Virus record (IMG/VR): IMGVR_UViG_3300028608_000011
Span: 1 to 64,000 of that record
Strand: one strand, 5' to 3'
DNA from: a virus
Length of the DNA: 64,000 nucleotides
A program made the translations under genes and the position numbers. The notes under the pieces were generated by a model. The model was not told where the DNA came from, did not search any database, and worked only from the letters and a program-made list of their open reading frames with translations. How positions within the stretch are numbered: position 1 is the first letter of the stretch; the number at the start of each line of letters is the position of its first letter. Below, piece by piece: positions 1-64,000 of the stretch.

Positions 1-132
1 CCATACCCCCCTAATACCCCCTACTAATAACCTATTAGGTATAGGTATAGAAGGGCGTTTTGGCACGGGCCTTGCATGTAAATGCCCTTATCTTTCTGTT
101 TCCCTTCGGTAAACAACAGCACAGCCACACCT
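1..132. other. Left-edge non-coding stretch with inverted repeat
   Basis: No convincing gene is visible here. A 7-bp inverted repeat lies at 10-16 and 33-39 (CCTAATA / TATTAGG), inside a run of C-rich and AT-rich blocks. The sigma54-type promoter sequence at 60-76 is in this stretch. The first gene of the leftward module ends at 133. Confidence 0.5.
60..76 (+). promoter_or_regulatory. Candidate sigma54 (RpoN) promoter, -24/-12 elements
   Basis: The sequence TTGGCACGGGCCTTGCA matches the classical RpoN consensus YTGGCACGRNNNTTGCW at every specified position, with the correct GG-to-GC spacing. It points rightward, but the next genes on the right (133-2941) are all on the other strand, so a transcript would be antisense to them or serve an unseen RNA. 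No enhancer site was identified. The match is seen directly; activity is inferred. Confidence 0.45.
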
Positions 133-327
133 TCATGGCTGCCCAGGCTTGTGACGGGTGGCGCCTCGCGGCGGGCTGGGGCGCTGGCGGGGCGGTCGCC
201 AGCCTTCACACCACGCCACACAGGCCACGCCGAGCAGTACCAGCGCGCAGCACACACCTACAGTGGCAAGGAAGCCCGCTGTGTGGCGCTCAAGGCCGAG
301 AGTGGCCAACCACGCTGCGAGGTTCAC
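133..327 (-). CDS. Small single-pass membrane protein, coupled to upstream gene
   Basis: This 64-aa reading frame starts at a GTG that overlaps the stop of the upstream gene (GTGA junction at 324-327), the coupling signal used elsewhere in this genome. A hydrophobic stretch of about 20 residues (roughly residues 14-36, rich in L, V, A, C) is followed by a proline/arginine-rich basic tail. That fits a small inner-membrane protein with a cytoplasmic basic tail. No family is recognised. It is the last gene of the leftward left-end module. The weak Shine-Dalgarno makes it dependent on coupling, and it could still be spurious. Confidence 0.45.
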   Translation of the reverse strand: MNLAAWLATLGLERHTAGFLATVGVCCALVLLGVACVAWCEGWRPPRQRPSPPRGATRHKPGQP

Positions 328-710
328 AGTTGCACCAACGGGGCGAAGTCGCTGAAGTCGGTGTGGGTGTCGCTCCACTGGTAGCCGGCAATCGCGCCGT
401 CATGCTGCGGGATGTTGGCCGCCACTGCCTCTGCCTGGCTGAAACGGCGGGTGTCGAGGAAGTACACGAACTCGCAGTGATCCTTGATGATCGAGTAGAC
501 GATCCCGTCACGCAGACCTTGGGTGTAGGCGCGCAGCTCGATGACGTCCTCGTCGGAGCAGGAGGCGCAGAACTGGCTGGTGATGTCGGTCTTGACCATG
601 GTGTCGAGCTGACTCCGCGTCAGGCGCAGGGTTTTGACGGCCTCGGCGATCTTGTACATAGCGCTGGCGACTTGCGAGGTGTGAACGATCGGGTGAGTGT
701 TCCGGAACAT
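324..710 (-). CDS. Hypothetical protein, 128 aa
   Basis: I do not recognise the family. The frame is open further upstream, but the ATG at 710 has a good AAGGTG ribosome site six bases before it, so this start is preferred and gives 128 aa. The product is soluble, mixed alpha/beta in appearance, with two cysteines in the middle (FCASC) and no membrane segment or signal peptide. It sits between the 155-aa gene at 776-1243 and the coupled membrane peptide at 133-327, in one leftward unit. Confidence 0.75.
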   Translation of the reverse strand: MFRNTHPIVHTSQVASAMYKIAEAVKTLRLTRSQLDTMVKTDITSQFCASCSDEDVIELRAYTQGLRDGIVYSIIKDHCEFVYFLDTRRFSQAEAVAANIPQHDGAIAGYQWSDTHTDFSDFAPLVQL

Positions 711-775
711 GATGGGCACCTTAGTGGCTGGACTCACGGCCACCTTTGCAAGTGGCCTCGGTCGTGGAATGAGGG

Positions 776-1243
776 TCAGGCCGACAGCGCGGCAATCTCG
801 CTGCTCAGGGTTTGATACAGGCGATCCGCTTCTTGCACGTTCAGCGCCGGGATCGGCACGCCGGTCTGCTCGCTGATCCACAGCGGCAGCTTGCGCAGGG
901 CAGTCACCACGTCGCTTTCGTGGTTCTCCTTGGCGAGCTGAAGCGCCGCGTCATAGGCACCGGGGCACTCAATGAGGTCGGCCATCTTCAGCCGGCGCAC
1001 CGGGGTCTTGGCGGTCGAACGCTGTGGCCGGAAGTTGTGATTGGTCACGCACCAGTTGCCCAGCTTCGCCACGGCGACCGCGGTGTGGGCGGCGGCAATG
1101 TAGCAGTGCAGGGGGTGACCACCGTCGAAGCGGTACACGCTGCAAGCGTAGATGTTGGTCAATGACTGGGGCAGGTCGAGGTCGGCGCTGAGGTCGATAC
1201 CGCGATCCTGAATCGAAACGGCGAGTTTGGACATGATCGACAT
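776..1243 (-). CDS. Hypothetical protein, 155 aa
   Basis: The family is not recognised. It starts at ATG 1243 with an AAGGA site about nine bases upstream; a second in-frame ATG at 1234 lacks such spacing. The protein looks soluble: an N-terminal beta-rich part with several Cys/His residues (residues 30-70) and a helical C-terminal half. The leader contains AAGGAATTAG, shared with the leader of the gene at 2156-2941, which suggests a common translation-start design in this module. Confidence 0.75.
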   Translation of the reverse strand: MSIMSKLAVSIQDRGIDLSADLDLPQSLTNIYACSVYRFDGGHPLHCYIAAAHTAVAVAKLGNWCVTNHNFRPQRSTAKTPVRRLKMADLIECPGAYDAALQLAKENHESDVVTALRKLPLWISEQTGVPIPALNVQEADRLYQTLSSEIAALSA

Positions 1244-1509
1244 GGGGCTAATTCCTTAATGCTCAGGGGTAGGGTGGCGCCGCTAGTGGATACACCCACA
1301 GCGCCGTTCTCAATCGGTCTGGCGACGAGAAATTCGGGAGGAAAGTTGTTACAAAACAAAGAGTTGAATCTGTATCTACATAAAAGAAATGGCTCGGCGC
1401 CGCATGAGGCGGCACCTGCCGGTGGGGTCGTATTCACATGGCTGCCAATCTCCTTGGCTCGACGGTCTGGATGACGGCCGCCAGTCTTCTTCAGTTTTTG
1501 CTACAAAAT

Positions 1510-1525
1510 CCTCGCTAATCAGTGG
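1510..1525 (+). repeat. Boundary motif copy (CCTCGCTAATCAGTGG)
   Basis: This is one of seven intergenic copies of a CTCGCTAATC-type motif (others near 4502, 5238, 5531, 17710, 39336 and 52973). Because the core is partly palindromic, its orientation here is ambiguous; the flanking genes are leftward. Confidence 0.4.
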
Positions 1526-1613
1526 CTTGCAAGGAAAATTTCAGCTTCCTTTTTAGTTCAAACCGGCCTTTGTCGGCACCGATACGAACCGGCGCCCACA
1601 CTGGCGCGCGAAT

Positions 1614-1647
1614 AAAAAAGGCCAGGCACGGGTGAGTGTGCCTGGCC
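1614..1647 (-). terminator. Rho-independent terminator
   Basis: A perfect 10-bp stem (GGCCAGGCAC / GTGCCTGGCC) with an 8-base loop is followed, in the leftward direction, by six T residues. It lies 32 bases downstream of the gene at 1679-2092 and ends that leftward unit. Confidence 0.9.
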
Positions 1648-1678
1648 AAGGGACTCCAGTCTGCGGAGTTCGGGAAAA

Positions 1679-2092
1679 TCAGTACATGAACCGCACCGGC
1701 AGCGGAACGATCGGGTTCGGCATGATGAACCGCGCTTTCGGCGGGGTCACCCCGGCGCCGCGCTGGTTGTACAGGTCGCGGTTCGACAACTCGGCCGGGG
1801 CATCGTTGCGGCTGGCCAGCGTCTTGCCGTTCAGGGCGCGCGTCGGGCCTTTCACTGGGGGCGCCGGGTAGATCGCCACGGCCGGCTCTTCTTCGGCGCG
1901 CTGCACTTCGCAGGTGGAACGCTGGCCCATCAGGGTCAGGGACTCGGCCATGTTGACGCAGTCGTCAAGTTCCTCAGCGGTCGGGCCTTCCCACCGCTGC
2001 ATAACCAGTCGGTCGCATTGGTCGTGGGGGGCGATTCCCGGCTGAGCAGGGGCAAGGGAGCAAGCAAGGGTAATCAGGGCGGCTGCAATCAT
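1679..2092 (-). CDS. Probable exported protein, 137 aa
   Basis: The first 17 residues form a short hydrophobic segment (MIAAALITLACSLAPAQ) that looks like a Sec signal peptide with cleavage near APA-Q, so the mature part of about 120 aa is probably periplasmic. The mature region has three cysteines and a proline-rich C-terminus. No known domain is recognised. The gene lies downstream of 2156-2941 in the same leftward unit and is followed by a strong terminator at 1614-1647. Confidence 0.7.
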   Translation of the reverse strand: MIAAALITLACSLAPAQPGIAPHDQCDRLVMQRWEGPTAEELDDCVNMAESLTLMGQRSTCEVQRAEEEPAVAIYPAPPVKGPTRALNGKTLASRNDAPAELSNRDLYNQRGAGVTPPKARFIMPNPIVPLPVRFMY

Positions 2093-2117
2093 GGCGGTGA
2101 CTCCGTGTGTGAGCGTC

Positions 2118-2137
2118 GGCGGGCCTTCTGGCCCGCC
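2118..2137 (-). terminator. Intergenic GC hairpin, possible attenuator
   Basis: An 8-bp perfect stem (GGCGGGCC / GGCCCGCC) with a TTCT loop lies between the genes at 2156-2941 and 1679-2092. No T-run follows in the leftward direction, so it may act as a processing or attenuation hairpin rather than a full terminator. Confidence 0.4.
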
Positions 2138-2155
2138 GTGATGCAGGGGTTAAGG

Positions 2156-2941
2156 TTAGGCGGCTTTGTCGACCTTGCCACCGGCGCGCAGGGCTTTGCC
2201 AGCTTGGCCCGACTTGTGCAGTTCGTCGGCCTTGGCGACGTCGACCACGTCGGCGGCGGTGGCGGCGATCCCGCTTTCGGCCAGTTTCGCCAACTTGGCC
2301 TTTTCGGCTTCCACCAGTTGGGCGTCCAGCGCCAGAAACAGCGCTTTGGCTTTCGTCATGGCGGCCAGTAGTTCGTCCTCAGTGCCGACAAAACGTTGCG
2401 CTTTGAAACAGGCCAGCGCCTTGTCCGCTTGTTTGTTGAACGCGGCGGCGGTCATTTTCTCTTCCTGCTCTTCCTTTTCAACTTCTGGTTTAACCAGATT
2501 TTTAAAGGCCGAAAGAGTCAGCGCAAAGTCACCGTGCGCCATGTAGAACTTGTTACGATGCAGGCTGACCACTTCACTTTCTTCGGTCGCACCGACCGCG
2601 ATAAAGTGAGTCGCCAGAATGCTTTCTTTCTGCAACTTGGTCATCCCAACCGTGTTGTTTTCCTTGTTCCATACAACCCGTGGGCAGTGGGCAGCGATGT
2701 AGTTAAACACCTCTTTACCCGTCTTGCTCAGGGCGCCAGAAGCAAGGCGCATCACTGGCACATTGAACAGTTCGTCCATCCAGTTGCGATTACCGTGTAC
2801 CGCGATTTGCAGGGTAGCGGCGTTAGCCCAGACAGAGAGGACATCATCAAGGGAGCCAACACGCTTGGCGTAGGCGGCGATGATGGTGTTGTTTACTTGT
2901 TTGCCTTGTACGGTCAGGGTCAGAGATTGTTTACGGGCCAT
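2156..2941 (-). CDS. Hypothetical protein with Lys/Glu-rich helical tail, 261 aa
   Basis: The family is not recognised. It starts at ATG 2941 with an AAGGA site. Residues 1-150 look like a compact mixed domain. Residues 150-261 are strongly charged and alanine-rich, consistent with a coiled coil or extended helix. It is the promoter-proximal gene of the left-end module, next to the large repeat-rich region, and is therefore likely to be expressed early or strongly. A role in DNA binding or host take-over cannot be shown from sequence. Confidence 0.8.
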   Translation of the reverse strand: MARKQSLTLTVQGKQVNNTIIAAYAKRVGSLDDVLSVWANAATLQIAVHGNRNWMDELFNVPVMRLASGALSKTGKEVFNYIAAHCPRVVWNKENNTVGMTKLQKESILATHFIAVGATEESEVVSLHRNKFYMAHGDFALTLSAFKNLVKPEVEKEEQEEKMTAAAFNKQADKALACFKAQRFVGTEDELLAAMTKAKALFLALDAQLVEAEKAKLAKLAESGIAATAADVVDVAKADELHKSGQAGKALRAGGKVDKAA

Positions 2942-2973
2942 GATTCTAATTCCTTATTACTAGTGAGTTATGG

Positions 2974-2996
2974 CAAGTACCCGATACAGGTACTTG
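2974..2996. promoter_or_regulatory. Inverted repeat in gene leader, possible operator
   Basis: CAAGTACC at 2974-2981 and GGTACTTG at 2989-2996 form a perfect 8-bp inverted repeat with a 7-base spacer. It lies 33 bases upstream of the ATG of the gene at 2156-2941, a position suitable for an operator or an RNA hairpin controlling that gene. Confidence 0.4.
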
Positions 2997-3050
2997 ATCT
3001 AAATCACTGGGGTTAGTGGGTTATCAAATTCTAAATGCTTAGTTCATCGT

Positions 3051-3106
3051 AGGGCAGGCTATGGCCTGCCCTGTTATCAGGGCAGGCTATGGCCTGCCCT
3101 GTTATC
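3051..3106. repeat. Two tandem 28-bp palindromic repeats
   Basis: Two exact head-to-tail copies of a 28-bp unit (3051-3078 and 3079-3106). Each contains the 9-bp perfect stem AGGGCAGGC / GCCTGCCCT with a TATG loop, followed by GTTATC. The pair could form two identical hairpins, as in an iteron-like protein-binding site or a transcription barrier between divergent modules. Confidence 0.85.
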
Positions 3107-3360
3107 AGGTATGTCTAACCGTTGTGTGTATGTCGGTGATACTGCATAGGTGAATCAAGTTATAGGTAATGCGCTAGTATCCCGTGCGTCTCGGTTAGCG
3201 TAGTTCGGTTAGTAATGTTAAAGAGTGATAACTATCAGGTTCGGTGCATGGCGTTTGGCTAACGTCTAACTGCCCTGTAGGCGAGTGAGTCGGCCCGATT
3301 AGTTGATACCGGTTAATGACTATCTATCCTCAGATATCCCTGTACGTGTCAGGGTGTCAT

Positions 3361-3386
3361 GATTGTTAAAGTGATAACTAACAATC
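3361..3386. repeat. Inverted repeat around AAGTGATAAC
   Basis: GATTGTTA (3361-3368) and TAACAATC (3379-3386) are perfect inverted repeats separated by ten bases. A related word, GTTAAAGAGTGATAACTATC, is at 3218-3237 and GATTGTTAAAG recurs at 3587-3597. This arrangement fits binding sites for a phage regulator or origin protein. Confidence 0.55.
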
Positions 3387-3667
3387 CCATCGTCTAGTAG
3401 TTTTACCGGTTACCCCATGGTGAAGCGGGTAGCCCGGTAGATAGTCAAGGGAATGATCTTGCGTGTGCTGGTAATCAGGTGGATACAGATAACACTGATT
3501 ATCATTCTCGTTTGCAAGACTTCCCCGTGCCTGGCTGTGGTCAGCCTGACAGGTGTTGTCGCGTAATCCGCATAGCGGTGAACCAGATTGTTAAAGAGCG
3601 GGCGGCAGGGCCGAGGCCGAGCCAGTGGCAGGCGAGAGGCCTACCGGTGAAGCGTGTTCGTTGTTGC

Positions 3668-3705
3668 TTGGTACAGTTCAAATACTAGAGGTATAAGACT
3701 ATAAG
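3668..3705 (+). promoter_or_regulatory. Candidate sigma70 promoters for the rightward module
   Basis: Two overlapping hexamer pairs are visible: TTGGTA (3668-3673) with TATAAG (3692-3697), spacing 18, and TTCAAA (3677-3682) with TATAAG (3700-3705), spacing 17. They would start a leader of roughly 220 bases before the gene at 3936-4397. No other good pair was seen near that gene. Confidence 0.45.
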
Positions 3706-3935
3706 ATCAAGTGAAAAGATGTAGAAAAATCAAAAAAGTTTGACCCAACCCCGCCCCCTATTTTGTTGCACGGGAGAGACGTGCCTCACCGCCTAGGTCA
3801 GCGCTGGAAATTTTTTACTTTTTCAGATTCCGGCCCTATGCTTCAGCCTCGCAGGCGCAAGACCCGTAAGCCCCTCCTGCCGTGTCACCCACACCCACAC
3901 CTACACCCCCATCCTCCACGACAGGAACCACCACC

Positions 3936-4397
3936 ATGACCTTCTACCCTACGATCACCATCCCGCCGGCCGTTGACACCATGGCCCGCGAACTAGCCGA
4001 GCAGGACGCAGCCCAGCGCTCCAACGTCGACACCGGCACCCTGCAGGACTGCGTGGATCGCCACGACCAGCAGACCCAGCCCTTCACCCTCAATCTCAGC
4101 GAGAACGGCGTGACCTGCGGCATCGGCCTGCGCATCGACCCAGACCAGGCCAAGTACGCCACGACCCGCCTGAAGATGACCCTGCACAGCGTGACCCCGC
4201 TCGAGACCAGCGCCGACGATCCGCTCACCCGGTGCACCTTCGGCGCGGTGTACTCGCCCAACCCCACCGAGGAAGACGGCGTCTATGGCAAGTACACCCC
4301 GTATGGACAGCTGACCTACAACGTGCGCAGCGACATCGCCGCCAACCTGATCCAGGGCCGCGCTTACTACATTGACATCTGCCTGGCTGACCTCTAA
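3936..4397 (+). CDS. Hypothetical protein, 153 aa
   Basis: The family is not recognised. The frame is open from a GTG at 3882, but that extension is a low-complexity Pro/Thr run, and the ATG at 3936 has an AGGA site nine bases upstream, so 3936 is chosen. The protein is probably soluble, beta-rich in its second half, with cysteines near residues 34, 54, 93 and 150. It is the first gene of the rightward module and is followed by a strong terminator, so it forms its own transcription unit. Confidence 0.75.
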   Translation: MTFYPTITIPPAVDTMARELAEQDAAQRSNVDTGTLQDCVDRHDQQTQPFTLNLSENGVTCGIGLRIDPDQAKYATTRLKMTLHSVTPLETSADDPLTRCTFGAVYSPNPTEEDGVYGKYTPYGQLTYNVRSDIAANLIQGRAYYIDICLADL

Positions 4398-4448
4398 TCT
4401 GCGCCGTGTGAGCTTTGGCAGGCACACAAACAGAATGCTCGACCCCGT

Positions 4449-4486
4449 GACCTCAAGGATTAGTCCTCCTTGAGGTCTTTTTCTTT
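4449..4486 (+). terminator. Rho-independent terminator
   Basis: An 11-bp perfect stem (GACCTCAAGGA at 4449-4459 / TCCTTGAGGTC at 4467-4477) is followed by TTTTTCTTT. It ends the unit of the gene at 3936-4397. Confidence 0.92.
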
Positions 4487-4498
4487 CTGGACTATCCT
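4470..4498 (+). promoter_or_regulatory. Candidate sigma70 promoter overlapping terminator
   Basis: TTGAGG (4470-4475) and TATCCT (4493-4498) are separated by 17 bases. The -35 lies within the right arm of the preceding terminator. Transcription would start about at the boundary motif 4502-4517 and run into the small gene at 4528. Promoter quality is moderate. Confidence 0.35.
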
Positions 4499-4501
4499 CC
4501 G

Positions 4502-4517
4502 CTCGCCAATCAGCGAG
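4502..4517 (+). repeat. Boundary motif copy (stem-loop form)
   Basis: CTCGC and GCGAG (4502-4506 / 4513-4517) form a 5-bp stem with a CAATCA loop, just downstream of a terminator and upstream of the gene at 4528. It belongs to the CTCGCTAATC motif family. Confidence 0.5.
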
Positions 4518-4527
4518 AAATCCCTAC

Positions 4528-4689
4528 ATGGATGTCCAAGAAGCAATACTCATCGTGGCCTACGGCATCGTCGCCTGGCTGCCCACCCTCGACTACACCG
4601 ACTTTGCCGCCTTCGCCGTGTGTTTCTTCACCGGGTACTGGCTGCGAGGACGGGAAAAACGGAAGAAGACCAATGAGCCAGAGAACTGA
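4528..4689 (+). CDS. Small membrane protein, 53 aa
   Basis: This short frame starts at ATG 4528, 11 bases after the boundary motif. It encodes about 30 hydrophobic residues in two runs (residues 6-20 and 26-40), followed by a basic tail with RGREKRKK. The pattern is that of a small inner-membrane protein with a cytoplasmic C-terminus. Its last 17 bases overlap the next gene in another frame, which supports a real operon pair. No family is recognised; a holin-like or host-membrane role cannot be distinguished. Confidence 0.6.
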   Translation: MDVQEAILIVAYGIVAWLPTLDYTDFAAFAVCFFTGYWLRGREKRKKTNEPEN

Positions 4690-5236
4690 TCACATGCCCG
4701 CGCAGCCGGTGGTAGGCCGAATAGTGCTGGGCACTGATACGCAGGGGCGCACCTACGCAGCCGGGCTTGGCGTAAGCCTGGAAGACTTGAAACACAGTGG
4801 TATGCAGATCGCCGCTGCCATCGCCGACACCCCGCTTGGGGGAGATCTGGCACAGTCAGTGCGCCTGTCAGACGACCAGATTGGGCCAACCCCGCCGGAG
4901 GATGTGTACCGTTTCCTCCAGGTCACCAAGCGCAAGGCCGACCAGCTGGAAGAGACTTACACCGAGCTGCTGCTCGAGTCCGGCGGCTACGATGAGGTCA
5001 ACCAGCGCCACCTCAGCCTGGCGCGCGATCACTTCGAGACGGCGCTGATGTTCTTGAAGCGGGCGCTGCACGGGATCAAGGTGGAAGAGCCGGCGATGAT
5101 CGGTGCCAATGGCCAGCTGACCGAGTACGGGCGCAAGCACGCCACCATCACCTCAGCCATGATCTGTGACGCGAAGATCGCTGACCCCGTTTCGCAGATC
5201 TCGGATCGCCAAATTGATGTTGACGATTGCAAGTAA
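4673..5236 (+). CDS. Candidate Acb2-like hairpin-domain protein, 187 aa
   Basis: The start at ATG 4673 overlaps the preceding small gene and follows a GGAAGAAG site. Residues about 80-145 predict two long helices: an acidic/leucine helix, then RHLSLARDHFETALMFLKRA. The second helix resembles the A-R-x-H...LM-x-L-x-R-A pattern I associate with the Acb2/Tad1 hairpin family of phage cyclic-nucleotide sponges that block CBASS. Acb2 proteins are usually about 95 aa, so this protein has extra N- and C-terminal parts. The assignment is by motif resemblance only; an alternative is an unrelated helical phage protein. Confidence 0.5.
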   Translation: MSQRTDHMPAQPVVGRIVLGTDTQGRTYAAGLGVSLEDLKHSGMQIAAAIADTPLGGDLAQSVRLSDDQIGPTPPEDVYRFLQVTKRKADQLEETYTELLLESGGYDEVNQRHLSLARDHFETALMFLKRALHGIKVEEPAMIGANGQLTEYGRKHATITSAMICDAKIADPVSQISDRQIDVDDCK

Positions 5237-5237
5237 C

Positions 5238-5253
5238 CTCGCTAATCTGCGGG
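5238..5253 (+). repeat. Boundary motif copy (CTCGCTAATCTGCGGG)
   Basis: It follows the stop of the gene at 4673-5236 directly. TTGACG at 5220-5225 lies 15 bases before GCTAAT (5241-5246), so a promoter for the tRNA is possible here, although the -10 is poor. Confidence 0.45.
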
Positions 5254-5320
5254 CTACTCCAAGGCGGTGCGGCGAGTGAGCAGGACGGTTTCGTGAGACA
5301 AGGATGTCTCAACAGGTTTC

Positions 5321-5396
5321 AGAGGGTTCGCCAAGTCTGGCCAAAGGCATCGGGTTTTGATCCCGACATTCCAAGGTTCGAATCCTTGACCCTCTT
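5321..5396 (+). tRNA. tRNA-Gln (anticodon UUG)
   Basis: A complete cloverleaf can be drawn: acceptor stem AGAGGGT / ACCCTCT, anticodon stem TCGGG / CCCGA with loop TTTTGAT giving anticodon TTG, T arm CAAGG-TTCGAAT-CCTTG, and an encoded CCA immediately after (5397-5399). The body closely resembles bacterial tRNA-Gln. It decodes CAA. It is the only tRNA seen in the window and lies between the boundary motif at 5238 and a terminator at 5491, so it is probably transcribed as its own short unit. Confidence 0.93.
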
Positions 5397-5490
5397 CCAG
5401 CAGTTCCGGGTGAAAGCGTCAGCCATTGCGCAGGGCTTAGGCCCAACAAGCCGGAGATGAAATGGCACCGGCGCCCGGACTCGATGTACA

Positions 5491-5522
5491 GAAAGCCCCG
5501 TCATCGCACGGGGCTTTCTTTT
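5491..5522 (+). terminator. Rho-independent terminator after tRNA
   Basis: An 11-bp perfect stem (GAAAGCCCCGT / ACGGGGCTTTC) with a 6-base loop is followed by TTTT. It closes the tRNA unit. Another boundary motif (5531-5548) begins nine bases later. Confidence 0.9.
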
Positions 5523-5530
5523 GCCCGAAA

Positions 5531-5548
5531 ACCCCGCTAATCTCCGAG
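5531..5548 (+). repeat. Boundary motif copy (ACCCCGCTAATCTCCGAG)
   Basis: Located directly after the terminator at 5491-5522 and about 120 bases before the HU-like gene, at the start of the head operon. It shares CGCTAATC with the other copies. Confidence 0.45.
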
Positions 5549-5670
5549 TTAAGTCGGCCCGTGACCCAGTGTACCTCGTCCACGATAGACCCACGGATAA
5601 CGGCCAACGTGTGCTGTAACGGGGCAAGAAGCCCTCGCCGACGCCTACTTCAACGAACGGATTCCAGACC

Positions 5671-5961
5671 ATGCCAAGTGCCAACGCCAACATCCAAGAC
5701 CTGATCACGCTGGTGTCTCGCAACTGCGATATCACCAAAGCGGAGGCCAAGGTCTACATCGAAGCGACCCTGCAAGGGATTGTCCAGCTCGCCACCGACC
5801 GTGACAAACTGACCCTGCGCGAGTTCGGCCGATTCGAGATGCGCCACCACAAGGCCCGGATCAACAGCAAACCGATCCAGGGCGCGCCGGTGGTGATCCC
5901 GAGCCGCGAGCTGCTGCACTTCACCCCGTCGAAGCTGCTGGCCGTGGAGGTTGATTACTGA
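5671..5961 (+). CDS. HU/IHF-family DNA-binding protein
   Basis: The 96-aa protein has the size and pattern of the bacterial histone-like family: N-terminal helices (residues 6-45, including ITKAEA), the FGRFEMR beta segment near residue 55, and a basic arm with R-x-N-x-K followed by PxFTPSK-like residues at the C-terminus. Such proteins bend DNA as dimers. Placed immediately upstream of the packaging genes, it may assist terminase, as IHF does at lambda cos, or organise phage DNA. Its TGA overlaps the ATG of the next gene. Confidence 0.85.
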   Translation: MPSANANIQDLITLVSRNCDITKAEAKVYIEATLQGIVQLATDRDKLTLREFGRFEMRHHKARINSKPIQGAPVVIPSRELLHFTPSKLLAVEVDY

Positions 5962-6578
5962 TGGCTGCTCGAATCACACCCCCACAGCTGACTGTCGGCC
6001 CGGGCGATCCAGGCTGGGATGCACCGGAAGAAGAGATGGCGCCGGACAGCGCGCACCCGGACAACTATCGGCCGATGGCCAGGCCTATTGAGGTGACCAA
6101 CCTGGCTTCGCTGAAGTGGGCTGACCGTGAGGCGTTCGACGCCATTGAGTTGATCTGCACCCAGCTGAAATACGACATGCTGCCGGAGGAGATCCAGCTG
6201 CACATCATCGAGTCCATGTCGGCGAGCACAAAGCGCGCACTGGTCTCGCAGATGGCTGGGCTGGATGCCTCGGTGCTGGTGACGTTCAAGCAGCAGCTGG
6301 CGCTGATCGACGCGGTGTGCGCGCGCGTGGTGAGCCCAGACGGTACGCCGAAGAACAACCACGGTCTGGACATCGGCGTGAAGGACGCGCTGAATATGTC
6401 CATGAAGGTGATCAGCATGCTGGTCAAGGATCTGCCGAAGGTCATCACCCTGGCGCGCGTGCAGCGGCTGGAGATGAGCCTGATGAAGGTTGTCGAGTCG
6501 CTGCCACGCGACAAACAGGACGAGGTGCTTCTGCTCCTCGAGGAAGAAGAACGCAAGGCCGTGAGGGAAGCGAAATGA
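5961..6578 (+). CDS. Packaging-operon protein, possible small terminase
   Basis: The 205-aa product is mostly helical with an acidic C-terminus (EEEERKAVREAK). No clear helix-turn-helix could be assigned, but the position just ahead of the large terminase, with only one gene between, is where a small terminase subunit is usually encoded. The start overlaps the HU-like gene (TGATG), and its own stop overlaps the next start (ATGA). The terminase role is positional inference only. Confidence 0.7.
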   Translation: MAARITPPQLTVGPGDPGWDAPEEEMAPDSAHPDNYRPMARPIEVTNLASLKWADREAFDAIELICTQLKYDMLPEEIQLHIIESMSASTKRALVSQMAGLDASVLVTFKQQLALIDAVCARVVSPDGTPKNNHGLDIGVKDALNMSMKVISMLVKDLPKVITLARVQRLEMSLMKVVESLPRDKQDEVLLLLEEEERKAVREAK

Positions 6579-7129
6579 AAAGCCTGCGGTGGAACCCTTT
6601 TGCGATGTGGTCTGATCACTGCGCTCTGGTTGAGCGTCTGGCAAAGCTGGAAGACCAGGTTGAGCGGCTGGAGAAGGCCGCGCTCGACCACGCCACCATT
6701 ACCAGCCACGAACTGTTCAAACTGAAGAACCCATGGTACGGCTCTACTGTCGAGAAACCACTGACTCCAGAGCAGGAAGATATTGTCAAAATCTTCATGG
6801 AAAACAGAAAGTTACCCGAAGAAATTCGACGTGGTTTTGCCTCTGGTGGGTACTTCAATCGGAAGGCGGAAGGTCGGTTCGGCGAGGTGCCGTCGGAGCA
6901 GGTGCGCGCGACTGATGCGCAGTACGACGGCACGCCTTACGCGGTGTGCAACACTCCCGATGGGGAGCTGCCAGACGTCAGCTTTGAGGATTTGCGAAAG
7001 GCCATAAGTGAGATCTCGGCGCCGCGGCCGTACCCGGGGCATTCCTTCCGCCACCCTCAGCTGGAGCTGCCTCGACGCGCTAACCTATCCGGCATCCGCG
7101 ATCCCCAGCCACCGCGCCGACCACAGTAA
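6575..7129 (+). CDS. Hypothetical protein, 184 aa
   Basis: Starts at ATG 6575, overlapping the previous stop. Residues 15-50 contain a short coiled coil (VERLAKLEDQVERLEKAALD), and the C-terminus is proline-rich and basic. The family is not recognised. Being coupled to its neighbours in the packaging operon suggests a DNA-packaging or head role, possibly as the second component of a small terminase complex. Confidence 0.7.
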   Translation: MKSLRWNPFAMWSDHCALVERLAKLEDQVERLEKAALDHATITSHELFKLKNPWYGSTVEKPLTPEQEDIVKIFMENRKLPEEIRRGFASGGYFNRKAEGRFGEVPSEQVRATDAQYDGTPYAVCNTPDGELPDVSFEDLRKAISEISAPRPYPGHSFRHPQLELPRRANLSGIRDPQPPRRPQ

Positions 7130-7139
7130 GGAGCAACAC

Positions 7140-8924
7140 TTGAGCAACCATGGATCGGTAGCAGAACGGTTCCGCATGGCCCTCAGCCGCGAAGAGGGCA
7201 TGAAGGAACTGGATCAGACCATCTTGAAGTACGGGTATGTCGAGGGAGAGCCTTTCTCCTTCGACGACCACGAATTCCAGATCGAGATCGTGCGCGATAC
7301 TTCGCAGCGCATCGACGTGCGCAAGTGCTCGCAGGTCGGGCTGACCGAGATGATGGTGCAGAAGACCCTGGCGATCCTCGCGGTGATGAAGAACATCCGG
7401 GTGATGTTCAGCCAGCCGACCAAGGAGATGGCCGGCAAGTTCTCCAAAGACCGGATCGATGGCGCGGTGGAGCAGAGCGAGTTCTACTCGGGGCTGGTGA
7501 AGGCCGGCTCCGACGCCGCGGGCATGAAAAAGATCGGCCGCAATTTCCTCTACATCATCGGCACCTACGGCGCCAACTCGGCGATTTCCGTACCGGCCGA
7601 GATGATCATCTCCGACGAAACCGACTTCTCCAACGAGGTAGTCCTCGGCAAGCTGAACTCCCGTATCCGTCACGCCAAGACCGTCGATGAGCAGGGCAAC
7701 CGAGGCTACCGCTACCGGTTCTCGACACCGACAGTGGACGGCTTCGGTATCGACGTGGGCTTCCAGGCCGGCGATCAGCGCTACTACATGTGCAAGTGCG
7801 AGCACTGCGAGACTTGGGTCAACCCAACCTTCCTAGAGGACATGATCCTGCCCGGCTGGGACAAGTCGCTGCTGGAGTTCGGCCGGGACAATCTCGACGA
7901 TGAGCGAATTGACATCCAGTCGGCATGGATGCGCTGCCCATCCTGTCACAAGGATCTGTGGCCATCGCTGGTGAACCCGGCGCGGCGCCAGTGGGTGGCG
8001 AAGAAGCCTGACAACTGGAACCACAGCTACCAGGTCAACCCGTGGGACGTGCCCAAGTACAACACGCCGCCGAACATCTTCGCGCAGTTCGAGGCCTACC
8101 CGCTCAAGTCCGACTTCTTCAACTTCGTACTGGGGCTGCCGTTCTCCGACGCCGAGAACAGCTTCATCGTCACCAACGAGCACCGGGCCAAGACCTGTGA
8201 CGTTGACCTGTGGATCTTCAACCAGTGCATCATCCCGTGCGGCACCGTCGGCGGGATGGACGTCGGCAAGATCCTGCACTTTGTGGTGAAGGTGAAAGTG
8301 CCTGGCGGTTGGCATGTGGTGTGGATGGAGAAGATCGCCAACACCAAGAGCGACCCGGCCTTCGAAAAGGTGCTTGAGCGCTACGACTTTTTCAACATGC
8401 GCAAGCTGTGCATCGACGCCGGCCCCGACATCACGCTGGTGAACATGCTGGTGATGGCGCGCAGCGGCATTCAGGCCGTGGTCTACGTCAGCAACCTGCA
8501 AGGCTTCCTGCCCATCGTCGAGAAGACCGAGGGCGAGGTGATCAACGCTGACCGGACGAAGACCCTGACCCTGCTGCTGAACCAGCACAACTCCGGGGAA
8601 TGCCACTACCCGCACCGGGATGACTTGAAGATCGAGCTGTTCAAGCACCTGGAGACCACCAAGAAAGTGCGCGAGCGCGGGATTGACGGCAACATCACCG
8701 AGAAATTCATCAAGACCGACAAGCAGGATCACTGGGTGCACGCGCTGAACTACGCGAACATCGCGGCGATCGCCTGCGAGCAGTTCGAGGATCACAGCGT
8801 GGTCGGCGTGCTGCCAGGCACTGCTGCGGTGCGGATGGGCAGCGCGGTGAAGGAAAAGACTGAGCATGTCGAGCCAAGCCCTATTCTTGTCGGGATGTTC
8901 GGGTTTGCTGGTAGACGCAGATAA
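7140..8924 (+). CDS. terL: Terminase large subunit, GpA family
   Basis: This 594-aa protein packages DNA into the prohead. A TTG start at 7140 is chosen because AAGGAG lies six bases upstream. Features of the lambda gpA family are visible: a degenerate Walker A region near residue 62 (CSQVGLTEM), Walker B SDETDFS near 157, two C-x2-C pairs (CEHC near 219 and CPSC near 266), and a C-terminal nuclease domain beginning around GGMDVGK (about 370). Length is typical. An 11-bp hairpin overlaps the stop codon. Confidence 0.93.
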   Translation: MSNHGSVAERFRMALSREEGMKELDQTILKYGYVEGEPFSFDDHEFQIEIVRDTSQRIDVRKCSQVGLTEMMVQKTLAILAVMKNIRVMFSQPTKEMAGKFSKDRIDGAVEQSEFYSGLVKAGSDAAGMKKIGRNFLYIIGTYGANSAISVPAEMIISDETDFSNEVVLGKLNSRIRHAKTVDEQGNRGYRYRFSTPTVDGFGIDVGFQAGDQRYYMCKCEHCETWVNPTFLEDMILPGWDKSLLEFGRDNLDDERIDIQSAWMRCPSCHKDLWPSLVNPARRQWVAKKPDNWNHSYQVNPWDVPKYNTPPNIFAQFEAYPLKSDFFNFVLGLPFSDAENSFIVTNEHRAKTCDVDLWIFNQCIIPCGTVGGMDVGKILHFVVKVKVPGGWHVVWMEKIANTKSDPAFEKVLERYDFFNMRKLCIDAGPDITLVNMLVMARSGIQAVVYVSNLQGFLPIVEKTEGEVINADRTKTLTLLLNQHNSGECHYPHRDDLKIELFKHLETTKKVRERGIDGNITEKFIKTDKQDHWVHALNYANIAAIACEQFEDHSVVGVLPGTAAVRMGSAVKEKTEHVEPSPILVGMFGFAGRRR

Positions 8925-8945
8925 CCCGCTGTTTAGCGGGTTATC
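8920..8945 (+). terminator. Strong hairpin overlapping terL stop codon
   Basis: GATAACCCGCT (8920-8930) and AGCGGGTTATC (8935-8945) pair perfectly over 11 bp with a GTTT loop. No T-run follows. It may attenuate transcription or protect the terminase mRNA. The remaining bases up to 9048 contain only a weak TTGTAA/CTAAAC hexamer pair and the portal ribosome site. Confidence 0.7.
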
Positions 8946-9048
8946 CCACAGCCCTTAAAGTAGATTCTCAAGGGCCGTGCAAAGAACCCTTGTAATTCAG
9001 GCCATTGGCCAACTAAACTCGCGCCATCTCTAGGGAAGACGATACGGC

Positions 9049-10512
9049 ATGGCTACCAAGCAGACACCGGGAAGCAAAGGATCGAGGTACGCCGCGACGG
9101 GTGCCGACGTTATCTTGCCGACCCGGAATCTCGCTGGTGCCGCCCGCGCCAAACGCCCCGGCTCCGAGCTGAAAAAGGGCGACTCCATCCAGAACACGTT
9201 GAAGACGTTCAACCAGAACGCGATCAACAACATCAGCTCCCGCACCGACGTCAACGAAATCATCCGCTTGCTCATCCGTGAAGACGGCATGTTCAGCTCG
9301 GCGGCGAACTCGATGGCGGCGATCTCCGTGGGTGCCGGTTACCGACTTGCCGGCTATGACGCCACGGGCATGATGTCCACGGAAGTCATGGGCGTGGCCT
9401 ACACGATCATGGATCGATTCTCGACACTGCATGACTACAGCAAGGGCTACAACGACAAGCCAGGAATGCAATCGCTGTTGTCGAGTATTCAAATGGACGT
9501 CGTCACAACAGGGGGTTGTGGCCTTGAGCTGGTGCTGGACAAGGAGTTCGGCGCGGAGCGTCTGGTGCCCATCGGGTACGGGACGGTGCAGTGGGAGGCG
9601 GATGGCCAGGGAGGGCGCTACCCAACTCAGGACGGCGGCGACATCAAGCTGAACATCCCGACGGTGTTCGTCGCCGAGCACAACCGCAATCCCGACGAGG
9701 CCTACTCGGTCAGCTTGCTGCGCCCGGGCCTGTCGCAGGTCATCAACTTCAACGGATTCATCGAAGACATGCACCGGGCGCTGAACCGCACCGGGCACAG
9801 CCGACTGATCGCGACCATCATCAGCGAAAAAATCAGCAAGGCGGCGGATGAGAAGACCCGCAACGACCCGAAGAAAATGGGCGCGTTGTTCGACCAGGTG
9901 CGGCAGGAAGTGATGGATGCGCTGGCAGGTCTTGAGCCGGAAGATTCGGTGGTGACCTACGACAGCGTCGTATACGACGTGAAGGACACCGGCGGCAACA
10001 AGGCCGACTACAGCTCGATGCTGACCACCCTCGGCAACATGCTCGGCGCATCGCTGAAGACCCCGGCCTCGGTATCGGGGCTTCGCGCATCGGGCGGCCA
10101 AGGCCTGTCGAACGCCGAGACCTTGATCTACCTGCAGGTCGTGCAGGGCACCCGCCCGCCGGCTGAAGAGGTGATGTCCCGGGCGCTGACTCTCGCCTGC
10201 CGACTCCAAGGGATTGACGGCTACGTCGCGTTCGAATTCAACCCGATCAACCTGCGTCCAGACATTGAGCTGGAAGCCTATCTTGGCACCCGCCAGAAGC
10301 GCGTGCTGGAACTGCTGAGCTGGGGTGTGATCAACGAGGCCCACGCATGCTGGGAACTCGGGATCCGCCCGCAAGGCCTTAAAGCGCTGCTGGCTGGCAC
10401 GCAGTTCTATACCAAGAGCGGCTCCGACGCGACCGCAACCGATCGCACATCTTCCACCGGCGCGGCACTGGCGCCAGACACCCCGGCTCAGACCGGCGGT
10501 GCAGATCAATAA
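9049..10512 (+). CDS. Portal protein
   Basis: The 487-aa protein follows the large terminase and precedes the protease, the standard place of the portal. Its sequence has the helical, lambda/SPP1-type portal look, with a central stem-like region and a disordered Ser/Thr/Ala-rich C-terminus (about residues 460-487). The portal forms the dodecameric ring through which DNA enters. A GGGAAG site lies upstream of ATG 9049. The assignment rests on order, length and overall character. Confidence 0.88.
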   Translation: MATKQTPGSKGSRYAATGADVILPTRNLAGAARAKRPGSELKKGDSIQNTLKTFNQNAINNISSRTDVNEIIRLLIREDGMFSSAANSMAAISVGAGYRLAGYDATGMMSTEVMGVAYTIMDRFSTLHDYSKGYNDKPGMQSLLSSIQMDVVTTGGCGLELVLDKEFGAERLVPIGYGTVQWEADGQGGRYPTQDGGDIKLNIPTVFVAEHNRNPDEAYSVSLLRPGLSQVINFNGFIEDMHRALNRTGHSRLIATIISEKISKAADEKTRNDPKKMGALFDQVRQEVMDALAGLEPEDSVVTYDSVVYDVKDTGGNKADYSSMLTTLGNMLGASLKTPASVSGLRASGGQGLSNAETLIYLQVVQGTRPPAEEVMSRALTLACRLQGIDGYVAFEFNPINLRPDIELEAYLGTRQKRVLELLSWGVINEAHACWELGIRPQGLKALLAGTQFYTKSGSDATATDRTSSTGAALAPDTPAQTGGADQ

Positions 10513-10522
10513 GGGGCCTGGC

Positions 10523-12001
10523 ATGACCGTTGAAATTTGGCTGGGCACTGAGAAGGCCTTCAACAAGTTCAGCAGCTTCGAGCTGAAGTACACCTTCGAC
10601 AAGGAGGCCTACTCCAGCTACCCGTATGACGATGATCCTGAAGAGATCTGCCCAGTATTTGGTGTAGATATCACCCGCAAGGGCTTGTATCTTCTGGAAA
10701 AAGTAGGTGAAACTCCGGTACTGAAAATTCATGGTTCGCTGGTGCCGTCGTACCGCCGCTACCACCGCTGGTTCCCGGGCGAGGTCACCAGCTACGAGGC
10801 GATCAACGACGCTCTGGCGATCCTTTCGGAAGGCGGCTACACCGACGTCGTGCTGGATCACAACAGCGGCGGTGGCGCGGTCAGCGGGCTGAACACCGTG
10901 ACCGAGTACATGGATCGGCTGCAGGGCGAAGGGATGAACTTCCGAGCGCACACCGACAGTGCATCGTTCTCGGCTAGCTACTGGATCATGTCCAGCGCCA
11001 ACCAGGTCACTGCCAGCAAGATGGCTGAAGTGGGCTCGATCGGCGTGATCGCCGTGGTGCGCACCTACGCCAACACCGAAGAAAACTTCGGCGTCAAATT
11101 CACCGTCCTCAAGGAGGGTGAGTTCAAGGCGGTTGGCAACCCGTATGAAGAGCTGAGTGAAGCCGACAAGAAGTACCTGCAGGACAACCTGAAGGAGACC
11201 AATGCGTTCTTCCTCAACCACATTTCCGTTCAGCGCGCCCTGAGTCTCGACGACTACAAGGACTGGGCTGACGGTAAAACCTTTTTCGCAGCGAAAGCCG
11301 TGAAAAATGGGCTGGTCGACAGGATTACTACTCTGAACGACCTGATCGACCGCGGCGCGTCCGCACAAACCACTGGCGATAGAAGGAAATTCGAGATGAA
11401 GATCTCCGAAGCAAAACTCGCTCAGATTGAAGCGGGCGCGGCTCCAAAAGACGTGCTCACCAAAGCTGAGTTGGTGCAGTACGAAAAGGACATGGCTGTG
11501 CTGCAGGAGGCTGCCGACAAGGAAGCTGCTGCGCAGAAGGAACTGGACGACGCTGAAGCTGAGCGCCTGGCCAAAGAAGCCAAGGAAAAAGGCACCGGCG
11601 TGCAAGACGAACCAGTAGAGACTGCTGGCTTCGACGCCAAGGCGCTGTCCAACGCTCTGAAAGAAAACGGCAAGCTGGAAGGCAAGGTTGAAGACCTGAC
11701 CGACCGCCTGGCCAAGGCTGAAACCGCGCTGACTGAAGCCAAGAACCAGACCGGCAGTTTGCTGGTGGTGGCGCAGCACGCGATCAAGAAACTGCAGGTG
11801 GCCACTGGCAGCCCGCAGGTTGAAAAGGCCAGCGCCGGTGAAATCCTGGAGCAGTTCAACGAACTGCAGACCAAGATGGCCAGCCTGTTCAAAACGGATC
11901 GGCAGTCTTCCGCAGAACCTGTGGAAGAACCGAAAACTGAGTTGTCCGCGGACTTCCGCAGCAAGGTCACTCAACTCAACGCCAGCAAACAGAAACGCTA
12001 A
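10523..12001 (+). CDS. Prohead protease (S49/SppA-like) fused to scaffold
   Basis: The 492-aa protein is a lambda gpC-type fusion. Residues about 60-275 form an S49 serine-protease domain: the nucleophile region SASFSASYW near 150 and the following GSIGVIAV are typical. Residues about 292-492 are charged, helical and Glu/Lys-rich, like a scaffold. The start at ATG 10523 has AAGGGG upstream; a GTG at 10499 is less likely. The protease would process prohead proteins and remove scaffold. An internal start at 11396 can make the scaffold alone. Confidence 0.9.
   Translation: MTVEIWLGTEKAFNKFSSFELKYTFDKEAYSSYPYDDDPEEICPVFGVDITRKGLYLLEKVGETPVLKIHGSLVPSYRRYHRWFPGEVTSYEAINDALAILSEGGYTDVVLDHNSGGGAVSGLNTVTEYMDRLQGEGMNFRAHTDSASFSASYWIMSSANQVTASKMAEVGSIGVIAVVRTYANTEENFGVKFTVLKEGEFKAVGNPYEELSEADKKYLQDNLKETNAFFLNHISVQRALSLDDYKDWADGKTFFAAKAVKNGLVDRITTLNDLIDRGASAQTTGDRRKFEMKISEAKLAQIEAGAAPKDVLTKAELVQYEKDMAVLQEAADKEAAAQKELDDAEAERLAKEAKEKGTGVQDEPVETAGFDAKALSNALKENGKLEGKVEDLTDRLAKAETALTEAKNQTGSLLVVAQHAIKKLQVATGSPQVEKASAGEILEQFNELQTKMASLFKTDRQSSAEPVEEPKTELSADFRSKVTQLNASKQKR
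11396..12001 (+). CDS. Scaffold protein from internal in-frame start
   Basis: Within the protease gene an in-frame ATG at 11396 is preceded by AAGGA at a near-ideal distance (eight bases). Translation from it gives a 201-aa protein equal to the C-terminal scaffold part of the fusion, rich in Glu, Lys and Ala with coiled-coil character. This reproduces the lambda C/Nu3 arrangement, in which an internal start yields the assembly scaffold. The ribosome site is seen directly; use in vivo is inferred. Confidence 0.7.
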   Translation: MKISEAKLAQIEAGAAPKDVLTKAELVQYEKDMAVLQEAADKEAAAQKELDDAEAERLAKEAKEKGTGVQDEPVETAGFDAKALSNALKENGKLEGKVEDLTDRLAKAETALTEAKNQTGSLLVVAQHAIKKLQVATGSPQVEKASAGEILEQFNELQTKMASLFKTDRQSSAEPVEEPKTELSADFRSKVTQLNASKQKR

Positions 12002-12013
12002 GGGGAAGCCATC

Positions 12014-12469
12014 ATGGTCGACTTCGTATACGCAGAATTGACTCAGTCCCCAGAGCGACTGAACGTCATCACCACCAAACTCGGCACTGCTGCTGGTCAG
12101 CTGTACACCGACAAGGACATCAACAAAGCCGTGAAGATGGGCGCGGTGTCGAACTACTCGCTCTGCGCCGATGGCGATGAGCTGGAAGGCTTCATCGACA
12201 ACATCGACGGCGGCCCTACTGCGGGTGGCTTCATCGTTGGCGGTGTTAAGCGCGGCGGTTCCGGCCTGCGTGTTCGTGCTACCGTGGCCGCCGGCGTGGC
12301 GACCCCGCTGGTCGTCAAGGATCAGGTTGTGGCTGGCGCTCAGCTGCCCCTCGGCACCAAGGGCCTGGCCCAGGTGAAGAAAGGCACCCCGGAGCTGTAC
12401 AAGTACCAGGTCATCCGCCTGTACGGTAACGGCTCGGCCGGCACCGACGTTCTCCTGGAACGAATCTAA
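12014..12469 (+). CDS. Head decoration protein
   Basis: A 151-aa protein directly between the protease/scaffold gene and the major capsid gene, where decoration (head-stabilising) proteins are usually found. It is glycine- and valine-rich with predicted beta strands (residues 60-150) and no signal peptide. It would bind the expanded capsid surface to stabilise it. The stop codon lies inside a hairpin (12464-12488) that may set the ratio to the capsid gene. Confidence 0.75.
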   Translation: MVDFVYAELTQSPERLNVITTKLGTAAGQLYTDKDINKAVKMGAVSNYSLCADGDELEGFIDNIDGGPTAGGFIVGGVKRGGSGLRVRATVAAGVATPLVVKDQVVAGAQLPLGTKGLAQVKKGTPELYKYQVIRLYGNGSAGTDVLLERI

Positions 12470-12488
12470 GGCTAAACGCCTTAGATTT
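12464..12488 (+). terminator. Hairpin between decoration and capsid genes
   Basis: AATCTAAGGC / GCCTTAGATT form a perfect 10-bp stem with a TAAAC loop overlapping the stop of the decoration gene. No T-run follows. Likely roles are mRNA stabilisation or partial termination. Confidence 0.6.
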
Positions 12489-12514
12489 CAGCCTCTTATC
12501 AAGGAATCGATAGC

Positions 12515-13693
12515 ATGAAATGCGAATTGAAATATGTAGCGAACGTCAACGGCCAGCAAGTCCAGAAGACCCTGGAGGCCGACGTCGAGCTGTACAAACA
12601 AGCCGCGGCCCAAGGCATGGATCTGCGCCAGTACATTCGTACTCGCGCTGCTGACTTCGACGTCACCATGGGTGACCCGATTGACCAGATGATGACCAAC
12701 GCCGGCATGATGGACGGCGAGAGCCGCACCGGCCCGGCGTTGACCATGGCTCAACTGGCGGGTATGACCCAGGCTGAAGGTTTCCGCCGTCCTGACGGCT
12801 CCGACGGCTCCCTCGGTGCGCGTCTGCTGTACCCTCAGCTGATCCTGGAAACCATGAACGCCAACGTCCTGCGCGACGACGGCTCGGACTTCCTGTCGAT
12901 CTGGGAAGGCATCATTGCTACCAGCCGTAACATCAACGGCCAGATGGCTCAGCAGCCAATCATCGATACTTCGGCGCCGGAAGGCAGCCGTAGCGGTCGT
13001 ATCGCTCAGCTGGCTGAACCGGAAACCATGGTTTCCATCACCACTGGCCAGCGTTCGTACAAAATCCCGACCAACTCGATCGGTCTGCTGATTGCGAACG
13101 ACGCGATGGCTGCAACCACCATCGACATCGTCCGTATCGTCATGGAAGCGCAGTCGCGCGGTGACAAGATCCGCCGTGTCGGCGAGCAGTTCAAGTCCAT
13201 GGTTCTGGGTGATGCTGACCTGGGTATGGAAGCACTGCAGATCCTCAAAGCTGGCGACTTCGACTCTGCCATCACCACTGACGGCGTGATCACCAAGAAG
13301 GCCTACATCAAGTGGCTGTTCGAGAACCAGTCGACCGCCAACATCACCCGTGTCTTCACCGACATCGACTCGGCGCTGGCAGTTGACGACGGCCTGGCGC
13401 CGAAGCACACCGGCACCGACAACTCGAAGATCGGCACTCCGTGGGGCGGCATGAATCTGGGTCTGACCCAGCCGCTGGTGACCCCGGTCAAAGCGGACGT
13501 TTTCGGCGCCGGTCTGCTGGTCGGCCTTGACCCACGCTACGCAATCCAGCGTTTCGTGAACATCTCGGCTGCTTACGACGCCATCGAAAACTTCGTGATG
13601 CGCAAAGCCACTGGCTTCCGCGTCGACTATGGCGAAATGGCAACTCGTCTGCACGACGAAGCCTGGTCGGTGCTGAGCCTGGAAGCGGCTTAA
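12515..13693 (+). CDS. Major capsid protein
   Basis: The 392-aa protein is placed after the decoration gene and before the connector genes and is followed by a strong terminator, all standard for a major capsid gene. The sequence has the look of an HK97-fold capsid protein: an N-terminal charged arm, a central alpha/beta region (residues 120-330) and a C-terminal segment with FVMRKATGFRVDYGE. Codons are strongly biased toward C/G-ending forms, as expected for a highly expressed gene. An AAGGA site lies ten bases before the ATG. Confidence 0.9.
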   Translation: MKCELKYVANVNGQQVQKTLEADVELYKQAAAQGMDLRQYIRTRAADFDVTMGDPIDQMMTNAGMMDGESRTGPALTMAQLAGMTQAEGFRRPDGSDGSLGARLLYPQLILETMNANVLRDDGSDFLSIWEGIIATSRNINGQMAQQPIIDTSAPEGSRSGRIAQLAEPETMVSITTGQRSYKIPTNSIGLLIANDAMAATTIDIVRIVMEAQSRGDKIRRVGEQFKSMVLGDADLGMEALQILKAGDFDSAITTDGVITKKAYIKWLFENQSTANITRVFTDIDSALAVDDGLAPKHTGTDNSKIGTPWGGMNLGLTQPLVTPVKADVFGAGLLVGLDPRYAIQRFVNISAAYDAIENFVMRKATGFRVDYGEMATRLHDEAWSVLSLEAA

Positions 13694-13702
13694 GCATCAA
13701 CT

Positions 13703-13735
13703 GAAAGGCCGCTCCGGCGGCCTTTCTTCCCTTTG
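13703..13735 (+). terminator. Rho-independent terminator after capsid gene
   Basis: A 10-bp perfect stem (GAAAGGCCGC / GCGGCCTTTC) with a TCCG tetraloop is followed by TTCCCTTT. The imperfect T-run suggests partial termination, which would lower expression of the downstream connector genes. Confidence 0.85.
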
Positions 13736-13758
13736 AACGCAGCTGGAGATTGACGATC

Positions 13759-14256
13759 ATGGCACTGAAAAAAGGCGACAACGAAAAAGAACCTACCGCT
13801 GAAGAGCTGGAAGCACAGCGCGTAGCCGACGCCAAAGCGGAAGAAGACCGCCTGGCACAAGAAAAACTCGACCAGAAAAACCGTGAAGACGAAGCCGCGC
13901 GCGTCGAAGAAGAGCGCTTGGCCAGAATCGAAGCGGACAAAAAACTGGAAGAAGAAAAGGCTCAGACCGAGCGCGACGAAAAGGAACAAGCCCGCTTGGC
14001 TCTTGAAAAAGAAGAGTCGGACAAGCGCGCTGAATCCGAGCGTCAGCGCCTGGCTCAAGAAGCTGAAGTTGCTCGTGCGGCCGGCAAGCGCCCACTGGAA
14101 AAAACCCTGGTTCTGGTTGAAAGCCTGACCTTCTCTGATCTGCGCCAGCCGTCTACCGGCACCTGGATCAAGGGCAAAGGCGAAGAGCACCTGCTGAATG
14201 ACGGCTGGCTGCAAAACCAGGTCAACTCCAAGCTGCTGAAAATCATCTCGGAGTAA
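13759..14256 (+). CDS. Coiled-coil head/neck protein, 165 aa
   Basis: Residues 1-115 form an almost continuous charged coiled coil (Glu, Lys, Ala, Arg repeats). The last 50 residues form a small folded domain with a STGTWIKGKGEEHLL stretch. The ATG at 13759 is chosen because GGAG lies ten bases upstream; a TTG at 13750 is too close. Its place after the capsid gene suggests a head-fibre or head-completion protein, but the family is not recognised. Confidence 0.75.
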   Translation: MALKKGDNEKEPTAEELEAQRVADAKAEEDRLAQEKLDQKNREDEAARVEEERLARIEADKKLEEEKAQTERDEKEQARLALEKEESDKRAESERQRLAQEAEVARAAGKRPLEKTLVLVESLTFSDLRQPSTGTWIKGKGEEHLLNDGWLQNQVNSKLLKIISE

Positions 14257-14261
14257 CACCA

Positions 14262-14747
14262 ATGCCCTACTTCGACCTGACCACCACCGTGCAGATCCTA
14301 GCAGTGCTGACCGTGGATGACACGGACATCGACGCTGAGAAGCTCGAAGCGCAGGGGTTGGAAGACGACCTCGGCGCGGCGCTGGACAAGGCTCTGCCCG
14401 GTGAGTGGGAAGGTATCGCCGATGAAACAGGGGTAAAGTTCACGGCGGCCCGTAAGCGCAAGCTCAAGCTTATGGCGAAGTATTTCTGCGCTGGAGTCGT
14501 GGCCAGGATGGCTCAGGTGTTCATCCTCAAGAAGGACACCGACGGCTCCAACGAGGGGCAGCGCAGCGACAAGGACGGCTGGCTTTGGATGTCAGATCGT
14601 CTGCTGGAAACGGCGGACGGCCACCTGACTGACTTGCTCGAGGATCTGCAATTGGTTCCAGAAGCGTCTATGCCGTTTACCGTGTTCTCGCGGGTCATCC
14701 CAACTCGTGATCCGATCACTACCCCGCGCGCTGAGACTACAGGATGA
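14262..14747 (+). CDS. Probable head-tail connector protein
   Basis: A 161-aa acidic, helical protein in the connector position. It contains a Lys/Arg-rich helix near residues 62-75 (AARKRKLKLMAKYF), common in adaptor proteins that contact the portal. Four bases of its end overlap the next gene (ATGA), coupling them. Assignment is by position and character, not by a recognised domain. Confidence 0.7.
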   Translation: MPYFDLTTTVQILAVLTVDDTDIDAEKLEAQGLEDDLGAALDKALPGEWEGIADETGVKFTAARKRKLKLMAKYFCAGVVARMAQVFILKKDTDGSNEGQRSDKDGWLWMSDRLLETADGHLTDLLEDLQLVPEASMPFTVFSRVIPTRDPITTPRAETTG

Positions 14748-15655
14748 AACTGAAGAAGATCGCTCTCAAGTACGCCGATGAGCCGATGGAAGCCTGGGAT
14801 CCGCTGACGGAGACCTGGGTGCCTGGCGCATTCATCGGGCGCATTGATCTGACCGATCGCTTCCTCAGCAACTTCAACAAGCCGACCCGGCGCCGCATGC
14901 TGTTCACAGACAGCAACGTGGTGTTTCCGGAAAGCCTGACCTTCCGCCACCCCGGCACCAAGGACGTGTACATCCTCGGCACCACCCGGAAGGATGCCAG
15001 GCATGGCAAGGAATACCTCGGCCTGACCATTCTGCAGCTTGTCACGGATCTACCCGGCGGCAGCTCAGGATTGGCCACTATCACTCGCAAGGTCGTGCAA
15101 GGCCCACCGGAGAACCCGGGCTGGCTAGTCGACACGGTCTTCGCAAAATGCTTCATGGACACCGAGTTCCTCAGCAGTACCGATGAAGTCGAAACCACCG
15201 ATCTGCGGATCGAGCGCTACAACGCCTACCTGCCGCTGAACATCCAGCCGCAGGAGTGGGACTTCATAACCATGCACAACGTCCAGTACCGCGTGCTCGA
15301 TACCTTCGCCGACTCTGGCTTCTTTGCCCTGCGCATTGACCACGAGGGCGATTACCGCAGCGACTTCGTTTTGCATGTTGGCGGCAAGCGGGTAATGAAC
15401 AACACCACCCACCAGTGGGAGGGCGGCCAGCAGTCCTACAACGTCACAGGAGTGATGGAGCGCGCTACCGAGGCTGCCCTTTGGGCCACGGATACCCAGA
15501 CCTACCGGACAGTGTATTTTGAGCGTGAGCATTTGCCCTTTGGCATTGACTTGACGGGTAAAGACGTCTGGCTGGAACTCAATGGCCTGAAGCGGCAAGT
15601 TAAAGCTGTTTCTACTCAATCGGGCGAGCGGCAGTACACCTTGAGGGTTCTGTAA
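14744..15655 (+). CDS. Structural protein of head-tail junction, 303 aa
   Basis: The family is not recognised. The protein is beta-rich, with N-terminal basic residues and many aromatic residues, and is longer than typical stopper proteins. It lies between the adaptor-like gene and the tail-completion gene, with one-base and four-base overlaps on both sides, so it is probably made in similar amounts as a neck or head-completion component. Confidence 0.7.
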   Translation: MKLKKIALKYADEPMEAWDPLTETWVPGAFIGRIDLTDRFLSNFNKPTRRRMLFTDSNVVFPESLTFRHPGTKDVYILGTTRKDARHGKEYLGLTILQLVTDLPGGSSGLATITRKVVQGPPENPGWLVDTVFAKCFMDTEFLSSTDEVETTDLRIERYNAYLPLNIQPQEWDFITMHNVQYRVLDTFADSGFFALRIDHEGDYRSDFVLHVGGKRVMNNTTHQWEGGQQSYNVTGVMERATEAALWATDTQTYRTVYFEREHLPFGIDLTGKDVWLELNGLKRQVKAVSTQSGERQYTLRVL

Positions 15656-16161
15656 TGGGCAAGTTCGCCAAGCAGGCGAACGAACTCAGCGTTGATCTCG
15701 GTGCGCTGTTCAGCCGGGCTATACGCCAGGCAGTGATGGCAGGGTTGGTGATGGCACTGCAGGTGACAAAGCACGACTCGTCGAACGCCGCAGTGCACTG
15801 GCAAGTGGCTGCAAAAGGGCGGAGTCGTCCCGCATCACGGCGCTATGGCCAGCTGCGAGATCTGCGTGAGACATCGACCCGGCCCGGTGTACCACCGGTA
15901 GGTCGAAGGAGGGATGCGGGGAAGAACGCAAAGCTGGCCGAGCGCTTTGTCCGGGACAAGGAGCTGAGAGAAGTTGTAGAGAAACTGGTGGCGGGCCGCA
16001 GTCCGGAGACCGTGTTCTACTTCTTCAACGCGATCGACCCGGGCAGTGAGTACGGCCACAATGCCAACATCGAAGATGCCGGCCGCGCCGCTGTCGAAGA
16101 GGTGCGAAGGATCTTCGAAAACAGGATGGCTGCAGGCCAGGTAAGGAAGAGCTACCGATGA
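15655..16161 (+). CDS. Tail completion / neck protein (HK97 gp10-like position)
   Basis: The 168-aa basic protein occupies the site of the HK97 gp10-like family. Residues 50-95 are very Arg/Ser-rich. The C-terminal half is helical and ends VRRIFENRMAAGQVRKSYR. Members of that family join the tail to the head. It overlaps the next gene by four bases. Confidence 0.7.
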   Translation: MGKFAKQANELSVDLGALFSRAIRQAVMAGLVMALQVTKHDSSNAAVHWQVAAKGRSRPASRRYGQLRDLRETSTRPGVPPVGRRRDAGKNAKLAERFVRDKELREVVEKLVAGRSPETVFYFFNAIDPGSEYGHNANIEDAGRAAVEEVRRIFENRMAAGQVRKSYR

Positions 16162-16610
16162 GCGATTTTATGCTGAGTTCGCTGTCCGACCTGGACGTCC
16201 GGGTGCGTGACTACATCCTCACCAAGGTCACTCCGGAGATGCTCTTTGGCTACGACTTTGTTGAAGGGTTGGACGTCAGCGTAAACGACGCAGGAGTCCT
16301 GCTGGAGCAGAACGAAGACTTCTGGCTATTTGAGCTGGACGTCAGCCGCACACGGCGAGCTGGCCCCTCTCAGGTGGCTCCACGAAGGGTGACAGGCAGC
16401 CTTGATGTCTCGCTTTTTACCAAATCCCCTCGGGACAAGGTAAAGTACGGGCGCATGGTGGAGGCTGTAGCCGATTGGTTTCAGGACAAGACGGTCAACG
16501 GAATCAGATTCCGAACGTTTACCCCTACCGATCCGGTGCCGTTGCATGGATTCACCGCCTATGGTGGGGTGATCAACATTGAGTTCGAAATTTACGTCCA
16601 AAGGAGTTGA
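16158..16610 (+). CDS. Probable tail terminator protein
   Basis: A 150-aa protein immediately before the tail tube gene, the usual place of the tail terminator (lambda gpU-like), which caps the tail and fixes its length. The C-terminal part is beta-rich and ends in INIEFEIYVQRS, a pattern common in such ring proteins. It starts with an ATGA overlap with the previous gene. Confidence 0.72.
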   Translation: MSDFMLSSLSDLDVRVRDYILTKVTPEMLFGYDFVEGLDVSVNDAGVLLEQNEDFWLFELDVSRTRRAGPSQVAPRRVTGSLDVSLFTKSPRDKVKYGRMVEAVADWFQDKTVNGIRFRTFTPTDPVPLHGFTAYGGVINIEFEIYVQRS

Positions 16611-16615
16611 CGGCT

Positions 16616-17665
16616 ATGCCACAAGTTCGCAGTTTCAACGATAGTTCCTCGGTGTCGGTGGCGTATGCCCTCAGCAACTTGGACAGCAAATCTGACTTCG
16701 TCGGCGCTACCCGCGTACCGATGAAGCTGCTCCCATTCACCACCGAAGGTTTCGCGATGCAGAAAGAGCCGAAAAGCTCGACTGCGATTCGCGGCGACCG
16801 CCGTACCTCCGGCTCGAAAAATACCAAGGGCAGCGCCAACGGTGCGATCACCGTGGAATTCGGCGCGACCAACTGGATTCTCGACCTGCTGCAGGTCGCG
16901 ATGATGAACACCTGGAAGGACGTCGACAACACCGACCCGTTGCAGGGCAAGTTCATCACCGACGGTGAGCTGAAGCAGTACATGGTGGTCGAGAAGACTG
17001 TCCGCCAAGGCACCGCATCGACTGACCGTCTGGATCACGAGTGGTACTTCGGTACGCTGATCAACGACGCGACCCTGCAGTTCGGCGACGGCGAGCTGAT
17101 CACCATGGAATGCAACACCATGTCGGCCAACGCCGATTACGGTAATGCGATCGCAGGTGTAGACGGTCTTGGCGGTTCCGTGGCCAACGCCAAAGCAGTG
17201 CCGGCCAACTACGAGATCGCCGACAGTTCGAACAACCTGGCCAACATCGAGATCCGCAACGCGGATGACGATCTTCTGGAAGTGACCTGGAGCGATGCTT
17301 CGCTGCAGATCCAGAACAACGTCCGCGAGCAGTCGGGGTTGGGCCACGAGTTCGCTGCCGGTATCGGCGTGGGCAAGGTCAACGTGCAGTTCTCTGGCGA
17401 GATCTACTATTTCGACCAGACCGTGCTTGATACGCACATGACCAACAAGCGGGTAAGCCTGAAAGCCACCGTGTCCACGGCTGAAGGCACCTTCACCATC
17501 CAGATGCCGAATCTGATGGCACAGGCGCCGACCAACAACGCCGAAGGCGAGAACGCGGACTACAAGTCTTCGATGACTCTGGTGGCTGAAGCCGGCAAAG
17601 TCACCATCGGCACCAACGTCGATGTTCCTTGCGTTCTGGCAATCAGCTACGTCCCTACCCCGTAA
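16616..17665 (+). CDS. Major tail tube protein
   Basis: The 349-aa protein follows the tail terminator and precedes the frameshifted chaperone and tape measure, the fixed position of the tube protein. It is beta-rich with long Ser/Thr/Asn-rich strands. An AAGGAG site lies nine bases before ATG 16616; a TTG at 16607 overlaps the site and is rejected. A long hairpin follows (17684-17713). It would polymerise in hexameric rings around the tape measure. Confidence 0.88.
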   Translation: MPQVRSFNDSSSVSVAYALSNLDSKSDFVGATRVPMKLLPFTTEGFAMQKEPKSSTAIRGDRRTSGSKNTKGSANGAITVEFGATNWILDLLQVAMMNTWKDVDNTDPLQGKFITDGELKQYMVVEKTVRQGTASTDRLDHEWYFGTLINDATLQFGDGELITMECNTMSANADYGNAIAGVDGLGGSVANAKAVPANYEIADSSNNLANIEIRNADDDLLEVTWSDASLQIQNNVREQSGLGHEFAAGIGVGKVNVQFSGEIYYFDQTVLDTHMTNKRVSLKATVSTAEGTFTIQMPNLMAQAPTNNAEGENADYKSSMTLVAEAGKVTIGTNVDVPCVLAISYVPTP

Positions 17666-17683
17666 GACCTTGGGTCGTGACTT

Positions 17684-17713
17684 GCGGCGTTGCTCTTGAT
17701 AGAGTAACGCCGC
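17684..17713 (+). terminator. Long hairpin after tail tube gene
   Basis: Outer stem GCGGCGTT / AACGCCGC (8 bp) and inner stem CTCT / AGAG with a TGAT loop, separated by one mismatch. No T-run follows; a boundary-type motif begins inside its right arm. Confidence 0.7.
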
Positions 17714-17723
17714 TAGTTACCGA
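17710..17723 (+). repeat. Boundary motif copy (CCGCTAGTTACCGA)
   Basis: CGCTAGTTACCGA closely resembles the copy at 52973-52988 (minus strand, CGCTAGTTGCCGA). It lies between the tube gene hairpin and the chaperone gene at 17747. Confidence 0.45.
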
Positions 17724-17746
17724 ACATTCCTCCAAGGACGACCCAA

Positions 17747-18187
17747 ATGCTCATTCTCTCTTCTATCGCAGTTGACCCAAAACTGGCTTCCGGCGGCGTC
17801 TGGGCCAATTACCTGGGCGGCGAATTCCTGCTCGCTCGAAAAGGCCCTGGGCACCAGGCACGGCTCGGCGAGCTGTTCACCTCGAACAAAGACGTCATCG
17901 AAACCAAAGATGAAAAAGGTCTGGCGACCCCTGAAGCGGTGGCCAAGCTGCAGGAGATCTACACCATCGCGTTCTGCGAGCACGTCCTCCTCGACTGGCG
18001 CAACGTCGGTGAGAAGGGTAGCGGCGAGATCAAGTACACCCCAGAGATAGGCGTGAAGCTGCTGCTGAACCCCATGTATGCCGAGCTGGCTGCCTGGCTG
18101 GAAAACTACAGCAACAACCACTACTACTACCTGGCTGCCACCAATCATGAAGTGGCATCGACAGTAAAGGATTCTGCCGTTTCCTGA
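17747..18187 (+). CDS. Tail assembly chaperone, G-type
   Basis: The 146-aa protein lies between the tail tube and tape measure genes, where tailed phages encode the paired chaperones G and GT. It is mainly helical. The open reading frame stops at 18187, but the -1 frame continues with a protein of the expected T type. The shift would occur near A_AAG at 18166-18169, only six codons before the stop. G coats the tape measure during tail assembly. Confidence 0.82.
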   Translation: MLILSSIAVDPKLASGGVWANYLGGEFLLARKGPGHQARLGELFTSNKDVIETKDEKGLATPEAVAKLQEIYTIAFCEHVLLDWRNVGEKGSGEIKYTPEIGVKLLLNPMYAELAAWLENYSNNHYYYLAATNHEVASTVKDSAVS

Positions 18188-18549
18188 TTCAGTACGGGGA
18201 GAAGGGTATCCGCGCGTTCAAGGCGCTGGAAAAGCGATTCGGTAAGCCACACCCGAAGCTCGCTGAATACAAGGAACCCCTCCCCATGCACCGGTGGCTG
18301 CCAGAGTCCTTCTTCCGCCTGCACCGCAGGCGGCAGTTTGGCGAGCACGGAATGCAGCCGCTGAATTATCAGGAAATGGCCGACTTCGCCGAGCGTGTAT
18401 TGAGGCTGCACCCATCACAGATGGATCTGTTTTACTTGACAATGGAGGAAACAGACAACGCCATCCTGTATGATCAGTTCACCAAGTCCGAGGCCCAACG
18501 AAAAGCCTTGGAAGAAACGAAGCCGAAGCCCCGCTCAAGGAAGAAATAA
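18166..18549 (+). CDS. GT chaperone extension reached by -1 frameshift
   Basis: In the -1 frame relative to the G gene, codons are open from 18151 and code for a clear continuation (FLIQYGEKGIRAFKALEKRF and beyond) to the stop at 18549. There is no good independent start before an ATG at 18286, which would cut the domain in half. Slippage at A_AAG (18166-18169; AAG lysine re-pairing on AAA) is the most likely site, as in IS3-type tetramers. The T part recruits tube protein to the tape measure. The product is a fusion of about 267 aa starting at 17747. Confidence 0.75.
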   Translation, partial: KGFCRFLIQYGEKGIRAFKALEKRFGKPHPKLAEYKEPLPMHRWLPESFFRLHRRRQFGEHGMQPLNYQEMADFAERVLRLHPSQMDLFYLTMEETDNAILYDQFTKSEAQRKALEETKPKPRSRKK

Positions 18550-21500
18550 ATGGCTCAGTTTGAAGTGGACTTCTCGGAATCGCTGAGCCAGCTGGCACAG
18601 TTTCAGCTACGTCTGGCGAACATGGGCAAGGCTCTCGACAACCTCGAAGCCAAGTCCGGGAAGTCCACTTCAGCATCGACCAAGCTGTTGTCGACGATGA
18701 ATGCCGAGTACGACAAGCTCGAGAAGATCCTGGTGGACGCCGGGGCCGACGCCGAGAAGCTTGGCAAAACCATGCAGGTGGTTCGCGACAACGTCAACCT
18801 GATGATGTCCGGGCTGGCCGCGAACAACCTCAAAGCCACCGTGCAGGCCAAGGCCTACAACGGAGAGCTGGCGGAGCTGGGCAGGCTGCTCAACGACACC
18901 GCCACCAAAAACACCTACACCGCCTGGCAACAGAAAACCCTGCAGCTGACCAACAAGCTGACGGCGGAGAACGGCTACCTGCGTGCTGCGATCGCAGCGA
19001 CGGATAGTGAGGTCGGCAAGACCAACGCCAACCTCAAGGTGAACCTTGCCCACAAGCAGAATCTGGCCACCGTAGATCAGCGCCTGCGCGTCACCGGTGA
19101 CAAGCTGGTGCTGACCCTCGCCAGCATGTCGAGTGAGCAGGGCAAAGCCAACGTCATGACCGAGGCGTACATCGCCCACCGGCGAAGCCAGATCACCGAA
19201 GAGTTCAAGCTAGATACCCAGCTGCGCCAGCTGCAGAAGACGCTTGCCGGGCTCACCGGCGGCCAGCAGGAAGAGATCACCAAAGTCCAGCAGCTGATCG
19301 CCGCCAGAAAGGCCGAGATCACCGAGGTCGCGCGTGAGGATCTGCAGCTCAAGAAGCTGCAGCAGACACTGAGCAGCCTGAGTGGCGGTCGGCAGGAAGA
19401 GATCGCCAAAGTTCAGGCGCAGATCTCGGCGCGCAAACGCGCGATCACTGAAGCCACGACCGAGAAGAAAGTCGTCGATGAGATGACAGCGGCGCTGAAG
19501 CGCGAAGAGGCTCAGCTGGTCAGACTGCAGGCGCAGGCGCAGCTGTCTTCTACGGCGCACGGCGCGCGAGTGGCTGCGCTCAAGACCCAGATCTCGGAGC
19601 AGGAACGCCACAACAAGCTTCTCGGCATGTCCACCACCAGCCTGCTGGGCTTTGGCGCTGCGCAGTCGCGGGTCAACTTGTCTCAGGAACTCGGCAGCCA
19701 GTCGGCGGCGATGCTGCGCGCCGGCCTCACCGGGCTGCACGCCAGTGTAGGGATGTACACCAGCGCCACCGTCATTGCCGCCACTGCGACCTACGGGATT
19801 GCCGCGGCGATGCGCGACACAGTGGTTACCGGCGCCGAGTTCTACGCGACCATGGCCCGCACCCGCGCGGTGATGTCCACGGGTGACAGCAGCGCTACCT
19901 GGCTGACCAACGCGGCGATGCAGTCCAAGGCGCTGGAGATGCAGGTCAGGGCACTGGGCCAGACCACCGTGTTCACCGCCTCTGAAGTTGGCGATGGTCT
20001 CCAGCAACTGGGTATGGCGGGCCTTTCCGCCAACCAGGCACTGGTTGCACTCAAGCCTTCCCTGCAGCTGGCCAACCTTGCGAACGTGTCGATGGCGCGT
20101 TCGGCCGATATCTCGACCAACGTCCTCATGACCTTCGGCATGCAGGCCAAGGAGCTGCAGAGCGTTGTCGACCTGATGGCGACCGCGGTCAACAACTCCA
20201 ACGCCGACATCGAGCAGCTGGCCAACTCGCTGAGCTACGCAGGCCCGGCGGCGAAGACCGCAGGCTTCTCTATTCAGGACACCACGGCGGCCATCGAGAC
20301 GATGGCGAACTCGGGCATCAAGGGTTCGCGCTCCGGCTCGGCGCTGCGCCGCATGTTCACCAGCTTGCTGAACCCTACCAAGAAGGGTGCCGAGGTCATC
20401 CAGAAATACGGCCTCGACATCCTCGACGCGGAGGGCAACACCCGCTCGCTGACCAACATCATCAATCAGATGAGCAACGCCTTCAAAGATCTGCCCGGGC
20501 CTGAGCGGCTGGCTGCGATCACCAACCTGGTTGGCGTGTACGCTTCCTCCGCGGTAACTGGTCTGGTGGACAACGCGAGCCAGTACAACCAGTTTGCCGA
20601 GCAGAACCAGAACGTGGCCGGCGCCGGCGACCGGATGGAAAAGATCATCTCGGACAACCTCAAGTTCGACTGGAAAGAGATGCTGTCCAGCCTTGAGGAA
20701 GTCCAGCTGCAGGCGTTCAGCTCTCTGGATGGGAAGCTGCGCCTGGCTACCGCGCAGATGTCCAAGTACGTGCTGGACATGATGGAGCCGTACAAGGAAG
20801 GAACCGACATCACCGGCCTGGATCGTCTGTTGGTGCAGGCGCAAACCACGGCTGAAGCGTTTGCCCGTGTCGTAGCTGGCATCGTGGCCTACAAGTTTGC
20901 CAGCGGCAGTGTCTTCGCGGCTTTCTCTGCTGACGCCAAGGGTGCGGCAGAACGGCTGACGCTGGTCTCGGATCGCCTAAAAAGCACCTCGGCGAATTAC
21001 CAGATCATGGGCATGGCCACGAGCGTGGCGCGCACCAACACCGAGATGCTCAACGCCACGATCGGCCGCTCGGTCGGCATAATGGGGGGAGTGACTGCGG
21101 CCTCGGCTACAGCAGCAGCAGGGTTGGCTCGGTTCGCCGCCGCTGCAGGCTTGGTGATGCGCGCGCTGGGCTGGGTAGGCCTGATCTACGGCATCGGCTC
21201 TGCGATCTGGGAGGTGTTCAGCACCAACACAGATGACGAAGTGTTGAAGCACCGGGATTCGGTGGACGACGTCAAGAGCAGCTATGACAAGCTGAAACAG
21301 TCGATTGAAGAGACTGGGCTGGCGCGCCAGCGTGCGGCCCTGAAAGAGCAGATCAAGGCTGATAAGCAGGGGTCTACTGACCTTTCCTCGCAGATCGCCA
21401 AGCAGGTCAACCTGATCAACAACGCGCGCGGTGCTGGCGTCTCCGAGGAGAACCTAGCGCCTCTTGAAAAGCGTCTTGAAAGTCTGCGCGGCCTGGTAGG

Positions 21501-23700
21501 CACCTACGACCAAAAGGTCAAAGATTCCGAAGAGTCGCTGTCCAAGCTCGGCACCACCACAAACGACTACTCGACCGAGGCTGATTACCAAGCGCGGCGG
21601 ATCGAGAAACTGATCGGCCTGACCAATGATCTGACCCTCGCTCAGGCGAAACTCGAGCAGAGCCAGAGCCGCAGCGGCATCGGGTTCAGCAACCTCGCGC
21701 TGGCGCAAAACGTCGGCAGGCTGACGCAGGAAAAAGCGCTGGCACAACGGCAGGTCGAACTCGGCACCGGCCAGCTGCTGCGCACCCAGAGCAACGTCCG
21801 CCCATTCTCCGAGACGATCAGCAGCCTGGAAGATGACGCCAAAAAAGCGGCCGACGCCAAGGTCTACAAAGACGTCACCTCGAATGCCCAACAGTTGCTC
21901 GACGTCGAGAACAAGATCACCGAGGCCAAGGCTGCGCAGGCCAAGCTCATTCAGCAGGACAAGGATGCGATCGCCGCAGGCAATACGGACATGCGCCCTG
22001 GTCTGCAGCTTGCTGAGGTGTCGGTAAGAACCATCGCCAAACTGGAAGCCGACCGAGCCAAAATCCAGGAGAAGGTCACCGACGAAGAAAACAAACTCGT
22101 CGAGGCGCGCCAAGCAGCGGCCGCGGTAACCCGCAGCGATACGGAGAACATGGCGGCGTACCAGAAGCAGGCTGCGGACATCGCCGCGAAGATCAAAGCG
22201 GCGGAGAACCCCGGCGACGGCAAGGCCATGGACGTCAAAGCCGTCACGGAGCTGTACAAGGATCAGGCCAAGGTTCTTGGGCAGATCAAAGGGCTGGAAT
22301 CGAAGAGCACCAAAGCCAGCGACAAGGCTGGCCGCAAGGATGACCGCCAAGCTTCCGAAGACCTGCGCACCTACACCGCGCTGGCCAAAAAATTCGATGA
22401 GGCCAGCTATGCCCAGCTTGAACTGCAGAAGGGCACCGAAGCCATGCAGCGGCTGCGCGCGGCCGGCACCATCACCATGGATCAGGAGAACAAGGCACTT
22501 GGCGAGCTGAACCTGACTCACTACAAGGCCATCCTCGCGCTGGACAAAGAGGCGACGGCGCTGGAGAAACTGCGAGACTCCTACGCCAACTCGCCATTCG
22601 GCGCCGCTGCCAACGATCTGGCTGTCCTGCAAAAAGGCCTGAATGACGGCAAGGTCAGCCTTGAAGAATTCAACCGGATCTACGGCCAGATCCGCAGTAA
22701 ACAGCTGGATCAGGCCACTTCTGGGCTGCCTGAAGCGAACCTGCAGGTTGGTGATGCCTCAAGCTCGCCGTTTACCGACTGGGTATCCACTGAGGTTGAG
22801 CGGGCCAAGGGTCTGGGTGAGTTCGACAAGCGCCAGAAAGAGCTGGAGACCAGCCTTGAAATTCAGCAGGCTGCCAACCAGCGCGAACGCGACATGCAGA
22901 TGGAGCAGCTCAACGCCAAGAAGCTGGCGGCCGAGGCTCACTCCACTGAGATGTTGCGCATCGAGCAGACCTATCAGGATCAGAAGTCGGCTATCGAGCG
23001 TACCGCGGGTGAGCAGCAGGCGGCTGTAGCAGCAAGCCAGGCCAAGTACACCGAGCAGATGGCGACCATGGCGATGATGTCGGCCATGGGCTCGCTGTCC
23101 AACATCCTCGGCACGTTCGCCAGCGCGGCAGAGGATGCCACAGCCGGCCAGAAGGCCGCGTTCATCGCACAGAAGGCGATCGCGATCGCCCAGATCATCA
23201 TGTACACCGAGCTGGCCGCTGCGCAGGCCATGGCGCTGTCGGGTAACCCGATGGTTGTTGGTATCCCTCTGGCTACCTTCATCCGCGCCACCGGTTATGC
23301 CAACGCCGGTTTGGTGGCTGCTCTGGCCATTGGTGAAGTTGCCAGCGGTGGCAAGTCCAGCAGCGGTAGCGGCACCACGATGTATGACACCGGAGGCTAT
23401 ATCCCGTATAACCGAACCGGGATCGTCGGCGAATATGGCCCTGAGCTGGTAACCGGCCCAGCGCACGTTACAGGCCGAGGGAACAGCGCCTCGAAGATCA
23501 ATCAGGCAGGCAGCGGCGGGAACGTCTACCAGATCACCTTGGCCCCGGTAATTTCCGTAGGAATGGATGGCGGTGCAGGCGATTCCAGCAAGGCCAGCCG
23601 AGAGGTTGCGGATACGGTGAAAACCGTAGTCATCCAAGTAATGCAAGAGCAGATCAGGCCTCAAGGGCTGCTGGATAACTGGATCAGATCAAGGGAATAA
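18550..23700 (+). CDS. Tape measure protein
   Basis: At 1716 aa it is the longest gene and would give a tail of roughly 250 nm if about 1.5 angstroms per residue applies. Residues 1-370 are coiled coil with two internal near-repeats around residues 235-300 (LQKTL..L.GG.QEEI and LQQTLSSLSGGRQEEI). Residues about 440-690 match the TP901-type tape-measure core (SYAGPAAKTAGFSIQDTTAA). Hydrophobic, probably membrane-inserting segments lie near 857-895 and 1500-1600. It is adjacent to the GT frame with no gap. Confidence 0.93.
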   Translation: MAQFEVDFSESLSQLAQFQLRLANMGKALDNLEAKSGKSTSASTKLLSTMNAEYDKLEKILVDAGADAEKLGKTMQVVRDNVNLMMSGLAANNLKATVQAKAYNGELAELGRLLNDTATKNTYTAWQQKTLQLTNKLTAENGYLRAAIAATDSEVGKTNANLKVNLAHKQNLATVDQRLRVTGDKLVLTLASMSSEQGKANVMTEAYIAHRRSQITEEFKLDTQLRQLQKTLAGLTGGQQEEITKVQQLIAARKAEITEVAREDLQLKKLQQTLSSLSGGRQEEIAKVQAQISARKRAITEATTEKKVVDEMTAALKREEAQLVRLQAQAQLSSTAHGARVAALKTQISEQERHNKLLGMSTTSLLGFGAAQSRVNLSQELGSQSAAMLRAGLTGLHASVGMYTSATVIAATATYGIAAAMRDTVVTGAEFYATMARTRAVMSTGDSSATWLTNAAMQSKALEMQVRALGQTTVFTASEVGDGLQQLGMAGLSANQALVALKPSLQLANLANVSMARSADISTNVLMTFGMQAKELQSVVDLMATAVNNSNADIEQLANSLSYAGPAAKTAGFSIQDTTAAIETMANSGIKGSRSGSALRRMFTSLLNPTKKGAEVIQKYGLDILDAEGNTRSLTNIINQMSNAFKDLPGPERLAAITNLVGVYASSAVTGLVDNASQYNQFAEQNQNVAGAGDRMEKIISDNLKFDWKEMLSSLEEVQLQAFSSLDGKLRLATAQMSKYVLDMMEPYKEGTDITGLDRLLVQAQTTAEAFARVVAGIVAYKFASGSVFAAFSADAKGAAERLTLVSDRLKSTSANYQIMGMATSVARTNTEMLNATIGRSVGIMGGVTAASATAAAGLARFAAAAGLVMRALGWVGLIYGIGSAIWEVFSTNTDDEVLKHRDSVDDVKSSYDKLKQSIEETGLARQRAALKEQIKADKQGSTDLSSQIAKQVNLINNARGAGVSEENLAPLEKRLESLRGLVGTYDQKVKDSEESLSKLGTTTNDYSTEADYQARRIEKLIGLTNDLTLAQAKLEQSQSRSGIGFSNLALAQNVGRLTQEKALAQRQVELGTGQLLRTQSNVRPFSETISSLEDDAKKAADAKVYKDVTSNAQQLLDVENKITEAKAAQAKLIQQDKDAIAAGNTDMRPGLQLAEVSVRTIAKLEADRAKIQEKVTDEENKLVEARQAAAAVTRSDTENMAAYQKQAADIAAKIKAAENPGDGKAMDVKAVTELYKDQAKVLGQIKGLESKSTKASDKAGRKDDRQASEDLRTYTALAKKFDEASYAQLELQKGTEAMQRLRAAGTITMDQENKALGELNLTHYKAILALDKEATALEKLRDSYANSPFGAAANDLAVLQKGLNDGKVSLEEFNRIYGQIRSKQLDQATSGLPEANLQVGDASSSPFTDWVSTEVERAKGLGEFDKRQKELETSLEIQQAANQRERDMQMEQLNAKKLAAEAHSTEMLRIEQTYQDQKSAIERTAGEQQAAVAASQAKYTEQMATMAMMSAMGSLSNILGTFASAAEDATAGQKAAFIAQKAIAIAQIIMYTELAAAQAMALSGNPMVVGIPLATFIRATGYANAGLVAALAIGEVASGGKSSSGSGTTMYDTGGYIPYNRTGIVGEYGPELVTGPAHVTGRGNSASKINQAGSGGNVYQITLAPVISVGMDGGAGDSSKASREVADTVKTVVIQVMQEQIRPQGLLDNWIRSRE

Positions 23701-23705
23701 TTTTT

Positions 23706-24071
23706 ATGGCAGGGACATTTCCACCGCCAAGTCAGCCAAATTTTCCGGCACCGGACTGGGGCTTTGCCCAGTCACCGGAGGCCAACGTCGACGTCCAAAA
23801 GCTGGGGGACGGATACGAGTCGAGGGAATCAGTCGGGCTGAACTCCATTCGCGAAACTTTCCCTGTCAAATACTCAACGCTGGACAAGGGGGTGGGCCAG
23901 GCGGCCTACGACTACCTCAAGCCAAAACTGAACAAGGAGAGTGTGACTTGGGTACACCCGGTCACCGGCGTGACCTACAAGGTCATACCCGAGTCCCTCA
24001 GCCTGACCTATGACACATGGAACAACGAAGTGCTGGAGATCACCTTCCGCCAAGACTTCAACCCGGGTTAA
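23706..24071 (+). CDS. Minor tail protein, lambda gpM-like
   Basis: The 121-aa protein begins the lambda-type tail-tip cluster directly after the tape measure gene. Its composition (proline-rich start, then beta strands ending in LEITFRQDFNPG) is that of the gpM family, which forms the tip ring below the tube. The order M-L-K-I-J that follows supports the assignment. Confidence 0.82.
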   Translation: MAGTFPPPSQPNFPAPDWGFAQSPEANVDVQKLGDGYESRESVGLNSIRETFPVKYSTLDKGVGQAAYDYLKPKLNKESVTWVHPVTGVTYKVIPESLSLTYDTWNNEVLEITFRQDFNPG

Positions 24072-24081
24072 GGACTGACTC

Positions 24082-24789
24082 ATGGAAATGATTGCAACGG
24101 ACGCCCAGCGGCTGGTAAAGGAACCCAAAATCGTTCTCTTCGAGATCGACGCACGGGCCTACGGCGACACAGTGCTGCGCTTCACCCCAGTGGTAGATGG
24201 GAGTAACTGGGATGTGCAGTTCGGGGGCAACATCTATCGCAGGCTGCCCATCACAGCATCCGGCTTTACATGGAATGGCACCGGGACGGCGCCGCGACCT
24301 TCGATCAGCCTGGCTGCGCAGGATCTGGTATTCCTCAGCCTGATCGTAAACGGCGATGACCTTATCGGCTGCCCTGTGCGCCGCATCCGAACCTACCGAA
24401 AATACCTCGACGACGGCGACAGCCCAAACCCTTCTGCGACTTTCCCGATCGACCATTTCGTCATTGAGAAAAAGACCAAACAGGTCAGGAAGCAGCTGTC
24501 GTTTGAACTGTCCACGCCTATCGACCAACAGGGCAGGAAGATTCCTGCTCGACAAGTAATCCGCGATACCTGCCTCAACCGGTTCCGCTACTGGGCCAAT
24601 GGCCGCTGGAACTATGACGGTGTGACCTGCCCATACGCTGGCGCAGCGATGTTCGAACCAAATGGCGATCCGACTTCAGACCCAACTAAAGCAAAGTGCG
24701 GTAAGCGACTGAGCGACTGTGAAAAACATTTCGGTGTTGGCGCTGTGCTACCAATATTTGCCTTCCCCGGTGTCGGGCGGATAAGCTAG
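24082..24789 (+). CDS. Minor tail protein, lambda gpL-like, with four-Cys cluster
   Basis: The 235-aa protein has the gpL fold and four C-terminal cysteines at residues 164, 183, 206 and 213, similar in place to the four that bind an iron-sulfur cluster in lambda gpL. The Cys-rich domain (CPYAG...KCGKRLSDCEKHFG) is well preserved. It joins the tip ring to the J protein. A cluster here is inferred from the family. Confidence 0.85.
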   Translation: MEMIATDAQRLVKEPKIVLFEIDARAYGDTVLRFTPVVDGSNWDVQFGGNIYRRLPITASGFTWNGTGTAPRPSISLAAQDLVFLSLIVNGDDLIGCPVRRIRTYRKYLDDGDSPNPSATFPIDHFVIEKKTKQVRKQLSFELSTPIDQQGRKIPARQVIRDTCLNRFRYWANGRWNYDGVTCPYAGAAMFEPNGDPTSDPTKAKCGKRLSDCEKHFGVGAVLPIFAFPGVGRIS

Positions 24790-24809
24790 CGCAATCAGGG
24801 AGATTCAGC

Positions 24810-25547
24810 ATGCTTCAGTTCTATCCAGAACATCTCGAACAGATCCGCGCTGAGGCATTGGAAGCCTACCCAGAAGAAGGGGCTTGGCTCATCACCAAGG
24901 CCGGGTGTCGCCGAGTTCCTAACAACGCGGAAGACCCGGAGAATTTCTTCGACATCTCCCAAAGCGAGATCAAGAAAGCCCGAAAAGAAGGGCTTCTTGC
25001 CGTCGTGCATAGCCACACCAACGGCAATGAGTACCCCAGTGAAATGGACATGCAGTACCAGATCAACACGGCAGTGCCGTGGGGGCTTCTGGCCTGTGAC
25101 GGCGTCAACTCGACAGGCATCACCTGGTGGGGCGGGCGCGGCGAAGGCAACACCGAGGATCTGCTCAATCGCACGTTCTGCCACGGGGTTACCGATTGTT
25201 ACGCGCTGGTGCGTGACTACTACGACCAGAAGTTCGATATCCAGCTGCCGGAGATGCCGCGCGAGTGGAAATGGTGGGAGACCAACGAGACGTTCATGCC
25301 TGACGGTCTCGAGCAAACAGGGTTCAGCCGTGTCCGAGATGAGCCGAAGCCCGGCGATATCTGGCTGGCCAGCATCGGTGTGCGCACCGGAGCGATCACC
25401 CATTGCGGAATCCTTCTGGAAGACGGCCTCACCATCCACCACCCGGGCAGCGGCGCCCCGGTCAGCCAGCGCAAGGCTGTGATCGAACCCATCTACCGTT
25501 ACATCAGCATGATTTCAATGTGGGTAAGGCACAAGGATCGAGCATGA
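24810..25547 (+). CDS. Tail tip protease/hydrolase, lambda gpK-like (JAMM + NlpC/P60)
   Basis: The 245-aa protein contains an N-terminal JAMM metalloprotease-like domain with H67-x-H69 and later S77/D80, and a C-terminal NlpC/P60 domain with catalytic Cys130 (VTDCYALV) and a histidine in ITHCGILL. Both sets of residues look intact. The lambda homologue gpK assists tip assembly and may act on peptidoglycan. The gene overlaps the next by four bases. Confidence 0.88.
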   Translation: MLQFYPEHLEQIRAEALEAYPEEGAWLITKAGCRRVPNNAEDPENFFDISQSEIKKARKEGLLAVVHSHTNGNEYPSEMDMQYQINTAVPWGLLACDGVNSTGITWWGGRGEGNTEDLLNRTFCHGVTDCYALVRDYYDQKFDIQLPEMPREWKWWETNETFMPDGLEQTGFSRVRDEPKPGDIWLASIGVRTGAITHCGILLEDGLTIHHPGSGAPVSQRKAVIEPIYRYISMISMWVRHKDRA

Positions 25548-26113
25548 AAACCATTTACCTCCATGGATCGGCGGCGCAGTTCGGCGACAAGTTCGAGCTG
25601 GATATCAAGACCCCTCGCGAAGCCCTACACGCGCTTGCTGTGCAGATTGAGGGTTTCCGCAGCATGGTCAGGGACGGGGAGTGGTTCATGTTCCGCGGCC
25701 CTCTCGAGAATGAAGCTGACGACGATGAAGAAAGCATCGATCTAGCCCTCGGCGATGTTGACGAAATCCACCTGATGCCGGCTATCCGCGGCGCGGGCGG
25801 TGGCAACGGAGGCATGTTCTCGATCATCCTGGGGATCGTGGCTATTGTGGCTGCGCCGTTCACCGGTGGTGCCTCTCTTGCGATGTACGCGGCAGGCGCA
25901 GGTCTTATCGTGGGCGGCCTTATCCAGATGACCATGAAGGTGCCTGGCGTCAGCGACACTTCTAACTCCACGGCTGACAGCAAAGCGTCGTTCCTCTTCC
26001 AAGGGCCACGAAATCAATCCACTCAAGGGGTGGCCGTGCCGCGCGGCTATGGCCGCATCCGCACCGGCAGCATCGTGATCAGCGCAGGACTATACGCGGA
26101 GCGTATCCTTTGA
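25544..26113 (+). CDS. Tail tip assembly protein, lambda gpI-like
   Basis: The start at ATG 25544 overlaps the stop of the K gene (ATGA). The 189-aa protein has a ubiquitin-like beta-rich first half and a strongly hydrophobic glycine-rich stretch (residues about 90-125) typical of gpI homologues, where a pair of transmembrane-like helices is seen. It assists assembly of the J fibre and is probably absent from the mature virion. Its stop overlaps the TTG start of J. Confidence 0.85.
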   Translation: MKTIYLHGSAAQFGDKFELDIKTPREALHALAVQIEGFRSMVRDGEWFMFRGPLENEADDDEESIDLALGDVDEIHLMPAIRGAGGGNGGMFSIILGIVAIVAAPFTGGASLAMYAAGAGLIVGGLIQMTMKVPGVSDTSNSTADSKASFLFQGPRNQSTQGVAVPRGYGRIRTGSIVISAGLYAERIL

Positions 26114-29100
26114 CGGCTCAACAGAAAATCAGCTGGGAATCTCCGCACCAAAAGTGGCCTTCGGAGTCTTTGGCTTACCCGCAACCAGAGCTGATCAAAG
26201 GCGCTGGCGGCGGTGGCGGGGACACCGGGCAGGCCCACACCCCGGTGGAGGCCCCCAACACGCTGCAGAGCGTGATCAAGGGCCGTATCCTTGACCTGAT
26301 TGCCTACGGGCCGGTCTACGGCCTGGTGGACGGCCTGAAGTCCGTGTATCTGGACAAGACCCCGGTGATGAACGCTGACGGGTCGTACAACTTCTCCGGC
26401 TGCAAGCTGACCACACGGGAAGGCTACCCATGGCAGACGCCGATTGAAGGATTCCCCGCGGTAGAAACCACTTTCGAGATCAACTCCGAGGTGCTGTTCG
26501 CCACCCCCGTTATTCGCTCGGTCAGCAACAATAACGCGGACGCTGCCCTGGTGACCATTCAGGTCGCCGCGCTGTGGGAGCAGCAGACCAATGGTGACAC
26601 CGTCGGCTACAGGGTCGGCGTTGCGATCGACGTCAGAACCAACGGCGGTGCATGGAACACCATGGCTGCTGAGGAGATCGCGGGTAAAACTACCTCGCCA
26701 TTCCCGGTCACCTACCGCGTCCCCCTATATGGCGACGGCCCGTTTGATATCCGGGTGCGCCGCTACGCACCTGAGAGCACTGTCAACAACAAGCAGGACA
26801 AGATCACCTGGACGCTGCTGACTGAAGTGATCGACAAGCGTCTCAGCTATCCGAACATGGCCATGGTGGGGATCGAGATCGACTCCAAGCTGTTTGGGTC
26901 GTCGATCCCTGAGCGCAGCTATGACATGAAGCTGTCGATCATCAGCGTGCCAAGCAACTATGACCCCTTGACCCGGGTATACACCGGCATCTGGGATGGT
27001 ACGTTCAAGCAGGCTTGGTCAGACAACCCGGCGTGGTGCTACTACGACCTCGCCACGCATCCGGTGATCGGAGCGGGCCTTGGCGACGTTGATAAGTGGA
27101 TGATCTACCGCATCGGCCAATACTGCGACCAGCTTGTGCCGGACGGCTACGGCGGCATGGAGCCGCGATTCACCTGCAACACCGTGTTCGCTGAGCAGGA
27201 AGACGCCATTGTTGCGCTGAACACTTTCGCCAGCTGCTTCCGCGGCATGGCCTACTGGGGAACCAACACGATGGTGGCGGTGGCTGACATGCCTACCACC
27301 CCTGTGAAGATTGTCGGCCCTGCCAACGTCGTCGACGGTGACTTCGAATACACCGGCACCAGCCTGCGCGAGCGTCACTCAGTGGCTGTGGCAATGTGGA
27401 ACGACCCGGATGATGAAGGCCGGGCAATCCCGGAAGTTTACGAAGACCCGCTCAGCATCGAGATGTATGGCTGGAAGGAGACCCGGGTCACTGCGGTGGC
27501 TTGCAACTCTCGCGGCCAGGCACGCAGGCTGTGCAAGTGGATCCTCTACTCCGAGCGCCAAGAGACCCAGACGGTCAACTACAAGGCTACGCTTGACCAC
27601 GCGGATGTCCGCCCCGGCGACATCGTGGAGATCGGCGACCCCTACCATCAGGGGGCAAGGATGGTTGGCCGGGTCACGCTGCCTGGCAACAAAATCCTTC
27701 AGCTCGATGCGACTCCAGGCCCCGATATTCTGGCTATCACCCAGAACTGGTACCTCAGCGTCCAGATGCCGGATGGAACCATCCCGCGGATACCTGTCAG
27801 CTCGTTCAACGGCAATCAGGTGATTCTCAGCCTGACCTTGCCCGACACCCCCATTCCGGGCGCCATGTGGGCGCTAAGCGCCACGGCGCTGGAGCTGCCG
27901 CAGTTCCGTATTGTCAGCGTTACTGAGGACGACAGCGGTTCCTACTACAGCATCACCGCCACCGAGTACGACCCGCGCAAGTACGACATTGTCGAGCTGG
28001 ATCTGGTTCTGCCTGATCGCCCTACCAGCGCCCTTCCAACGGGGCCGATCGCGCCGCCACTGGATCTGTCCTTCCAGGCCTACACGTACTTTGCAGGGGC
28101 TACCCGTCACCAAGGGCTGATCATCAGCTGGACGCCACCGAAAGACGTCCGTGTGAACGAGTACATCCTCGATGTCATGGCACCAAATGACGGAGGGTTC
28201 CGCACGGCCTACGTCGGTTCTGGCACCTCTTTCGATTTGAAAGACGCCATGGGCGGAGAGTGGACTATTCGCGTGCGCTCTCTGGCATCGGGGATCCCGG
28301 GGCCGTGGGTGTCGAGAACTGTGCAGATCGCGATGCTGCTGATGCCTGTTCCTCCTGATTCGATCCTGGTTACCGAAGGCACGTTCTCGATCACACTGAC
28401 ACCCTCCAGTGCGTACCCTGACGCTCTGTGGGAATTCTGGCGCAGCGATGTGCCCCTGTCACAGGACATGATCGAGAGCAACGCCATCAAGTTGCCGATC
28501 GGCCAGTACCTGGTCGATACGCCGCTACGCGCCGGACGGACGTATTTCTACTATGTCCGCGGCACCAACCAGTACGGCAAGTCAGCCTGGTATGCGACTC
28601 AGGGCACCACCCTGATGGACTTCGATGACATCCTTGAGGCAGTGAAGGACGACATCCTGAACGGTGACCTCTATGAGGAGCTGAACAACATCATCGTGCC
28701 GATCGCTACCGACACTGCAACGGCCGTGGTAAACGAAGCCGTGGCTGACCTGCAGGAGCAGATCGACAACCTGCAGGACGCGCTGGCCTACGACAAGGAC
28801 AAGGACTATGTCAAAAACGCGGTAGTGCGAGAAGGCAGCGTGCTGTACCAATCCATCGCCGAGGTTCCGGCTGCCGCCGACGGCAGCAACGCCCCTCCAA
28901 ACCCGCTCTACTGGAAGTCGGTAGGCGAGATCCTCGAGGACGCCAACGGCCTGATCGTGCAGGTGCAGCAGAACACCACCGACATCATCAAGGTCGATGA
29001 CAAGCTGACCTACACGGCGTCCCAGTTGACCAGCCTGCAGGCTGCCTGGCGTGATGATGACGCGGAGGGTGACCTCGACTCTGCGATGGATGCCTACGAG

Positions 29101-30315
29101 AGCAAAGCGTTCTTCAACCAGCGCATCAAGGTGCTGGCGGAAGAAGATCTGGCCTTGGCCCAGCGCATCACTGACATGGGCGCCGAATTAACCGAGAACA
29201 TCAATGCCTCGCTGACCATCCTTGAGCAGACCATGGCTACGGCGGATGAGGCGCTGTCTCAGCGCATCATCGAGATGGAAGCTCAGTTCAACGAGGACAA
29301 TCAGGAAATCCACGCGGCCATTCAGGAAGAGCAAACCGCGCGGGCGAACGCTGACCAGGCGGAGGCTACGGCACGGCAGACGCTGACCACCGAATATAAC
29401 AACAACAAGGCGGTCGTGCAGCTGACCCTTAACGGCTTGGCCACGCAGGACGCAGCCTTTGCCAGCAGCATCAGTACGCTGCAGGCGGGGGTCGGTTCCA
29501 ACACCGCCTCGATCCAAGTGGTGCAGAATGCCCAAGCCAGCCTGAAGACCGGCCTTGAGGCGCTGTACGCGATCAAGCTACAGACCACCGTGGATGGCCG
29601 CACTTACGCTGCGGGTATGGGCATCAACATCACCACCAACGGCGGGATCACCCAGAGCCAGATCATCTTCCAGGCCGACCGGTTCGCACTGCTAAGCACC
29701 GCCAGCGGCATTGTCACGCTTCCGTTCTTTGTCGAGGGCAACAGCACCTTCATCACCAACGCCATGATCAAGGATGCTTCGATCGGCACTGCAAAAATCA
29801 CGGATGCGGCGATCACCAACGCCAAGATCCAGAACCTCGCGGTGGATGAGGCGAAGATCCAGAACCTGGCTGTGACTACCGCCAAGATCCGTGATTTGTC
29901 GGTGGAGACATTGAAGATCGCCGGTCGCGCCGTTACGCTGCCGCTGGGCTATTACGATGTAGGGACTGTTCAGGTTGGTGGTAGCTTGTCGGGGACTTAC
30001 TACGACCTGTCGGTCGTGTCGTGGAACGCATCTGGTTATGAGGTTACGGTAACCATCACCTGCCAATATGCCGCAAAAAGGGGTGAGATTGGCTGGAGGG
30101 TGCTGCTTAACGGAGGTGTTTATATAGCCGGCACTGTCGGTCAGAACACACAGGAAGACCAATATCGGGACAGCTTCTCTACCAGTTTTGTTGTTGCGCT
30201 TGGAGGGCCAGTTACAGTCCAGTTCCAGATGCGCCCGCCGTTAGTTAACGACGCCACCAACTACGGGATGGCTGTGTCCAACCGCTCGATGACCATCATG
30301 GAGACCAAACGATGA
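26110..30315 (+). CDS. Central tail fibre / host specificity protein, lambda gpJ-like
   Basis: The 1401-aa protein starts at TTG 26110 in a TTGA overlap. The N-terminal two thirds resemble gpJ, with a glycine-rich start (KGAGGGGGDTGQAHTP) and fibronectin III-like repeats (about 650-830). Residues 840-1150 are helical coiled coil, followed by a short repeat region (ITNAKIQNLAVDEAKIQNLA, about 1235-1260) and a beta C-terminus. It is the tip spike that contacts the host surface. Confidence 0.92.
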   Translation: MTAQQKISWESPHQKWPSESLAYPQPELIKGAGGGGGDTGQAHTPVEAPNTLQSVIKGRILDLIAYGPVYGLVDGLKSVYLDKTPVMNADGSYNFSGCKLTTREGYPWQTPIEGFPAVETTFEINSEVLFATPVIRSVSNNNADAALVTIQVAALWEQQTNGDTVGYRVGVAIDVRTNGGAWNTMAAEEIAGKTTSPFPVTYRVPLYGDGPFDIRVRRYAPESTVNNKQDKITWTLLTEVIDKRLSYPNMAMVGIEIDSKLFGSSIPERSYDMKLSIISVPSNYDPLTRVYTGIWDGTFKQAWSDNPAWCYYDLATHPVIGAGLGDVDKWMIYRIGQYCDQLVPDGYGGMEPRFTCNTVFAEQEDAIVALNTFASCFRGMAYWGTNTMVAVADMPTTPVKIVGPANVVDGDFEYTGTSLRERHSVAVAMWNDPDDEGRAIPEVYEDPLSIEMYGWKETRVTAVACNSRGQARRLCKWILYSERQETQTVNYKATLDHADVRPGDIVEIGDPYHQGARMVGRVTLPGNKILQLDATPGPDILAITQNWYLSVQMPDGTIPRIPVSSFNGNQVILSLTLPDTPIPGAMWALSATALELPQFRIVSVTEDDSGSYYSITATEYDPRKYDIVELDLVLPDRPTSALPTGPIAPPLDLSFQAYTYFAGATRHQGLIISWTPPKDVRVNEYILDVMAPNDGGFRTAYVGSGTSFDLKDAMGGEWTIRVRSLASGIPGPWVSRTVQIAMLLMPVPPDSILVTEGTFSITLTPSSAYPDALWEFWRSDVPLSQDMIESNAIKLPIGQYLVDTPLRAGRTYFYYVRGTNQYGKSAWYATQGTTLMDFDDILEAVKDDILNGDLYEELNNIIVPIATDTATAVVNEAVADLQEQIDNLQDALAYDKDKDYVKNAVVREGSVLYQSIAEVPAAADGSNAPPNPLYWKSVGEILEDANGLIVQVQQNTTDIIKVDDKLTYTASQLTSLQAAWRDDDAEGDLDSAMDAYESKAFFNQRIKVLAEEDLALAQRITDMGAELTENINASLTILEQTMATADEALSQRIIEMEAQFNEDNQEIHAAIQEEQTARANADQAEATARQTLTTEYNNNKAVVQLTLNGLATQDAAFASSISTLQAGVGSNTASIQVVQNAQASLKTGLEALYAIKLQTTVDGRTYAAGMGINITTNGGITQSQIIFQADRFALLSTASGIVTLPFFVEGNSTFITNAMIKDASIGTAKITDAAITNAKIQNLAVDEAKIQNLAVTTAKIRDLSVETLKIAGRAVTLPLGYYDVGTVQVGGSLSGTYYDLSVVSWNASGYEVTVTITCQYAAKRGEIGWRVLLNGGVYIAGTVGQNTQEDQYRDSFSTSFVVALGGPVTVQFQMRPPLVNDATNYGMAVSNRSMTIMETKR

Positions 30316-30671
30316 TTTGTGTCAGCTACAACAAAGAAACTGGCGAGATCGGGGCAGTCGTTACTTACCCTCTTGCCGACTATGAGGAGAGATACCCCGG
30401 ATGGCTTTATCTCGGCAACACCGCTTTGGTCAACGCCAATTTCCATTATGTGGTCGATGGCAAGGTAGTCGACAGGCCTGTGCAGCCTATCGAGCTTGAA
30501 AACGGGGTTCTGCGAGGGGTAGCAAAAGGATCGAATATCTCAATCGAAGATCGCACGTACATCGCCGACGGCACCGACATTGAGCTGTCTTTCGGCCATA
30601 CCGGGCTGTTCACTATCGTGATCACCCTGTTCCCATTTCAGGAAACACGGGTCTACCACCATGAAACTTGA
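30312..30671 (+). CDS. Tail fibre accessory protein, 119 aa
   Basis: The protein overlaps the J gene by four bases and the next gene by eleven. It is a small beta-rich protein ending in a histidine pair. Similar-sized proteins directly after J usually serve as fibre attachment or folding factors. The family is not recognised. Confidence 0.7.
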   Translation: MICVSYNKETGEIGAVVTYPLADYEERYPGWLYLGNTALVNANFHYVVDGKVVDRPVQPIELENGVLRGVAKGSNISIEDRTYIADGTDIELSFGHTGLFTIVITLFPFQETRVYHHET

Positions 30672-30843
30672 GCACAAATGTAACTACGACGAACGACGCG
30701 AAAAAGCGTATCCTTCCGTCACCGAGCAGCTGGACATGCTCTGGCATGGAATGAACAACGGCGAAGCCCCAAAGCTTGAGCCGTTCTACTCAGAGATCAA
30801 GGCCATCAAGGACAAGTTCCCGAAGCCGGCCGAGGAAGAGTGA
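30661..30843 (+). CDS. Small tail-associated protein, 60 aa
   Basis: The 60-aa protein contains YPSVTEQLDMLWHGMNNGE and a C-terminal FYSEIKAIKDKFPKP, a pattern common to small proteins encoded beside phage tail fibre genes. It is charged and helical with one cysteine. It begins inside the end of the preceding gene and ends at the TGATG junction to the lipoprotein gene, so it is made in a coupled series. Confidence 0.72.
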   Translation: MKLEHKCNYDERREKAYPSVTEQLDMLWHGMNNGEAPKLEPFYSEIKAIKDKFPKPAEEE

Positions 30844-31106
30844 TGAAAGGACTTCTCGTTGTACTGGCTGCACTGGCGCTCACAGGATGTGCCTCGAACT
30901 GGAAGGACTACTCGGACGCCAACCACTGCCAAGCCACCGAGAAGACCACACGCAAAGCCGTGGCCAACAGCTTTTCCACTACCTCATACGCCGGCCCGGT
31001 GCCGATGAACGTGCCTGGCATGGATCTGCGCTACCAGCCTTACCGTCTGTACCACTGCAGCAATGGCCCGATCTGGGGGCCTATCACCACTGACTCAAAG
31101 GAATAA
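30843..31106 (+). CDS. Lipoprotein, candidate superinfection-exclusion factor
   Basis: The first 16 residues form a lipoprotein signal with lipobox LTGC, so Cys16 would be acylated. The mature part of about 72 aa has two further cysteines and several Tyr/Pro residues and would be anchored in the outer or inner membrane. ATG 30843 is chosen over a GTG at 30840. Placement of a lipoprotein gene between J and the tail fibre, not in the lysis cassette, recalls T5 llp, which blocks the phage receptor. The role here is inferred from position only. Confidence 0.75.
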   Translation: MKGLLVVLAALALTGCASNWKDYSDANHCQATEKTTRKAVANSFSTTSYAGPVPMNVPGMDLRYQPYRLYHCSNGPIWGPITTDSKE

Positions 31107-31109
31107 GCC

Positions 31110-33377
31110 ATGTGGTACAACGAAGGCACAGTATCGCTCGTGCAAGGCTCGGTAACCGTCATCGGCGTCGGCACTGATTTCGTTTCCAACAGCCGGTCTG
31201 CGGACATGTTCGTAGGCCCTGATGGGCGTATCTACGAAGTCGTGAACTACACCAACGAGAAGACCCTGGCCATCAAACCGGCCTACCTCGGCCCTTCTAT
31301 TTCGAACAGCCCTGATTTTTTCGTGGTACCTATTCAGGGCTACACGAAGTTGGCCGCAGACCGCCTGCACAAGATCACCTTGAGCATCGGCAACATCGAA
31401 GGCGACGTTGCAGCATCTGCGCAGAACGCCGCAGAGGCTAAGGCCGCGCGCGATGCCGCGGAAGCGTCTGAGGCCGCTGCCAAGATTTCTGAAGACAACG
31501 CCAAGGCTAGCGAGGCCGGTGTGGCGCAGTCCGCCGCATCAGCATTGAGCAGCAAGAACGCGGCTGCCAGCTCCGAATCGGTTGCCTCGACGAAGGCTGC
31601 CCAAGCCGCAGCGTCTCAGGCAGCAGCGCAAGACAGTGAAGAGGCCGCGGCAGCCTCTGCGCTCGCCGCACATAACAGCCAGGTATCCGCAGCCTCTTCT
31701 GAGGCGGTAGCAATCAGTAAAGCTACCATTGCCTCGGACAAGGCGGATATCGCCATCACCAAGGCAAACGAGGCCTCACTCTCGGCGTCTGATGCGCTGG
31801 ACAGCAAGAATGCCGCTGCCCAGTCGGAGACCAATGCCAACAATGACGCTATAGCGACATCAGCTGACCGTATTCAGGTTGCCAATGACAAGGCCGTAAC
31901 TACAGCGGCGCGTGATGAGGCGGTGGCTGCTGCAGCAACTGTTACCGGATCGGTTATCGACAAAGGCTACATCGACTTGTCCGGGGGCGCTTACCCAGCC
32001 AAGCCCGCTTTCTCAGCCTTCTGGAAAGTCACTGTTGGTGGCACCGTCGGCGGCGAGGAATACGGTATTGGCGACACGCTGGTGTACACCAAGCCACAAG
32101 ACACCTTTTACAAGATCGACAACACCGAGAGCGTCAGCTCGGTAGCCGGGTTCAAGGGCGCGGTTACCAAAGCTCAGCTCGGTATTGACCAGATCGACAA
32201 CACCCCAGATGCGGCCAAGCCTGTGAGTACACCGCAGGCTACCGCCCTGGCGCTAAAGGTAGCGATCGCTGATATCGTCGATAATCTGGCCAGCACTGCG
32301 GTAGATAAACCTCTATCCGCCAAGCAGGGCAAGGTGCTCTATGACATGGTGCAATCGAACAACACTACGATTGTTCGCTACACCTACTTCGCTACTGCGG
32401 GTCAAACCACTTTCACCGGCGCGGATGCCAATGGCAAGACGCTGTCTTACGTTCCAGGCATTCCACTTATCGTAACGCTTAACGGCGTTGATCTTGAGAT
32501 TACCGCGGATTACCTCGCTACGAGTGGATCGTCTTTGGTGCTGACAGAGGGCGCAGCGCTAGGAGAGCAGCTGACGATTACTACGTTTGGCGCTTTCTCG
32601 GTGGTAAACCACTATACAATCGCCCAAGAGGATGCCCTGTTTGCCCAGCGTTACTTGAAATCTGAAACAGACGCACTGCTAGCCAACAACTTGAACCTGG
32701 TGCCGCAAGGGTTCATTGAAGGGCTTCAATTGGTATGGAATAGTGGCACAAGTATTAGCGTCAGGGCTGGTAGTGCCTATATCCCATCTATTGGTAAGAG
32801 GGTCAGTTACGCTGGCGGAACTATAGCGCCTATCACAGTTCCCGTTATCAACACTTTCATACACCTGTATATCAATGCGGCGGGCGCCATTGTTCAATCA
32901 CTTACAGTGCCTGTGAAATATTACAACACCGCCTGGGCAATGACAGGGGATAACTCTAATCGCTATATAGGCAGTATGCTTATTTCCACCAACGCAGCGG
33001 GCGCTTATAAGTTCCGGCAGGATCTTACCAGTAACAAGCTGTGGTATATCCAAGCTAACCCTACTTCAGCTCCGTTCCGTGCCATTTCTTCACAAACAAC
33101 TCCTGCCACTGTCAGCCTGTCCTCAGTTGTTCCGGTTACGGGTGTAACAGTTTTGGGTGTTTTCCAAAACGCCGGGGCGCTCGGTAACATTGTGTACTTC
33201 ACCCCAGCTGACGCCGGAACTCCCGTGAGCGATACAGGCTGGATGATTTACTTGACGGGAGGGGCAGTGCAAAACGCAGAATGTCCGCTGTCCTCAGCCG
33301 GGGCTATTAGTATTGGGGGTAACGGAGCGTCATGGTCGGCTAACCTTTATTGCAACGGTTACCAATTCGAACGATAA
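31110..33377 (+). CDS. Side tail fibre protein with Ala-rich coiled-coil shaft
   Basis: The 755-aa protein has an N-terminal attachment domain (1-90), an alanine/serine-rich coiled-coil shaft (about 92-275, heptad-like AAEAKAARDAAEASEAAAK repeats), a linker, and a C-terminal receptor-binding domain (about 530-755). The C-terminal domain is encoded by visibly more A+T-rich DNA than the shaft and resembles the product of the gene at 33853. It would bind a secondary host receptor. Confidence 0.88.
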   Translation: MWYNEGTVSLVQGSVTVIGVGTDFVSNSRSADMFVGPDGRIYEVVNYTNEKTLAIKPAYLGPSISNSPDFFVVPIQGYTKLAADRLHKITLSIGNIEGDVAASAQNAAEAKAARDAAEASEAAAKISEDNAKASEAGVAQSAASALSSKNAAASSESVASTKAAQAAASQAAAQDSEEAAAASALAAHNSQVSAASSEAVAISKATIASDKADIAITKANEASLSASDALDSKNAAAQSETNANNDAIATSADRIQVANDKAVTTAARDEAVAAAATVTGSVIDKGYIDLSGGAYPAKPAFSAFWKVTVGGTVGGEEYGIGDTLVYTKPQDTFYKIDNTESVSSVAGFKGAVTKAQLGIDQIDNTPDAAKPVSTPQATALALKVAIADIVDNLASTAVDKPLSAKQGKVLYDMVQSNNTTIVRYTYFATAGQTTFTGADANGKTLSYVPGIPLIVTLNGVDLEITADYLATSGSSLVLTEGAALGEQLTITTFGAFSVVNHYTIAQEDALFAQRYLKSETDALLANNLNLVPQGFIEGLQLVWNSGTSISVRAGSAYIPSIGKRVSYAGGTIAPITVPVINTFIHLYINAAGAIVQSLTVPVKYYNTAWAMTGDNSNRYIGSMLISTNAAGAYKFRQDLTSNKLWYIQANPTSAPFRAISSQTTPATVSLSSVVPVTGVTVLGVFQNAGALGNIVYFTPADAGTPVSDTGWMIYLTGGAVQNAECPLSSAGAISIGGNGASWSANLYCNGYQFER

Positions 33378-33398
33378 ACAAAACGGAGAGTTACCGAG

Positions 33399-33824
33399 AT
33401 GGCTGACCAAAATAGCGATGTGAATGAAGCCGCTGAAGCCGCTGCGGAGATTACCAACGGGTACGCTGTTAATCAAAACGGCGGCTGGAGAGCAGTAACC
33501 TCTGACATGGAGCTGTTTGACGACGAGGTTTTCTACCAAGATGTCCCTCAATGGGCGTATGACAAGCAAGAGGCTGACCGCATAAAAGCGGAAAAGACCG
33601 CCGCAGAAAATTCATGGCGAGACCTTGAGATTGCCGCCATCGCTAATCAGCTGATGGCGATAGAGGAGGCGGAAGCTGCGGAGGAAGCCGGCGAAGAACC
33701 TCCGGCGGATCTACTGCCAGGCACGCGGACTCAGTGGCTGTCGTACCGCACCAAGGTTCGCGCCTGGAAGGAAGGCAATGTAAACTTCCCTGACGAAACC
33801 AAACGCCCAGTACGCCCTGAGTAA
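33399..33824 (+). CDS. Tail fibre assembly chaperone-like protein, 141 aa
   Basis: The acidic protein follows the fibre gene, the usual place of fibre assembly chaperones. A C-terminal W-x-x-Y-R-x-K-V-x-x-W segment (QWLSYRTKVRAWKEGNVNFP) is typical of such proteins. The N-terminal half contains alanine- and glutamate-rich repeats. It would act in the cytoplasm to fold or trimerise the fibre tips. Confidence 0.75.
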   Translation: MADQNSDVNEAAEAAAEITNGYAVNQNGGWRAVTSDMELFDDEVFYQDVPQWAYDKQEADRIKAEKTAAENSWRDLEIAAIANQLMAIEEAEAAEEAGEEPPADLLPGTRTQWLSYRTKVRAWKEGNVNFPDETKRPVRPE

Positions 33825-33852
33825 GGGCGTCACCACCACCAAGGAGTAGGTA

Positions 33853-34608
33853 ATGGGATCAATCGCGCGGGCGCTTGCCAAACTCAGGAACCCCCTTACT
33901 GCCTCCATGGGTGGGGTCTCCCCTGGCTATATTGAAGGGCTGAATTACCGTTGGACAGCAGCTGAGCAAATCACTATCGATAGCGGTGCGGCTTGGTGCC
34001 CTTATACCTCTAACCCCCATGTGGTAGTGCTGGCATCACCTCTAGTTTTGAGTGTGCCAGTGGGTACCGCGTTATCTCGCACCAACCTTTGGCTTCACGA
34101 CGATAACGGCGTTCCAACAGTAGTATCTGATGATTTCAGCGTGTTAACGGACAACTATTTTGGAAGTGCTTTCCGCCACCCTACTAATAAAGGGTGGCGC
34201 TATATCGGCTCTCTTATGCGCAACAGCCTTGGAGGCCTTTTTGCCCAGGGGGCAGAGAATGGGGTGCACACCTACTACGCGCATATGGCTCAGGCGCCCT
34301 TCGAGGCGCTTAATACCACGGCACAAACAGCGGCCAGAACCGTAAACCTGAACTCGGTTATTCCAGCTTCTGCCATTTCTGTAATAGCCCAGTTAACCGC
34401 TTCTGCAGCCGTTCTTAGAGTTGCGGCCTCCAGCGCAACCGCTGCGGGTAACACAGTATCTAGCGGCTGGTATGTAGCCCTTGTGTTAAGTGGCGCATCA
34501 TCCGTAATTGACGTGCCTTTAGGCAGAGATCAGGCCATGCAGTACGCTAGCGATGCAGCTACGGGCACGCTAACAATGCGCTGCATCGGCTACCGATACA
34601 GGCGGTGA
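33853..34608 (+). CDS. Second receptor-binding module, paralogous to fibre tip
   Basis: The 251-aa protein shares an ordered set of short matches with the C-terminal domain of the fibre at 31110-33377: G-Y/F-IEGL near the start, R-YIGS-x-x in the middle, A-PF-A, then VNLNSVIP versus VSLSSVVP. This shows a duplication followed by divergence. It lacks the coiled-coil shaft, so it may be a separate short tip protein or a reservoir for recombination of the fibre tip. The DNA is A+T-rich relative to the tail genes. Confidence 0.75.
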   Translation: MGSIARALAKLRNPLTASMGGVSPGYIEGLNYRWTAAEQITIDSGAAWCPYTSNPHVVVLASPLVLSVPVGTALSRTNLWLHDDNGVPTVVSDDFSVLTDNYFGSAFRHPTNKGWRYIGSLMRNSLGGLFAQGAENGVHTYYAHMAQAPFEALNTTAQTAARTVNLNSVIPASAISVIAQLTASAAVLRVAASSATAAGNTVSSGWYVALVLSGASSVIDVPLGRDQAMQYASDAATGTLTMRCIGYRYRR

Positions 34609-34615
34609 GCAGCTT

Positions 34616-34723
34616 ATGGATCCAACCTCCGACGGATGCCACTCTGCCTTCCTTGTGGGCACAGTGGCAAACGGCTATCCTGCGCGCACACGTTATAAGG
34701 AAATAGCCGCTGATGACTACTGA
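34616..34723 (+). CDS. Possible 35-aa peptide upstream of holin
   Basis: A short frame starts at ATG 34616 with GGTGAG six bases upstream and ends eleven bases inside the next gene, an overlap of the kind used in this genome. The peptide MDPTSDGCHSAFLVGTVANG plus 15 residues has no membrane segment. It may be a leader peptide coupled to the holin gene or noise. Confidence 0.35.
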   Translation: MDPTSDGCHSAFLVGTVANGYPARTRYKEIAADDY

Positions 34724-35108
34724 TCCAGCTTCGAGCACAGGATGGCTGACGGTATCTGCAGTCTACGTGTGGGCAGTTCTAGAGCAGCTGCACCCCGGCT
34801 CCGCAATGGGGGCTTCGTTCGGTTGCGTATTCTTCATTCTTCTCCCGGATCCTGTCGTTTCTTCCTGGTTCCTAAAACTTATTCGCAAAATCGGACTCAC
34901 AATCGTGTCCTGGGGTTTCGGCTACGCTGTCGGGATAGCCTTCTCCAGCAACAGTTCGATGTTGGTGGCAGTCATTGGGGCTGCGGTAGCGTCCGGGGTT
35001 CTCGGCGCCATCAATCTGATGGTCAAGAACGATGGCGATCTTCCGCAGTGGATGTCTTCACTGATTAACGCAATCCTACGGTTAAAGCGAGGCGGCGATG
35101 AGCAATGA
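34713..35108 (+). CDS. Probable holin, 131 aa
   Basis: The protein opens the lysis cassette. Three hydrophobic segments can be placed at about residues 27-50, 58-76 and 80-100, separated by short polar turns, and the C-terminus is basic (LRLKRGGDEQ). This fits a small phage holin. An AAGGA site lies eleven bases before ATG 34713. It overlaps the next membrane-protein gene by eleven bases. Holins open the inner membrane to let the endolysin out. Confidence 0.72.
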   Translation: MTTDPASSTGWLTVSAVYVWAVLEQLHPGSAMGASFGCVFFILLPDPVVSSWFLKLIRKIGLTIVSWGFGYAVGIAFSSNSSMLVAVIGAAVASGVLGAINLMVKNDGDLPQWMSSLINAILRLKRGGDEQ

Positions 35109-35415
35109 TCCTACTTACGGGGAAGTGCTTCTGAGCATTCGCATAGTTCTTCACATGATCACTTTTCTGTCGGTGATCGCTTACACCAGCGAACACCGCA
35201 CCCGGTGGTTCTCCAGCTTCCTGGCCTTCCTACTGGCCGGTACTTCTCTGGCCCTGGCCACACAGGGCTACTCCGGGTTCGCGAAGATCGCACCCAACTC
35301 CGAAATCTGGCTGGTGCTGTTCGTAGCAGTGGTCACGGTTCTGGTTGTCGCCAACGGCGGCAACGTCGCAAAAGTCTTGCACAACACCCGGAAGAGACTC
35401 CCCTATGGACGATAA
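35098..35415 (+). CDS. Second small membrane protein of lysis cassette (holin/antiholin)
   Basis: The 105-aa protein has three predicted transmembrane segments (about 11-28, 37-56 and 69-88) and a basic end (RKRLPYGR). It lies between the first holin gene and the endolysin gene with overlaps on both sides, so it may be the main holin or an antiholin that tunes lysis timing. Confidence 0.75.
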   Translation: MSNDPTYGEVLLSIRIVLHMITFLSVIAYTSEHRTRWFSSFLAFLLAGTSLALATQGYSGFAKIAPNSEIWLVLFVAVVTVLVVANGGNVAKVLHNTRKRLPYGR

Positions 35416-35947
35416 AACGCTGGCGGCTGCGGCAGGCATTCCTTTGGCTCTCGCACAGAAGTGGGTAGAACCGATCAACGAGGCGTTGAAGTACGCTGAC
35501 ATCACTCTGGCCAGGTCGATCGCTTCGTTCATCGCCCAGACCGGGCATGAAAGCCTGGGCTTCTCGGTGACCAAGGAGATGGGCAGCGACAAATACCTGA
35601 GCAAGTACGACACCGGCAAGCTGGCTGCCAATCTCGGCAACACGCCAGAAGCCGACGGTGACGGTCAGCTGTACGCCGGCCGCGGCCTGATTCAGGTCAC
35701 GGGCAAGCGCAACTACGCCAAGTGTAGCCAGGCACTGTTCGGTGATGACCGCCTGCTACAGCATCCGGAGATCCTCGAGCAGCCAAAGTATGCCGCGCTG
35801 TCCGCAGCCTGGTACTGGAAGCTGAACAACCTGAACCGGCTCTCGAACGACATCATGGCCCAGACCAAGGCGATCAACGGTGGCTACAACGGCATCGAAG
35901 ACCGCAAGGAGCGGTTCGCGCGCGCGATGAAGGTGTTGGCCGCGTGA
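35405..35947 (+). CDS. Endolysin, GH19 chitinase-like
   Basis: The 180-aa protein has the GH19-type lysozyme pattern: a catalytic glutamate in QTGHESLGF near residue 48, the substrate-binding YAGRGLIQVTGKRNYAK, and INGGYNGIEDRKERF near the end. No signal peptide is visible, so release depends on the holins. ATG 35405 is chosen; the open frame begins earlier but lacks a ribosome site. Confidence 0.93.
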   Translation: MDDKTLAAAAGIPLALAQKWVEPINEALKYADITLARSIASFIAQTGHESLGFSVTKEMGSDKYLSKYDTGKLAANLGNTPEADGDGQLYAGRGLIQVTGKRNYAKCSQALFGDDRLLQHPEILEQPKYAALSAAWYWKLNNLNRLSNDIMAQTKAINGGYNGIEDRKERFARAMKVLAA

Positions 35948-36477
35948 TCGAGATCAAGGCGGTGATCATCGCCGTCGGCGCTGCTCTGGTAATCGGGGCG
36001 GGCGCCGGCGGCTACGCTGCCTGGCAGTACCGGGCAATGAAGGCTGACAACGATCTGCTCGATCTGCGCAACACGTTCGACAGCGCCACCGCCGCGGCCA
36101 AAGAGCAGTCGCTGGGCGTAGAGCGAGAGCTGCAGGCCCAGATCAACCAGGTGAGTCAGAAGGGTCGAGATGAAAACCAGAAGATCGAATCTAACGCTGC
36201 TGTGGCTGCTTCCACTACTGGCAGCCTGCTCGCGGCAGCCGATCAGCGTTTCAGTGCCACCGCCTGTGATCCCGGAGTTGCCCGCCGAGGCGCGGCAGCA
36301 ACCTCGGCCGCGTATCTGTATTCCCAGCTGCTTGGAGAATCTCAGCGCCTGGCAGAAGGGTTGGCAAAAGAAGCTGACAGCGCCCGAAGCCGAGGGCAGT
36401 CTTGTGAAGCCGCTTACGACACAGTGAGAAGGGGATTGGATTTGTTGCGGAAGGGGGCGGCTGTAACCGCTGGGTGA
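35944..36477 (+). CDS. Inner-membrane spanin (Rz-like)
   Basis: GTG 35944 overlaps the endolysin stop (GTGA). The 177-aa protein has an N-terminal transmembrane helix (residues 5-27), a long periplasmic coiled coil (about 35-100) and a C-terminal globular part with two cysteines. The outer-membrane partner is encoded within it in another frame. Spanins fuse inner and outer membranes in the last step of lysis. Confidence 0.88.
   Translation: MIEIKAVIIAVGAALVIGAGAGGYAAWQYRAMKADNDLLDLRNTFDSATAAAKEQSLGVERELQAQINQVSQKGRDENQKIESNAAVAASTTGSLLAAADQRFSATACDPGVARRGAAATSAAYLYSQLLGESQRLAEGLAKEADSARSRGQSCEAAYDTVRRGLDLLRKGAAVTAG
36170..36427 (+). CDS. Outer-membrane spanin lipoprotein (Rz1-like), nested
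   Basis: This 85-aa frame lies wholly inside the Rz gene in the +1 frame. It has a lipoprotein signal with a perfect lipobox (LLAAC, Cys20), and the mature part is proline-rich (VPPPVIPELP), as in Rz1. The nested arrangement is the classical Rz/Rz1 layout. It would be anchored in the outer membrane and pair with Rz. Confidence 0.9.
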   Translation: MKTRRSNLTLLWLLPLLAACSRQPISVSVPPPVIPELPAEARQQPRPRICIPSCLENLSAWQKGWQKKLTAPEAEGSLVKPLTTQ

Positions 36478-36481
36478 TGGG

Positions 36482-36503
36482 GAGGGCAGCGATCGCTGCC
36501 CTC
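36482..36503. terminator. 22-bp perfect palindrome between convergent operons
   Basis: GAGGGCAGCGA / TCGCTGCCCTC is a perfect palindrome in the 33-base gap between the rightward lysis genes and the leftward replication genes. TTTGC follows on the right side. It probably terminates transcription from both sides. Confidence 0.82.
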
Positions 36504-36510
36504 TTTGCTG

Positions 36511-36804
36511 CTATGGATGTGTCCACCAGAACTTGCCGAACACCGTGCTGCCATCCAGCAGCCGGTACTCCATGTTGCCCTCGCGCTCCGACAGATGCCG
36601 GGTGCGGAACGCAATGACCACTTTGTCCGACTCGCTCAGCTTGGAAAGCGGAATGCCTTCCTCGTGAACTTTGGTGCCGGCTGGCAGCTTGATGTACATC
36701 CAGCTGCCTACCGGCGCCAGCTTGCCAGGGTCATTCCAGTGGGTGGTCTCATCGACGTGCCCACAGTGCGCGCAGACCGCGCCCTGAATTTTGTTCAGGC
36801 TCAT
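36511..36804 (-). CDS. Small C-x2-C protein, 97 aa
   Basis: The last gene of the leftward block. ATG 36804 has GAGG six bases upstream and is preferred over a GTG at 36816. An N-terminal CAHCGH motif (near residues 11-16) could bind zinc, but only one C-x2-C pair is present, so a dimer or added His ligands would be needed. The rest is a small beta-rich domain (YIKLPAGTKV...). Function unknown. Confidence 0.75.
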   Translation of the reverse strand: MSLNKIQGAVCAHCGHVDETTHWNDPGKLAPVGSWMYIKLPAGTKVHEEGIPLSKLSESDKVVIAFRTRHLSEREGNMEYRLLDGSTVFGKFWWTHP

Positions 36805-36805
36805 T

Positions 36806-37048
36806 TCAGCCCTCACATTTGACGTGGTAGATGGTTTCGTTCTTGTCCCGGTAGGCCTTGGCCTGCGCTGACAGTTCGTCCTGAATCTCTCTGCGAGTCT
36901 TTACCGAGCCGTCGGCGTTGGTGTTGAAGGGGTTGAGGGTCTGCATGAACTCCTTCGTCCGGGTGCATTTCTTGCCGCACTTTCCGCACGGCGCCGTGGT
37001 CTTGTTGGTCAGCTTGACCACTTCAAAGGTTTGTCGGGTGGTACGCAT
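36806..37048 (-). CDS. Small zinc-ribbon-like protein, 80 aa
   Basis: Residues 21-28 contain CGKCGKKC and another cysteine lies near the C-terminus (HVKCEG), which together could bind one zinc ion. The protein is basic. It begins at ATG 37048, with GGAG seven bases upstream, overlapping the end of the SbcC gene by a few bases. A nucleic-acid-binding role is likely but not shown. Confidence 0.75.
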   Translation of the reverse strand: MRTTRQTFEVVKLTNKTTAPCGKCGKKCTRTKEFMQTLNPFNTNADGSVKTRREIQDELSAQAKAYRDKNETIYHVKCEG

Positions 37049-37050
37049 AC

Positions 37051-39315
37051 TCACTCTCCTACGTTGACGATGTTTTCGGCCAGCGCCTGGTCTGTCTCGC
37101 GGTGGGTGATCAGCAGCACCTGCTTGGCGCTGACAGCGATCATCGCGGCGAGGGACGCAGCGTTGTGTTCACGGCACGACTCAGTCGGCTCATCGAAGAT
37201 CAGCAGGCTGTCCTTGCCGTACAGTGCACGGGCCAGGCCCACACGCAGTGACACGCCGATCATGGCCTTCTGAGCGCCGGAAGCACTGGCGGTTGGCGCC
37301 ATGATCCCGTCCTCTTCGAACAGGAACTCGCCATCCTCGTTGGTGATCTTGGTGATCAGATCCTTCGAGGCGGTGCGCACCAGGCGGCTGGACACACCCA
37401 TAACGGTGTCCCAGACTTCCTTCAGGTACTGCTGGCGGCGCTCGCGCAGGAACTGCACCAGCCGACCGTATTTCTTGGCCAGCACGGTGTGCTCCAGAGC
37501 CGCAGCGTTGCGAGCCTGCAGACCTTCGAGCTTTTCCTTCGCCAGTTTCAGCAGCTGCGATTGGTGCTTGAGGGTTTGCTCGGCGGCGGCCACTGCCGAC
37601 TGGAGTTCCTGGCGCTTCTCCTTCCACATCGTGAGGGCATCGCGGTAGGTGATCTCCAGAGCTTCAGCTGCGCTCACCTCTTCGTCGGTTGGCGGCTCAG
37701 GCATGGCCTCCAGCTGGTCGTTGAGCAGCTGCAGGGTGACCTCGTTATCAGTCAGCGCCTTCTCAGCCTTGGCCAGGGCGTCCTTGTCGGTGTTGAACAC
37801 CGAGTTGGCTTCGTTCACGCCCTTCAGCTTGGCGTTGAGATCCGCATAGGCCTCGCGGCTGGCCGTCAGTGCAGCGGTGGCTGCATCCAGCTCGGCCTGG
37901 ATCACGTCAGCCTTGCGCAGCTTGGCCAGCGCCTCGGTGTTGGCCTTGTAACCTTCGTTGGCGCTGTCCACGGCCGCTGCAGCCTTGTTGTAGGCAGCCA
38001 GCTTGTCCTGCAGCTCAGTGCGGCGGGACTTGCTGGCGGTGATGCCCTTCTGCAGCTCAGCCACGGACGTCTTGCGACCTTCCCAGTAGACGCGAGCCTC
38101 TTCAGCCTCCGCTGCCAGCTTGACCGGGTCGTGCTCTTCCTTGGCGCGGTTGCAGGTTGGGCACACGGCGCCGTCGGACAGCATGATTAGGTTGTCGTAG
38201 GCACCCTTGGCCTTGCCTACTTCTTCCTGGCGCGCTGCGAGATCTTCCTCGGCGGCAGGGATGGCCTTGTCGAGCAAGGTCACCTCAGCCATCAGCTCGT
38301 CTTCCTCGAACTCAGCCCAGTTGGCGGTGAACTCGACCTGACGGGTGTTCAGCGTGAGATCCGACTCGTCGGTGTCCTGCTGCACAGCCTTGCGGTGTGA
38401 GGCCTCGTCCTGCAGGTTCTTTTCCTTTACCGCCAGCTCTCCGCCAGCAGTCTTGGCTTTTTGCAGCTCAGCCTGCAGCGCCGCAGCGTCTTGCAGTTCG
38501 CGACCTTCAAGACGTTTCTTCGCCTCGTCGACGCGCTCCTGCATGTTTTTGACCTGAACCTCGGCCACGCCGATCTTGTTCGACAGGGTGACGACGTCGG
38601 CCAACTGCTGACGCATTGCGGAGGAGGATGCAGGCTGCTCCATGGTGAACTCGCCGTGCAGATCCAGTGCACCGTTGGCATCTTCCAGCGCAATGCAGGC
38701 CTGCTGTTCAGAGTCGCTCGCTGTCTGCAGGTCACGCTGCACCGCTTCCATGTCCTCGGCAGACACTTCTTTGGCATCGGCTTGGCTGGTGTTCATGGTG
38801 GCCTGACGCTGTGCTTCGACCTGCACCTTGTCGATCAGGTCAACGCCGGCGAACTCTTCGACCTTCTTGTTCAGCGCGGTGGCGCCGAAGTCGAGGATGC
38901 CGGCCGAGGAGCCCTGACGGGACTGCACGAACAGGTTCCAGTCCTTGGCTGCCAGCCCCAGCATTTCTTCCACAGCGGCGGTCACCGGCGTGTTGCCGTT
39001 GGCCACCAGCTCAACGGTGCCGTCGGCATTCAGGCGGCTGAGCTTGGCCGAGTTGTTGTTGCGGGACAGGGTGTAGATCCCGCCGTGCAGCTCGTACTTC
39101 AGCTCGATGGTGAACTTGGTCTGGCCCCAGGTCGGGATGTTTTCTTTCTTGCCTGGCACCACAGTCACACCGAACAGCGCGGCTTCTACAGCCTGCAGCA
39201 GGGTGGACTTGCCGCGAGCGTTGTCGCCGGCGATGACGTTCAGACCGTTGGTGAAATCCGCGGTGAAGTTGCCCAACTTCTTGAAGTGGGTGGTGACGAG
39301 TGATAACAGACGCAT
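37051..39315 (-). CDS. sbcC: SbcC/Rad50-like nuclease ATPase subunit
   Basis: The 754-aa protein has Walker A GDNARGKST at residues 30-38, a long coiled coil interrupted by a zinc hook CPTC near 385, an ABC signature region (SGAQKAMIGVS, about 680) and Walker B LLIFDEPTE near 705. It resembles phage T5 D13 / T4 gp46. With the SbcD subunit (40856-41941) it would process double-strand ends and recombination forks. AGGAGG lies four bases before the ATG. Confidence 0.93.
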   Translation of the reverse strand: MRLLSLVTTHFKKLGNFTADFTNGLNVIAGDNARGKSTLLQAVEAALFGVTVVPGKKENIPTWGQTKFTIELKYELHGGIYTLSRNNNSAKLSRLNADGTVELVANGNTPVTAAVEEMLGLAAKDWNLFVQSRQGSSAGILDFGATALNKKVEEFAGVDLIDKVQVEAQRQATMNTSQADAKEVSAEDMEAVQRDLQTASDSEQQACIALEDANGALDLHGEFTMEQPASSSAMRQQLADVVTLSNKIGVAEVQVKNMQERVDEAKKRLEGRELQDAAALQAELQKAKTAGGELAVKEKNLQDEASHRKAVQQDTDESDLTLNTRQVEFTANWAEFEEDELMAEVTLLDKAIPAAEEDLAARQEEVGKAKGAYDNLIMLSDGAVCPTCNRAKEEHDPVKLAAEAEEARVYWEGRKTSVAELQKGITASKSRRTELQDKLAAYNKAAAAVDSANEGYKANTEALAKLRKADVIQAELDAATAALTASREAYADLNAKLKGVNEANSVFNTDKDALAKAEKALTDNEVTLQLLNDQLEAMPEPPTDEEVSAAEALEITYRDALTMWKEKRQELQSAVAAAEQTLKHQSQLLKLAKEKLEGLQARNAAALEHTVLAKKYGRLVQFLRERRQQYLKEVWDTVMGVSSRLVRTASKDLITKITNEDGEFLFEEDGIMAPTASASGAQKAMIGVSLRVGLARALYGKDSLLIFDEPTESCREHNAASLAAMIAVSAKQVLLITHRETDQALAENIVNVGE

Positions 39316-39335
39316 GGCGCCTCCTAGTGAGGATT

Positions 39336-39353
39336 CTTCGCTGATTAGCGAGG
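39336..39353 (-). repeat. Boundary motif copy upstream of sbcC
   Basis: On the minus strand it reads CCTCGCTAATCAGCGAAG, a near-perfect small stem-loop. It lies immediately after the stop of the 58-aa gene and 20 bases before the sbcC ATG. Confidence 0.5.
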
Positions 39354-39530
39354 TTACATTGATTTGATGGCGTCAGCTACAGCCAAGGAAAGGGGATGAG
39401 GGTTGCGATTGGTTCTAGTTATTGAACCAATCAGCTGCTCAAGCTTGGCCAGTTTGGCTTCAGACCACCCGCACTGTGCGAATTTATTGAACAGTGCGGG
39501 GTGATCTGTGGGCACCCAGCCCACGTTCAC
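39354..39530 (-). CDS. Small soluble protein, 58 aa, GTGA-coupled
   Basis: The GTG at 39530 overlaps the stop of the MazG-like gene (GTGA). The 58-aa product (starting MNVGWVPTDHPALFNKFAQC) has a helix with KLAKLEQLIGSI and ends in VADAIKSM just before the boundary motif. No in-frame stop interrupts it, and two hairpins in this DNA would lie in coding sequence. The family is not recognised. It is below common gene-finder length limits. Confidence 0.6.
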   Translation of the reverse strand: MNVGWVPTDHPALFNKFAQCGWSEAKLAKLEQLIGSITRTNRNPHPLSLAVADAIKSM

Positions 39531-40123
39531 AGGGCCTCCATTGCAGCCATGTAATCGCCGAAGTCCTCGCCCTGGTGGTGCGTGTAGGACAACTTCTTGA
39601 TGAACGCCTTCTGGATCGCTGCGTCCGCAGCCTGCGCCACTTCGGCGTCGACTTCCACGCCTTGGCCCAGCTCCGGCAAGTCAATGTCGATCAGCATGGC
39701 AGCTGCCTTGACGTCGAACAGCTCGCGGATCAGCGCCTGGCGATTGGTCTCTTGGCTGTGGCCATACGGGCTGACGCTTTCGAAGCCGTGGCGGAGGATC
39801 TTGCCGATGACCTGCACCACCTCGCCGCACTCTTCCATCAGGATGGCCAGGCGCTCAGCCTGCGCCGGTGACAGCCCGTTGAAGTGGGCGTCGGCCAGCT
39901 GACCAATCCACGGCGCTGGCTCCTCGCTCTGCGGCCGCAGGAACAGCTCAGCCTTGCCAGCTGCCCGCTCCAGACGCTCGATGTCACCCTCCGGCAGGAT
40001 GCCTTTGCTGGACAGTGTGTCCACCTCGTCGATCAGCTCGTCGAGGATGTTGTCGACCTTGTCGACGGCGCCCGGAATGCCCTGAGCGATGTTGCAGTAA
40101 CCGTTGAATCGGAAATTATTCAT
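39527..40123 (-). CDS. MazG-like nucleotide pyrophosphohydrolase (1)
   Basis: The start at ATG 40123 has GGAG seven bases upstream. The 198-aa protein contains EECGEVVQVIGKILRHG near residue 96 and a downstream ELFDVKAA motif, matching the E-x-x-E ... E-x-x-D metal-binding pattern of all-alpha NTP pyrophosphohydrolases. Such enzymes hydrolyse dNTPs or ppGpp-like molecules and help steer nucleotide pools. A second family member lies at 51282-51926. Confidence 0.8.
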   Translation of the reverse strand: MNNFRFNGYCNIAQGIPGAVDKVDNILDELIDEVDTLSSKGILPEGDIERLERAAGKAELFLRPQSEEPAPWIGQLADAHFNGLSPAQAERLAILMEECGEVVQVIGKILRHGFESVSPYGHSQETNRQALIRELFDVKAAAMLIDIDLPELGQGVEVDAEVAQAADAAIQKAFIKKLSYTHHQGEDFGDYMAAMEAL

Positions 40124-40859
40124 GAGTTTTCTCCGGTGCGGCGAGTAGTGGGTTGATGCGGCTTTCCAGCGCAAGCTTCAGGGCTTCAGGCGGCTGTCCG
40201 AAGAAGTCGTGCATACGCTGGCCGATGCCTTCGATGGACGCCTTGAACGCTGCACAGGCAGCCTCCGCTTCGGCACTCCACACGATGGTCTGCCCAGCGT
40301 GGAAGCGGTCGTTGCTGAAGTTGGTGGTGCTCAAAGTTTCCTTCTCGTGGTCATCGGCGTCTTCGACGATCTCCAGCTCGTACAGCTTGTTGTCCACCAG
40401 ATAACGGACGCCGTAGTGGAAGCCGAGCACGGGAATCTCTTGGAACGACGGCTGCCCTTTGGATACCGAACGACCATCTGCGTCACGGGCAACGTAGGCC
40501 ACGGTATAGGCGATGACCTTGACCCGCGAGGCATGCAGCACCCGCTCATAGAACTCGCGTCCAATCGCACGCAGCAACTTTTCCATGGTGTCCAGGCTGG
40601 ACTTGGTGCGGACGAAGTAGGTGCCGGTCTTTGGGTCTCGGTCGATAGGCTCCTGCCGGAACAGCGGGATGTAGCTGCCGAAGAACTTGGCGTAGTGGTC
40701 AGGCATAGCTGCCACAAACGACGTGTCGCCGCGCGGGTCGAGGTAAATCGCTGTCTTGCCCTGAATGTAGTTAGGCTCTCGACCAATGCAGTCCTCGAAG
40801 TAGCCTACGCCGACGTCCTTCAGCTTCTTGTACGGAGCTGGGAATGGCTTATGGCTCAT
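40116..40859 (-). CDS. Hypothetical protein, 247 aa, between sbcD and mazG
   Basis: The family is not recognised. The protein starts at ATG 40859, overlapping the sbcD stop by four bases, and overlaps the next gene by eight. It looks soluble with mixed alpha/beta structure and no clear motifs. Its insertion between the two SbcCD subunit genes suggests a function in the same recombination or replication process, but nothing in the sequence proves it. Confidence 0.75.
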   Translation of the reverse strand: MSHKPFPAPYKKLKDVGVGYFEDCIGREPNYIQGKTAIYLDPRGDTSFVAAMPDHYAKFFGSYIPLFRQEPIDRDPKTGTYFVRTKSSLDTMEKLLRAIGREFYERVLHASRVKVIAYTVAYVARDADGRSVSKGQPSFQEIPVLGFHYGVRYLVDNKLYELEIVEDADDHEKETLSTTNFSNDRFHAGQTIVWSAEAEAACAAFKASIEGIGQRMHDFFGQPPEALKLALESRINPLLAAPEKTHE

Positions 40860-41941
40860 GCGTTCACCTTCTGTACCAGTTCAGCGAAGAGAGGGGCGAG
40901 GTCGCTGCCTTCCAGATCGCGTGCAATCCGGGTCTGCAGATCTTCGGCGACCACACCCTCGATGTCGGTGTCCACGTCCTTCAGGGAGTCGAGCAGCTCG
41001 ACCTTGTTGCGCACGGCGAACAGGTCGTTGCAAGTCTGCAGCTCAGTGCCTGCCGGGCCGCAAGCTTGGTACTCGCCGGCCTTCCAGATCTCGCGGATGA
41101 ACTCGCTGACCTCCACCGCGCTGGACACGCTCTCGGCGCCGGTGACGTCAACGAACTGTACGCCTCTGAGATCGGGGATATCGCCGCCCAGCTTGATCTC
41201 GCAGTAGCTCTGTGTCTCCGACCAGATCAGCTCTTTGGTCAGCGTGGCGGTGTCCAGCTCCAGGTGGTAGATGAACTTGTCGCCGATGTCGTGGAAGCTG
41301 GTAGGGTGAGTGTTTCCCAGCACCACGACCTGGCCGCCGAGGTCTGTCGAACCATTGTGCTCATGGCCGATGAAGATGTAATCGAACGATGCGATCAACT
41401 CTTTGGCCAGGTCACGGCTCAGGTTAAGCGTGCTGTCCTCGGTGTTAAGCTCGAAGTTGTAGTTGCAGTGCAGGAACAGGTAGCTGGCCAGGCCGTCACG
41501 GTGCGCCGCTGCGTGCTCTGCTGCCTGGCGCATCGCGACTTCGAAAGTCTCTTGGCTGGCGTGGTGCGGCACGAAGTACAGCGACTCGTGGCAATCGAAG
41601 AACGGATCTGTCAGGTTTGGCACCGCGATGATCGGTGCCCCCATGTCTCGGATCGCCCGAAGCGAGGTCACAGTGCCTTCGCGGTTGGTCTCATCGTGGT
41701 TGCCCGCCAACGTCCAGCGGCAGCCGCTGGCCACGTTGAACCCCTGCACGATGACCTCTTCGCTGTTGAACGACTTGTCGAACAGGTCGCCAACACAGAT
41801 CAGCGGGTTGGTCGCGGTGTTGACGATGGTCATCGCTTGGTCGTACAGCGCCTGCTTCAGCCTGGCCGAAGACTCCCGAGTGGTGTGCGCTGCCCGGGAA
41901 GTCCCCAGATGGGGGTCGGTGAAGATGGTGATGTTTTTCAT
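40856..41941 (-). CDS. sbcD: SbcD/Mre11-like nuclease
   Basis: The 361-aa protein carries the metallophosphatase motifs of the Mre11 family: D9-x-H11 (TDPHLG), GDLFD at 51-55, GNHDE at 80-84 and GHEHNG near 195. It is the nuclease partner of SbcC, as in T5 D12 / T4 gp47. AAAGGA lies eight bases before ATG 41941. A 38-aa membrane peptide gene overlaps its start. Confidence 0.93.
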   Translation of the reverse strand: MKNITIFTDPHLGTSRAAHTTRESSARLKQALYDQAMTIVNTATNPLICVGDLFDKSFNSEEVIVQGFNVASGCRWTLAGNHDETNREGTVTSLRAIRDMGAPIIAVPNLTDPFFDCHESLYFVPHHASQETFEVAMRQAAEHAAAHRDGLASYLFLHCNYNFELNTEDSTLNLSRDLAKELIASFDYIFIGHEHNGSTDLGGQVVVLGNTHPTSFHDIGDKFIYHLELDTATLTKELIWSETQSYCEIKLGGDIPDLRGVQFVDVTGAESVSSAVEVSEFIREIWKAGEYQACGPAGTELQTCNDLFAVRNKVELLDSLKDVDTDIEGVVAEDLQTRIARDLEGSDLAPLFAELVQKVNA

Positions 41942-42054
41942 TGAAACAGTCCTTTCACGAAATGGTGAAGTGCAGAAAGGAGTGGGATCGCCGTGAACAC
42001 GATGATCCCCTCGAGAATGAACAGCGCGAGTTTCTTCTTGACGTCGTTGGTCAT
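41938..42054 (-). CDS. Small single-pass membrane protein, 38 aa
   Basis: ATG 42054 to TGA overlapping the sbcD start (ATGA). The peptide begins MTNDVKKKLALFILEGIIVF and continues with a hydrophobic stretch to residue 27, giving a basic N-terminus and one transmembrane helix. It is in the correct register for coupling to sbcD. The family is not recognised; its short length means it is easily overlooked. Confidence 0.6.
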   Translation of the reverse strand: MTNDVKKKLALFILEGIIVFTAIPLLSALHHFVKGLFQ

Positions 42055-42074
42055 GGTTCCATCCATTCAAGGTT

Positions 42075-42092
42075 GGGGCAGCGCGCTGCCCC
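42075..42092 (-). terminator. GC-rich palindrome after ligase gene
   Basis: GGGGCAGCG / CGCTGCCCC is an 18-bp perfect palindrome between the ligase stop and the 38-aa gene. No T-run follows, so it may be only a partial terminator. Confidence 0.4.
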
Positions 42093-42103
42093 GGGCTTTA
42101 CGG

Positions 42104-43279
42104 TCAGGCGTTCTTGTCCGATTCCCAGCACTTCGATACCGGCAAGTTGGGGATGCCGTCCGGCGTGAAGCCGAAGTGGCGAACCACGTTGCGCTGGCCG
42201 ACGTAGGAGTCACGCGCTTCCCACTGTGCGTTCTTTTGGTCTTTGGTGCCGTGGGCGGTAGCCTTGAAGGTACGGCCGGTGCCGTCGCCGACGTCCATTA
42301 CCCAGACAGGGACGCGGAGGTAGCCGGTGACAACGCCGTCTTCATCGCGGATCTCGTAGGGCGTGCCTTCCTCGTAACCGGTGACGGTGTACTCGTGGTC
42401 TTCCATGTCCTTGATCTTCAGCAGGCCCGTGCTGCGTTTACCATCGAGGTAGCCGCTGTCACCGTGGCGAACGATGCTGCCCTCGTAACCCTGCTCAAGG
42501 TACTGCTGGTGCAGATGCTTGGCGCCTTCCAGGCTGTCAACGCGCACCGTCGATACCAGCTTCAACGGCGAGCTGACGGTGGAGTGGGTTACCTGGTACG
42601 GAGTCTGCCCGAGAATGGCAGCCACGCGGGCATAGCGGTCGCTGAACTGGTCACCGGCGACCATGTCGTAGATGTGGTATTCGATCACCGCGGACTCTTC
42701 GCGAGGATCCTTGATCAGGCTGCCGATCTCTTGCAGCGAGATCCCGTGGCAGTACAGCTCACCGTCAAGGTGCACGTCGCCGAGAAGCGCCAGGGCTTCA
42801 GCGATGTGAGGCAAGTTGATCGGCTTGCCGTTGCGGCTGTACATCAGGCCGTTCTTCGACAGGCAGCGGTGGCCATCCAGCTTCGGCTGCACGAAAGCGT
42901 TGCTCCAGTCCACCTTCTCCGGCTTCACCTTGTCGATGGGGTGGGCCAGCATTGGCATTTCATTGCCGCTTGCGTTGGTGGCCGGCGCGGTGGCTGCTTC
43001 CTCGGTTTCAACGTAGCCCTTGTCGAGCTGTTTTTTCCAGCGCGACTCGGCTTCAGCGATCGCTTGCTGTGCCGGAGTGGTCTCGTTGGCTTTGCCGATA
43101 TTCACTCCCTTCACCGCAGTGTTCTTCTCGACCGCCGCGCCGTCCATGGTCTTGGCGAACGTAATGTTCAGCGCTGCTTTGCCGTCTTCCAGCTCTCGGG
43201 CTTCCACCTTCCACCAGCCCGTGGATTTGCCGTGGTTCTTGTACAGCGTCTTGCTCGACAGCGTTTTGAAATCAGTCAT
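42104..43279 (-). CDS. ATP-dependent DNA ligase
   Basis: The 391-aa protein has the adenylation motif QPKLDGHR (the lysine is the AMP acceptor), LDGELYCHG (motif III), EGSIVRH (motif IV) and LLKIKD (motif V). The N-terminal 110 residues form an extra domain with KSTGWWKVEARE, possibly WGR-like. It seals Okazaki fragments together with the 5' nuclease of Pol I. ATG 43279 is chosen; a TTG at 43294 precedes it. Confidence 0.92.
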   Translation of the reverse strand: MTDFKTLSSKTLYKNHGKSTGWWKVEARELEDGKAALNITFAKTMDGAAVEKNTAVKGVNIGKANETTPAQQAIAEAESRWKKQLDKGYVETEEAATAPATNASGNEMPMLAHPIDKVKPEKVDWSNAFVQPKLDGHRCLSKNGLMYSRNGKPINLPHIAEALALLGDVHLDGELYCHGISLQEIGSLIKDPREESAVIEYHIYDMVAGDQFSDRYARVAAILGQTPYQVTHSTVSSPLKLVSTVRVDSLEGAKHLHQQYLEQGYEGSIVRHGDSGYLDGKRSTGLLKIKDMEDHEYTVTGYEEGTPYEIRDEDGVVTGYLRVPVWVMDVGDGTGRTFKATAHGTKDQKNAQWEARDSYVGQRNVVRHFGFTPDGIPNLPVSKCWESDKNA

Positions 43280-43301
43280 CAGTCCATACCCCAAAAATTA
43301 G

Positions 43302-43325
43302 AAACCCCGCTACTTAGCGGGATTT
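43302..43325 (-). terminator. Rho-independent terminator upstream of ligase
   Basis: On the minus strand the stem CCCGCTA-AG-TAGCGGG is followed by TTTCTAATTTTT. It overlaps the stop of the gene at 43314-43835. The CGCTA...TAGCG core is related to the hairpin at 8920-8945. Confidence 0.8.
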
Positions 43326-43835
43326 GTTCAGTGTATCCGCATGTGAAGGTATGCGGAAGTAGTCAGAGATCAGATCAACCACACGCTGCCTTTGCAGCTT
43401 GTTGATGACCCCCACATTTGCCCAGGTGGCGAGCAGGTGGCGTTTGTCGATCCGCGCTGTGTCGTGTACGGCGATGCCGTCCCACAGCTGGATCACGCCG
43501 TTCTGCGCGTCCCAGAACAGGATGTAGTAGGGAATGCCCAGCAGGAACCTGAACCGGGCGATCGCTCCACGCTGCGCCGGCCGAACCGCGGCCTTGGGCA
43601 TCGTGCTGTGTTCCTCACTGGCTTTCACCTCGAGGAAACACAGCCTCTGGCCGTCCTGCAGGTTCTGACACCCTGCAGGCAGGCCGAGGAGGTAATCGCT
43701 GGGCTGCTCAGCAACGATGGAGCCGGCGGCCCCGGAGTCCGAGAGGCGGTGGTAGCTGACAAGGCGCTGATCAAACAGCATCTTGAACACCTGCACCATT
43801 TCCTTCTCGAACACCTTCCCGATGCTTGCAGCCAT
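43314..43835 (-). CDS. PD-(D/E)xK nuclease, Holliday-junction-resolvase-like
   Basis: The 173-aa protein has an N-terminal helix with E-K-E, then SDYLLGLP (acidic residue) and CFLEVKAS (E-x-K), the order expected in RecU/VRR-type nucleases. It likely cleaves branched DNA before packaging. The start has GGAAGG six bases upstream, and it follows the dNMP kinase gene after a two-base gap. Confidence 0.75.
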   Translation of the reverse strand: MAASIGKVFEKEMVQVFKMLFDQRLVSYHRLSDSGAAGSIVAEQPSDYLLGLPAGCQNLQDGQRLCFLEVKASEEHSTMPKAAVRPAQRGAIARFRFLLGIPYYILFWDAQNGVIQLWDGIAVHDTARIDKRHLLATWANVGVINKLQRQRVVDLISDYFRIPSHADTLNKSR

Positions 43836-43837
43836 GG

Positions 43838-44401
43838 TCAGCCTTCCTTGAGCTGGTCGATCAACCCCATCAGGCTGATGTCGAAGTCGGTCAGCGACCC
43901 GTCGTTGACGATGGTGTGGGTGATGTAGGAGCGAGCAATACCCTTCTCGCTGACATGCCCCTCAAGGCCTACGGCGGTCTTCACCTTCTCCACCAGGCTG
44001 TGGTGCTCCGGCCGGACGATCTCGATGATCACCCCGCCATTGAGCGTGATCCACTCCGCCTCGGAGTCGAATCGCACATCGCTGAGCACCATGCCGTCGA
44101 TAGCCGGTAGGCTGTTGATCTCCTTCCAGCGCCTGGCCACCAGATTCACCCAGATCTGTGGGTTCATCAGCTCCCGGCCCCACTCGGTGCCGAGCGTCTG
44201 CATCATCACCCGGTACGACTTGCAGGTTTCAGGGCAGATGTCCGAGCGATCGCCTTCGTGAAAGTGATCGCCGAAGACCGACTTCAGCATGGTCTTCAGC
44301 GGCTCCGCGAAAGCGTACTGACTGAGCGCCAGGTGTCGGGCCAGATAGCGCGCTGCGTGATCTTTACCCGACCTGGCCAGGCCGGTCACGCCGAGCAGCA
44401 T
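43838..44401 (-). CDS. Deoxynucleoside monophosphate kinase
   Basis: The 187-aa protein has Walker A GLARSGKDHAARYLA at the N-terminus and the LID-like region with EWGRELMNPQIWVN, matching the T5 dnk / T4 gp1 family of phage dNMP kinases. It converts dNMPs to dNDPs for replication. ATG 44401 overlaps the upstream stop (TGATG); a GTG three bases earlier is possible. Confidence 0.85.
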   Translation of the reverse strand: MLLGVTGLARSGKDHAARYLARHLALSQYAFAEPLKTMLKSVFGDHFHEGDRSDICPETCKSYRVMMQTLGTEWGRELMNPQIWVNLVARRWKEINSLPAIDGMVLSDVRFDSEAEWITLNGGVIIEIVRPEHHSLVEKVKTAVGLEGHVSEKGIARSYITHTIVNDGSLTDFDISLMGLIDQLKEG

Positions 44402-45147
44402 CACAGCGGCTGCTCAACGCGGAGTTTCAGGGCCTGTGTCAGCTCATCGCTGAACAGCATTTCGCACTTGTCGCTGAGCAGCCACTTGCAATAGTCACGG
44501 CCGAGGTTCTTCACCTTGCTGCCCTTGTGCTGGCCGAAGCCGATCTTCATTTCCAGCGTGCCGTCGTCACCCTGCATCCAGGCCATCAGCTGGTCGAGGT
44601 TCTCGACCTTTGCCCAGCCGAACAGCGGCTTGATGCAGATCAGGGTGCCTTCAACGTCGGCGAAGGCGTCATGCGCCTTGCCCAGCGGTTCGCCCACCAG
44701 GTGCTCGTAGAAGTGAACCAGCTTGGCGCTCGGCCACTTGTGTTCGCTCTTGAGCTTTCGTGCAGCCTTCATCAGGTCGATGGACTTCGGTGCACGAAGG
44801 CCGACCCGCGCTGCAATCCGGTTGTCGAACGAGCCGCTGTTGTAGCCGATCACGGCATCCAGCTTCATCTCGTTGACGGTTTCCATCTGCTCGCGCAGAT
44901 ACTCTTCCCACGGCTTTTCATCGATCAGGTCGTGGGCGTAATAGCCGTGAACTTTCGAGGCTTCCGGGTGGATCTCCTGCCCGGGGTTCAACAAGGTCAC
45001 GTCCTTGTCGTGGATTTCAAACTCACCATTCTGGTGAACGGTCACGATACACAGGGCTGACTGCAGAACGCCGCAGGTTGCGGCATCCACCCCCGTGGTT
45101 TCGTAGTCGTGCGCTAATGCCTTGACGCTCTGTCCATTGAAGCTCAT
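44401..45147 (-). CDS. DEDDh 3'-5' exonuclease with DUF3820-like C-terminus
   Basis: The 248-aa protein has the three exonuclease motifs AHDYETTGVD (D14/E16), GYNSGSFDNRIAAR and AHDAFADVEGT (H-x5-D). The C-terminal 45 residues (MKIGFGQHKGSKVKNLGRDY and CKWLL) match the small DUF3820 type that is often found after such exonucleases. The full polymerase also appears to have a 3'-5' domain, so this may act in recombination or degradation of host DNA. GGAAA lies five to eight bases before ATG 45147. Confidence 0.88.
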   Translation of the reverse strand: MSFNGQSVKALAHDYETTGVDAATCGVLQSALCIVTVHQNGEFEIHDKDVTLLNPGQEIHPEASKVHGYYAHDLIDEKPWEEYLREQMETVNEMKLDAVIGYNSGSFDNRIAARVGLRAPKSIDLMKAARKLKSEHKWPSAKLVHFYEHLVGEPLGKAHDAFADVEGTLICIKPLFGWAKVENLDQLMAWMQGDDGTLEMKIGFGQHKGSKVKNLGRDYCKWLLSDKCEMLFSDELTQALKLRVEQPL

Positions 45148-45443
45148 TTGGCTTTCCTTTCTGCTGTGAAGAAGTCTTTGTGGATGGCCGGCCATTTACG
45201 GCGGAACGCCTCAATCCGCCTAGCCATGAGTGACTCGTTGTGCTGGGAGTCAGCGAGCTGCTTGCGCAGCTCACGGACTTTTGCAGCGGTTTCCCGCAGG
45301 CGCTGGTTCTCCACCAGCAGTCGGGTGTTGTCGGCGAGCAGCTGATCAACATCAATCGGCTTGGCTGGTGCGGGATCCGGGAGGTTGAGAACAGCCTCCC
45401 GAAATTTTTCCCACCAGCCGCCCTTAGTCGGCGATGTTTTCAA
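45144..45443 (-). CDS. Coiled-coil protein, 99 aa
   Basis: This frame follows the polymerase gene and overlaps its 3' end by 20 bases. No ATG is available; TTG 45443 is preceded by GAGG six bases upstream. Residues 35-80 form a leucine-rich coiled coil (DQLLADNTRLLVENQRLRET), and the C-terminus is basic. The stop overlaps the next ATG (ATGA). Start codon and extent are uncertain. A DNA-binding or scaffold role is possible. Confidence 0.6.
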   Translation of the reverse strand: MKTSPTKGGWWEKFREAVLNLPDPAPAKPIDVDQLLADNTRLLVENQRLRETAAKVRELRKQLADSQHNESLMARRIEAFRRKWPAIHKDFFTAERKAK

Positions 45444-48400
45444 CCTCCACCTCTTCGTCTTCGTCGGCTTCGATGTAGGTGGCCTTGCGGATCGGATCGA
45501 ACGGTTCCAGCACGTCCTTCTCCCAGATGTCGCGGCCTTCTTCCAGCGCCTCTGCGACAAATTTGGCCACGTTCTCTGGGCTGATGTCACGGCCCAGCTC
45601 CTGCACTCTACCCCAGTCACAGCCGATAGAAAACTCCGGTACTTGTCGAACTTTGTGCCCCGGAGGGGTTGACTCTTCCATGAACCGTCCGACCTCTTGG
45701 CAATACGCCAGAACGTCGTCCTTGTGTACCCACGACACGACTTCATCGTAGATCGGCGCGAAGAACACCATCCGCAGGCGATCCATGATCCCGCTGTCGG
45801 CGATCCGGGTCAGCACGATGCGCAACATCTGCGCGGCGCTGCCCTGGATGGTGGCGTTGGTGCCTTGGCGATGCTGCCGAGCGACCTTGCCGCCGTCGTT
45901 GCTGAAAATGTCCGGCGTAGCGTGACGCTTGGTGCCGAACGCTGTCAGCGTGAAGCCGTTCTTCTCCATGAAGCGGGCTGTCTCTTCCTGCCACGGGCGG
46001 ATCCGCCAGTACAGGGCCATGGTCTGCTCCAGCAGCTGTTTCGCTTCCTCGAATGGTGCGATGAGGTTGCGAGACAGGGTGCCAGCCCCGGCGCCGTAAG
46101 CCATGCCGAAGTTGATCGTCTTGGCCTTGCCGCGAATCGCCACCGCCAGCTTGTGCAGAGGGTGATCCTTGGTGTCCTTGGCCAGGCAGAACTCCATGTA
46201 GTCCATCTTCGCGATACCGGCGCCAGTCATACTGTGCAGGTCTTTCTCGTTGCCTGGTTCATACACCGACAGCATCACCGGGTCGTTGGCGAGGTTAGCC
46301 ATGAGACGGATCTCTTGGCCGTTGAAGTCGATCGCCACACACAAGTAGTCCTTGTTGGGTGGAATGTAGATCGACCGCATGACCTTGCCTTCGCCTTTCT
46401 TCGGCACCTGCAGGCTGTTCGGCGCGCTCGCCGTTGGCCGGGTGGTGTCGGTGCCCGCGTCGGTAACGATCGGGTGAACGTTGCCGTCTCGGTGACGCCA
46501 CATCGGGTACTTGTCGTGGAACAGGCTGCAGCGTGTGCTGGCCGACTTCACCACTCGCAGTACCTGCAGCGCTTCCCGTTGCCAGCAGTCGTTCGGCACA
46601 TCGTTAGCCAGCGCGGTGAGGATCGCTTGCTCATCGGTGGATGGGCCTGCTTCCTTGATGCCGATGGACAGCCGACCTTTGCCTGGCGACTTGCCACGCA
46701 GCCGCACCGGCACGCCAATCTTGCAATACAGCAGTTGCTGCATCTGTGCCGGGCTGCCCACGTTCAGTGGATCGCCGAACTGCACAGTCCGCGGCTCAAC
46801 CCCGGCCAACCGCTGAATCAGCTCAGCCAGCTTGTCAAAAGTCTTTTCCGCGGCTTCCAGCTTGGCACCGTCGGTGTCTTCTGCCGACTCCGACTCTTCT
46901 GCTTTGCGACGTAGGTCACCCATTTTCAGGCAGCCGGCGTTCACCGCCGCGGCGATCATATCGACAACTTCGGCCTGCTCCTTGGTGAGTTTCCACTCAT
47001 CGCGGAAGCCTGCCGCGCCCGCCGCGTCGAACCACTCGGTGATTGCTTTGAGCGTTACCTTCTCGATCTCAGGCAACCCCACCGCCTTGAAGGCCGGATT
47101 CAACTGCAGAGGCGTGAAGGCAAACGTCGGCATCACCGACTCTTCGCGGTACGGCGTGTACTGGCAGGCTGCTTCGACCTTCTTGCGCCACTCTGCGACC
47201 TTGGCCCCGGCCTGATCCACGTCACCATCAGCTTTCTTCTTGGCCGAGCGGAACATGTAGTCCTTCTCGGCTTCGATCAGCGACTTGGCGCCTTCCGTGA
47301 TGTTGCCGGTGACGTTCTTCTCAAGGATCTCGCGAAGCTCGATCATGCCGACGCGGATGGTTTCCAGATCCTTGGTATGGATGCGCTTCTGCAGTGCCCA
47401 GTTCATGTTCGAACCAGCCACGTAGGCACGCTGCAGCACTTCGGTTGGGCGCACTGCCCACTGCTGGTAGAAGTCCCACTGCCCATCCAGTTGCAGCAAC
47501 AGCTGCAGCAGGTCGTGCAGGTGGCCGGTCACCAGGCTGTCATCGGTGCCGTAGGTGAAGGTTTCATCGGCGGTCAGCTCGCACATCATCCGCACGCCTT
47601 GCCCACCGTTACCGGCGGCCAGCGTGTCGGCGAAGGAGGTCTGCTCGTAAGCCAGGTAGTTCAGCGAGATCGCCTTCAGGCCCGCTTCCATGTTTTCGTC
47701 GTAGAACCGCTGCATCATCCGGGTGTCTTGGATGTTTTTCAGCCAGACACCGAGGTTGGTGTGCGAGACCACGCCTTCAAACAAGGCGTTGTGGGCGATC
47801 CGGGTAGTGTGCTCGCCGGCGAATTCCAGAATTTCCAGAATCACCGAGTTGTTCACGTTGGCGCTATCGCGGTGATCCACTGGAATGTAGATCACGTTCT
47901 CCAGATGTCGGCCGAACTGGAACGAGGCACCTGCCAGCTCCTGGCTGAGCATGTCGACGAAGTTGTTGCCCGCCTGAGACGCGCGGCGGAAGTCAGCGAT
48001 CGGGTTCTTGTCCGAGGACTCATAGTCGAACGCGGTCTTGTCGCCTGCTTTGATCTCCTCGAAGATCGCCTCGCGCATCTCGGGCCAGTTGCTGGCGTCG
48101 ACGATCATCGGCACCGGCATCAGGTGGCTGTACTCAGCCTCCCACATATCCTCGCAGCCAACTTCCTTGAGGCAGTTGTACAGCTCGGTGGCGTTCGGCA
48201 CGCGCTTGTGGATCTTCGGCTTGGTCAGCTTGCGCTGGCGAGGTTTCCAGCACAGGTCTGGCTTCAGGTTGGCCAGGCGCCAGCCCATCTTCCAGTCCGC
48301 GAAGTTCTCCTTCAACTTGATCAGGATCTTGTCGCCGGAGGCTTCAATGGTCTCGTCGAGCAGGTCGGTGTTGCCACTTTCGACGATCTCGCACAGCTGC

Positions 48401-49080
48401 TCCAGGCCGTCCACGTCGTACAGCTCCAGCAGCTTCAAGACTTTTGCCGGGCCGAGACCCGTCACGCCTTTATAGTTGTCGGAGTCGTCGCCCATGATTG
48501 ACTTGGCGAAGCTGGTGAAGCGGTATGGCAGGCCCGCCAGCTTGTGCCCTTCGGGGTACACGCCGTCGGCGCCGTAGTGAGCCACGTTCTTCAGGGTGAC
48601 GATGGTGTCACCGTCCACCAGCTGCAGCATGTCTTCGTCGACGGTGTGGATGTCCTTGGCACCCTTCACCATCTGGCAAACCCAGGCAATCAGGTCATCC
48701 GCTTCAACGCCTTCAACGAACATCTGGGTCGCGCCCAGCGCCGAGAAGAAACGCTTGGCCCACGCCATCAGCAGTTTGTACTGCTCGATCTCGATGGGGC
48801 TTTTGTTCTCGTCCTTCTTTTCCTTCTGGCCTTTGTAGGCCGGGTAGAGCCCGAGTCGATAGGCTTTGCCTGCGTCGTGGGCAACCAGCATTTCACGCGG
48901 TGACGCGCCCTGTTCCAGCATTGGGCGGATGTAGCGGGTGAGGAAGTCGGCAGCCGCCGCTTCCCATTCCGCGAACTTGCGATCCAGCTTCACGCAGTGC
49001 AGGGTCTTGTCGCTGACCCCGTAATAAGCGTGTTTAACTGTGGCTCGGAAGTCGATGATTTGTAGAGGGTATTTGTTCAT
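45424..49080 (-). CDS. polA: DNA polymerase I with 5' nuclease domain
   Basis: At 1218 aa this is a large family A polymerase. The N-terminus (about 1-290) is a 5'-3' flap exonuclease with ADDLIAW, DEDMLQ and GDDSDNYKGVTGLGPAKVLK. The middle has a 3'-5' domain with FDYESS and AHNALFEGVV. The polymerase domain has motif A DFNGQEIRL near 915, motif B RGKAKTINFGMAYG near 983 and motif C IYDEVV near 1110. Motif C has Y where most have H. ATG 49080 has AGGAG five bases upstream. Confidence 0.93.
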   Translation of the reverse strand: MNKYPLQIIDFRATVKHAYYGVSDKTLHCVKLDRKFAEWEAAAADFLTRYIRPMLEQGASPREMLVAHDAGKAYRLGLYPAYKGQKEKKDENKSPIEIEQYKLLMAWAKRFFSALGATQMFVEGVEADDLIAWVCQMVKGAKDIHTVDEDMLQLVDGDTIVTLKNVAHYGADGVYPEGHKLAGLPYRFTSFAKSIMGDDSDNYKGVTGLGPAKVLKLLELYDVDGLEQLCEIVESGNTDLLDETIEASGDKILIKLKENFADWKMGWRLANLKPDLCWKPRQRKLTKPKIHKRVPNATELYNCLKEVGCEDMWEAEYSHLMPVPMIVDASNWPEMREAIFEEIKAGDKTAFDYESSDKNPIADFRRASQAGNNFVDMLSQELAGASFQFGRHLENVIYIPVDHRDSANVNNSVILEILEFAGEHTTRIAHNALFEGVVSHTNLGVWLKNIQDTRMMQRFYDENMEAGLKAISLNYLAYEQTSFADTLAAGNGGQGVRMMCELTADETFTYGTDDSLVTGHLHDLLQLLLQLDGQWDFYQQWAVRPTEVLQRAYVAGSNMNWALQKRIHTKDLETIRVGMIELREILEKNVTGNITEGAKSLIEAEKDYMFRSAKKKADGDVDQAGAKVAEWRKKVEAACQYTPYREESVMPTFAFTPLQLNPAFKAVGLPEIEKVTLKAITEWFDAAGAAGFRDEWKLTKEQAEVVDMIAAAVNAGCLKMGDLRRKAEESESAEDTDGAKLEAAEKTFDKLAELIQRLAGVEPRTVQFGDPLNVGSPAQMQQLLYCKIGVPVRLRGKSPGKGRLSIGIKEAGPSTDEQAILTALANDVPNDCWQREALQVLRVVKSASTRCSLFHDKYPMWRHRDGNVHPIVTDAGTDTTRPTASAPNSLQVPKKGEGKVMRSIYIPPNKDYLCVAIDFNGQEIRLMANLANDPVMLSVYEPGNEKDLHSMTGAGIAKMDYMEFCLAKDTKDHPLHKLAVAIRGKAKTINFGMAYGAGAGTLSRNLIAPFEEAKQLLEQTMALYWRIRPWQEETARFMEKNGFTLTAFGTKRHATPDIFSNDGGKVARQHRQGTNATIQGSAAQMLRIVLTRIADSGIMDRLRMVFFAPIYDEVVSWVHKDDVLAYCQEVGRFMEESTPPGHKVRQVPEFSIGCDWGRVQELGRDISPENVAKFVAEALEEGRDIWEKDVLEPFDPIRKATYIEADEDEEVEVENIAD

Positions 49081-49082
49081 GG

Positions 49083-49358
49083 TCACTCCTGAATGAAGAG
49101 GGCGTGCAGTACGGACCCTCCCCCTTGGAGCTGGCACGTACCCAGGTTGCAGTAGTTCTTGCTTGGGTCGAGGTCTTCGCCGGTTACCGCGACATAGATT
49201 TCGGCTGGGACAGTGCGCTGTGTATCGTCTACCAGTGTCCACAGCTGCAACGGCTCCACTTGCCCTGCCTGATGCTGAACTGTGGTATCAGCCGACAGGC
49301 CGCCGGGGACGTGGATAACATTCATGCCTACATTCAGACCGTACTTGAGCATCTTCAT
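49083..49358 (-). CDS. Hypothetical protein, 91 aa
   Basis: ATG 49358 has GGAGG seven bases upstream. The protein is small and beta-rich with two close cysteines (CNLGTC) and no signal peptide or membrane segment. The family is not recognised. It is directly upstream of polA with a two-base gap, so both are co-translated from one mRNA. Confidence 0.7.
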   Translation of the reverse strand: MKMLKYGLNVGMNVIHVPGGLSADTTVQHQAGQVEPLQLWTLVDDTQRTVPAEIYVAVTGEDLDPSKNYCNLGTCQLQGGGSVLHALFIQE

Positions 49359-49360
49359 GG

Positions 49361-49963
49361 TCAAACCTCCGGGAACGCTTTGAAAATAATCTGCAGGCAC
49401 TGCGCCTGATAGCGGGCATCATCCAGCGCATCATGGGCGACACCGCCTTCCCGATCCGGCATGTACAGCCCGCGGGACTCTGCGAACTCCACAAGCGTGC
49501 GCTGGTCACGAACTTTACGAAACGAGTAGGGGACAGCGATACCCTCTCGCTTGTGTGCCTCTTCCAGCCACACGCTGTCACGGTCACCTCGTATCCACAG
49601 CTCACCGGTGAAGTTTGAGTTTCGGCCAATCGGCGTGGTGTCAGCCTGCAGCCATTGCCAGAGGGCGCGAAGGGCGTTGCCGAGGCTGATCCCGCCCTTT
49701 CCTTCCAGCGCAACTTGCTGCGTATTCCGGCTCTGTTCCAGCCACCAGTAGAAAGTGCTTGGGTCTATCGGTGCCTGGCCTTCCAGATTCACCGCGACAT
49801 GGAACTCGTTGCTCACTCCCGCAGGCGGCCCAGCCAGTACCTGATTGGAGGGGTTGGGCGAGAAGCGCACCGCGCCGATCGCAATGATCGGCGCGGCAGG
49901 CCCGAGGCCCGCAGTTTCCAGGTCAATCGACACCGGGTATTCAGCGATGCTCTCGTAGTACAT
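49361..49963 (-). CDS. DEDD 3'-5' exoribonuclease/exonuclease, Rv2179c-like
   Basis: The 200-aa protein has VSIDLETAGL (D/E), RGDRDSVWLEEA in the middle and AHDALDDARYQAQ near the C-terminus, the motifs of the Rv2179c-type family, which includes phage T4 DexA. It could degrade RNA or DNA ends. ATG 49963 has AGGAG seven bases upstream; a GTG at 49969 is less likely. Confidence 0.82.
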   Translation of the reverse strand: MYYESIAEYPVSIDLETAGLGPAAPIIAIGAVRFSPNPSNQVLAGPPAGVSNEFHVAVNLEGQAPIDPSTFYWWLEQSRNTQQVALEGKGGISLGNALRALWQWLQADTTPIGRNSNFTGELWIRGDRDSVWLEEAHKREGIAVPYSFRKVRDQRTLVEFAESRGLYMPDREGGVAHDALDDARYQAQCLQIIFKAFPEV

Positions 49964-49965
49964 CG

Positions 49966-50655
49966 TCACTCTCCTGTCAGGGCGTTCCAGCTGTACGGGA
50001 AGAGGCTCTGCATGATCGGGCCGATCTCGCTGAACAGATCGTTCACTTCGCCCTGAGCGTGAGAGTCGGTGCGTTTGGCGTAGGCCGCGGCGTAGGCGTA
50101 AAGGCTGCCAGTCCAGTACCAGTTCACTTCGCAGCCCTGCGGAAGGGCGAAGCGGGCCTGCTCAGGCGCCACGCCCTGCTTCACCAGATCCTCGTAGAAC
50201 TTGATCATGTCCTCGCAGCGTTGTTTGTACGCCAGAAGCAGGGCAGTGCTGTCAGGGTGAGGCCCAGCACTGCCCTGTTTGACCTTGTCACCATCGGGAG
50301 CCAGGCGGAACTCTTTTGGCACAAACAACACCGGGCGATCGCTGATGTAGCGGCGGCTTTCTTCGTTCTCGACGAAGCCGACCTTGTGCTTGAAGCACTG
50401 GGTACGGATCGGCACCGGCGCCGACATTTTCAGGGTGATCGAGGTGTGCGCGAATGGCGTCCAGTGGCCGTGCTTGGCTAGGTAGTTGATCAGCGCCTCG
50501 TGGGAGCGAACTTTCACGCCCTGCTCAACCGACAAAGCTTCTGCTACCGCTTCGGTCAGGAACATCTGCACCGAATCGTCGTTGGCGAAGCTGACCTTGG
50601 CAGCGCGGACAACCGACAGGTCGTTGCCCATGTGGTCGATATATTCTGCTTTCAT
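49966..50655 (-). CDS. thyX: Flavin-dependent thymidylate synthase (ThyX)
   Basis: The 229-aa protein has the ThyX layout: a central signature KHKVGFVENEESRRYIS, in which the usual R-H-R is K-H-K with one extra residue before NE-x-S-x-R-Y, and the C-terminal segment EQARFALPQG. It makes dTMP from dUMP using methylene tetrahydrofolate and FAD. AAGGGG lies eight bases before ATG 50655. Confidence 0.9.
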   Translation of the reverse strand: MKAEYIDHMGNDLSVVRAAKVSFANDDSVQMFLTEAVAEALSVEQGVKVRSHEALINYLAKHGHWTPFAHTSITLKMSAPVPIRTQCFKHKVGFVENEESRRYISDRPVLFVPKEFRLAPDGDKVKQGSAGPHPDSTALLLAYKQRCEDMIKFYEDLVKQGVAPEQARFALPQGCEVNWYWTGSLYAYAAAYAKRTDSHAQGEVNDLFSEIGPIMQSLFPYSWNALTGE

Positions 50656-50954
50656 TGTCCGAGCCCCTTGCGGTTGCCAAAAGTGTTTACCGAACCGTCA
50701 TCGTTCCAGATCGGGACGCCGCCTACCGCCACCATGGCCCGGTTCATCTGGTCTCGATCCAGAACCTCACCCTTCAGCTCACTGTTTGGGTGGCTGCACA
50801 GAATAAGGCTGCGTTTTGGGTTGGCCGTGCCGGGAGTTCGGCTTCGAAGGAGTTCGCCGTCGTCGAAAACCCGGTCACAGTTGAAGTGCTTCTTCAGCGC
50901 TTCCTTGAAATGCGTCTTGCCGGTCGCAGCCGGCGAGCAAAAGATGATGTTCAT
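50652..50954 (-). CDS. Small P-loop protein, 100 aa
   Basis: Residues 5-13 contain CSPAATGKT, a Walker A motif, but no clear Walker B or LID can be placed in 100 aa, so it may be a minimal or degenerate nucleotide-binding protein. ATG 50954 has GGAG six bases upstream; ATG 50966 is an alternative. The stop overlaps the thyX start (ATGA), so it may be linked to nucleotide metabolism. Confidence 0.65.
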   Translation of the reverse strand: MNIIFCSPAATGKTHFKEALKKHFNCDRVFDDGELLRSRTPGTANPKRSLILCSHPNSELKGEVLDRDQMNRAMVAVGGVPIWNDDGSVNTFGNRKGLGQ

Positions 50955-50972
50955 TCCGTGCTCCATGTTCCA

Positions 50973-51000
50973 ATAAAAAGCCCCCGCCTATGGCAGGGGC
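50973..51000 (-). terminator. Rho-independent terminator
   Basis: On the minus strand a 9-bp stem (GCCCCTGCC / GGCGGGGGC with one T-G wobble) is followed by TTTTTATT. It lies just after the gene at 51013-51279. Confidence 0.85.
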
Positions 51001-51012
51001 GCGGCGGACTTT

Positions 51013-51279
51013 TTAGCCCCGCGGGGCGTCACGGCTTGGGCCACCGTTCTTGTCGCCCTGCACGGACTTACCGGTGATACCGTCACCAACGATATCGACG
51101 CGGCCGGTGTCGAACCACTGGGTAGGCTCAATCTTGCCCTCGGCGTTCACCTTGGGGGCCAGGCCGTACTGATCGCAGCCGGTGATGTAGCTGCAGCAGG
51201 CCGTGATGATGCCGGTGAAACCGGTGATCTTGTCCTGGCCTTCTTTGCCCAGGTTTTCGCGTGGGTTGGCGGTGCTCAT
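51013..51279 (-). CDS. Hypothetical protein, 88 aa
   Basis: The family is not recognised. The small protein has two adjacent cysteines plus a third (CCSYITGC) and a polar, glycine-rich C-terminus. It ends at a strong terminator and starts two bases after the stop of the second MazG-like gene. Both are in a unit bounded by the terminators at 50973 and 51952. Confidence 0.65.
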   Translation of the reverse strand: MSTANPRENLGKEGQDKITGFTGIITACCSYITGCDQYGLAPKVNAEGKIEPTQWFDTGRVDIVGDGITGKSVQGDKNGGPSRDAPRG

Positions 51280-51281
51280 GA

Positions 51282-51926
51282 TTACTGACCCTCCGATTTG
51301 TCAGCGCGAGCCTGCGCGGCTTCGTCGCTGTAGCCGTTCTTGTAGCGCTTGCCCAGCAGCTTCACCTTGTTGGCCAGCTGCGCTTCGCCCAGGCTGGTTT
51401 GAATGCCGTTCAGCAGGCCCACGATGTAGAAAGTAGCATCGCCCGCTTCCTCGCGGACGTTCTCGCCGTCCAGCTCAGCGCCGAGGACGTGGCTGACCAC
51501 CTGCTCGAGCATTTCAGCAGCTTCACCGGCCAGGCCTACCGCCATATGCAGCATGTGCATTTTTTCCGGGGTCAGGCCTTCGAAGGCTTCGCCCAGGCCT
51601 TGGCTACTCGGCAACTTGAACGATTCAGGGTCTGCGCCATCGACCGGAGGTTTGTTGTAGACGATGACTTTCTTGGCGGCGTCGAGCTGATTGCCCTTGT
51701 TGACGATGGCGGTACACAGGGTCAACAGCTGCAGAAAACCGGTGAACTTCAGGGTGTCCAGCATCGCTTGGCCGGGCTTTGCCAGCTCTCGCACCATGCC
51801 AGAGAAGCTGTGTTCAGCGATGCGCTGGCGGTTCTCTTCCGGGATATCGGAAAGGATCGCCGCGTTGCGCTCTTGAGAGAGTTGTTCGAAGGTTGAGGCC
51901 AAAGCTTGGTTGACTGGCTGGTTCAT
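51282..51926 (-). CDS. MazG-like nucleotide pyrophosphohydrolase (2)
   Basis: The 214-aa protein has HMAVGLAGEAAEMLEQVVSH near residue 127 and REEAGDATFYIVGLLN near 165, the E-x-x-E and E-x-x-D metal-binding motifs of MazG-type enzymes. An N-terminal helical domain of about 110 residues precedes it. ATG 51926 is chosen; the frame is open upstream but has no ribosome site. It differs clearly from the first MazG-like protein, so the two are not recent duplicates. Confidence 0.85.
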   Translation of the reverse strand: MNQPVNQALASTFEQLSQERNAAILSDIPEENRQRIAEHSFSGMVRELAKPGQAMLDTLKFTGFLQLLTLCTAIVNKGNQLDAAKKVIVYNKPPVDGADPESFKLPSSQGLGEAFEGLTPEKMHMLHMAVGLAGEAAEMLEQVVSHVLGAELDGENVREEAGDATFYIVGLLNGIQTSLGEAQLANKVKLLGKRYKNGYSDEAAQARADKSEGQ

Positions 51927-51951
51927 AGGTCTGTCTCGAAAATTTTTGAAT

Positions 51952-51982
51952 AAAAAGCCCGGCAGGATCACCGGCCGGGCTT
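51952..51982 (-). terminator. Rho-independent terminator
   Basis: A 9-bp stem (AAGCCCGGC / GCCGGGCTT) with a 10-base loop is followed by TTTTTATT in the leftward direction. It terminates the single-gene unit at 52000-52923. Confidence 0.9.
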
Positions 51983-51999
51983 CAGTTCAGAGCGCGGTG

Positions 52000-52923
52000 T
52001 TACTCAACCTTGCCGATGGCCTTGAAGTTCCACGGGCGGAAAGCTTCTTCGCCGGTGCCGATCTTCTTGCCCACGGTGCAGTTGATGAGCAGTTCACCCG
52101 GAGTGCAGCCGAACTTGCGGATACCCACTGCGAACGCACCGGAGAGGCGATCCTTCGACGCCGGTGGAATCGACAGCGAGACCATCTGGTCATCGAACTC
52201 GTCGTCACGGTTCTTGATCTGAGCCATGCCTTCGATATAGGTCTTGATTTCCAGAGGGTGGCCTTCCACGCCGTAACCGTCACCGCGCCACTCGGCCAGA
52301 GTTTCTTCGGCGCTGGTGCCGTCGGTGAAGGTCAGACCTTTAGGGTCGTAGCTGTAGAACATTTCAGCGCCGTTGCCCGGGAACTGGCGGACGATGTAGA
52401 TCGAGCGGGTGCTGAAGATCTGCACGTCTACCGAATCACCCAGGTTGGTTTCTTCGCTGCCCAGCTGGAACTGACCTTCGGCCAGCTTCATGCGGTCAAA
52501 CGACATACCGGTGAGGTTCAGGCCTTCAAAGCCTTGCGCGGCCATTTCTTCCTGGAACTGCTTGGCTGCGCCCGCTTGGCGTTCAGTGTTCGACAGAGCC
52601 ACGCCGCTTTCAGTTTTCACTGCCACTTCCTGCGGCTTGATCTGCTCCGGCTCGATTTCTGCTTCCGGCTCTGCGGCGGCGGTGGTGGCGGTGGCTTCAG
52701 GTTCCACTACCTGAGCGTCATCGGCTTCAGCATCCTTGTCTGCGCCTTCATTGGCCAGCGCCTGGTCGTTTTCTTTTTCCAGCAGTTCGCCTTCCTTGAC
52801 CTGCGAATCCTTCGCAGTTTCGACTACCGCTTCCTTGACGGTTTCGGTTTCCTTCACCGCGGTCTGTGCGGTGGTTTGTACTTCGGTGGTTTCTGCCGGT
52901 GCTGCTGCGCGTTTCAGTGCCAT
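52000..52923 (-). CDS. Acidic phage protein, possible ssDNA-binding role, 307 aa
   Basis: Residues 1-110 are very acidic, Ala/Glu/Thr-rich and disordered. Residues 110-307 form a folded beta-rich domain with TRSIYIVRQFPGNG and SIPPASKDRLSGAFAVG. It stands alone between a strong sigma70 promoter and a strong terminator, so it is likely abundant and early, as single-stranded DNA-binding or recombination-annealing proteins often are. The family is not recognised and the role is inferred. Confidence 0.75.
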   Translation of the reverse strand: MALKRAAAPAETTEVQTTAQTAVKETETVKEAVVETAKDSQVKEGELLEKENDQALANEGADKDAEADDAQVVEPEATATTAAAEPEAEIEPEQIKPQEVAVKTESGVALSNTERQAGAAKQFQEEMAAQGFEGLNLTGMSFDRMKLAEGQFQLGSEETNLGDSVDVQIFSTRSIYIVRQFPGNGAEMFYSYDPKGLTFTDGTSAEETLAEWRGDGYGVEGHPLEIKTYIEGMAQIKNRDDEFDDQMVSLSIPPASKDRLSGAFAVGIRKFGCTPGELLINCTVGKKIGTGEEAFRPWNFKAIGKVE

Positions 52924-52972
52924 GATCGTTGTCTCTCTAAGTTAATTAGGTTTCGGTTCATCATCATTTTCA

Positions 52973-52988
52973 TCGGCAACTAGCGAGG
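52973..52988 (-). repeat. Boundary motif copy in promoter leader
   Basis: On the minus strand it reads CCTCGCTAGTTGCCGA, about 20 bases after the -10 of the promoter at 53009-53038, so it is in the transcribed leader. A small stem CTAGCG / CGCTAG can form with the bases just before it. Confidence 0.5.
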
Positions 52989-53008
52989 AATCCGCTAGCG
53001 CAGGCTGA

Positions 53009-53038
53009 TTTATACAGAGACGCCCAACCCTCTGTCAA
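53009..53038 (-). promoter_or_regulatory. Strong sigma70 promoter
   Basis: On the minus strand TTGACA and TATAAA are separated by 18 bases, a consensus -35 and a five-of-six -10. It drives the gene at 52000-52923. The -35 overlaps the last codon of the helicase gene at 53035-54726. Confidence 0.85.
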
Positions 53039-54726
53039 CCGAGTAATTCGTGGAGCAAGTCGTGCTTGTCCTTGATCGCTCGGTTGTTGCTTTCCTCGTT
53101 CGCCAACAACGACTTGAAGTTCTTGTCGGACAGTGTCCGCAATACCCTCATGAAGTACACGTTGACGATGTTGATCTGCCCCTTGCGGTCAGCCCTTGCG
53201 ATTGCCTGCTTCGCCGCTTTTGGCGACGTCGGGCACTCGTAAAAGATGATGTAGCCGGCGACCTGCAGGTTCAGCCCTGCGCCGCCGGATACCCACTGGA
53301 TGATTATTGTGTCGCACTCATCATCGCTTTGGAACTTGTCCAGCTGCTCCTGTCTGTTGTCGATCCCGCCGTAGATGATCGCCACCTTACGGTGAGCAAA
53401 CTGCATGGCGAGCCCTTCAATAGCCTGCCTGTAAAACGCGAAGATGATCAGCTTGCGGCCTGGGCCGGGGTTGATCGTCTCCACCAGCTGTCCAGTTGCC
53501 TTTGCCAGTTCGTCACACTCTGTAAGGGTGGGGTCGAATTTGGTTGGGCAGCTGATCAGCTGCAAGGCCAGGTGCCGCAAAGCGCTGGCGCTGTCCGGCG
53601 CCAGAACCCGGTCGCCGAGGACTGCAAAGCGATCGCGGATCACCTGCTGATAGAGCTTCAAGTGGCGTCCGGACAGCCTCACCGGCACCTCGCTGATGAT
53701 CGGCTCAGGCATCTGGATGACGTCACGCTTCTGCACCCGGTGAGCATTTTTCCAGAGCGAGTCGTAGATCTTTTCGACGTCCTTGTAGCCGACGATGTTC
53801 TTGATCTTCTTGCTCTTGCCATTCGGCAGCGGGACTTTGAACTCCTCGATCTCGCAGTGCTGCCGGATGAACGACGCCTTATTCAGGTAGGCGCCGGGGT
53901 TGATCAGCCTGATCAGGCCATAGGCATTGTGCAGGTGAGTCGGGATCGGCGTGCCGGTGAGGACGTACAGCGCGACCTCGTCCTTCAGCCTCATGCTCAT
54001 CTCGTACACCGACTCGGAAAGGATTGAGTCCATCCCGCATAGCGCATCGCCCTCATCAAAGAACTGCACATGGTAGTTCTGATGGTAGAGCAGCATCTGC
54101 TTGGGATTCGGCGCGGTGCCATTCTTCGGATTGATCATCCGGCCGTCCTTGGTGTACGGCTGGGCGCCGGGGAAGCGCGGATCGCCCTTGTTGTCCCCTT
54201 CTTCAATGAAATAGCTGGTAGCGAATTCTTTTTTCGTACCTATCTCTTTGATATTCCTTATTTTCCACAGATTATTTCCGATGTTTTTCCGTGGGTGCTT
54301 GGCGTTGTACATGCGGTAGATGTCGTAGGACATGACCAGAATATCTGGCCAGCCTTCGACGTCCCAGCGGGCTTCCTTTTTCTTTTTCTTGTCCGCGCTG
54401 CAGTCCAGATCCTCGATCTTCAGGTGCTTGCTGACACCGGGAAAGAACACCTCGAACTCAGCCATGAACTGCGGGATCAGCCCGGGCAGAGTGGTGAACA
54501 CCACCCGGTTGCCCATGGCTGCCATGAAAATTGCGTGAACCTGAGCTGGGTAGGTCTTGCCTGCGCCTGGCTCAGAAAAATCCCCGTAACGATCGTTCCA
54601 GGGGTAGATCTTGATCATGTCGAGTTGATGCGGCATGGGCCAGTTGGGTAGCTCTATCTGGCTGAACCAGTCGGGGTGGTTGCCCACCCCGACCTCGAGC
54701 ATCAAGTCGTGAAGACTTCTGCTCAT
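53035..54726 (-). CDS. SF2 helicase, SNF2-like
   Basis: The 563-aa protein has Walker A SEPGAGKT at 51-58, DEGD (DEAD-box analogue) near 225, TGTPIPT near 258 and C-terminal QAIARADRKGQ near 510, the motifs of SNF2-type DNA translocases common in phages. A stretch around residues 145-165 is encoded by A+T-rich DNA. It may remodel forks or move proteins off DNA. The start overlaps the upstream stop (TGATG). Confidence 0.9.
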   Translation of the reverse strand: MSRSLHDLMLEVGVGNHPDWFSQIELPNWPMPHQLDMIKIYPWNDRYGDFSEPGAGKTYPAQVHAIFMAAMGNRVVFTTLPGLIPQFMAEFEVFFPGVSKHLKIEDLDCSADKKKKKEARWDVEGWPDILVMSYDIYRMYNAKHPRKNIGNNLWKIRNIKEIGTKKEFATSYFIEEGDNKGDPRFPGAQPYTKDGRMINPKNGTAPNPKQMLLYHQNYHVQFFDEGDALCGMDSILSESVYEMSMRLKDEVALYVLTGTPIPTHLHNAYGLIRLINPGAYLNKASFIRQHCEIEEFKVPLPNGKSKKIKNIVGYKDVEKIYDSLWKNAHRVQKRDVIQMPEPIISEVPVRLSGRHLKLYQQVIRDRFAVLGDRVLAPDSASALRHLALQLISCPTKFDPTLTECDELAKATGQLVETINPGPGRKLIIFAFYRQAIEGLAMQFAHRKVAIIYGGIDNRQEQLDKFQSDDECDTIIIQWVSGGAGLNLQVAGYIIFYECPTSPKAAKQAIARADRKGQINIVNVYFMRVLRTLSDKNFKSLLANEESNNRAIKDKHDLLHELLG

Positions 54727-54950
54727 CAGTAGATCCTCTGTGACCTGCTTCGAAGGATTTTTTCGTGGTCGTCGCGACAGTCCGAATCACAGAAGCGCTG
54801 AGGCTCCGGGAGCGGCTCGTCGCAGTTGTAGCAGCTGCCTTTATAAGCCAGTGTCGCCACCGGCTTACGGGCCAAGCGCAGCTGCTCCTGCAGAATGTTC
54901 TCCTGCTCAACCCCTGCTCTATCAACCGGGTCTGCGTAATTCTCGGTCAT
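54726..54950 (-). CDS. Small zinc-finger protein, 74 aa
   Basis: Residues 40-58 contain CYNCDEPLPEPQRFCDSDC, a four-Cys zinc site of the C-x2-C...C-x3-C type, with a helical N-terminus and a basic C-terminus. It resembles small DksA/TraR-like zinc proteins, although the coiled-coil is short. It overlaps the primase gene (ATGA) and the helicase gene start. A DNA- or RNA-polymerase-binding role is possible. Confidence 0.78.
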   Translation of the reverse strand: MTENYADPVDRAGVEQENILQEQLRLARKPVATLAYKGSCYNCDEPLPEPQRFCDSDCRDDHEKILRSRSQRIY

Positions 54951-57835
54951 TCCTCAGCCTCCGTGTCCTTGATGAAGTTGTTCAACAGCGTCCCTTTTTC
55001 GGTGAGCTTCTGCACACTGATCACGTAGACGTCGATTTCTGGGTTGTGTGGGTGGGGTTCGATGCGCAGGAAGTAAACTTCGCCCTCGATCAACTCGGCG
55101 AGCTGATTGAAGTTTCGGATTACCGCCAGCTCGCCGACGTTTTTGGTGTGGGCTTGATAACGCGGCAGGCAGGATTGCAGCACCAGGTACAGCGAATCGC
55201 CTTGGCGCCAGTAATGCTTGCCTGCCACCAGACGCAGCCGCTCATCGAACGTAGCGTCAGCCAGGGTGTTCATCGTGCTCAGGACGCGGTCAACTTCCGA
55301 GGAAGACTTGCCGCGCTCGACCTCGGTGACTCGGCCGCCGTAGTAGGTGATCAACTCACTTTCCAGCATGCGGACGCTTTCCACGCCGTCGACCTTGAAC
55401 TCTTCCATGGTGTGGATGAGCATGTGCAGTCCAGTCAGGCAGCACATCATTCCCCAGCGCGGCCGCTCCTCGACGCCCTTGTGGATCATGCTCGACTTGC
55501 TGTGCAGGATCTTCAGCAGCGCGCTCGGCGACGTGCCCAGTGCCACAGTGACCAATGCCCGAGCCATCCTCAGCAGAGCTGACCGGTTCTTCACCGCGAT
55601 GCGGTAATTGTCCCGGTAGGTTTGGTTCTGCAGCGCCTTGGCCTGAAGCCGGACTTCTACCGAACGGCTGCGCAGCGCTGGCACCGATGCCGACTGCTCA
55701 CTGGTGTACACCAGCGGCGCCGATACCCGATCTTCGGTCACAGTCAGCTCGCGCTGGCTGTTGATGTTGCCCCGTTGGATCGGCGCGTGGCTCCAAGCTG
55801 CCTTCAGGATGCCGACGATCTGGCCGTAGCGAGTGTTGCCCAGTTGCACCGGGTTCACCTCTTCGATCAGCCGTGGCACCGTCGTGCTGCTGCTCACATA
55901 GCGGGTCAGCGGGAACAGCGTGCCGACCTCCACGTTCTGCAGCTCAGCCTTGTTGTAGTCGATCCCGTTGATCATCGCCATCAGCGTGGCCAGGCAGGAT
56001 TTGCCCGCCCCGGCGTTGCCGAAGATGTTGAGCAGCGGGAATTGAGGCTCTTCGAACTGGATGTGCTGGCGGAAGTGGCACGAGACAAACCACCCCAGCA
56101 TCTGCGCGACCTGAACCGGTTCGTTCACTTCGCACAGGGCGCGGATGGCCTCGGCCAGCTGCTCATCATCCTCCAGCGGATTGCTGCCGCCGATCAATGC
56201 GGGGGACTGCCGAGCATTGCCGTCGAAGCGGAAAGGGCTGCGCCCACCAAGACCGGTGATGGCTGCCCCAGCTTCAACATAGTGCGCGACCGTGCCCCGC
56301 TCGCTGCGATCTAAAACGATCCCGCAGACGTTCGCACGAATCATCTTGTCCAACTCTTTATCCTCAGCCTTTTCCCTGGAAAATTTCAGCAGGGCCACCA
56401 GCATCTTCTGGATTTCTCCGTCGCCGGCGTACACCGCCGCGTCCCGGCCTTTCACCGCCGAGATCAGGTCACGCTTGGAACTCCACGAACGCTCGGACAA
56501 GGCGATCTCGCTGACCGTCTCGCTGCCCGACACCTTGAGGGTGCCGACCAGTTCCTTGCGCTCACTGTTACGCCAGCTGGTATGGCCACTGGCGTTGGTG
56601 TAGGACTCCAGCTCAAACACTTCCAGCGTGGGCCAGAACGTGAAGTTGGTCAGCTGCCGGCTGTTCTCCTCGCCGACCAGGTGATAGCCGCTCTCGTCAT
56701 AGCGGATCCGCACCTCGGAGTTGTAGTTGCCCACGTTCTCCTGAGTGGTTTCGCCACTGGCAACGTCAGATCGGCAGATCGGGCACTGGCGGCAGGGGGT
56801 GCCGATGGTGGCGATCAGCGCGCCGGGAGCGAACTTGATGGAGCCGTTGAAGGTTCGGTGCAGCTGCCCTTGGACATGCTTGAGTCGCTCGACTTCAGAA
56901 GGCCGGCTGCTCGATTCGACATTCTTCACGAATGGCCGAACCAGCGTCTCCATGTACTCCTTCTCTTCCGACTTCTCGTAGCGGGCAGCGATGTACGCTG
57001 CCAGCTGCATGGCCGCTTGGTTCCAGTTTGAGTTGCCTGAATCACCATCGGTGATCAGCTTCTGGATGCAGCCCGGAATACCTTCCCACTCCCGCATCGC
57101 TTCTTTCGGCACGACACAGGCCGCGCTCATGGCCTTCACTTTGCGGGACGCCGCAACGCGGGCAGCCTTCAGCAACTGCTCGGCTTTCGCGTAAGTGACG
57201 TTCTTGCCTGGCTGTGGAGTTGCCAGCGCCGGCCGAGGGGAAGCCACGATGGCGTGGTACTCCTCGCTGTTCATATCGGCCAGCTCGTTCGGCGTGGTGC
57301 CAACCTTGTAGGTGCCGCTGCCCGGGCGAGGAACACCCTCACAACGCCACATCCGGCCACGGCCGCAGGAGTACACCGATTCATCCAGGCTGCACGGCGA
57401 TTGAAGGCCAGCACCTTTGAGGATGGTCAGCATGATCTCGCGGTAGATCATCGGCAGGAACTTTGTAGGCTTCTTGACGCCAAACACCTGAGCCGGGATG
57501 GTGATGTGCACACCCTTGCCGCCGGACAGCCAGCAGTGGATGAACTCAGACGGGATGTCCAGCTTGTTCATCAGGTAGTCAATCACAGCGTTGACGTCAG
57601 CGAGCACCTGATCAATGTCATCGGCGTCGTCGAAGTCCAGGTACATCGGGCCCATGTACAAAACGGTCTCTACAGCGTTGAGACCGTTTTCAGTAACGTC
57701 TTCCGGGTTTTGATCGACCATCAGGACAGTTTTGAACGCAGGCGGGCCTGGAAGCTCAGCTCTCTCAAGCTGCTCTTCTGTGTAAAGCCGCCATGGTTCC
57801 TTCTTGTCCGGTTTGAACTGAAGGAAATAATACAT
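54947..57835 (-). CDS. Primase-helicase (AEP-type primase plus SF3-like helicase)
   Basis: The 962-aa protein combines an archaeo-eukaryotic primase domain (YLDFDDAD at 65-72 with the catalytic D-x-D, then SGGKGVH at 104-110) with a C-terminal ATPase (FGNAGAGKS Walker A near 608, LIEEVNP). A C-x2-C-x2-C zinc-like site (CRQCPIC) is near 347. It would make RNA or DNA primers and unwind the fork. AAGGA lies seven bases before ATG 57835. Confidence 0.9.
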   Translation of the reverse strand: MYYFLQFKPDKKEPWRLYTEEQLERAELPGPPAFKTVLMVDQNPEDVTENGLNAVETVLYMGPMYLDFDDADDIDQVLADVNAVIDYLMNKLDIPSEFIHCWLSGGKGVHITIPAQVFGVKKPTKFLPMIYREIMLTILKGAGLQSPCSLDESVYSCGRGRMWRCEGVPRPGSGTYKVGTTPNELADMNSEEYHAIVASPRPALATPQPGKNVTYAKAEQLLKAARVAASRKVKAMSAACVVPKEAMREWEGIPGCIQKLITDGDSGNSNWNQAAMQLAAYIAARYEKSEEKEYMETLVRPFVKNVESSSRPSEVERLKHVQGQLHRTFNGSIKFAPGALIATIGTPCRQCPICRSDVASGETTQENVGNYNSEVRIRYDESGYHLVGEENSRQLTNFTFWPTLEVFELESYTNASGHTSWRNSERKELVGTLKVSGSETVSEIALSERSWSSKRDLISAVKGRDAAVYAGDGEIQKMLVALLKFSREKAEDKELDKMIRANVCGIVLDRSERGTVAHYVEAGAAITGLGGRSPFRFDGNARQSPALIGGSNPLEDDEQLAEAIRALCEVNEPVQVAQMLGWFVSCHFRQHIQFEEPQFPLLNIFGNAGAGKSCLATLMAMINGIDYNKAELQNVEVGTLFPLTRYVSSSTTVPRLIEEVNPVQLGNTRYGQIVGILKAAWSHAPIQRGNINSQRELTVTEDRVSAPLVYTSEQSASVPALRSRSVEVRLQAKALQNQTYRDNYRIAVKNRSALLRMARALVTVALGTSPSALLKILHSKSSMIHKGVEERPRWGMMCCLTGLHMLIHTMEEFKVDGVESVRMLESELITYYGGRVTEVERGKSSSEVDRVLSTMNTLADATFDERLRLVAGKHYWRQGDSLYLVLQSCLPRYQAHTKNVGELAVIRNFNQLAELIEGEVYFLRIEPHPHNPEIDVYVISVQKLTEKGTLLNNFIKDTEAEE

Positions 57836-57839
57836 GGCG

Positions 57840-58085
57840 TCAATCCTTGTTCATCGGGGCCTGTGACTCACGCTTGACGATGGTTTTGCCATCGCGATTG
57901 AATGCCAGAAAGTCGACCTCACGGCGAATGCCGCGGCGCTCGACCGCTTCTTTGAACAGGGTGATGTTGTAGACCTGATCCATCTCGACCGCGCCACCGA
58001 TCTCCAGACGGTTGTAATAATCAGCCAGCTTGTTGTAGTCGATAGGCGTGTTAGGGGTACGCTCTTCGTGTTCCACGACTTTCAT
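57840..58085 (-). CDS. Hypothetical protein, 81 aa
   Basis: The small charged protein lies between the SF1 helicase and primase genes with short gaps on both sides. It has no clear motif. Residues 15-45 form a helix with YNKLADYYNRLEIGG. Its conserved-looking position in the replication block suggests a helicase or primase accessory role, which the sequence cannot confirm. Confidence 0.65.
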   Translation of the reverse strand: MKVVEHEERTPNTPIDYNKLADYYNRLEIGGAVEMDQVYNITLFKEAVERRGIRREVDFLAFNRDGKTIVKRESQAPMNKD

Positions 58086-58109
58086 GTAAGGCTCCTGTGT
58101 CCGGGCCGC

Positions 58110-59438
58110 CTACGCGGTGAACCCGAACTTGTTGATGATCAATTCCTCTTGTGGCCGACTGAACGCCACGTACAAAAGCCGCTGCCGTTCACTGCGGACT
58201 GGGTTGTCCAGCAGATCCTTGACATCGACCATGACACGCTTGAAGGTGCTGCCCTGGCTGCGGTGGACGGTGATGCAGTAGCAGTATTTCAGATCCGCAA
58301 ACAGGTCTTTGAACTGGTGAAGCGTCTTCCAATGATAGCCTGCGTTTCCGCCGCTCTTGCTGGCCTTCTTGGCTTTTTCAGCCAGCTCATTGGTGTAGCG
58401 CTGGTAACGCTCGTATTCGTCCTCGTGAAGGACATGAGCGAAGACCTGGCGTGCATCAGCATACACAGGATTCAGGGTTACCAGCCACGTCTTCCACTTC
58501 TCGCTGGTCTGCTCATCGAACATGGTGCTCTCGCGCACCGAGGCGACCAGCGACTCTTCGTCAGTGGACAGCTCGACTTCGCCGCCCTTGGTGATCGGGC
58601 TGCCGGTTACCAGCCGCTCGCCGATCTCAAATCGCGCGGCCTTATCGCCGTAAATCTTGGCGCGAATGGCCTTGTTGATGTCGTCAACGCGGTAGTTACG
58701 CCAGGCCAGCACCCGGACATCTTCCAGATCGGTGTTCAGGTCGAACTCGGCGACCACCGCCTGCAGGAAGTCGGCAGCCTTGAGCACACGCACGTTGTGA
58801 TCCGGGATCACGTCGAACTTGAACGCGCGGTTTTCCTTGATCGCCTCGCGCAGCGGGTGGGTCAGCTGCAGGATCCCGTTGGCGGTGCCGTCAGGGTTGT
58901 TCTTCTGGCGCTCAACTTGGGTCAGCTCGCTGGTAGGGTAAAGCCCGAAAGCCTTGGAGTCCTTCTCCTTGACCGGAGGCAGCTGCATGTTGTCGCCCAT
59001 CAGCAGGCAGAACACGCCGCAGTTTTCCAGCTCTGGCACCATGTAATCGAACAGGAAGGTCTCGCCGAGCATCGACGCTTCGTCGCAGACCACCATGTTG
59101 TAATCGCCGATGACGCTGTCACGCACCTGAGCGGCGTACTTGCGTTCATCGGTCGGCATCAGCGACAAGCCCAGCGCGCTGTGCGCGGTCTTGAAGCCGA
59201 TCTTGTCCATCGGTAGGCCGTACTTGCGGGCTGCTTTCTCAAGCTGCTTCACCGCCTTGTTGGTCGGCGCTACGAAAAGAATCTTCAGTCCCCCGTCGAG
59301 GAGGATCACTGCGACTTCCATCACAGAAAACGTCTTGCCGGTGCCGCCTTCGCCGATGATGGTGTAGCCCTTGCCGCCATTCTCATAAGCGTCAAGAGCT
59401 TTGTTTACGGCAATGGCTTGGCCACTGTTCAGCTGCAT
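58110..59438 (-). CDS. SF1 helicase, Dda/RecD-like
   Basis: The 442-aa protein has Walker A GEGGTGKT at 29-36, VAPTNKAVKQL (motif Ia), VCDEASML (motif II), LLMGDNMQLPPV (motif III) and the C-terminal TVHRSQGSTF and YVAFSRPQEEL motifs (V/VI). Size and motifs match T4 Dda-type 5'-3' helicases. It helps restart or initiate replication. The start has GGGG about six bases upstream. Confidence 0.93.
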   Translation of the reverse strand: MQLNSGQAIAVNKALDAYENGGKGYTIIGEGGTGKTFSVMEVAVILLDGGLKILFVAPTNKAVKQLEKAARKYGLPMDKIGFKTAHSALGLSLMPTDERKYAAQVRDSVIGDYNMVVCDEASMLGETFLFDYMVPELENCGVFCLLMGDNMQLPPVKEKDSKAFGLYPTSELTQVERQKNNPDGTANGILQLTHPLREAIKENRAFKFDVIPDHNVRVLKAADFLQAVVAEFDLNTDLEDVRVLAWRNYRVDDINKAIRAKIYGDKAARFEIGERLVTGSPITKGGEVELSTDEESLVASVRESTMFDEQTSEKWKTWLVTLNPVYADARQVFAHVLHEDEYERYQRYTNELAEKAKKASKSGGNAGYHWKTLHQFKDLFADLKYCYCITVHRSQGSTFKRVMVDVKDLLDNPVRSERQRLLYVAFSRPQEELIINKFGFTA

Positions 59439-59478
59439 GGGTTATCCCCTTATAAATTTATACACTTATAGGGTGGGC

Positions 59479-59507
59479 ACGATAATGAACCGTGCCCTCC
59501 CGGTCAA
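59479..59507 (-). promoter_or_regulatory. Candidate sigma70 promoter upstream of SF1 helicase
   Basis: On the minus strand TTGACC and TATCGT are separated by 17 bases, about 40 bases upstream of the helicase ATG. A GGGCACG / CGTGCCC inverted repeat lies between and around them, and TATAAGTGTATAAATTTATAAGG follows. The -35 overlaps the stop region of the gene at 59504. Confidence 0.35.
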
Positions 59508-59830
59508 GCGTTCTTTTTGAAGATGCTCACCACGTTGGGTGAATCCGGTAACGCCTGCTTGATGATCGGCCGTGAAGTGCCGAGGGGATGGAACAGGTAG
59601 ATCACCTGCTCCAGGCTGTCAGCCAGACTAAGGCCTTCGCTGTAGCCCTGGATGAACGCGACATACGCCGGCCGGAGCTGCTCAGCGCTGAAAGAGTTGA
59701 TGCCCTGCTCCGTGAGGCTGTACTTCAGCCCCTCGAAGAATTTATCAATCCAGCGCGTCTGCTGCTCCGTTGTGCCTATGTCGCCGAGCCCCTTGCCGAT
59801 CATCAACAGCTCAGTCTTCAGTTGTTCCAC
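59504..59830 (-). CDS. Hypothetical protein, 108 aa
   Basis: GTG 59830 is chosen because AAGGAG lies five bases upstream; a TTG at 59857 and an ATG at 59803 are alternatives. The protein is helical and acidic in the first half and ends with a basic SIFKKNA. The family is not recognised. It is the first of a string of unknown small genes at the right end of the window. Confidence 0.7.
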   Translation of the reverse strand: MEQLKTELLMIGKGLGDIGTTEQQTRWIDKFFEGLKYSLTEQGINSFSAEQLRPAYVAFIQGYSEGLSLADSLEQVIYLFHPLGTSRPIIKQALPDSPNVVSIFKKNA

Positions 59831-59867
59831 GCCTTCTCCTTCCTGGCCTGTGGCCAAGTGTTTCTGG

Positions 59868-60677
59868 TTAGTCAGGGATGCCTGTCAGCAGTAGGGCACT
59901 GGCACGCTGCACCAGCTTTGGATCCGCCAGCTGCTTGACGTTGGGCTTGCGCTCGAGGAACTCAGCCGGCAGGTATTGCACCGCGTCAGGGAACTGGGCT
60001 TCCAGGTGCTTCAGGGTGCGAATCGGTGCGAGGATCTTGGTCAGGTCTTCGTACAGTTCGCCGGCAGCGGTGATCACCGCGAAGTACGCCTGCATCAGCC
60101 GGTCTGCCTGAACGCTAAGGGAATAGGCTTCAACGGAGTAGGGCAGGCGGTACTGATCGTCCTTCTTCACCTCGACTTCTGGGTGAAATATTTTGCCCAG
60201 GCCCGGGATGCTGGGGAGATCCGCGTGGCTGCACTTCCAGCTGTAGTGGAAGTCGTAGCTACCGGTGTACTTGTTTGTGAAGTTGAGGAAGCTGCTCCAC
60301 TCCTGCTCCACGGCTTCACGCACCAGCTGCCATTTCTGCATATCTTTTTCGCGTATTTTGCAGACTCCCCGGCCTTCGTAACTGAGGCCGACCTTGCCCA
60401 CCGCCGTGCTCTCGGTGGTGTTGAACTTGTCGTTCGGCTTGACCGTTATGACGTCGATGTTGCCCTTCAGGCTGCTGAAGATGCCGTCCTGAATCAACGG
60501 GGCCCAGCGGCTCTGTGGCACCTCGGGGATCTTCAGCGAGATCTGCTTGGCGAACAGCTGGCGCCAGAGTTTGTCCAGCGCTCGAGCGGCCTTGGTGGTG
60601 CTGGCTGCCTGGCGCTTGGAGGCTTGACGCAGCAATGACACGATCAGGTCGCGTTTGACTTCGTTGGTGATGTTCAT
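59868..60677 (-). CDS. Hypothetical protein, Nmad5-like N-terminus, 269 aa
   Basis: The N-terminal helix (MNITNEVKRDLIVSLLRQAS) and the following Lys/Ala-rich helix resemble the phage family Nmad5 (nucleotide-modification-associated domain 5), but this is from memory of the pattern and needs a profile search. The middle and C-terminal parts are unrecognised. The start overlaps the polymerase fragment gene. If correct, it may hint at a base-modification pathway whose other genes lie outside the window. Confidence 0.65.
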   Translation of the reverse strand: MNITNEVKRDLIVSLLRQASKRQAASTTKAARALDKLWRQLFAKQISLKIPEVPQSRWAPLIQDGIFSSLKGNIDVITVKPNDKFNTTESTAVGKVGLSYEGRGVCKIREKDMQKWQLVREAVEQEWSSFLNFTNKYTGSYDFHYSWKCSHADLPSIPGLGKIFHPEVEVKKDDQYRLPYSVEAYSLSVQADRLMQAYFAVITAAGELYEDLTKILAPIRTLKHLEAQFPDAVQYLPAEFLERKPNVKQLADPKLVQRASALLLTGIPD

Positions 60678-61039
60678 GCTTTACCGCCGTAAATGTTGTT
60701 GAAGTGTTTGAGGATGAGCGGGTACAGCGCTCCGGGTTCTTCGATCTCCAGATCCTTGCGAATCTGTTCGCACTCGGCCTCTGTCCAGATGGCCATGAGT
60801 GCGGCCTCGCTCGGCACCTCCCACATGGCGCCGGGCGTGTAGAGCATCGTGAAGTTCAACGTCTTCCCTACGTTGCTGCGCTGTCGCTTGCAGACCTTGC
60901 TGTAGGGTAGGCCGAGGATCACAGCCGCCGTGATGGTGTGGATGTCCAGCAGCTTTGACGATTTGTACAGCTCCCCGGAGCTGGCCAGCCGCCGCTCGAT
61001 AGCGGCGTAATCGACTTCGTGTTGGATCGGCTTGATCAT
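60674..61039 (-). CDS. Stand-alone family A polymerase motif A-B fragment, 121 aa
   Basis: The protein reads like a cut-out of the Pol I palm and fingers: VDYAAIERRLA corresponds to motif A (D...IE of DYSQIELR), DIHTITAAVILGLPYSKV to the downstream DIHxxTA segment, and GKTLNFTMLY to the O-helix (K-x3-F-x3-Y). R754 of the usual R-x3-K is displaced by one residue, and G after Y is T. Motif C is absent. Start overlaps the membrane-protein stop; end overlaps the next start. It cannot be a complete polymerase. Confidence 0.8.
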   Translation of the reverse strand: MIKPIQHEVDYAAIERRLASSGELYKSSKLLDIHTITAAVILGLPYSKVCKRQRSNVGKTLNFTMLYTPGAMWEVPSEAALMAIWTEAECEQIRKDLEIEEPGALYPLILKHFNNIYGGKA

Positions 61040-61467
61040 TTATGGGCCTCGGGGTCTTTGATGTGCTTGTCGAACAATTTCTTGTGACGACGAGCAAAGC
61101 GGGCGGTGTGGGCGATGGCATACAACAGGGCCAGCGACAGCACGATAGGGTAAAAATTTACGGTGACGCAGATAGCCATCGGAATAGCCCCGACAACTAC
61201 ACACGATCGCGCAAGCAGGTCGGCGCCGCGAATATCCTCCTTGCCTTCCTTCTGGAATCGCTCGTAGGAGTCGCTGTACTCGTAGCCGCACAGCGTGCCG
61301 ATCAACGTCATCATCGGCCATGGGCCTTCAGGCTTGCGGTCATCTACCCATAACAGCGCGGTTTTCACCGCCTCTGTGGCTGCCGAGAGGGTGAAGAACA
61401 GCGCGGCCATTGCCACGCCCATCAGGATCATGGCGAGGAACATTCTTTCCGGTGGTAGATCAGTCAC
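61036..61467 (-). CDS. Membrane protein, 143 aa
   Basis: GTG 61467 has AAAGGAG eight bases upstream and overlaps the upstream stop (GTGA). Three or four hydrophobic segments are visible at about 9-33, 45-55, 75-95 and 97-115, followed by a basic tail (RRHKKLFDKHIKD). It is an inner-membrane protein without a recognised family. Such a membrane protein in an early block may affect the host envelope or exclude other phages. Confidence 0.7.
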   Translation of the reverse strand: MTDLPPERMFLAMILMGVAMAALFFTLSAATEAVKTALLWVDDRKPEGPWPMMTLIGTLCGYEYSDSYERFQKEGKEDIRGADLLARSCVVVGAIPMAICVTVNFYPIVLSLALLYAIAHTARFARRHKKLFDKHIKDPEAHK

Positions 61468-61886
61468 TTTAGGTACTCCTTTCTGATTCGCCGAAGCGAG
61501 GTTGCATGGCTCAAGCCCTTCCAGGCGTAGAGCCTGGCCGAGCCGTCTGCCAAGAAGTGGATCTGCTCCGTCCAGCTGTAGGTGTAGGCACCTGACAGGC
61601 TCAGCGACTGGTCGGCACGTTTGGCCAGCGCCAGACGAGTTTCTTCGCCGGTGCCGGCCGCAAACAGTTCGAATATTCCGCGCTGCGCCGCGGGGGTCAG
61701 CATCACGGAGCAAAAGCGCGGGTCTTTGGCAAATTCAAGCAGCTGGTCGTAGGGGATGAACTTCTCCTTTTCCCAGCGCTTTATGAATTTTTCCAATGCC
61801 TTGCGTGAACTTCTTGTAGCTGTTTCAAGCAGCGACTGGCCCGGACGTGCCGGCCAGGTAGGCTGCAATATCGTGTTGACGTCCAC
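61464..61886 (-). CDS. Hypothetical protein, 140 aa
   Basis: The best start is GTG 61886 with GAGGAG seven bases upstream, which overlaps the upstream gene by 62 bases; a shorter start near 61797 is possible. The protein has a basic helical region (KALEKFIKRWEKEK) and a C-terminal basic end (RRIRKEYLK). The family is not recognised. Confidence 0.65.
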   Translation of the reverse strand: MDVNTILQPTWPARPGQSLLETATRSSRKALEKFIKRWEKEKFIPYDQLLEFAKDPRFCSVMLTPAAQRGIFELFAAGTGEETRLALAKRADQSLSLSGAYTYSWTEQIHFLADGSARLYAWKGLSHATSLRRIRKEYLK

Positions 61887-62415
61887 GCTCTTGCTCCTCG
61901 GTGCGGTTCGGTACGAAGACCCAGGCCTGCACAAAGCAGCCCTGTTCGATCGGCATGACTTCAGGGTTGGCGTCCAGCACCACGATGTCGGAAGCCGCTT
62001 TGGCAATTTCCTTGGCCCGCTCCCTCGCATCCGCCATCTTCAGCCGGTTGCGCATCACTTCAGCGTTGACCTTGAGCAGTTTGCTGAGAGGGTATTGCTG
62101 GCCGATGACCAGCAGCAGTTCAAGATCTTGCTCGCTCAAGCCCTCCATCGGCTTGGTGCCCTTCTCGAAGAAGCGGATCAGCTCGGCCCGCCAGTATTTA
62201 GGCGACAGCTGCATGCACTTCATCAGCACCAGACACTGCTCCACTGACAGCTCGCCGTGCTTCGTCAACGGGACGACTCGAAAACCGGCGTCCTTGTCGG
62301 TGTTTACGCGCAGCTCTGCGTAGAGCTGCGCCTCTTCCTCGGAGCTGAACTTGCCGCCCGGAGACCAGTAGCCTTTACGGCGCCACTGGATTTGATGGGT
62401 GAAAGCACAGCTCAT
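61825..62415 (-). CDS. Hypothetical protein, 196 aa
   Basis: The family is not recognised. The N-terminus contains WRRKGYWSPGGKFSSEEEAQ and the centre is helical with several Leu-rich segments (EQDLELLLVIGQQYPLSKLL). It could be a soluble regulator. Start ATG 62415 overlaps the upstream stop. Confidence 0.7.
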   Translation of the reverse strand: MSCAFTHQIQWRRKGYWSPGGKFSSEEEAQLYAELRVNTDKDAGFRVVPLTKHGELSVEQCLVLMKCMQLSPKYWRAELIRFFEKGTKPMEGLSEQDLELLLVIGQQYPLSKLLKVNAEVMRNRLKMADARERAKEIAKAASDIVVLDANPEVMPIEQGCFVQAWVFVPNRTEEQERGRQHDIAAYLAGTSGPVAA

Positions 62416-62810
62416 GGTTCAACCCCAAATATCGCTTCCAGATTGTCCAGCAGTGGATAAATATCCACTCCACCGAGGAACGCCGCATCCGCTCCGACGT
62501 TTTTCACTTTCTGCAGGGCAAACAGCAGGCTGCGAAGCGGTGCTTCATGTTCCTTGCCTATACCCTTCGGCGTTTTGGAATCGAGCAGCGCTTGAGCCTT
62601 GGCACGGTCGAGCCAGACGATGAAAGCCATCTTCTGCATCTTCATCTGGCCTAGCAGCGCGCCCATGTCATCGAGCTTTTCTTCCGTGACGAAGGTCACG
62701 TCTGCATTCGCCCCCTTGTTGCGGCTCTGGTACTTGAGCATGCACTGATCAAGTGCCTGAATGCCGCTGTCATGATCCATCAGCACCATGTTTTGAATTG
62801 ATACACCCAT
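62412..62810 (-). CDS. Hypothetical protein, 132 aa
   Basis: A small soluble protein, without clear motifs, encoded in a coupled string of unknown genes. It contains an FIVWLDRAKAQALLDSK segment and a glycine-rich loop (FLGGVDIYPLLDNLE). The family is not recognised. Confidence 0.7.
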   Translation of the reverse strand: MGVSIQNMVLMDHDSGIQALDQCMLKYQSRNKGANADVTFVTEEKLDDMGALLGQMKMQKMAFIVWLDRAKAQALLDSKTPKGIGKEHEAPLRSLLFALQKVKNVGADAAFLGGVDIYPLLDNLEAIFGVEP

Positions 62811-62818
62811 GATTCACC

Positions 62819-63298
62819 TCAGATAACGAGAGCAGGTTGAGCGGTGGTTTCATCGAAGCCGGCGTTGAGGGCCAGCACCAGGTCAATGGCACGTTCGCAG
62901 GCGTCTTCGTCGGTCAAGGGCTCGGCCGATTCGATGACGACGTAGTGGTTCAAGCTGTGGTATCCCTCGCGCGGCGGCCGCGGGTTCAGGAACTTCACCA
63001 CCTTGGTCACCACGGGTTCTTCGAAGTCCCAGCAGACGATCTTGTGGAAATGGCCACCGTAGTGGTGGTTGTCGGCGTGCAGCTTGTAATCAGCTGGGTT
63101 GAAGTCCGGCATCTCTACCTGCCGCCAGTCCTCGCCGGTTTCATCCGACGGGTGAGCGTGGGCCAGGTGAGGCTTACCGTCGGTGTAATGCACGCCTTCG
63201 TTCATCCACACCGTGCGGTAGTCAACGCCCTTGGGGGTGCCGCGGTAAACATGCAGGTGCTCGGCAACGAGCGCTTTGATCTGGTCAATCTGCAGCAT
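62819..63298 (-). CDS. Hypothetical protein with His/Asp-rich centre, 159 aa
   Basis: ATG 63298 has GGAG eight bases upstream. The middle of the protein is strikingly His-rich (ADNHHYGGHFHK, HAHPSDE), which may bind a metal ion. The fold is not recognised; it could be a metal-dependent hydrolase, but no established motif set is complete. Confidence 0.7.
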   Translation of the reverse strand: MLQIDQIKALVAEHLHVYRGTPKGVDYRTVWMNEGVHYTDGKPHLAHAHPSDETGEDWRQVEMPDFNPADYKLHADNHHYGGHFHKIVCWDFEEPVVTKVVKFLNPRPPREGYHSLNHYVVIESAEPLTDEDACERAIDLVLALNAGFDETTAQPALVI

Positions 63299-63746
63299 TT
63301 TCGGAACTCCGCAGGTCAACAATCAGTTGGTCGATGGGGTTGCGTGGCTCGCTGTCGGCTGTGGGCAGCCCGCGGGTCACCTGTATCTCACGGATCAGGT
63401 GAGGCTGTTCTGGTGTGGACAAGGCCTTGAGCAACTTGTCCAGCGCGCTGCGATCGACCACACAAGTGGTCTGGAAGTAGCCATACTTGCGGAGAGCGTG
63501 GAACAGAGCCAAGACATCTGCATCACTAAGCGGCTCATTCTCGGCCTCTACGCACTTCAGCAGCTCCCGCATCAGGGCATTTGCCGTGGTTTTCCCAAGG
63601 TCTACAGCCTGGTGCTGGCCCTCATGGATCCGTCGCTCCTGCAGTTCATCGCACAGCAGGATTACGTCGCCGAAGCCATACGTTTGGTCGTTGTCTTCGG
63701 CAGCCGCGCGGATCGCGGCGATGTGTTTGTCACTCAGTCGTGGCAT
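63285..63746 (-). CDS. Hypothetical protein, 153 aa
   Basis: The helical, charged protein begins at ATG 63746 inside the end of the partial gene at the window edge and ends 14 bases inside the next gene. Two cysteines occur in the centre. The family is not recognised. Confidence 0.7.
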   Translation of the reverse strand: MPRLSDKHIAAIRAAAEDNDQTYGFGDVILLCDELQERRIHEGQHQAVDLGKTTANALMRELLKCVEAENEPLSDADVLALFHALRKYGYFQTTCVVDRSALDKLLKALSTPEQPHLIREIQVTRGLPTADSEPRNPIDQLIVDLRSSENAAD

Positions 63747-64000
63747 GTTGGTGCTCCGGGTGTCGGCTGCACTTGCAGCTGGCCAGGTATTTTTTCACCG
63801 CGGTCTTCGCTGAGACCTTGGCGGGCTGTTTCGGGATCTTGCAATCGAGGATGCACAGGCAGCCGCTCTCGAAGTAATCCCGGGTCAGTTCGTCGTCCGA
63901 CTTGCGAACCGCGAAGGCCCGTTGCACGCTGTCCAGCTCTGCTTCGCGGCCGGCGCGGTCAGTGGCACCGAACCAGCCAACCTCGCCGCTGGCCGTGAAC
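63730..64000 (-). CDS. Partial gene at right edge, small Cys-rich protein
   Basis: The reading frame is open from the window edge to its stop at 63730. The visible part of 89 residues starts mid-gene (SGEVGWFGATDRAGREAEL) and carries a C-terminal Cys set (CLCILDC and CKC), suggesting a zinc-binding or redox domain. The N-terminus is outside the window, so size and start are unknown. Confidence 0.65.
   Translation of the reverse strand, partial: FTASGEVGWFGATDRAGREAELDSVQRAFAVRKSDDELTRDYFESGCLCILDCKIPKQPAKVSAKTAVKKYLASCKCSRHPEHQHATTE

Follow-up and report, generated by a model that had tools for sequence, protein, structure and literature searches.

A small stand-alone phage gene resembling the fingers (O-helix) region of family A DNA polymerases

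In the Klenow polymerase, H734 and F762 are substrate contacts. A 50-residue peptide fragment of DNA polymerase I (Pol I), said to span about residues 728–777, was reported by Mullen, Shenbagamurthi and Mildvan in 1989, according to the title of their work, to bind substrate and DNA. In Pol I, the triphosphate is contacted by an arginine and a lysine of the O-helix, and a tyrosine has a role in the active site (PMC4256020). Extra PolA copies described in a survey of phage polymerases are divergent but contain the palm, and polymerase swapping is documented in phage clades including Saclayvirus (PMC11348598). Nmad5 (nucleotide modification associated domain 5, PF18757) is predicted to function in base modification, and a change in Nmad5 alters sensing by the Tmn defence (PMC11846954).

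The window analyzed in this study comprises 64,000 nucleotides of a virus (positions 1 to 64,000 of IMG/VR record IMGVR_UViG_3300028608_000011). It contains both a complete family A polymerase gene and a small gene, here referred to as the mini-gene, which encodes only a part resembling the polymerase fingers. The features concerned are as follows.

60674–61039, minus strand: mini-gene, an open reading frame for a stand-alone fingers/O-helix protein of 121 aa (DNA_pol_A, 2e-5; seven same-site copies including the window; purifying selection)
60995–61012, minus strand: motif A remnant, residues 10–15 (DYAAIE), with D10 and E15 retained; invariant in the seven Pseudomonas-type copies and missing from most shorter copies
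60938–60940, minus strand: H34, corresponding to Klenow H734; invariant across all 16 aligned mini-proteins, Y in Molly
60839–60880, minus strand: O-helix, residues 54–67 (RSNVGKTLNFTMLY), with R54, K59, F63 and Y67; R, K and Y in 16 of 16
60677–60838, minus strand: tail, residues 68–121, with a family-specific TPGA.WEVP segment; conserved within the family
61036–61039, minus strand: ATGA overlap of mini-gene start and upstream gene stop, read directly
60674–60677, minus strand: ATGA overlap of mini-gene stop and downstream gene start, read directly; in the relative L026 this site consists of one ATGA, without a mini-gene
59868–60677, minus strand: downstream coupled gene for an Nmad5-family protein (269 aa), PHROG label 'DNA polymerase' (phrog_15487, 7e-53)
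61036–61467, minus strand: upstream coupled gene, by its sequence a likely membrane protein; present in L026 and L009, absent at the site in L007 and L008
45424–49242, minus strand: complete family A DNA polymerase of the phage (Pfam 5_3_exonuc_N, DNA_pol_A_exo1, DNA_pol_A)

The mini-gene runs from an ATG start at 61039 through 121 codons to a TGA stop ending at 60674. The preliminary description had given this frame without its strand, which is minus; the frame itself is real. Its further readings agree with ours: the gene has its own start and stop overlaps, an ATGA at either end; D and E of motif A are kept (D10 and E15); and in the O-helix motif R...K...F...YG the K, F and Y are kept as K59, F63 and Y67, while the R is retained at a shifted spacing (R54 lies five residues ahead of K59, compared with the canonical four) and T68 occupies the position of the polymerase G. 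Also as described, motif C and both exonuclease domains are absent from the 121-aa gene, together with a complete palm and the thumb. Because motif C is missing, the mini-protein would be without a metal site, and polymerase activity by itself is not expected. The tail of the window protein has no reliable similarity to polymerases; an assignment to the next fingers helix, strong in one of 25 shuffle tests, is not claimed.

Residues 9–70 match positions 157–222 of 381 in Pfam DNA_pol_A (PF00476) in a single-sequence search, with a score under the curated cut-off because only this part of the profile is covered. A profile built from six homologues and searched against all PDB sequences retrieved family A DNA polymerases only (best E = 3.6e-6). 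On these profile matches, the mini-protein is homologous to the motif A-to-O-helix region of family A DNA polymerases. The AlphaFold2 model is all-helical and of modest confidence (mean pLDDT 71), with a disordered motif A region. Family A polymerases made up all 50 Foldseek matches listed against the PDB, with weak E-values and TM of about 0.3, so that the predicted fold of the free protein is not established. The copy of Pseudomonas phage PMBT3 was the only significant match among viral models, and the weak ones include the mini-proteins of phages CX5 and Aci02-2. Five BFVD entries of 59–147 aa (A0A7S6RBU0, A0A6S6MFH7, A0A6J4EKI9, A0A4D6T490, and A0A6B9SXQ8) are weak structural matches and possibly further members.

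An intact full polA had been noted beside the fragment, and we identified its domains: the open reading frame (45424–49242) encodes 1272 aa from a GTG start, with 5′-3′ exonuclease, 3′-5′ exonuclease, and polymerase domains and motif C in the form IYDEVV. The window mini-protein is 36% identical to E. coli PolA and 26% to this polymerase, and because of this difference the source of the fragment, as judged from residue identity, is not the phage's own polymerase but lies nearer the canonical bacterial-type Pol I. Other mini-proteins are likewise nearer canonical Pol I than the own polymerases of their phages. In a short-alignment tree they form three weakly placed groups, and the polymerases that the Pseudomonas phages themselves encode fall in none of these. 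A duplicate of the phage's own enzyme was rejected as the source on both grounds. In the own family A polymerases of Saclayvirus (L083–L085), a long insertion separates the D.H motif from the O-helix; the mini-proteins of the same phages are without it.

The mini-gene might also belong to a split polymerase, as an exon joined by splicing or as a subunit that is complemented in trans. Such an arrangement is suggested by Bacillus phage SBSphiJ4, whose polymerase is annotated in pieces with an O-helix open reading frame of ~100 aa between two larger ones; this phage looks like a case of a split polymerase gene and was dropped from the mini-gene set. For the window phage the explanation is extremely improbable: a search of the whole window record found no polymerase piece besides the complete gene and the mini-gene, the complete gene retains its own O-helix, and the mini-gene overlaps unrelated genes on both sides.

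By tblastn, the mini-gene was identified in the Pseudomonas phages Lana and PMBT3, where it is annotated as a hypothetical protein, and scans of IMG/VR revealed four further same-locus copies (L007, L008, L009, and L051). Stand-alone status was checked on stop-to-stop frames and assigned to a separate gene of at most about 130 aa outside a longer polymerase frame. The seven copies at this locus, including that of the window, encode 120–127 aa and are all located directly upstream of the same Nmad5-family gene. In most of them the mini-gene start overlaps the preceding stop; in PMBT3, 17 bases lie between the genes. None of the seven is within a longer polymerase gene, so that the case named as refuting in the preliminary description, homologues found only inside longer polymerase genes, does not apply at this locus.

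Judged by the downstream gene, L026 (75% identity) is the phage most closely related to that of the window, and it is without the mini-gene: its upstream and downstream genes meet in one ATGA, and a search of the rest of the record found no copy. The mini-gene was not found in UAntarctica either. These empty sites mark the mini-gene as an accessory module that phages gain or lose whole. The upstream gene, whose L026 counterpart is a likely membrane protein at 5570–6004, is itself present or absent among relatives, and the site is therefore a modular cassette of coupled genes. Between L008 and L009 the mini-genes are 75% and the downstream genes 62% identical, whereas in pairs such as window–Lana the downstream gene is more alike than the mini-gene; these contrasts suggest exchange between phages. 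No relative of the Pseudomonas-type mini-gene was found in the GTDB bacterial contigs searched.

Selection on the frame was estimated with the Nei–Gojobori method and a codon bootstrap for the 21 pairs among the seven same-locus copies. Whole-gene dN/dS is 0.30–0.75 in 20 of 21 pairs, the remaining pair being PMBT3–L009 (1.01), and that of the coupled downstream gene is 0.37–0.61. In the core, dN/dS is mostly 0.2–0.5, with P(dN ≥ dS) < 0.02 in 19 of 21 pairs. The fingers core and the TPGA.WEVP segment are the most constrained parts, and the N-terminal third is variable except for D10 and E15. The mini-gene is thus under purifying selection, contrary to the other refuting case of the preliminary description, a frame without such selection; the constraint is moderate but real. 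Mini-genes of Saclayvirus have dN/dS mostly of 0.1–0.2 among close copies. Seven stand-alone homologues at one locus together with this codon constraint exclude a chance open reading frame.

These data also bear on whether the mini-gene is the decaying remnant of a lost or replaced polymerase gene. Polymerase swapping in phage clades including Saclayvirus (PMC11348598) and the absence of the mini-gene in L026 are consistent with such decay, which is nevertheless very unlikely given that seven diverged phages have the frame intact and at similar length, that it is under purifying selection, and that several phage groups keep a similar core. Domestication of a polymerase fragment, one of the possibilities offered in the preliminary description, is well supported because homologues at the locus are always stand-alone and the frame is under purifying selection.

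Mini-genes were also identified away from this locus. Records carrying the downstream gene contain diverged mini-genes in L041 (104 aa) and L042/L054 (83 aa), and one of 80 aa (L053) came from a further scan, so that those on metagenomic contigs span 80–104 aa overall. About 20 records of Saclayvirus phages of Acinetobacter, reached via weak matches, carry a mini-gene of 55–69 aa. The Pectobacterium phages CX5 and PPWS2 (Corkvirinae) carry one of 60 aa, annotated as 'DNA polymerase' in PPWS2, and Maribacter phage Molly one of 103 aa. Pfam matches of all shorter mini-proteins include about profile positions 184–220. A similar O-helix core is, on these alignments, maintained as a stand-alone gene in several unrelated phage groups. 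PHROG 38792 (62 aa) and 30466 (122 aa) also match and may be further members. Candidates L022, L055, L058–L068, Kc259, L082, L089, and L090 were dropped as full polymerases. The protein of Maribacter phage Molly_1 (gp187, L092 1195–1506) is extended at its C-terminus by a segment with paired cysteines (CNNPNC...CSSRC), which may be a metal-binding tail.

Sixteen diverse mini-proteins were aligned to E. coli Pol I, and the Molly protein was read by eye. Equivalents of D732, H734, R754, K758, and Y766 are invariant in all 16; those of V749, T750, Q753, and N761 are nearly constant, and F762 is loosely kept. G767, standard in polymerases, is lost in 13 of the 16. Molly retains D, R, K, and Y and has Y for H734. 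Motif A occurs in the longer, Pseudomonas-type copies only, plus a degraded form in the Pectobacterium type, and motif C is never present in any mini-protein.

These comparisons lead us to a reading that we hold with about even confidence, namely that the mini-gene encodes a fingers (O-helix) module without catalytic function that acts on DNA synthesis or nucleotide handling by binding dNTP and/or primer-template. Phages would have acquired this module from a polymerase of the canonical Pol I type and retained it as an accessory protein. Its O-helix face (H34, R54, K59, and Y67, corresponding to Klenow H734, R754, K758, and Y766) may bind dNTP and/or primer-template DNA, and the bound module may modulate DNA synthesis or nucleotide handling during infection without polymerizing. 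Binding is suggested, indirectly, because the triphosphate-contacting residues are the most constant across diverse copies and, by analogy, because the 50-residue Pol I peptide is reported by title to bind substrate and DNA. Part of this constancy could be inherited, since polymerases too hold these residues more strictly than most others. A canonical triphosphate geometry cannot be taken for granted, because the arginine precedes the lysine by five residues, one more than usual, both in the window protein and in five of the six copies nearest to it; PMBT3 has the canonical spacing. Against binding also count that F762 is not strictly kept, that Molly has Y for H734, that a metal site is missing along with motif C, and that the AlphaFold model superposes poorly on polymerases (pLDDT 71, TM about 0.3). 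In a wider and only tentative form of the same idea, phages may repeatedly have made the Pol I nucleotide-binding helix into free-standing proteins of ~50–130 residues that sense, sequester, or deliver dNTPs or block a polymerase active site.

Alternatively, the mini-protein might be a decoy or regulator, a mimic of the Pol I fingers acting by protein contact or template competition that inhibits host Pol I or tunes the phage's family A polymerase. Its closer similarity to bacterial-type Pol I than to the phage's own enzyme fits this explanation, as does the location of the Pectobacterium copies, which sit with other small left-end genes close to the end of the genome. A full family A polymerase is present in every near-complete carrier tested (window, Lana, PMBT3, L008, L009, L051, L042, five Saclayvirus, CX5, PPWS2, and Molly), and family B was found in none of 12 records tested; such co-occurrence is weak evidence, however, as family A polymerases are common in phages, and L026 has a full polymerase but no mini-gene. 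To our knowledge, the Pol I O-helix has no partner except substrate and template. On balance, we regard the decoy or regulator explanation as doubtful.

The genes flanking the mini-gene allow a further explanation. Nmad5 (PF18757) was matched by 11 of 13 aligned homologues of the downstream gene (best 1.6e-11), and the window protein itself has no match to this Pfam model, which is insensitive. The gene is labelled 'DNA polymerase' in PHROG and some records and 'DNA polymerase A' in PMBT3; a polymerase-like identity is unsupported, and its homologues match Nmad5. The downstream protein model is confident and has no significant PDB match. If the mini-protein were a partner of this Nmad5-family protein in nucleotide or DNA modification, the role of its O-helix face would be to keep a nucleotide in place for the modifying complex. 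For each of the seven Pseudomonas-type copies, the next gene downstream is the Nmad5-family gene, in most cases across an ATGA overlap, and such a gene also lies a short distance downstream of the diverged L041 copy; the Nmad5 assignment itself comes from homologues. Such a partnership is nonetheless unlikely: the Nmad5-family gene occurs without the mini-gene in L026, UAntarctica, phCDa, and KPP25; L042 has both genes about 12 kb apart; and in the Saclayvirus and Corkvirinae phages with mini-genes no Nmad5 was detected with the insensitive Pfam model, which also misses the window copy. The two genes are not obligately linked.

Elsewhere in the window, on the minus strand, are genes for a ThyX-type thymidylate synthase (49966–50655; Pfam Thy1, 2.4e-38), directly followed by an Rv2179c-like exoribonuclease gene (49361–49969), and an SMC/RecN-like ATPase of 754 aa (37051–39315; Pfam SMC_N, 1.4e-9). 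A 962-aa protein without Pfam match (54947–57835, minus strand) keeps its place beside the helicases in UAntarctica, Lana, and PMBT3.

In the papers on Lana and PMBT3, text searches turned up no reference to a polymerase gene, and no description of stand-alone O-helix proteins was found in the literature searched. In the mini-genes, one subdomain of a thoroughly studied enzyme, separated from the catalytic centre, is apparently under selection as a small protein of its own in several unrelated phage groups. If dNTPs or template ends are bound, this protein would be a minimal natural nucleotide-binding module and a new phage route to act on DNA synthesis. The shortest copies have 55–66 residues, and binding and mutants are therefore testable by peptide synthesis. 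Automatic annotation is affected as well, with mini-genes filed as hypothetical or wrongly as 'DNA polymerase'.

Similar to family A DNA polymerases (Pol I, PF00476), the mini-protein has the motif A-to-O-helix sequence and equivalents of H734, R754, K758, and Y766; different from them, it represents one subdomain, without motif C, thumb, or exonuclease. The synthetic peptide of Mullen and colleagues covers about the same stretch as the shortest natural copies, and the 55-aa Saclayvirus protein is close to it in span; the peptide is a laboratory fragment and not a gene, and binding by the phage proteins is a proposal. Compared with the Nmad5 family (PF18757), to which the mini-gene is coupled in Pseudomonas phages, there is no detectable relation between the proteins, and each occurs alone. 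The mini-genes share with divPolA1 and divPolA2 of phages that they are extra, divergent PolA-related genes beside a regular polymerase; different from the mini-proteins, which have no palm, divPolA1 and divPolA2 retain the palm catalytic domain and are described as probably active (PMC11348598).
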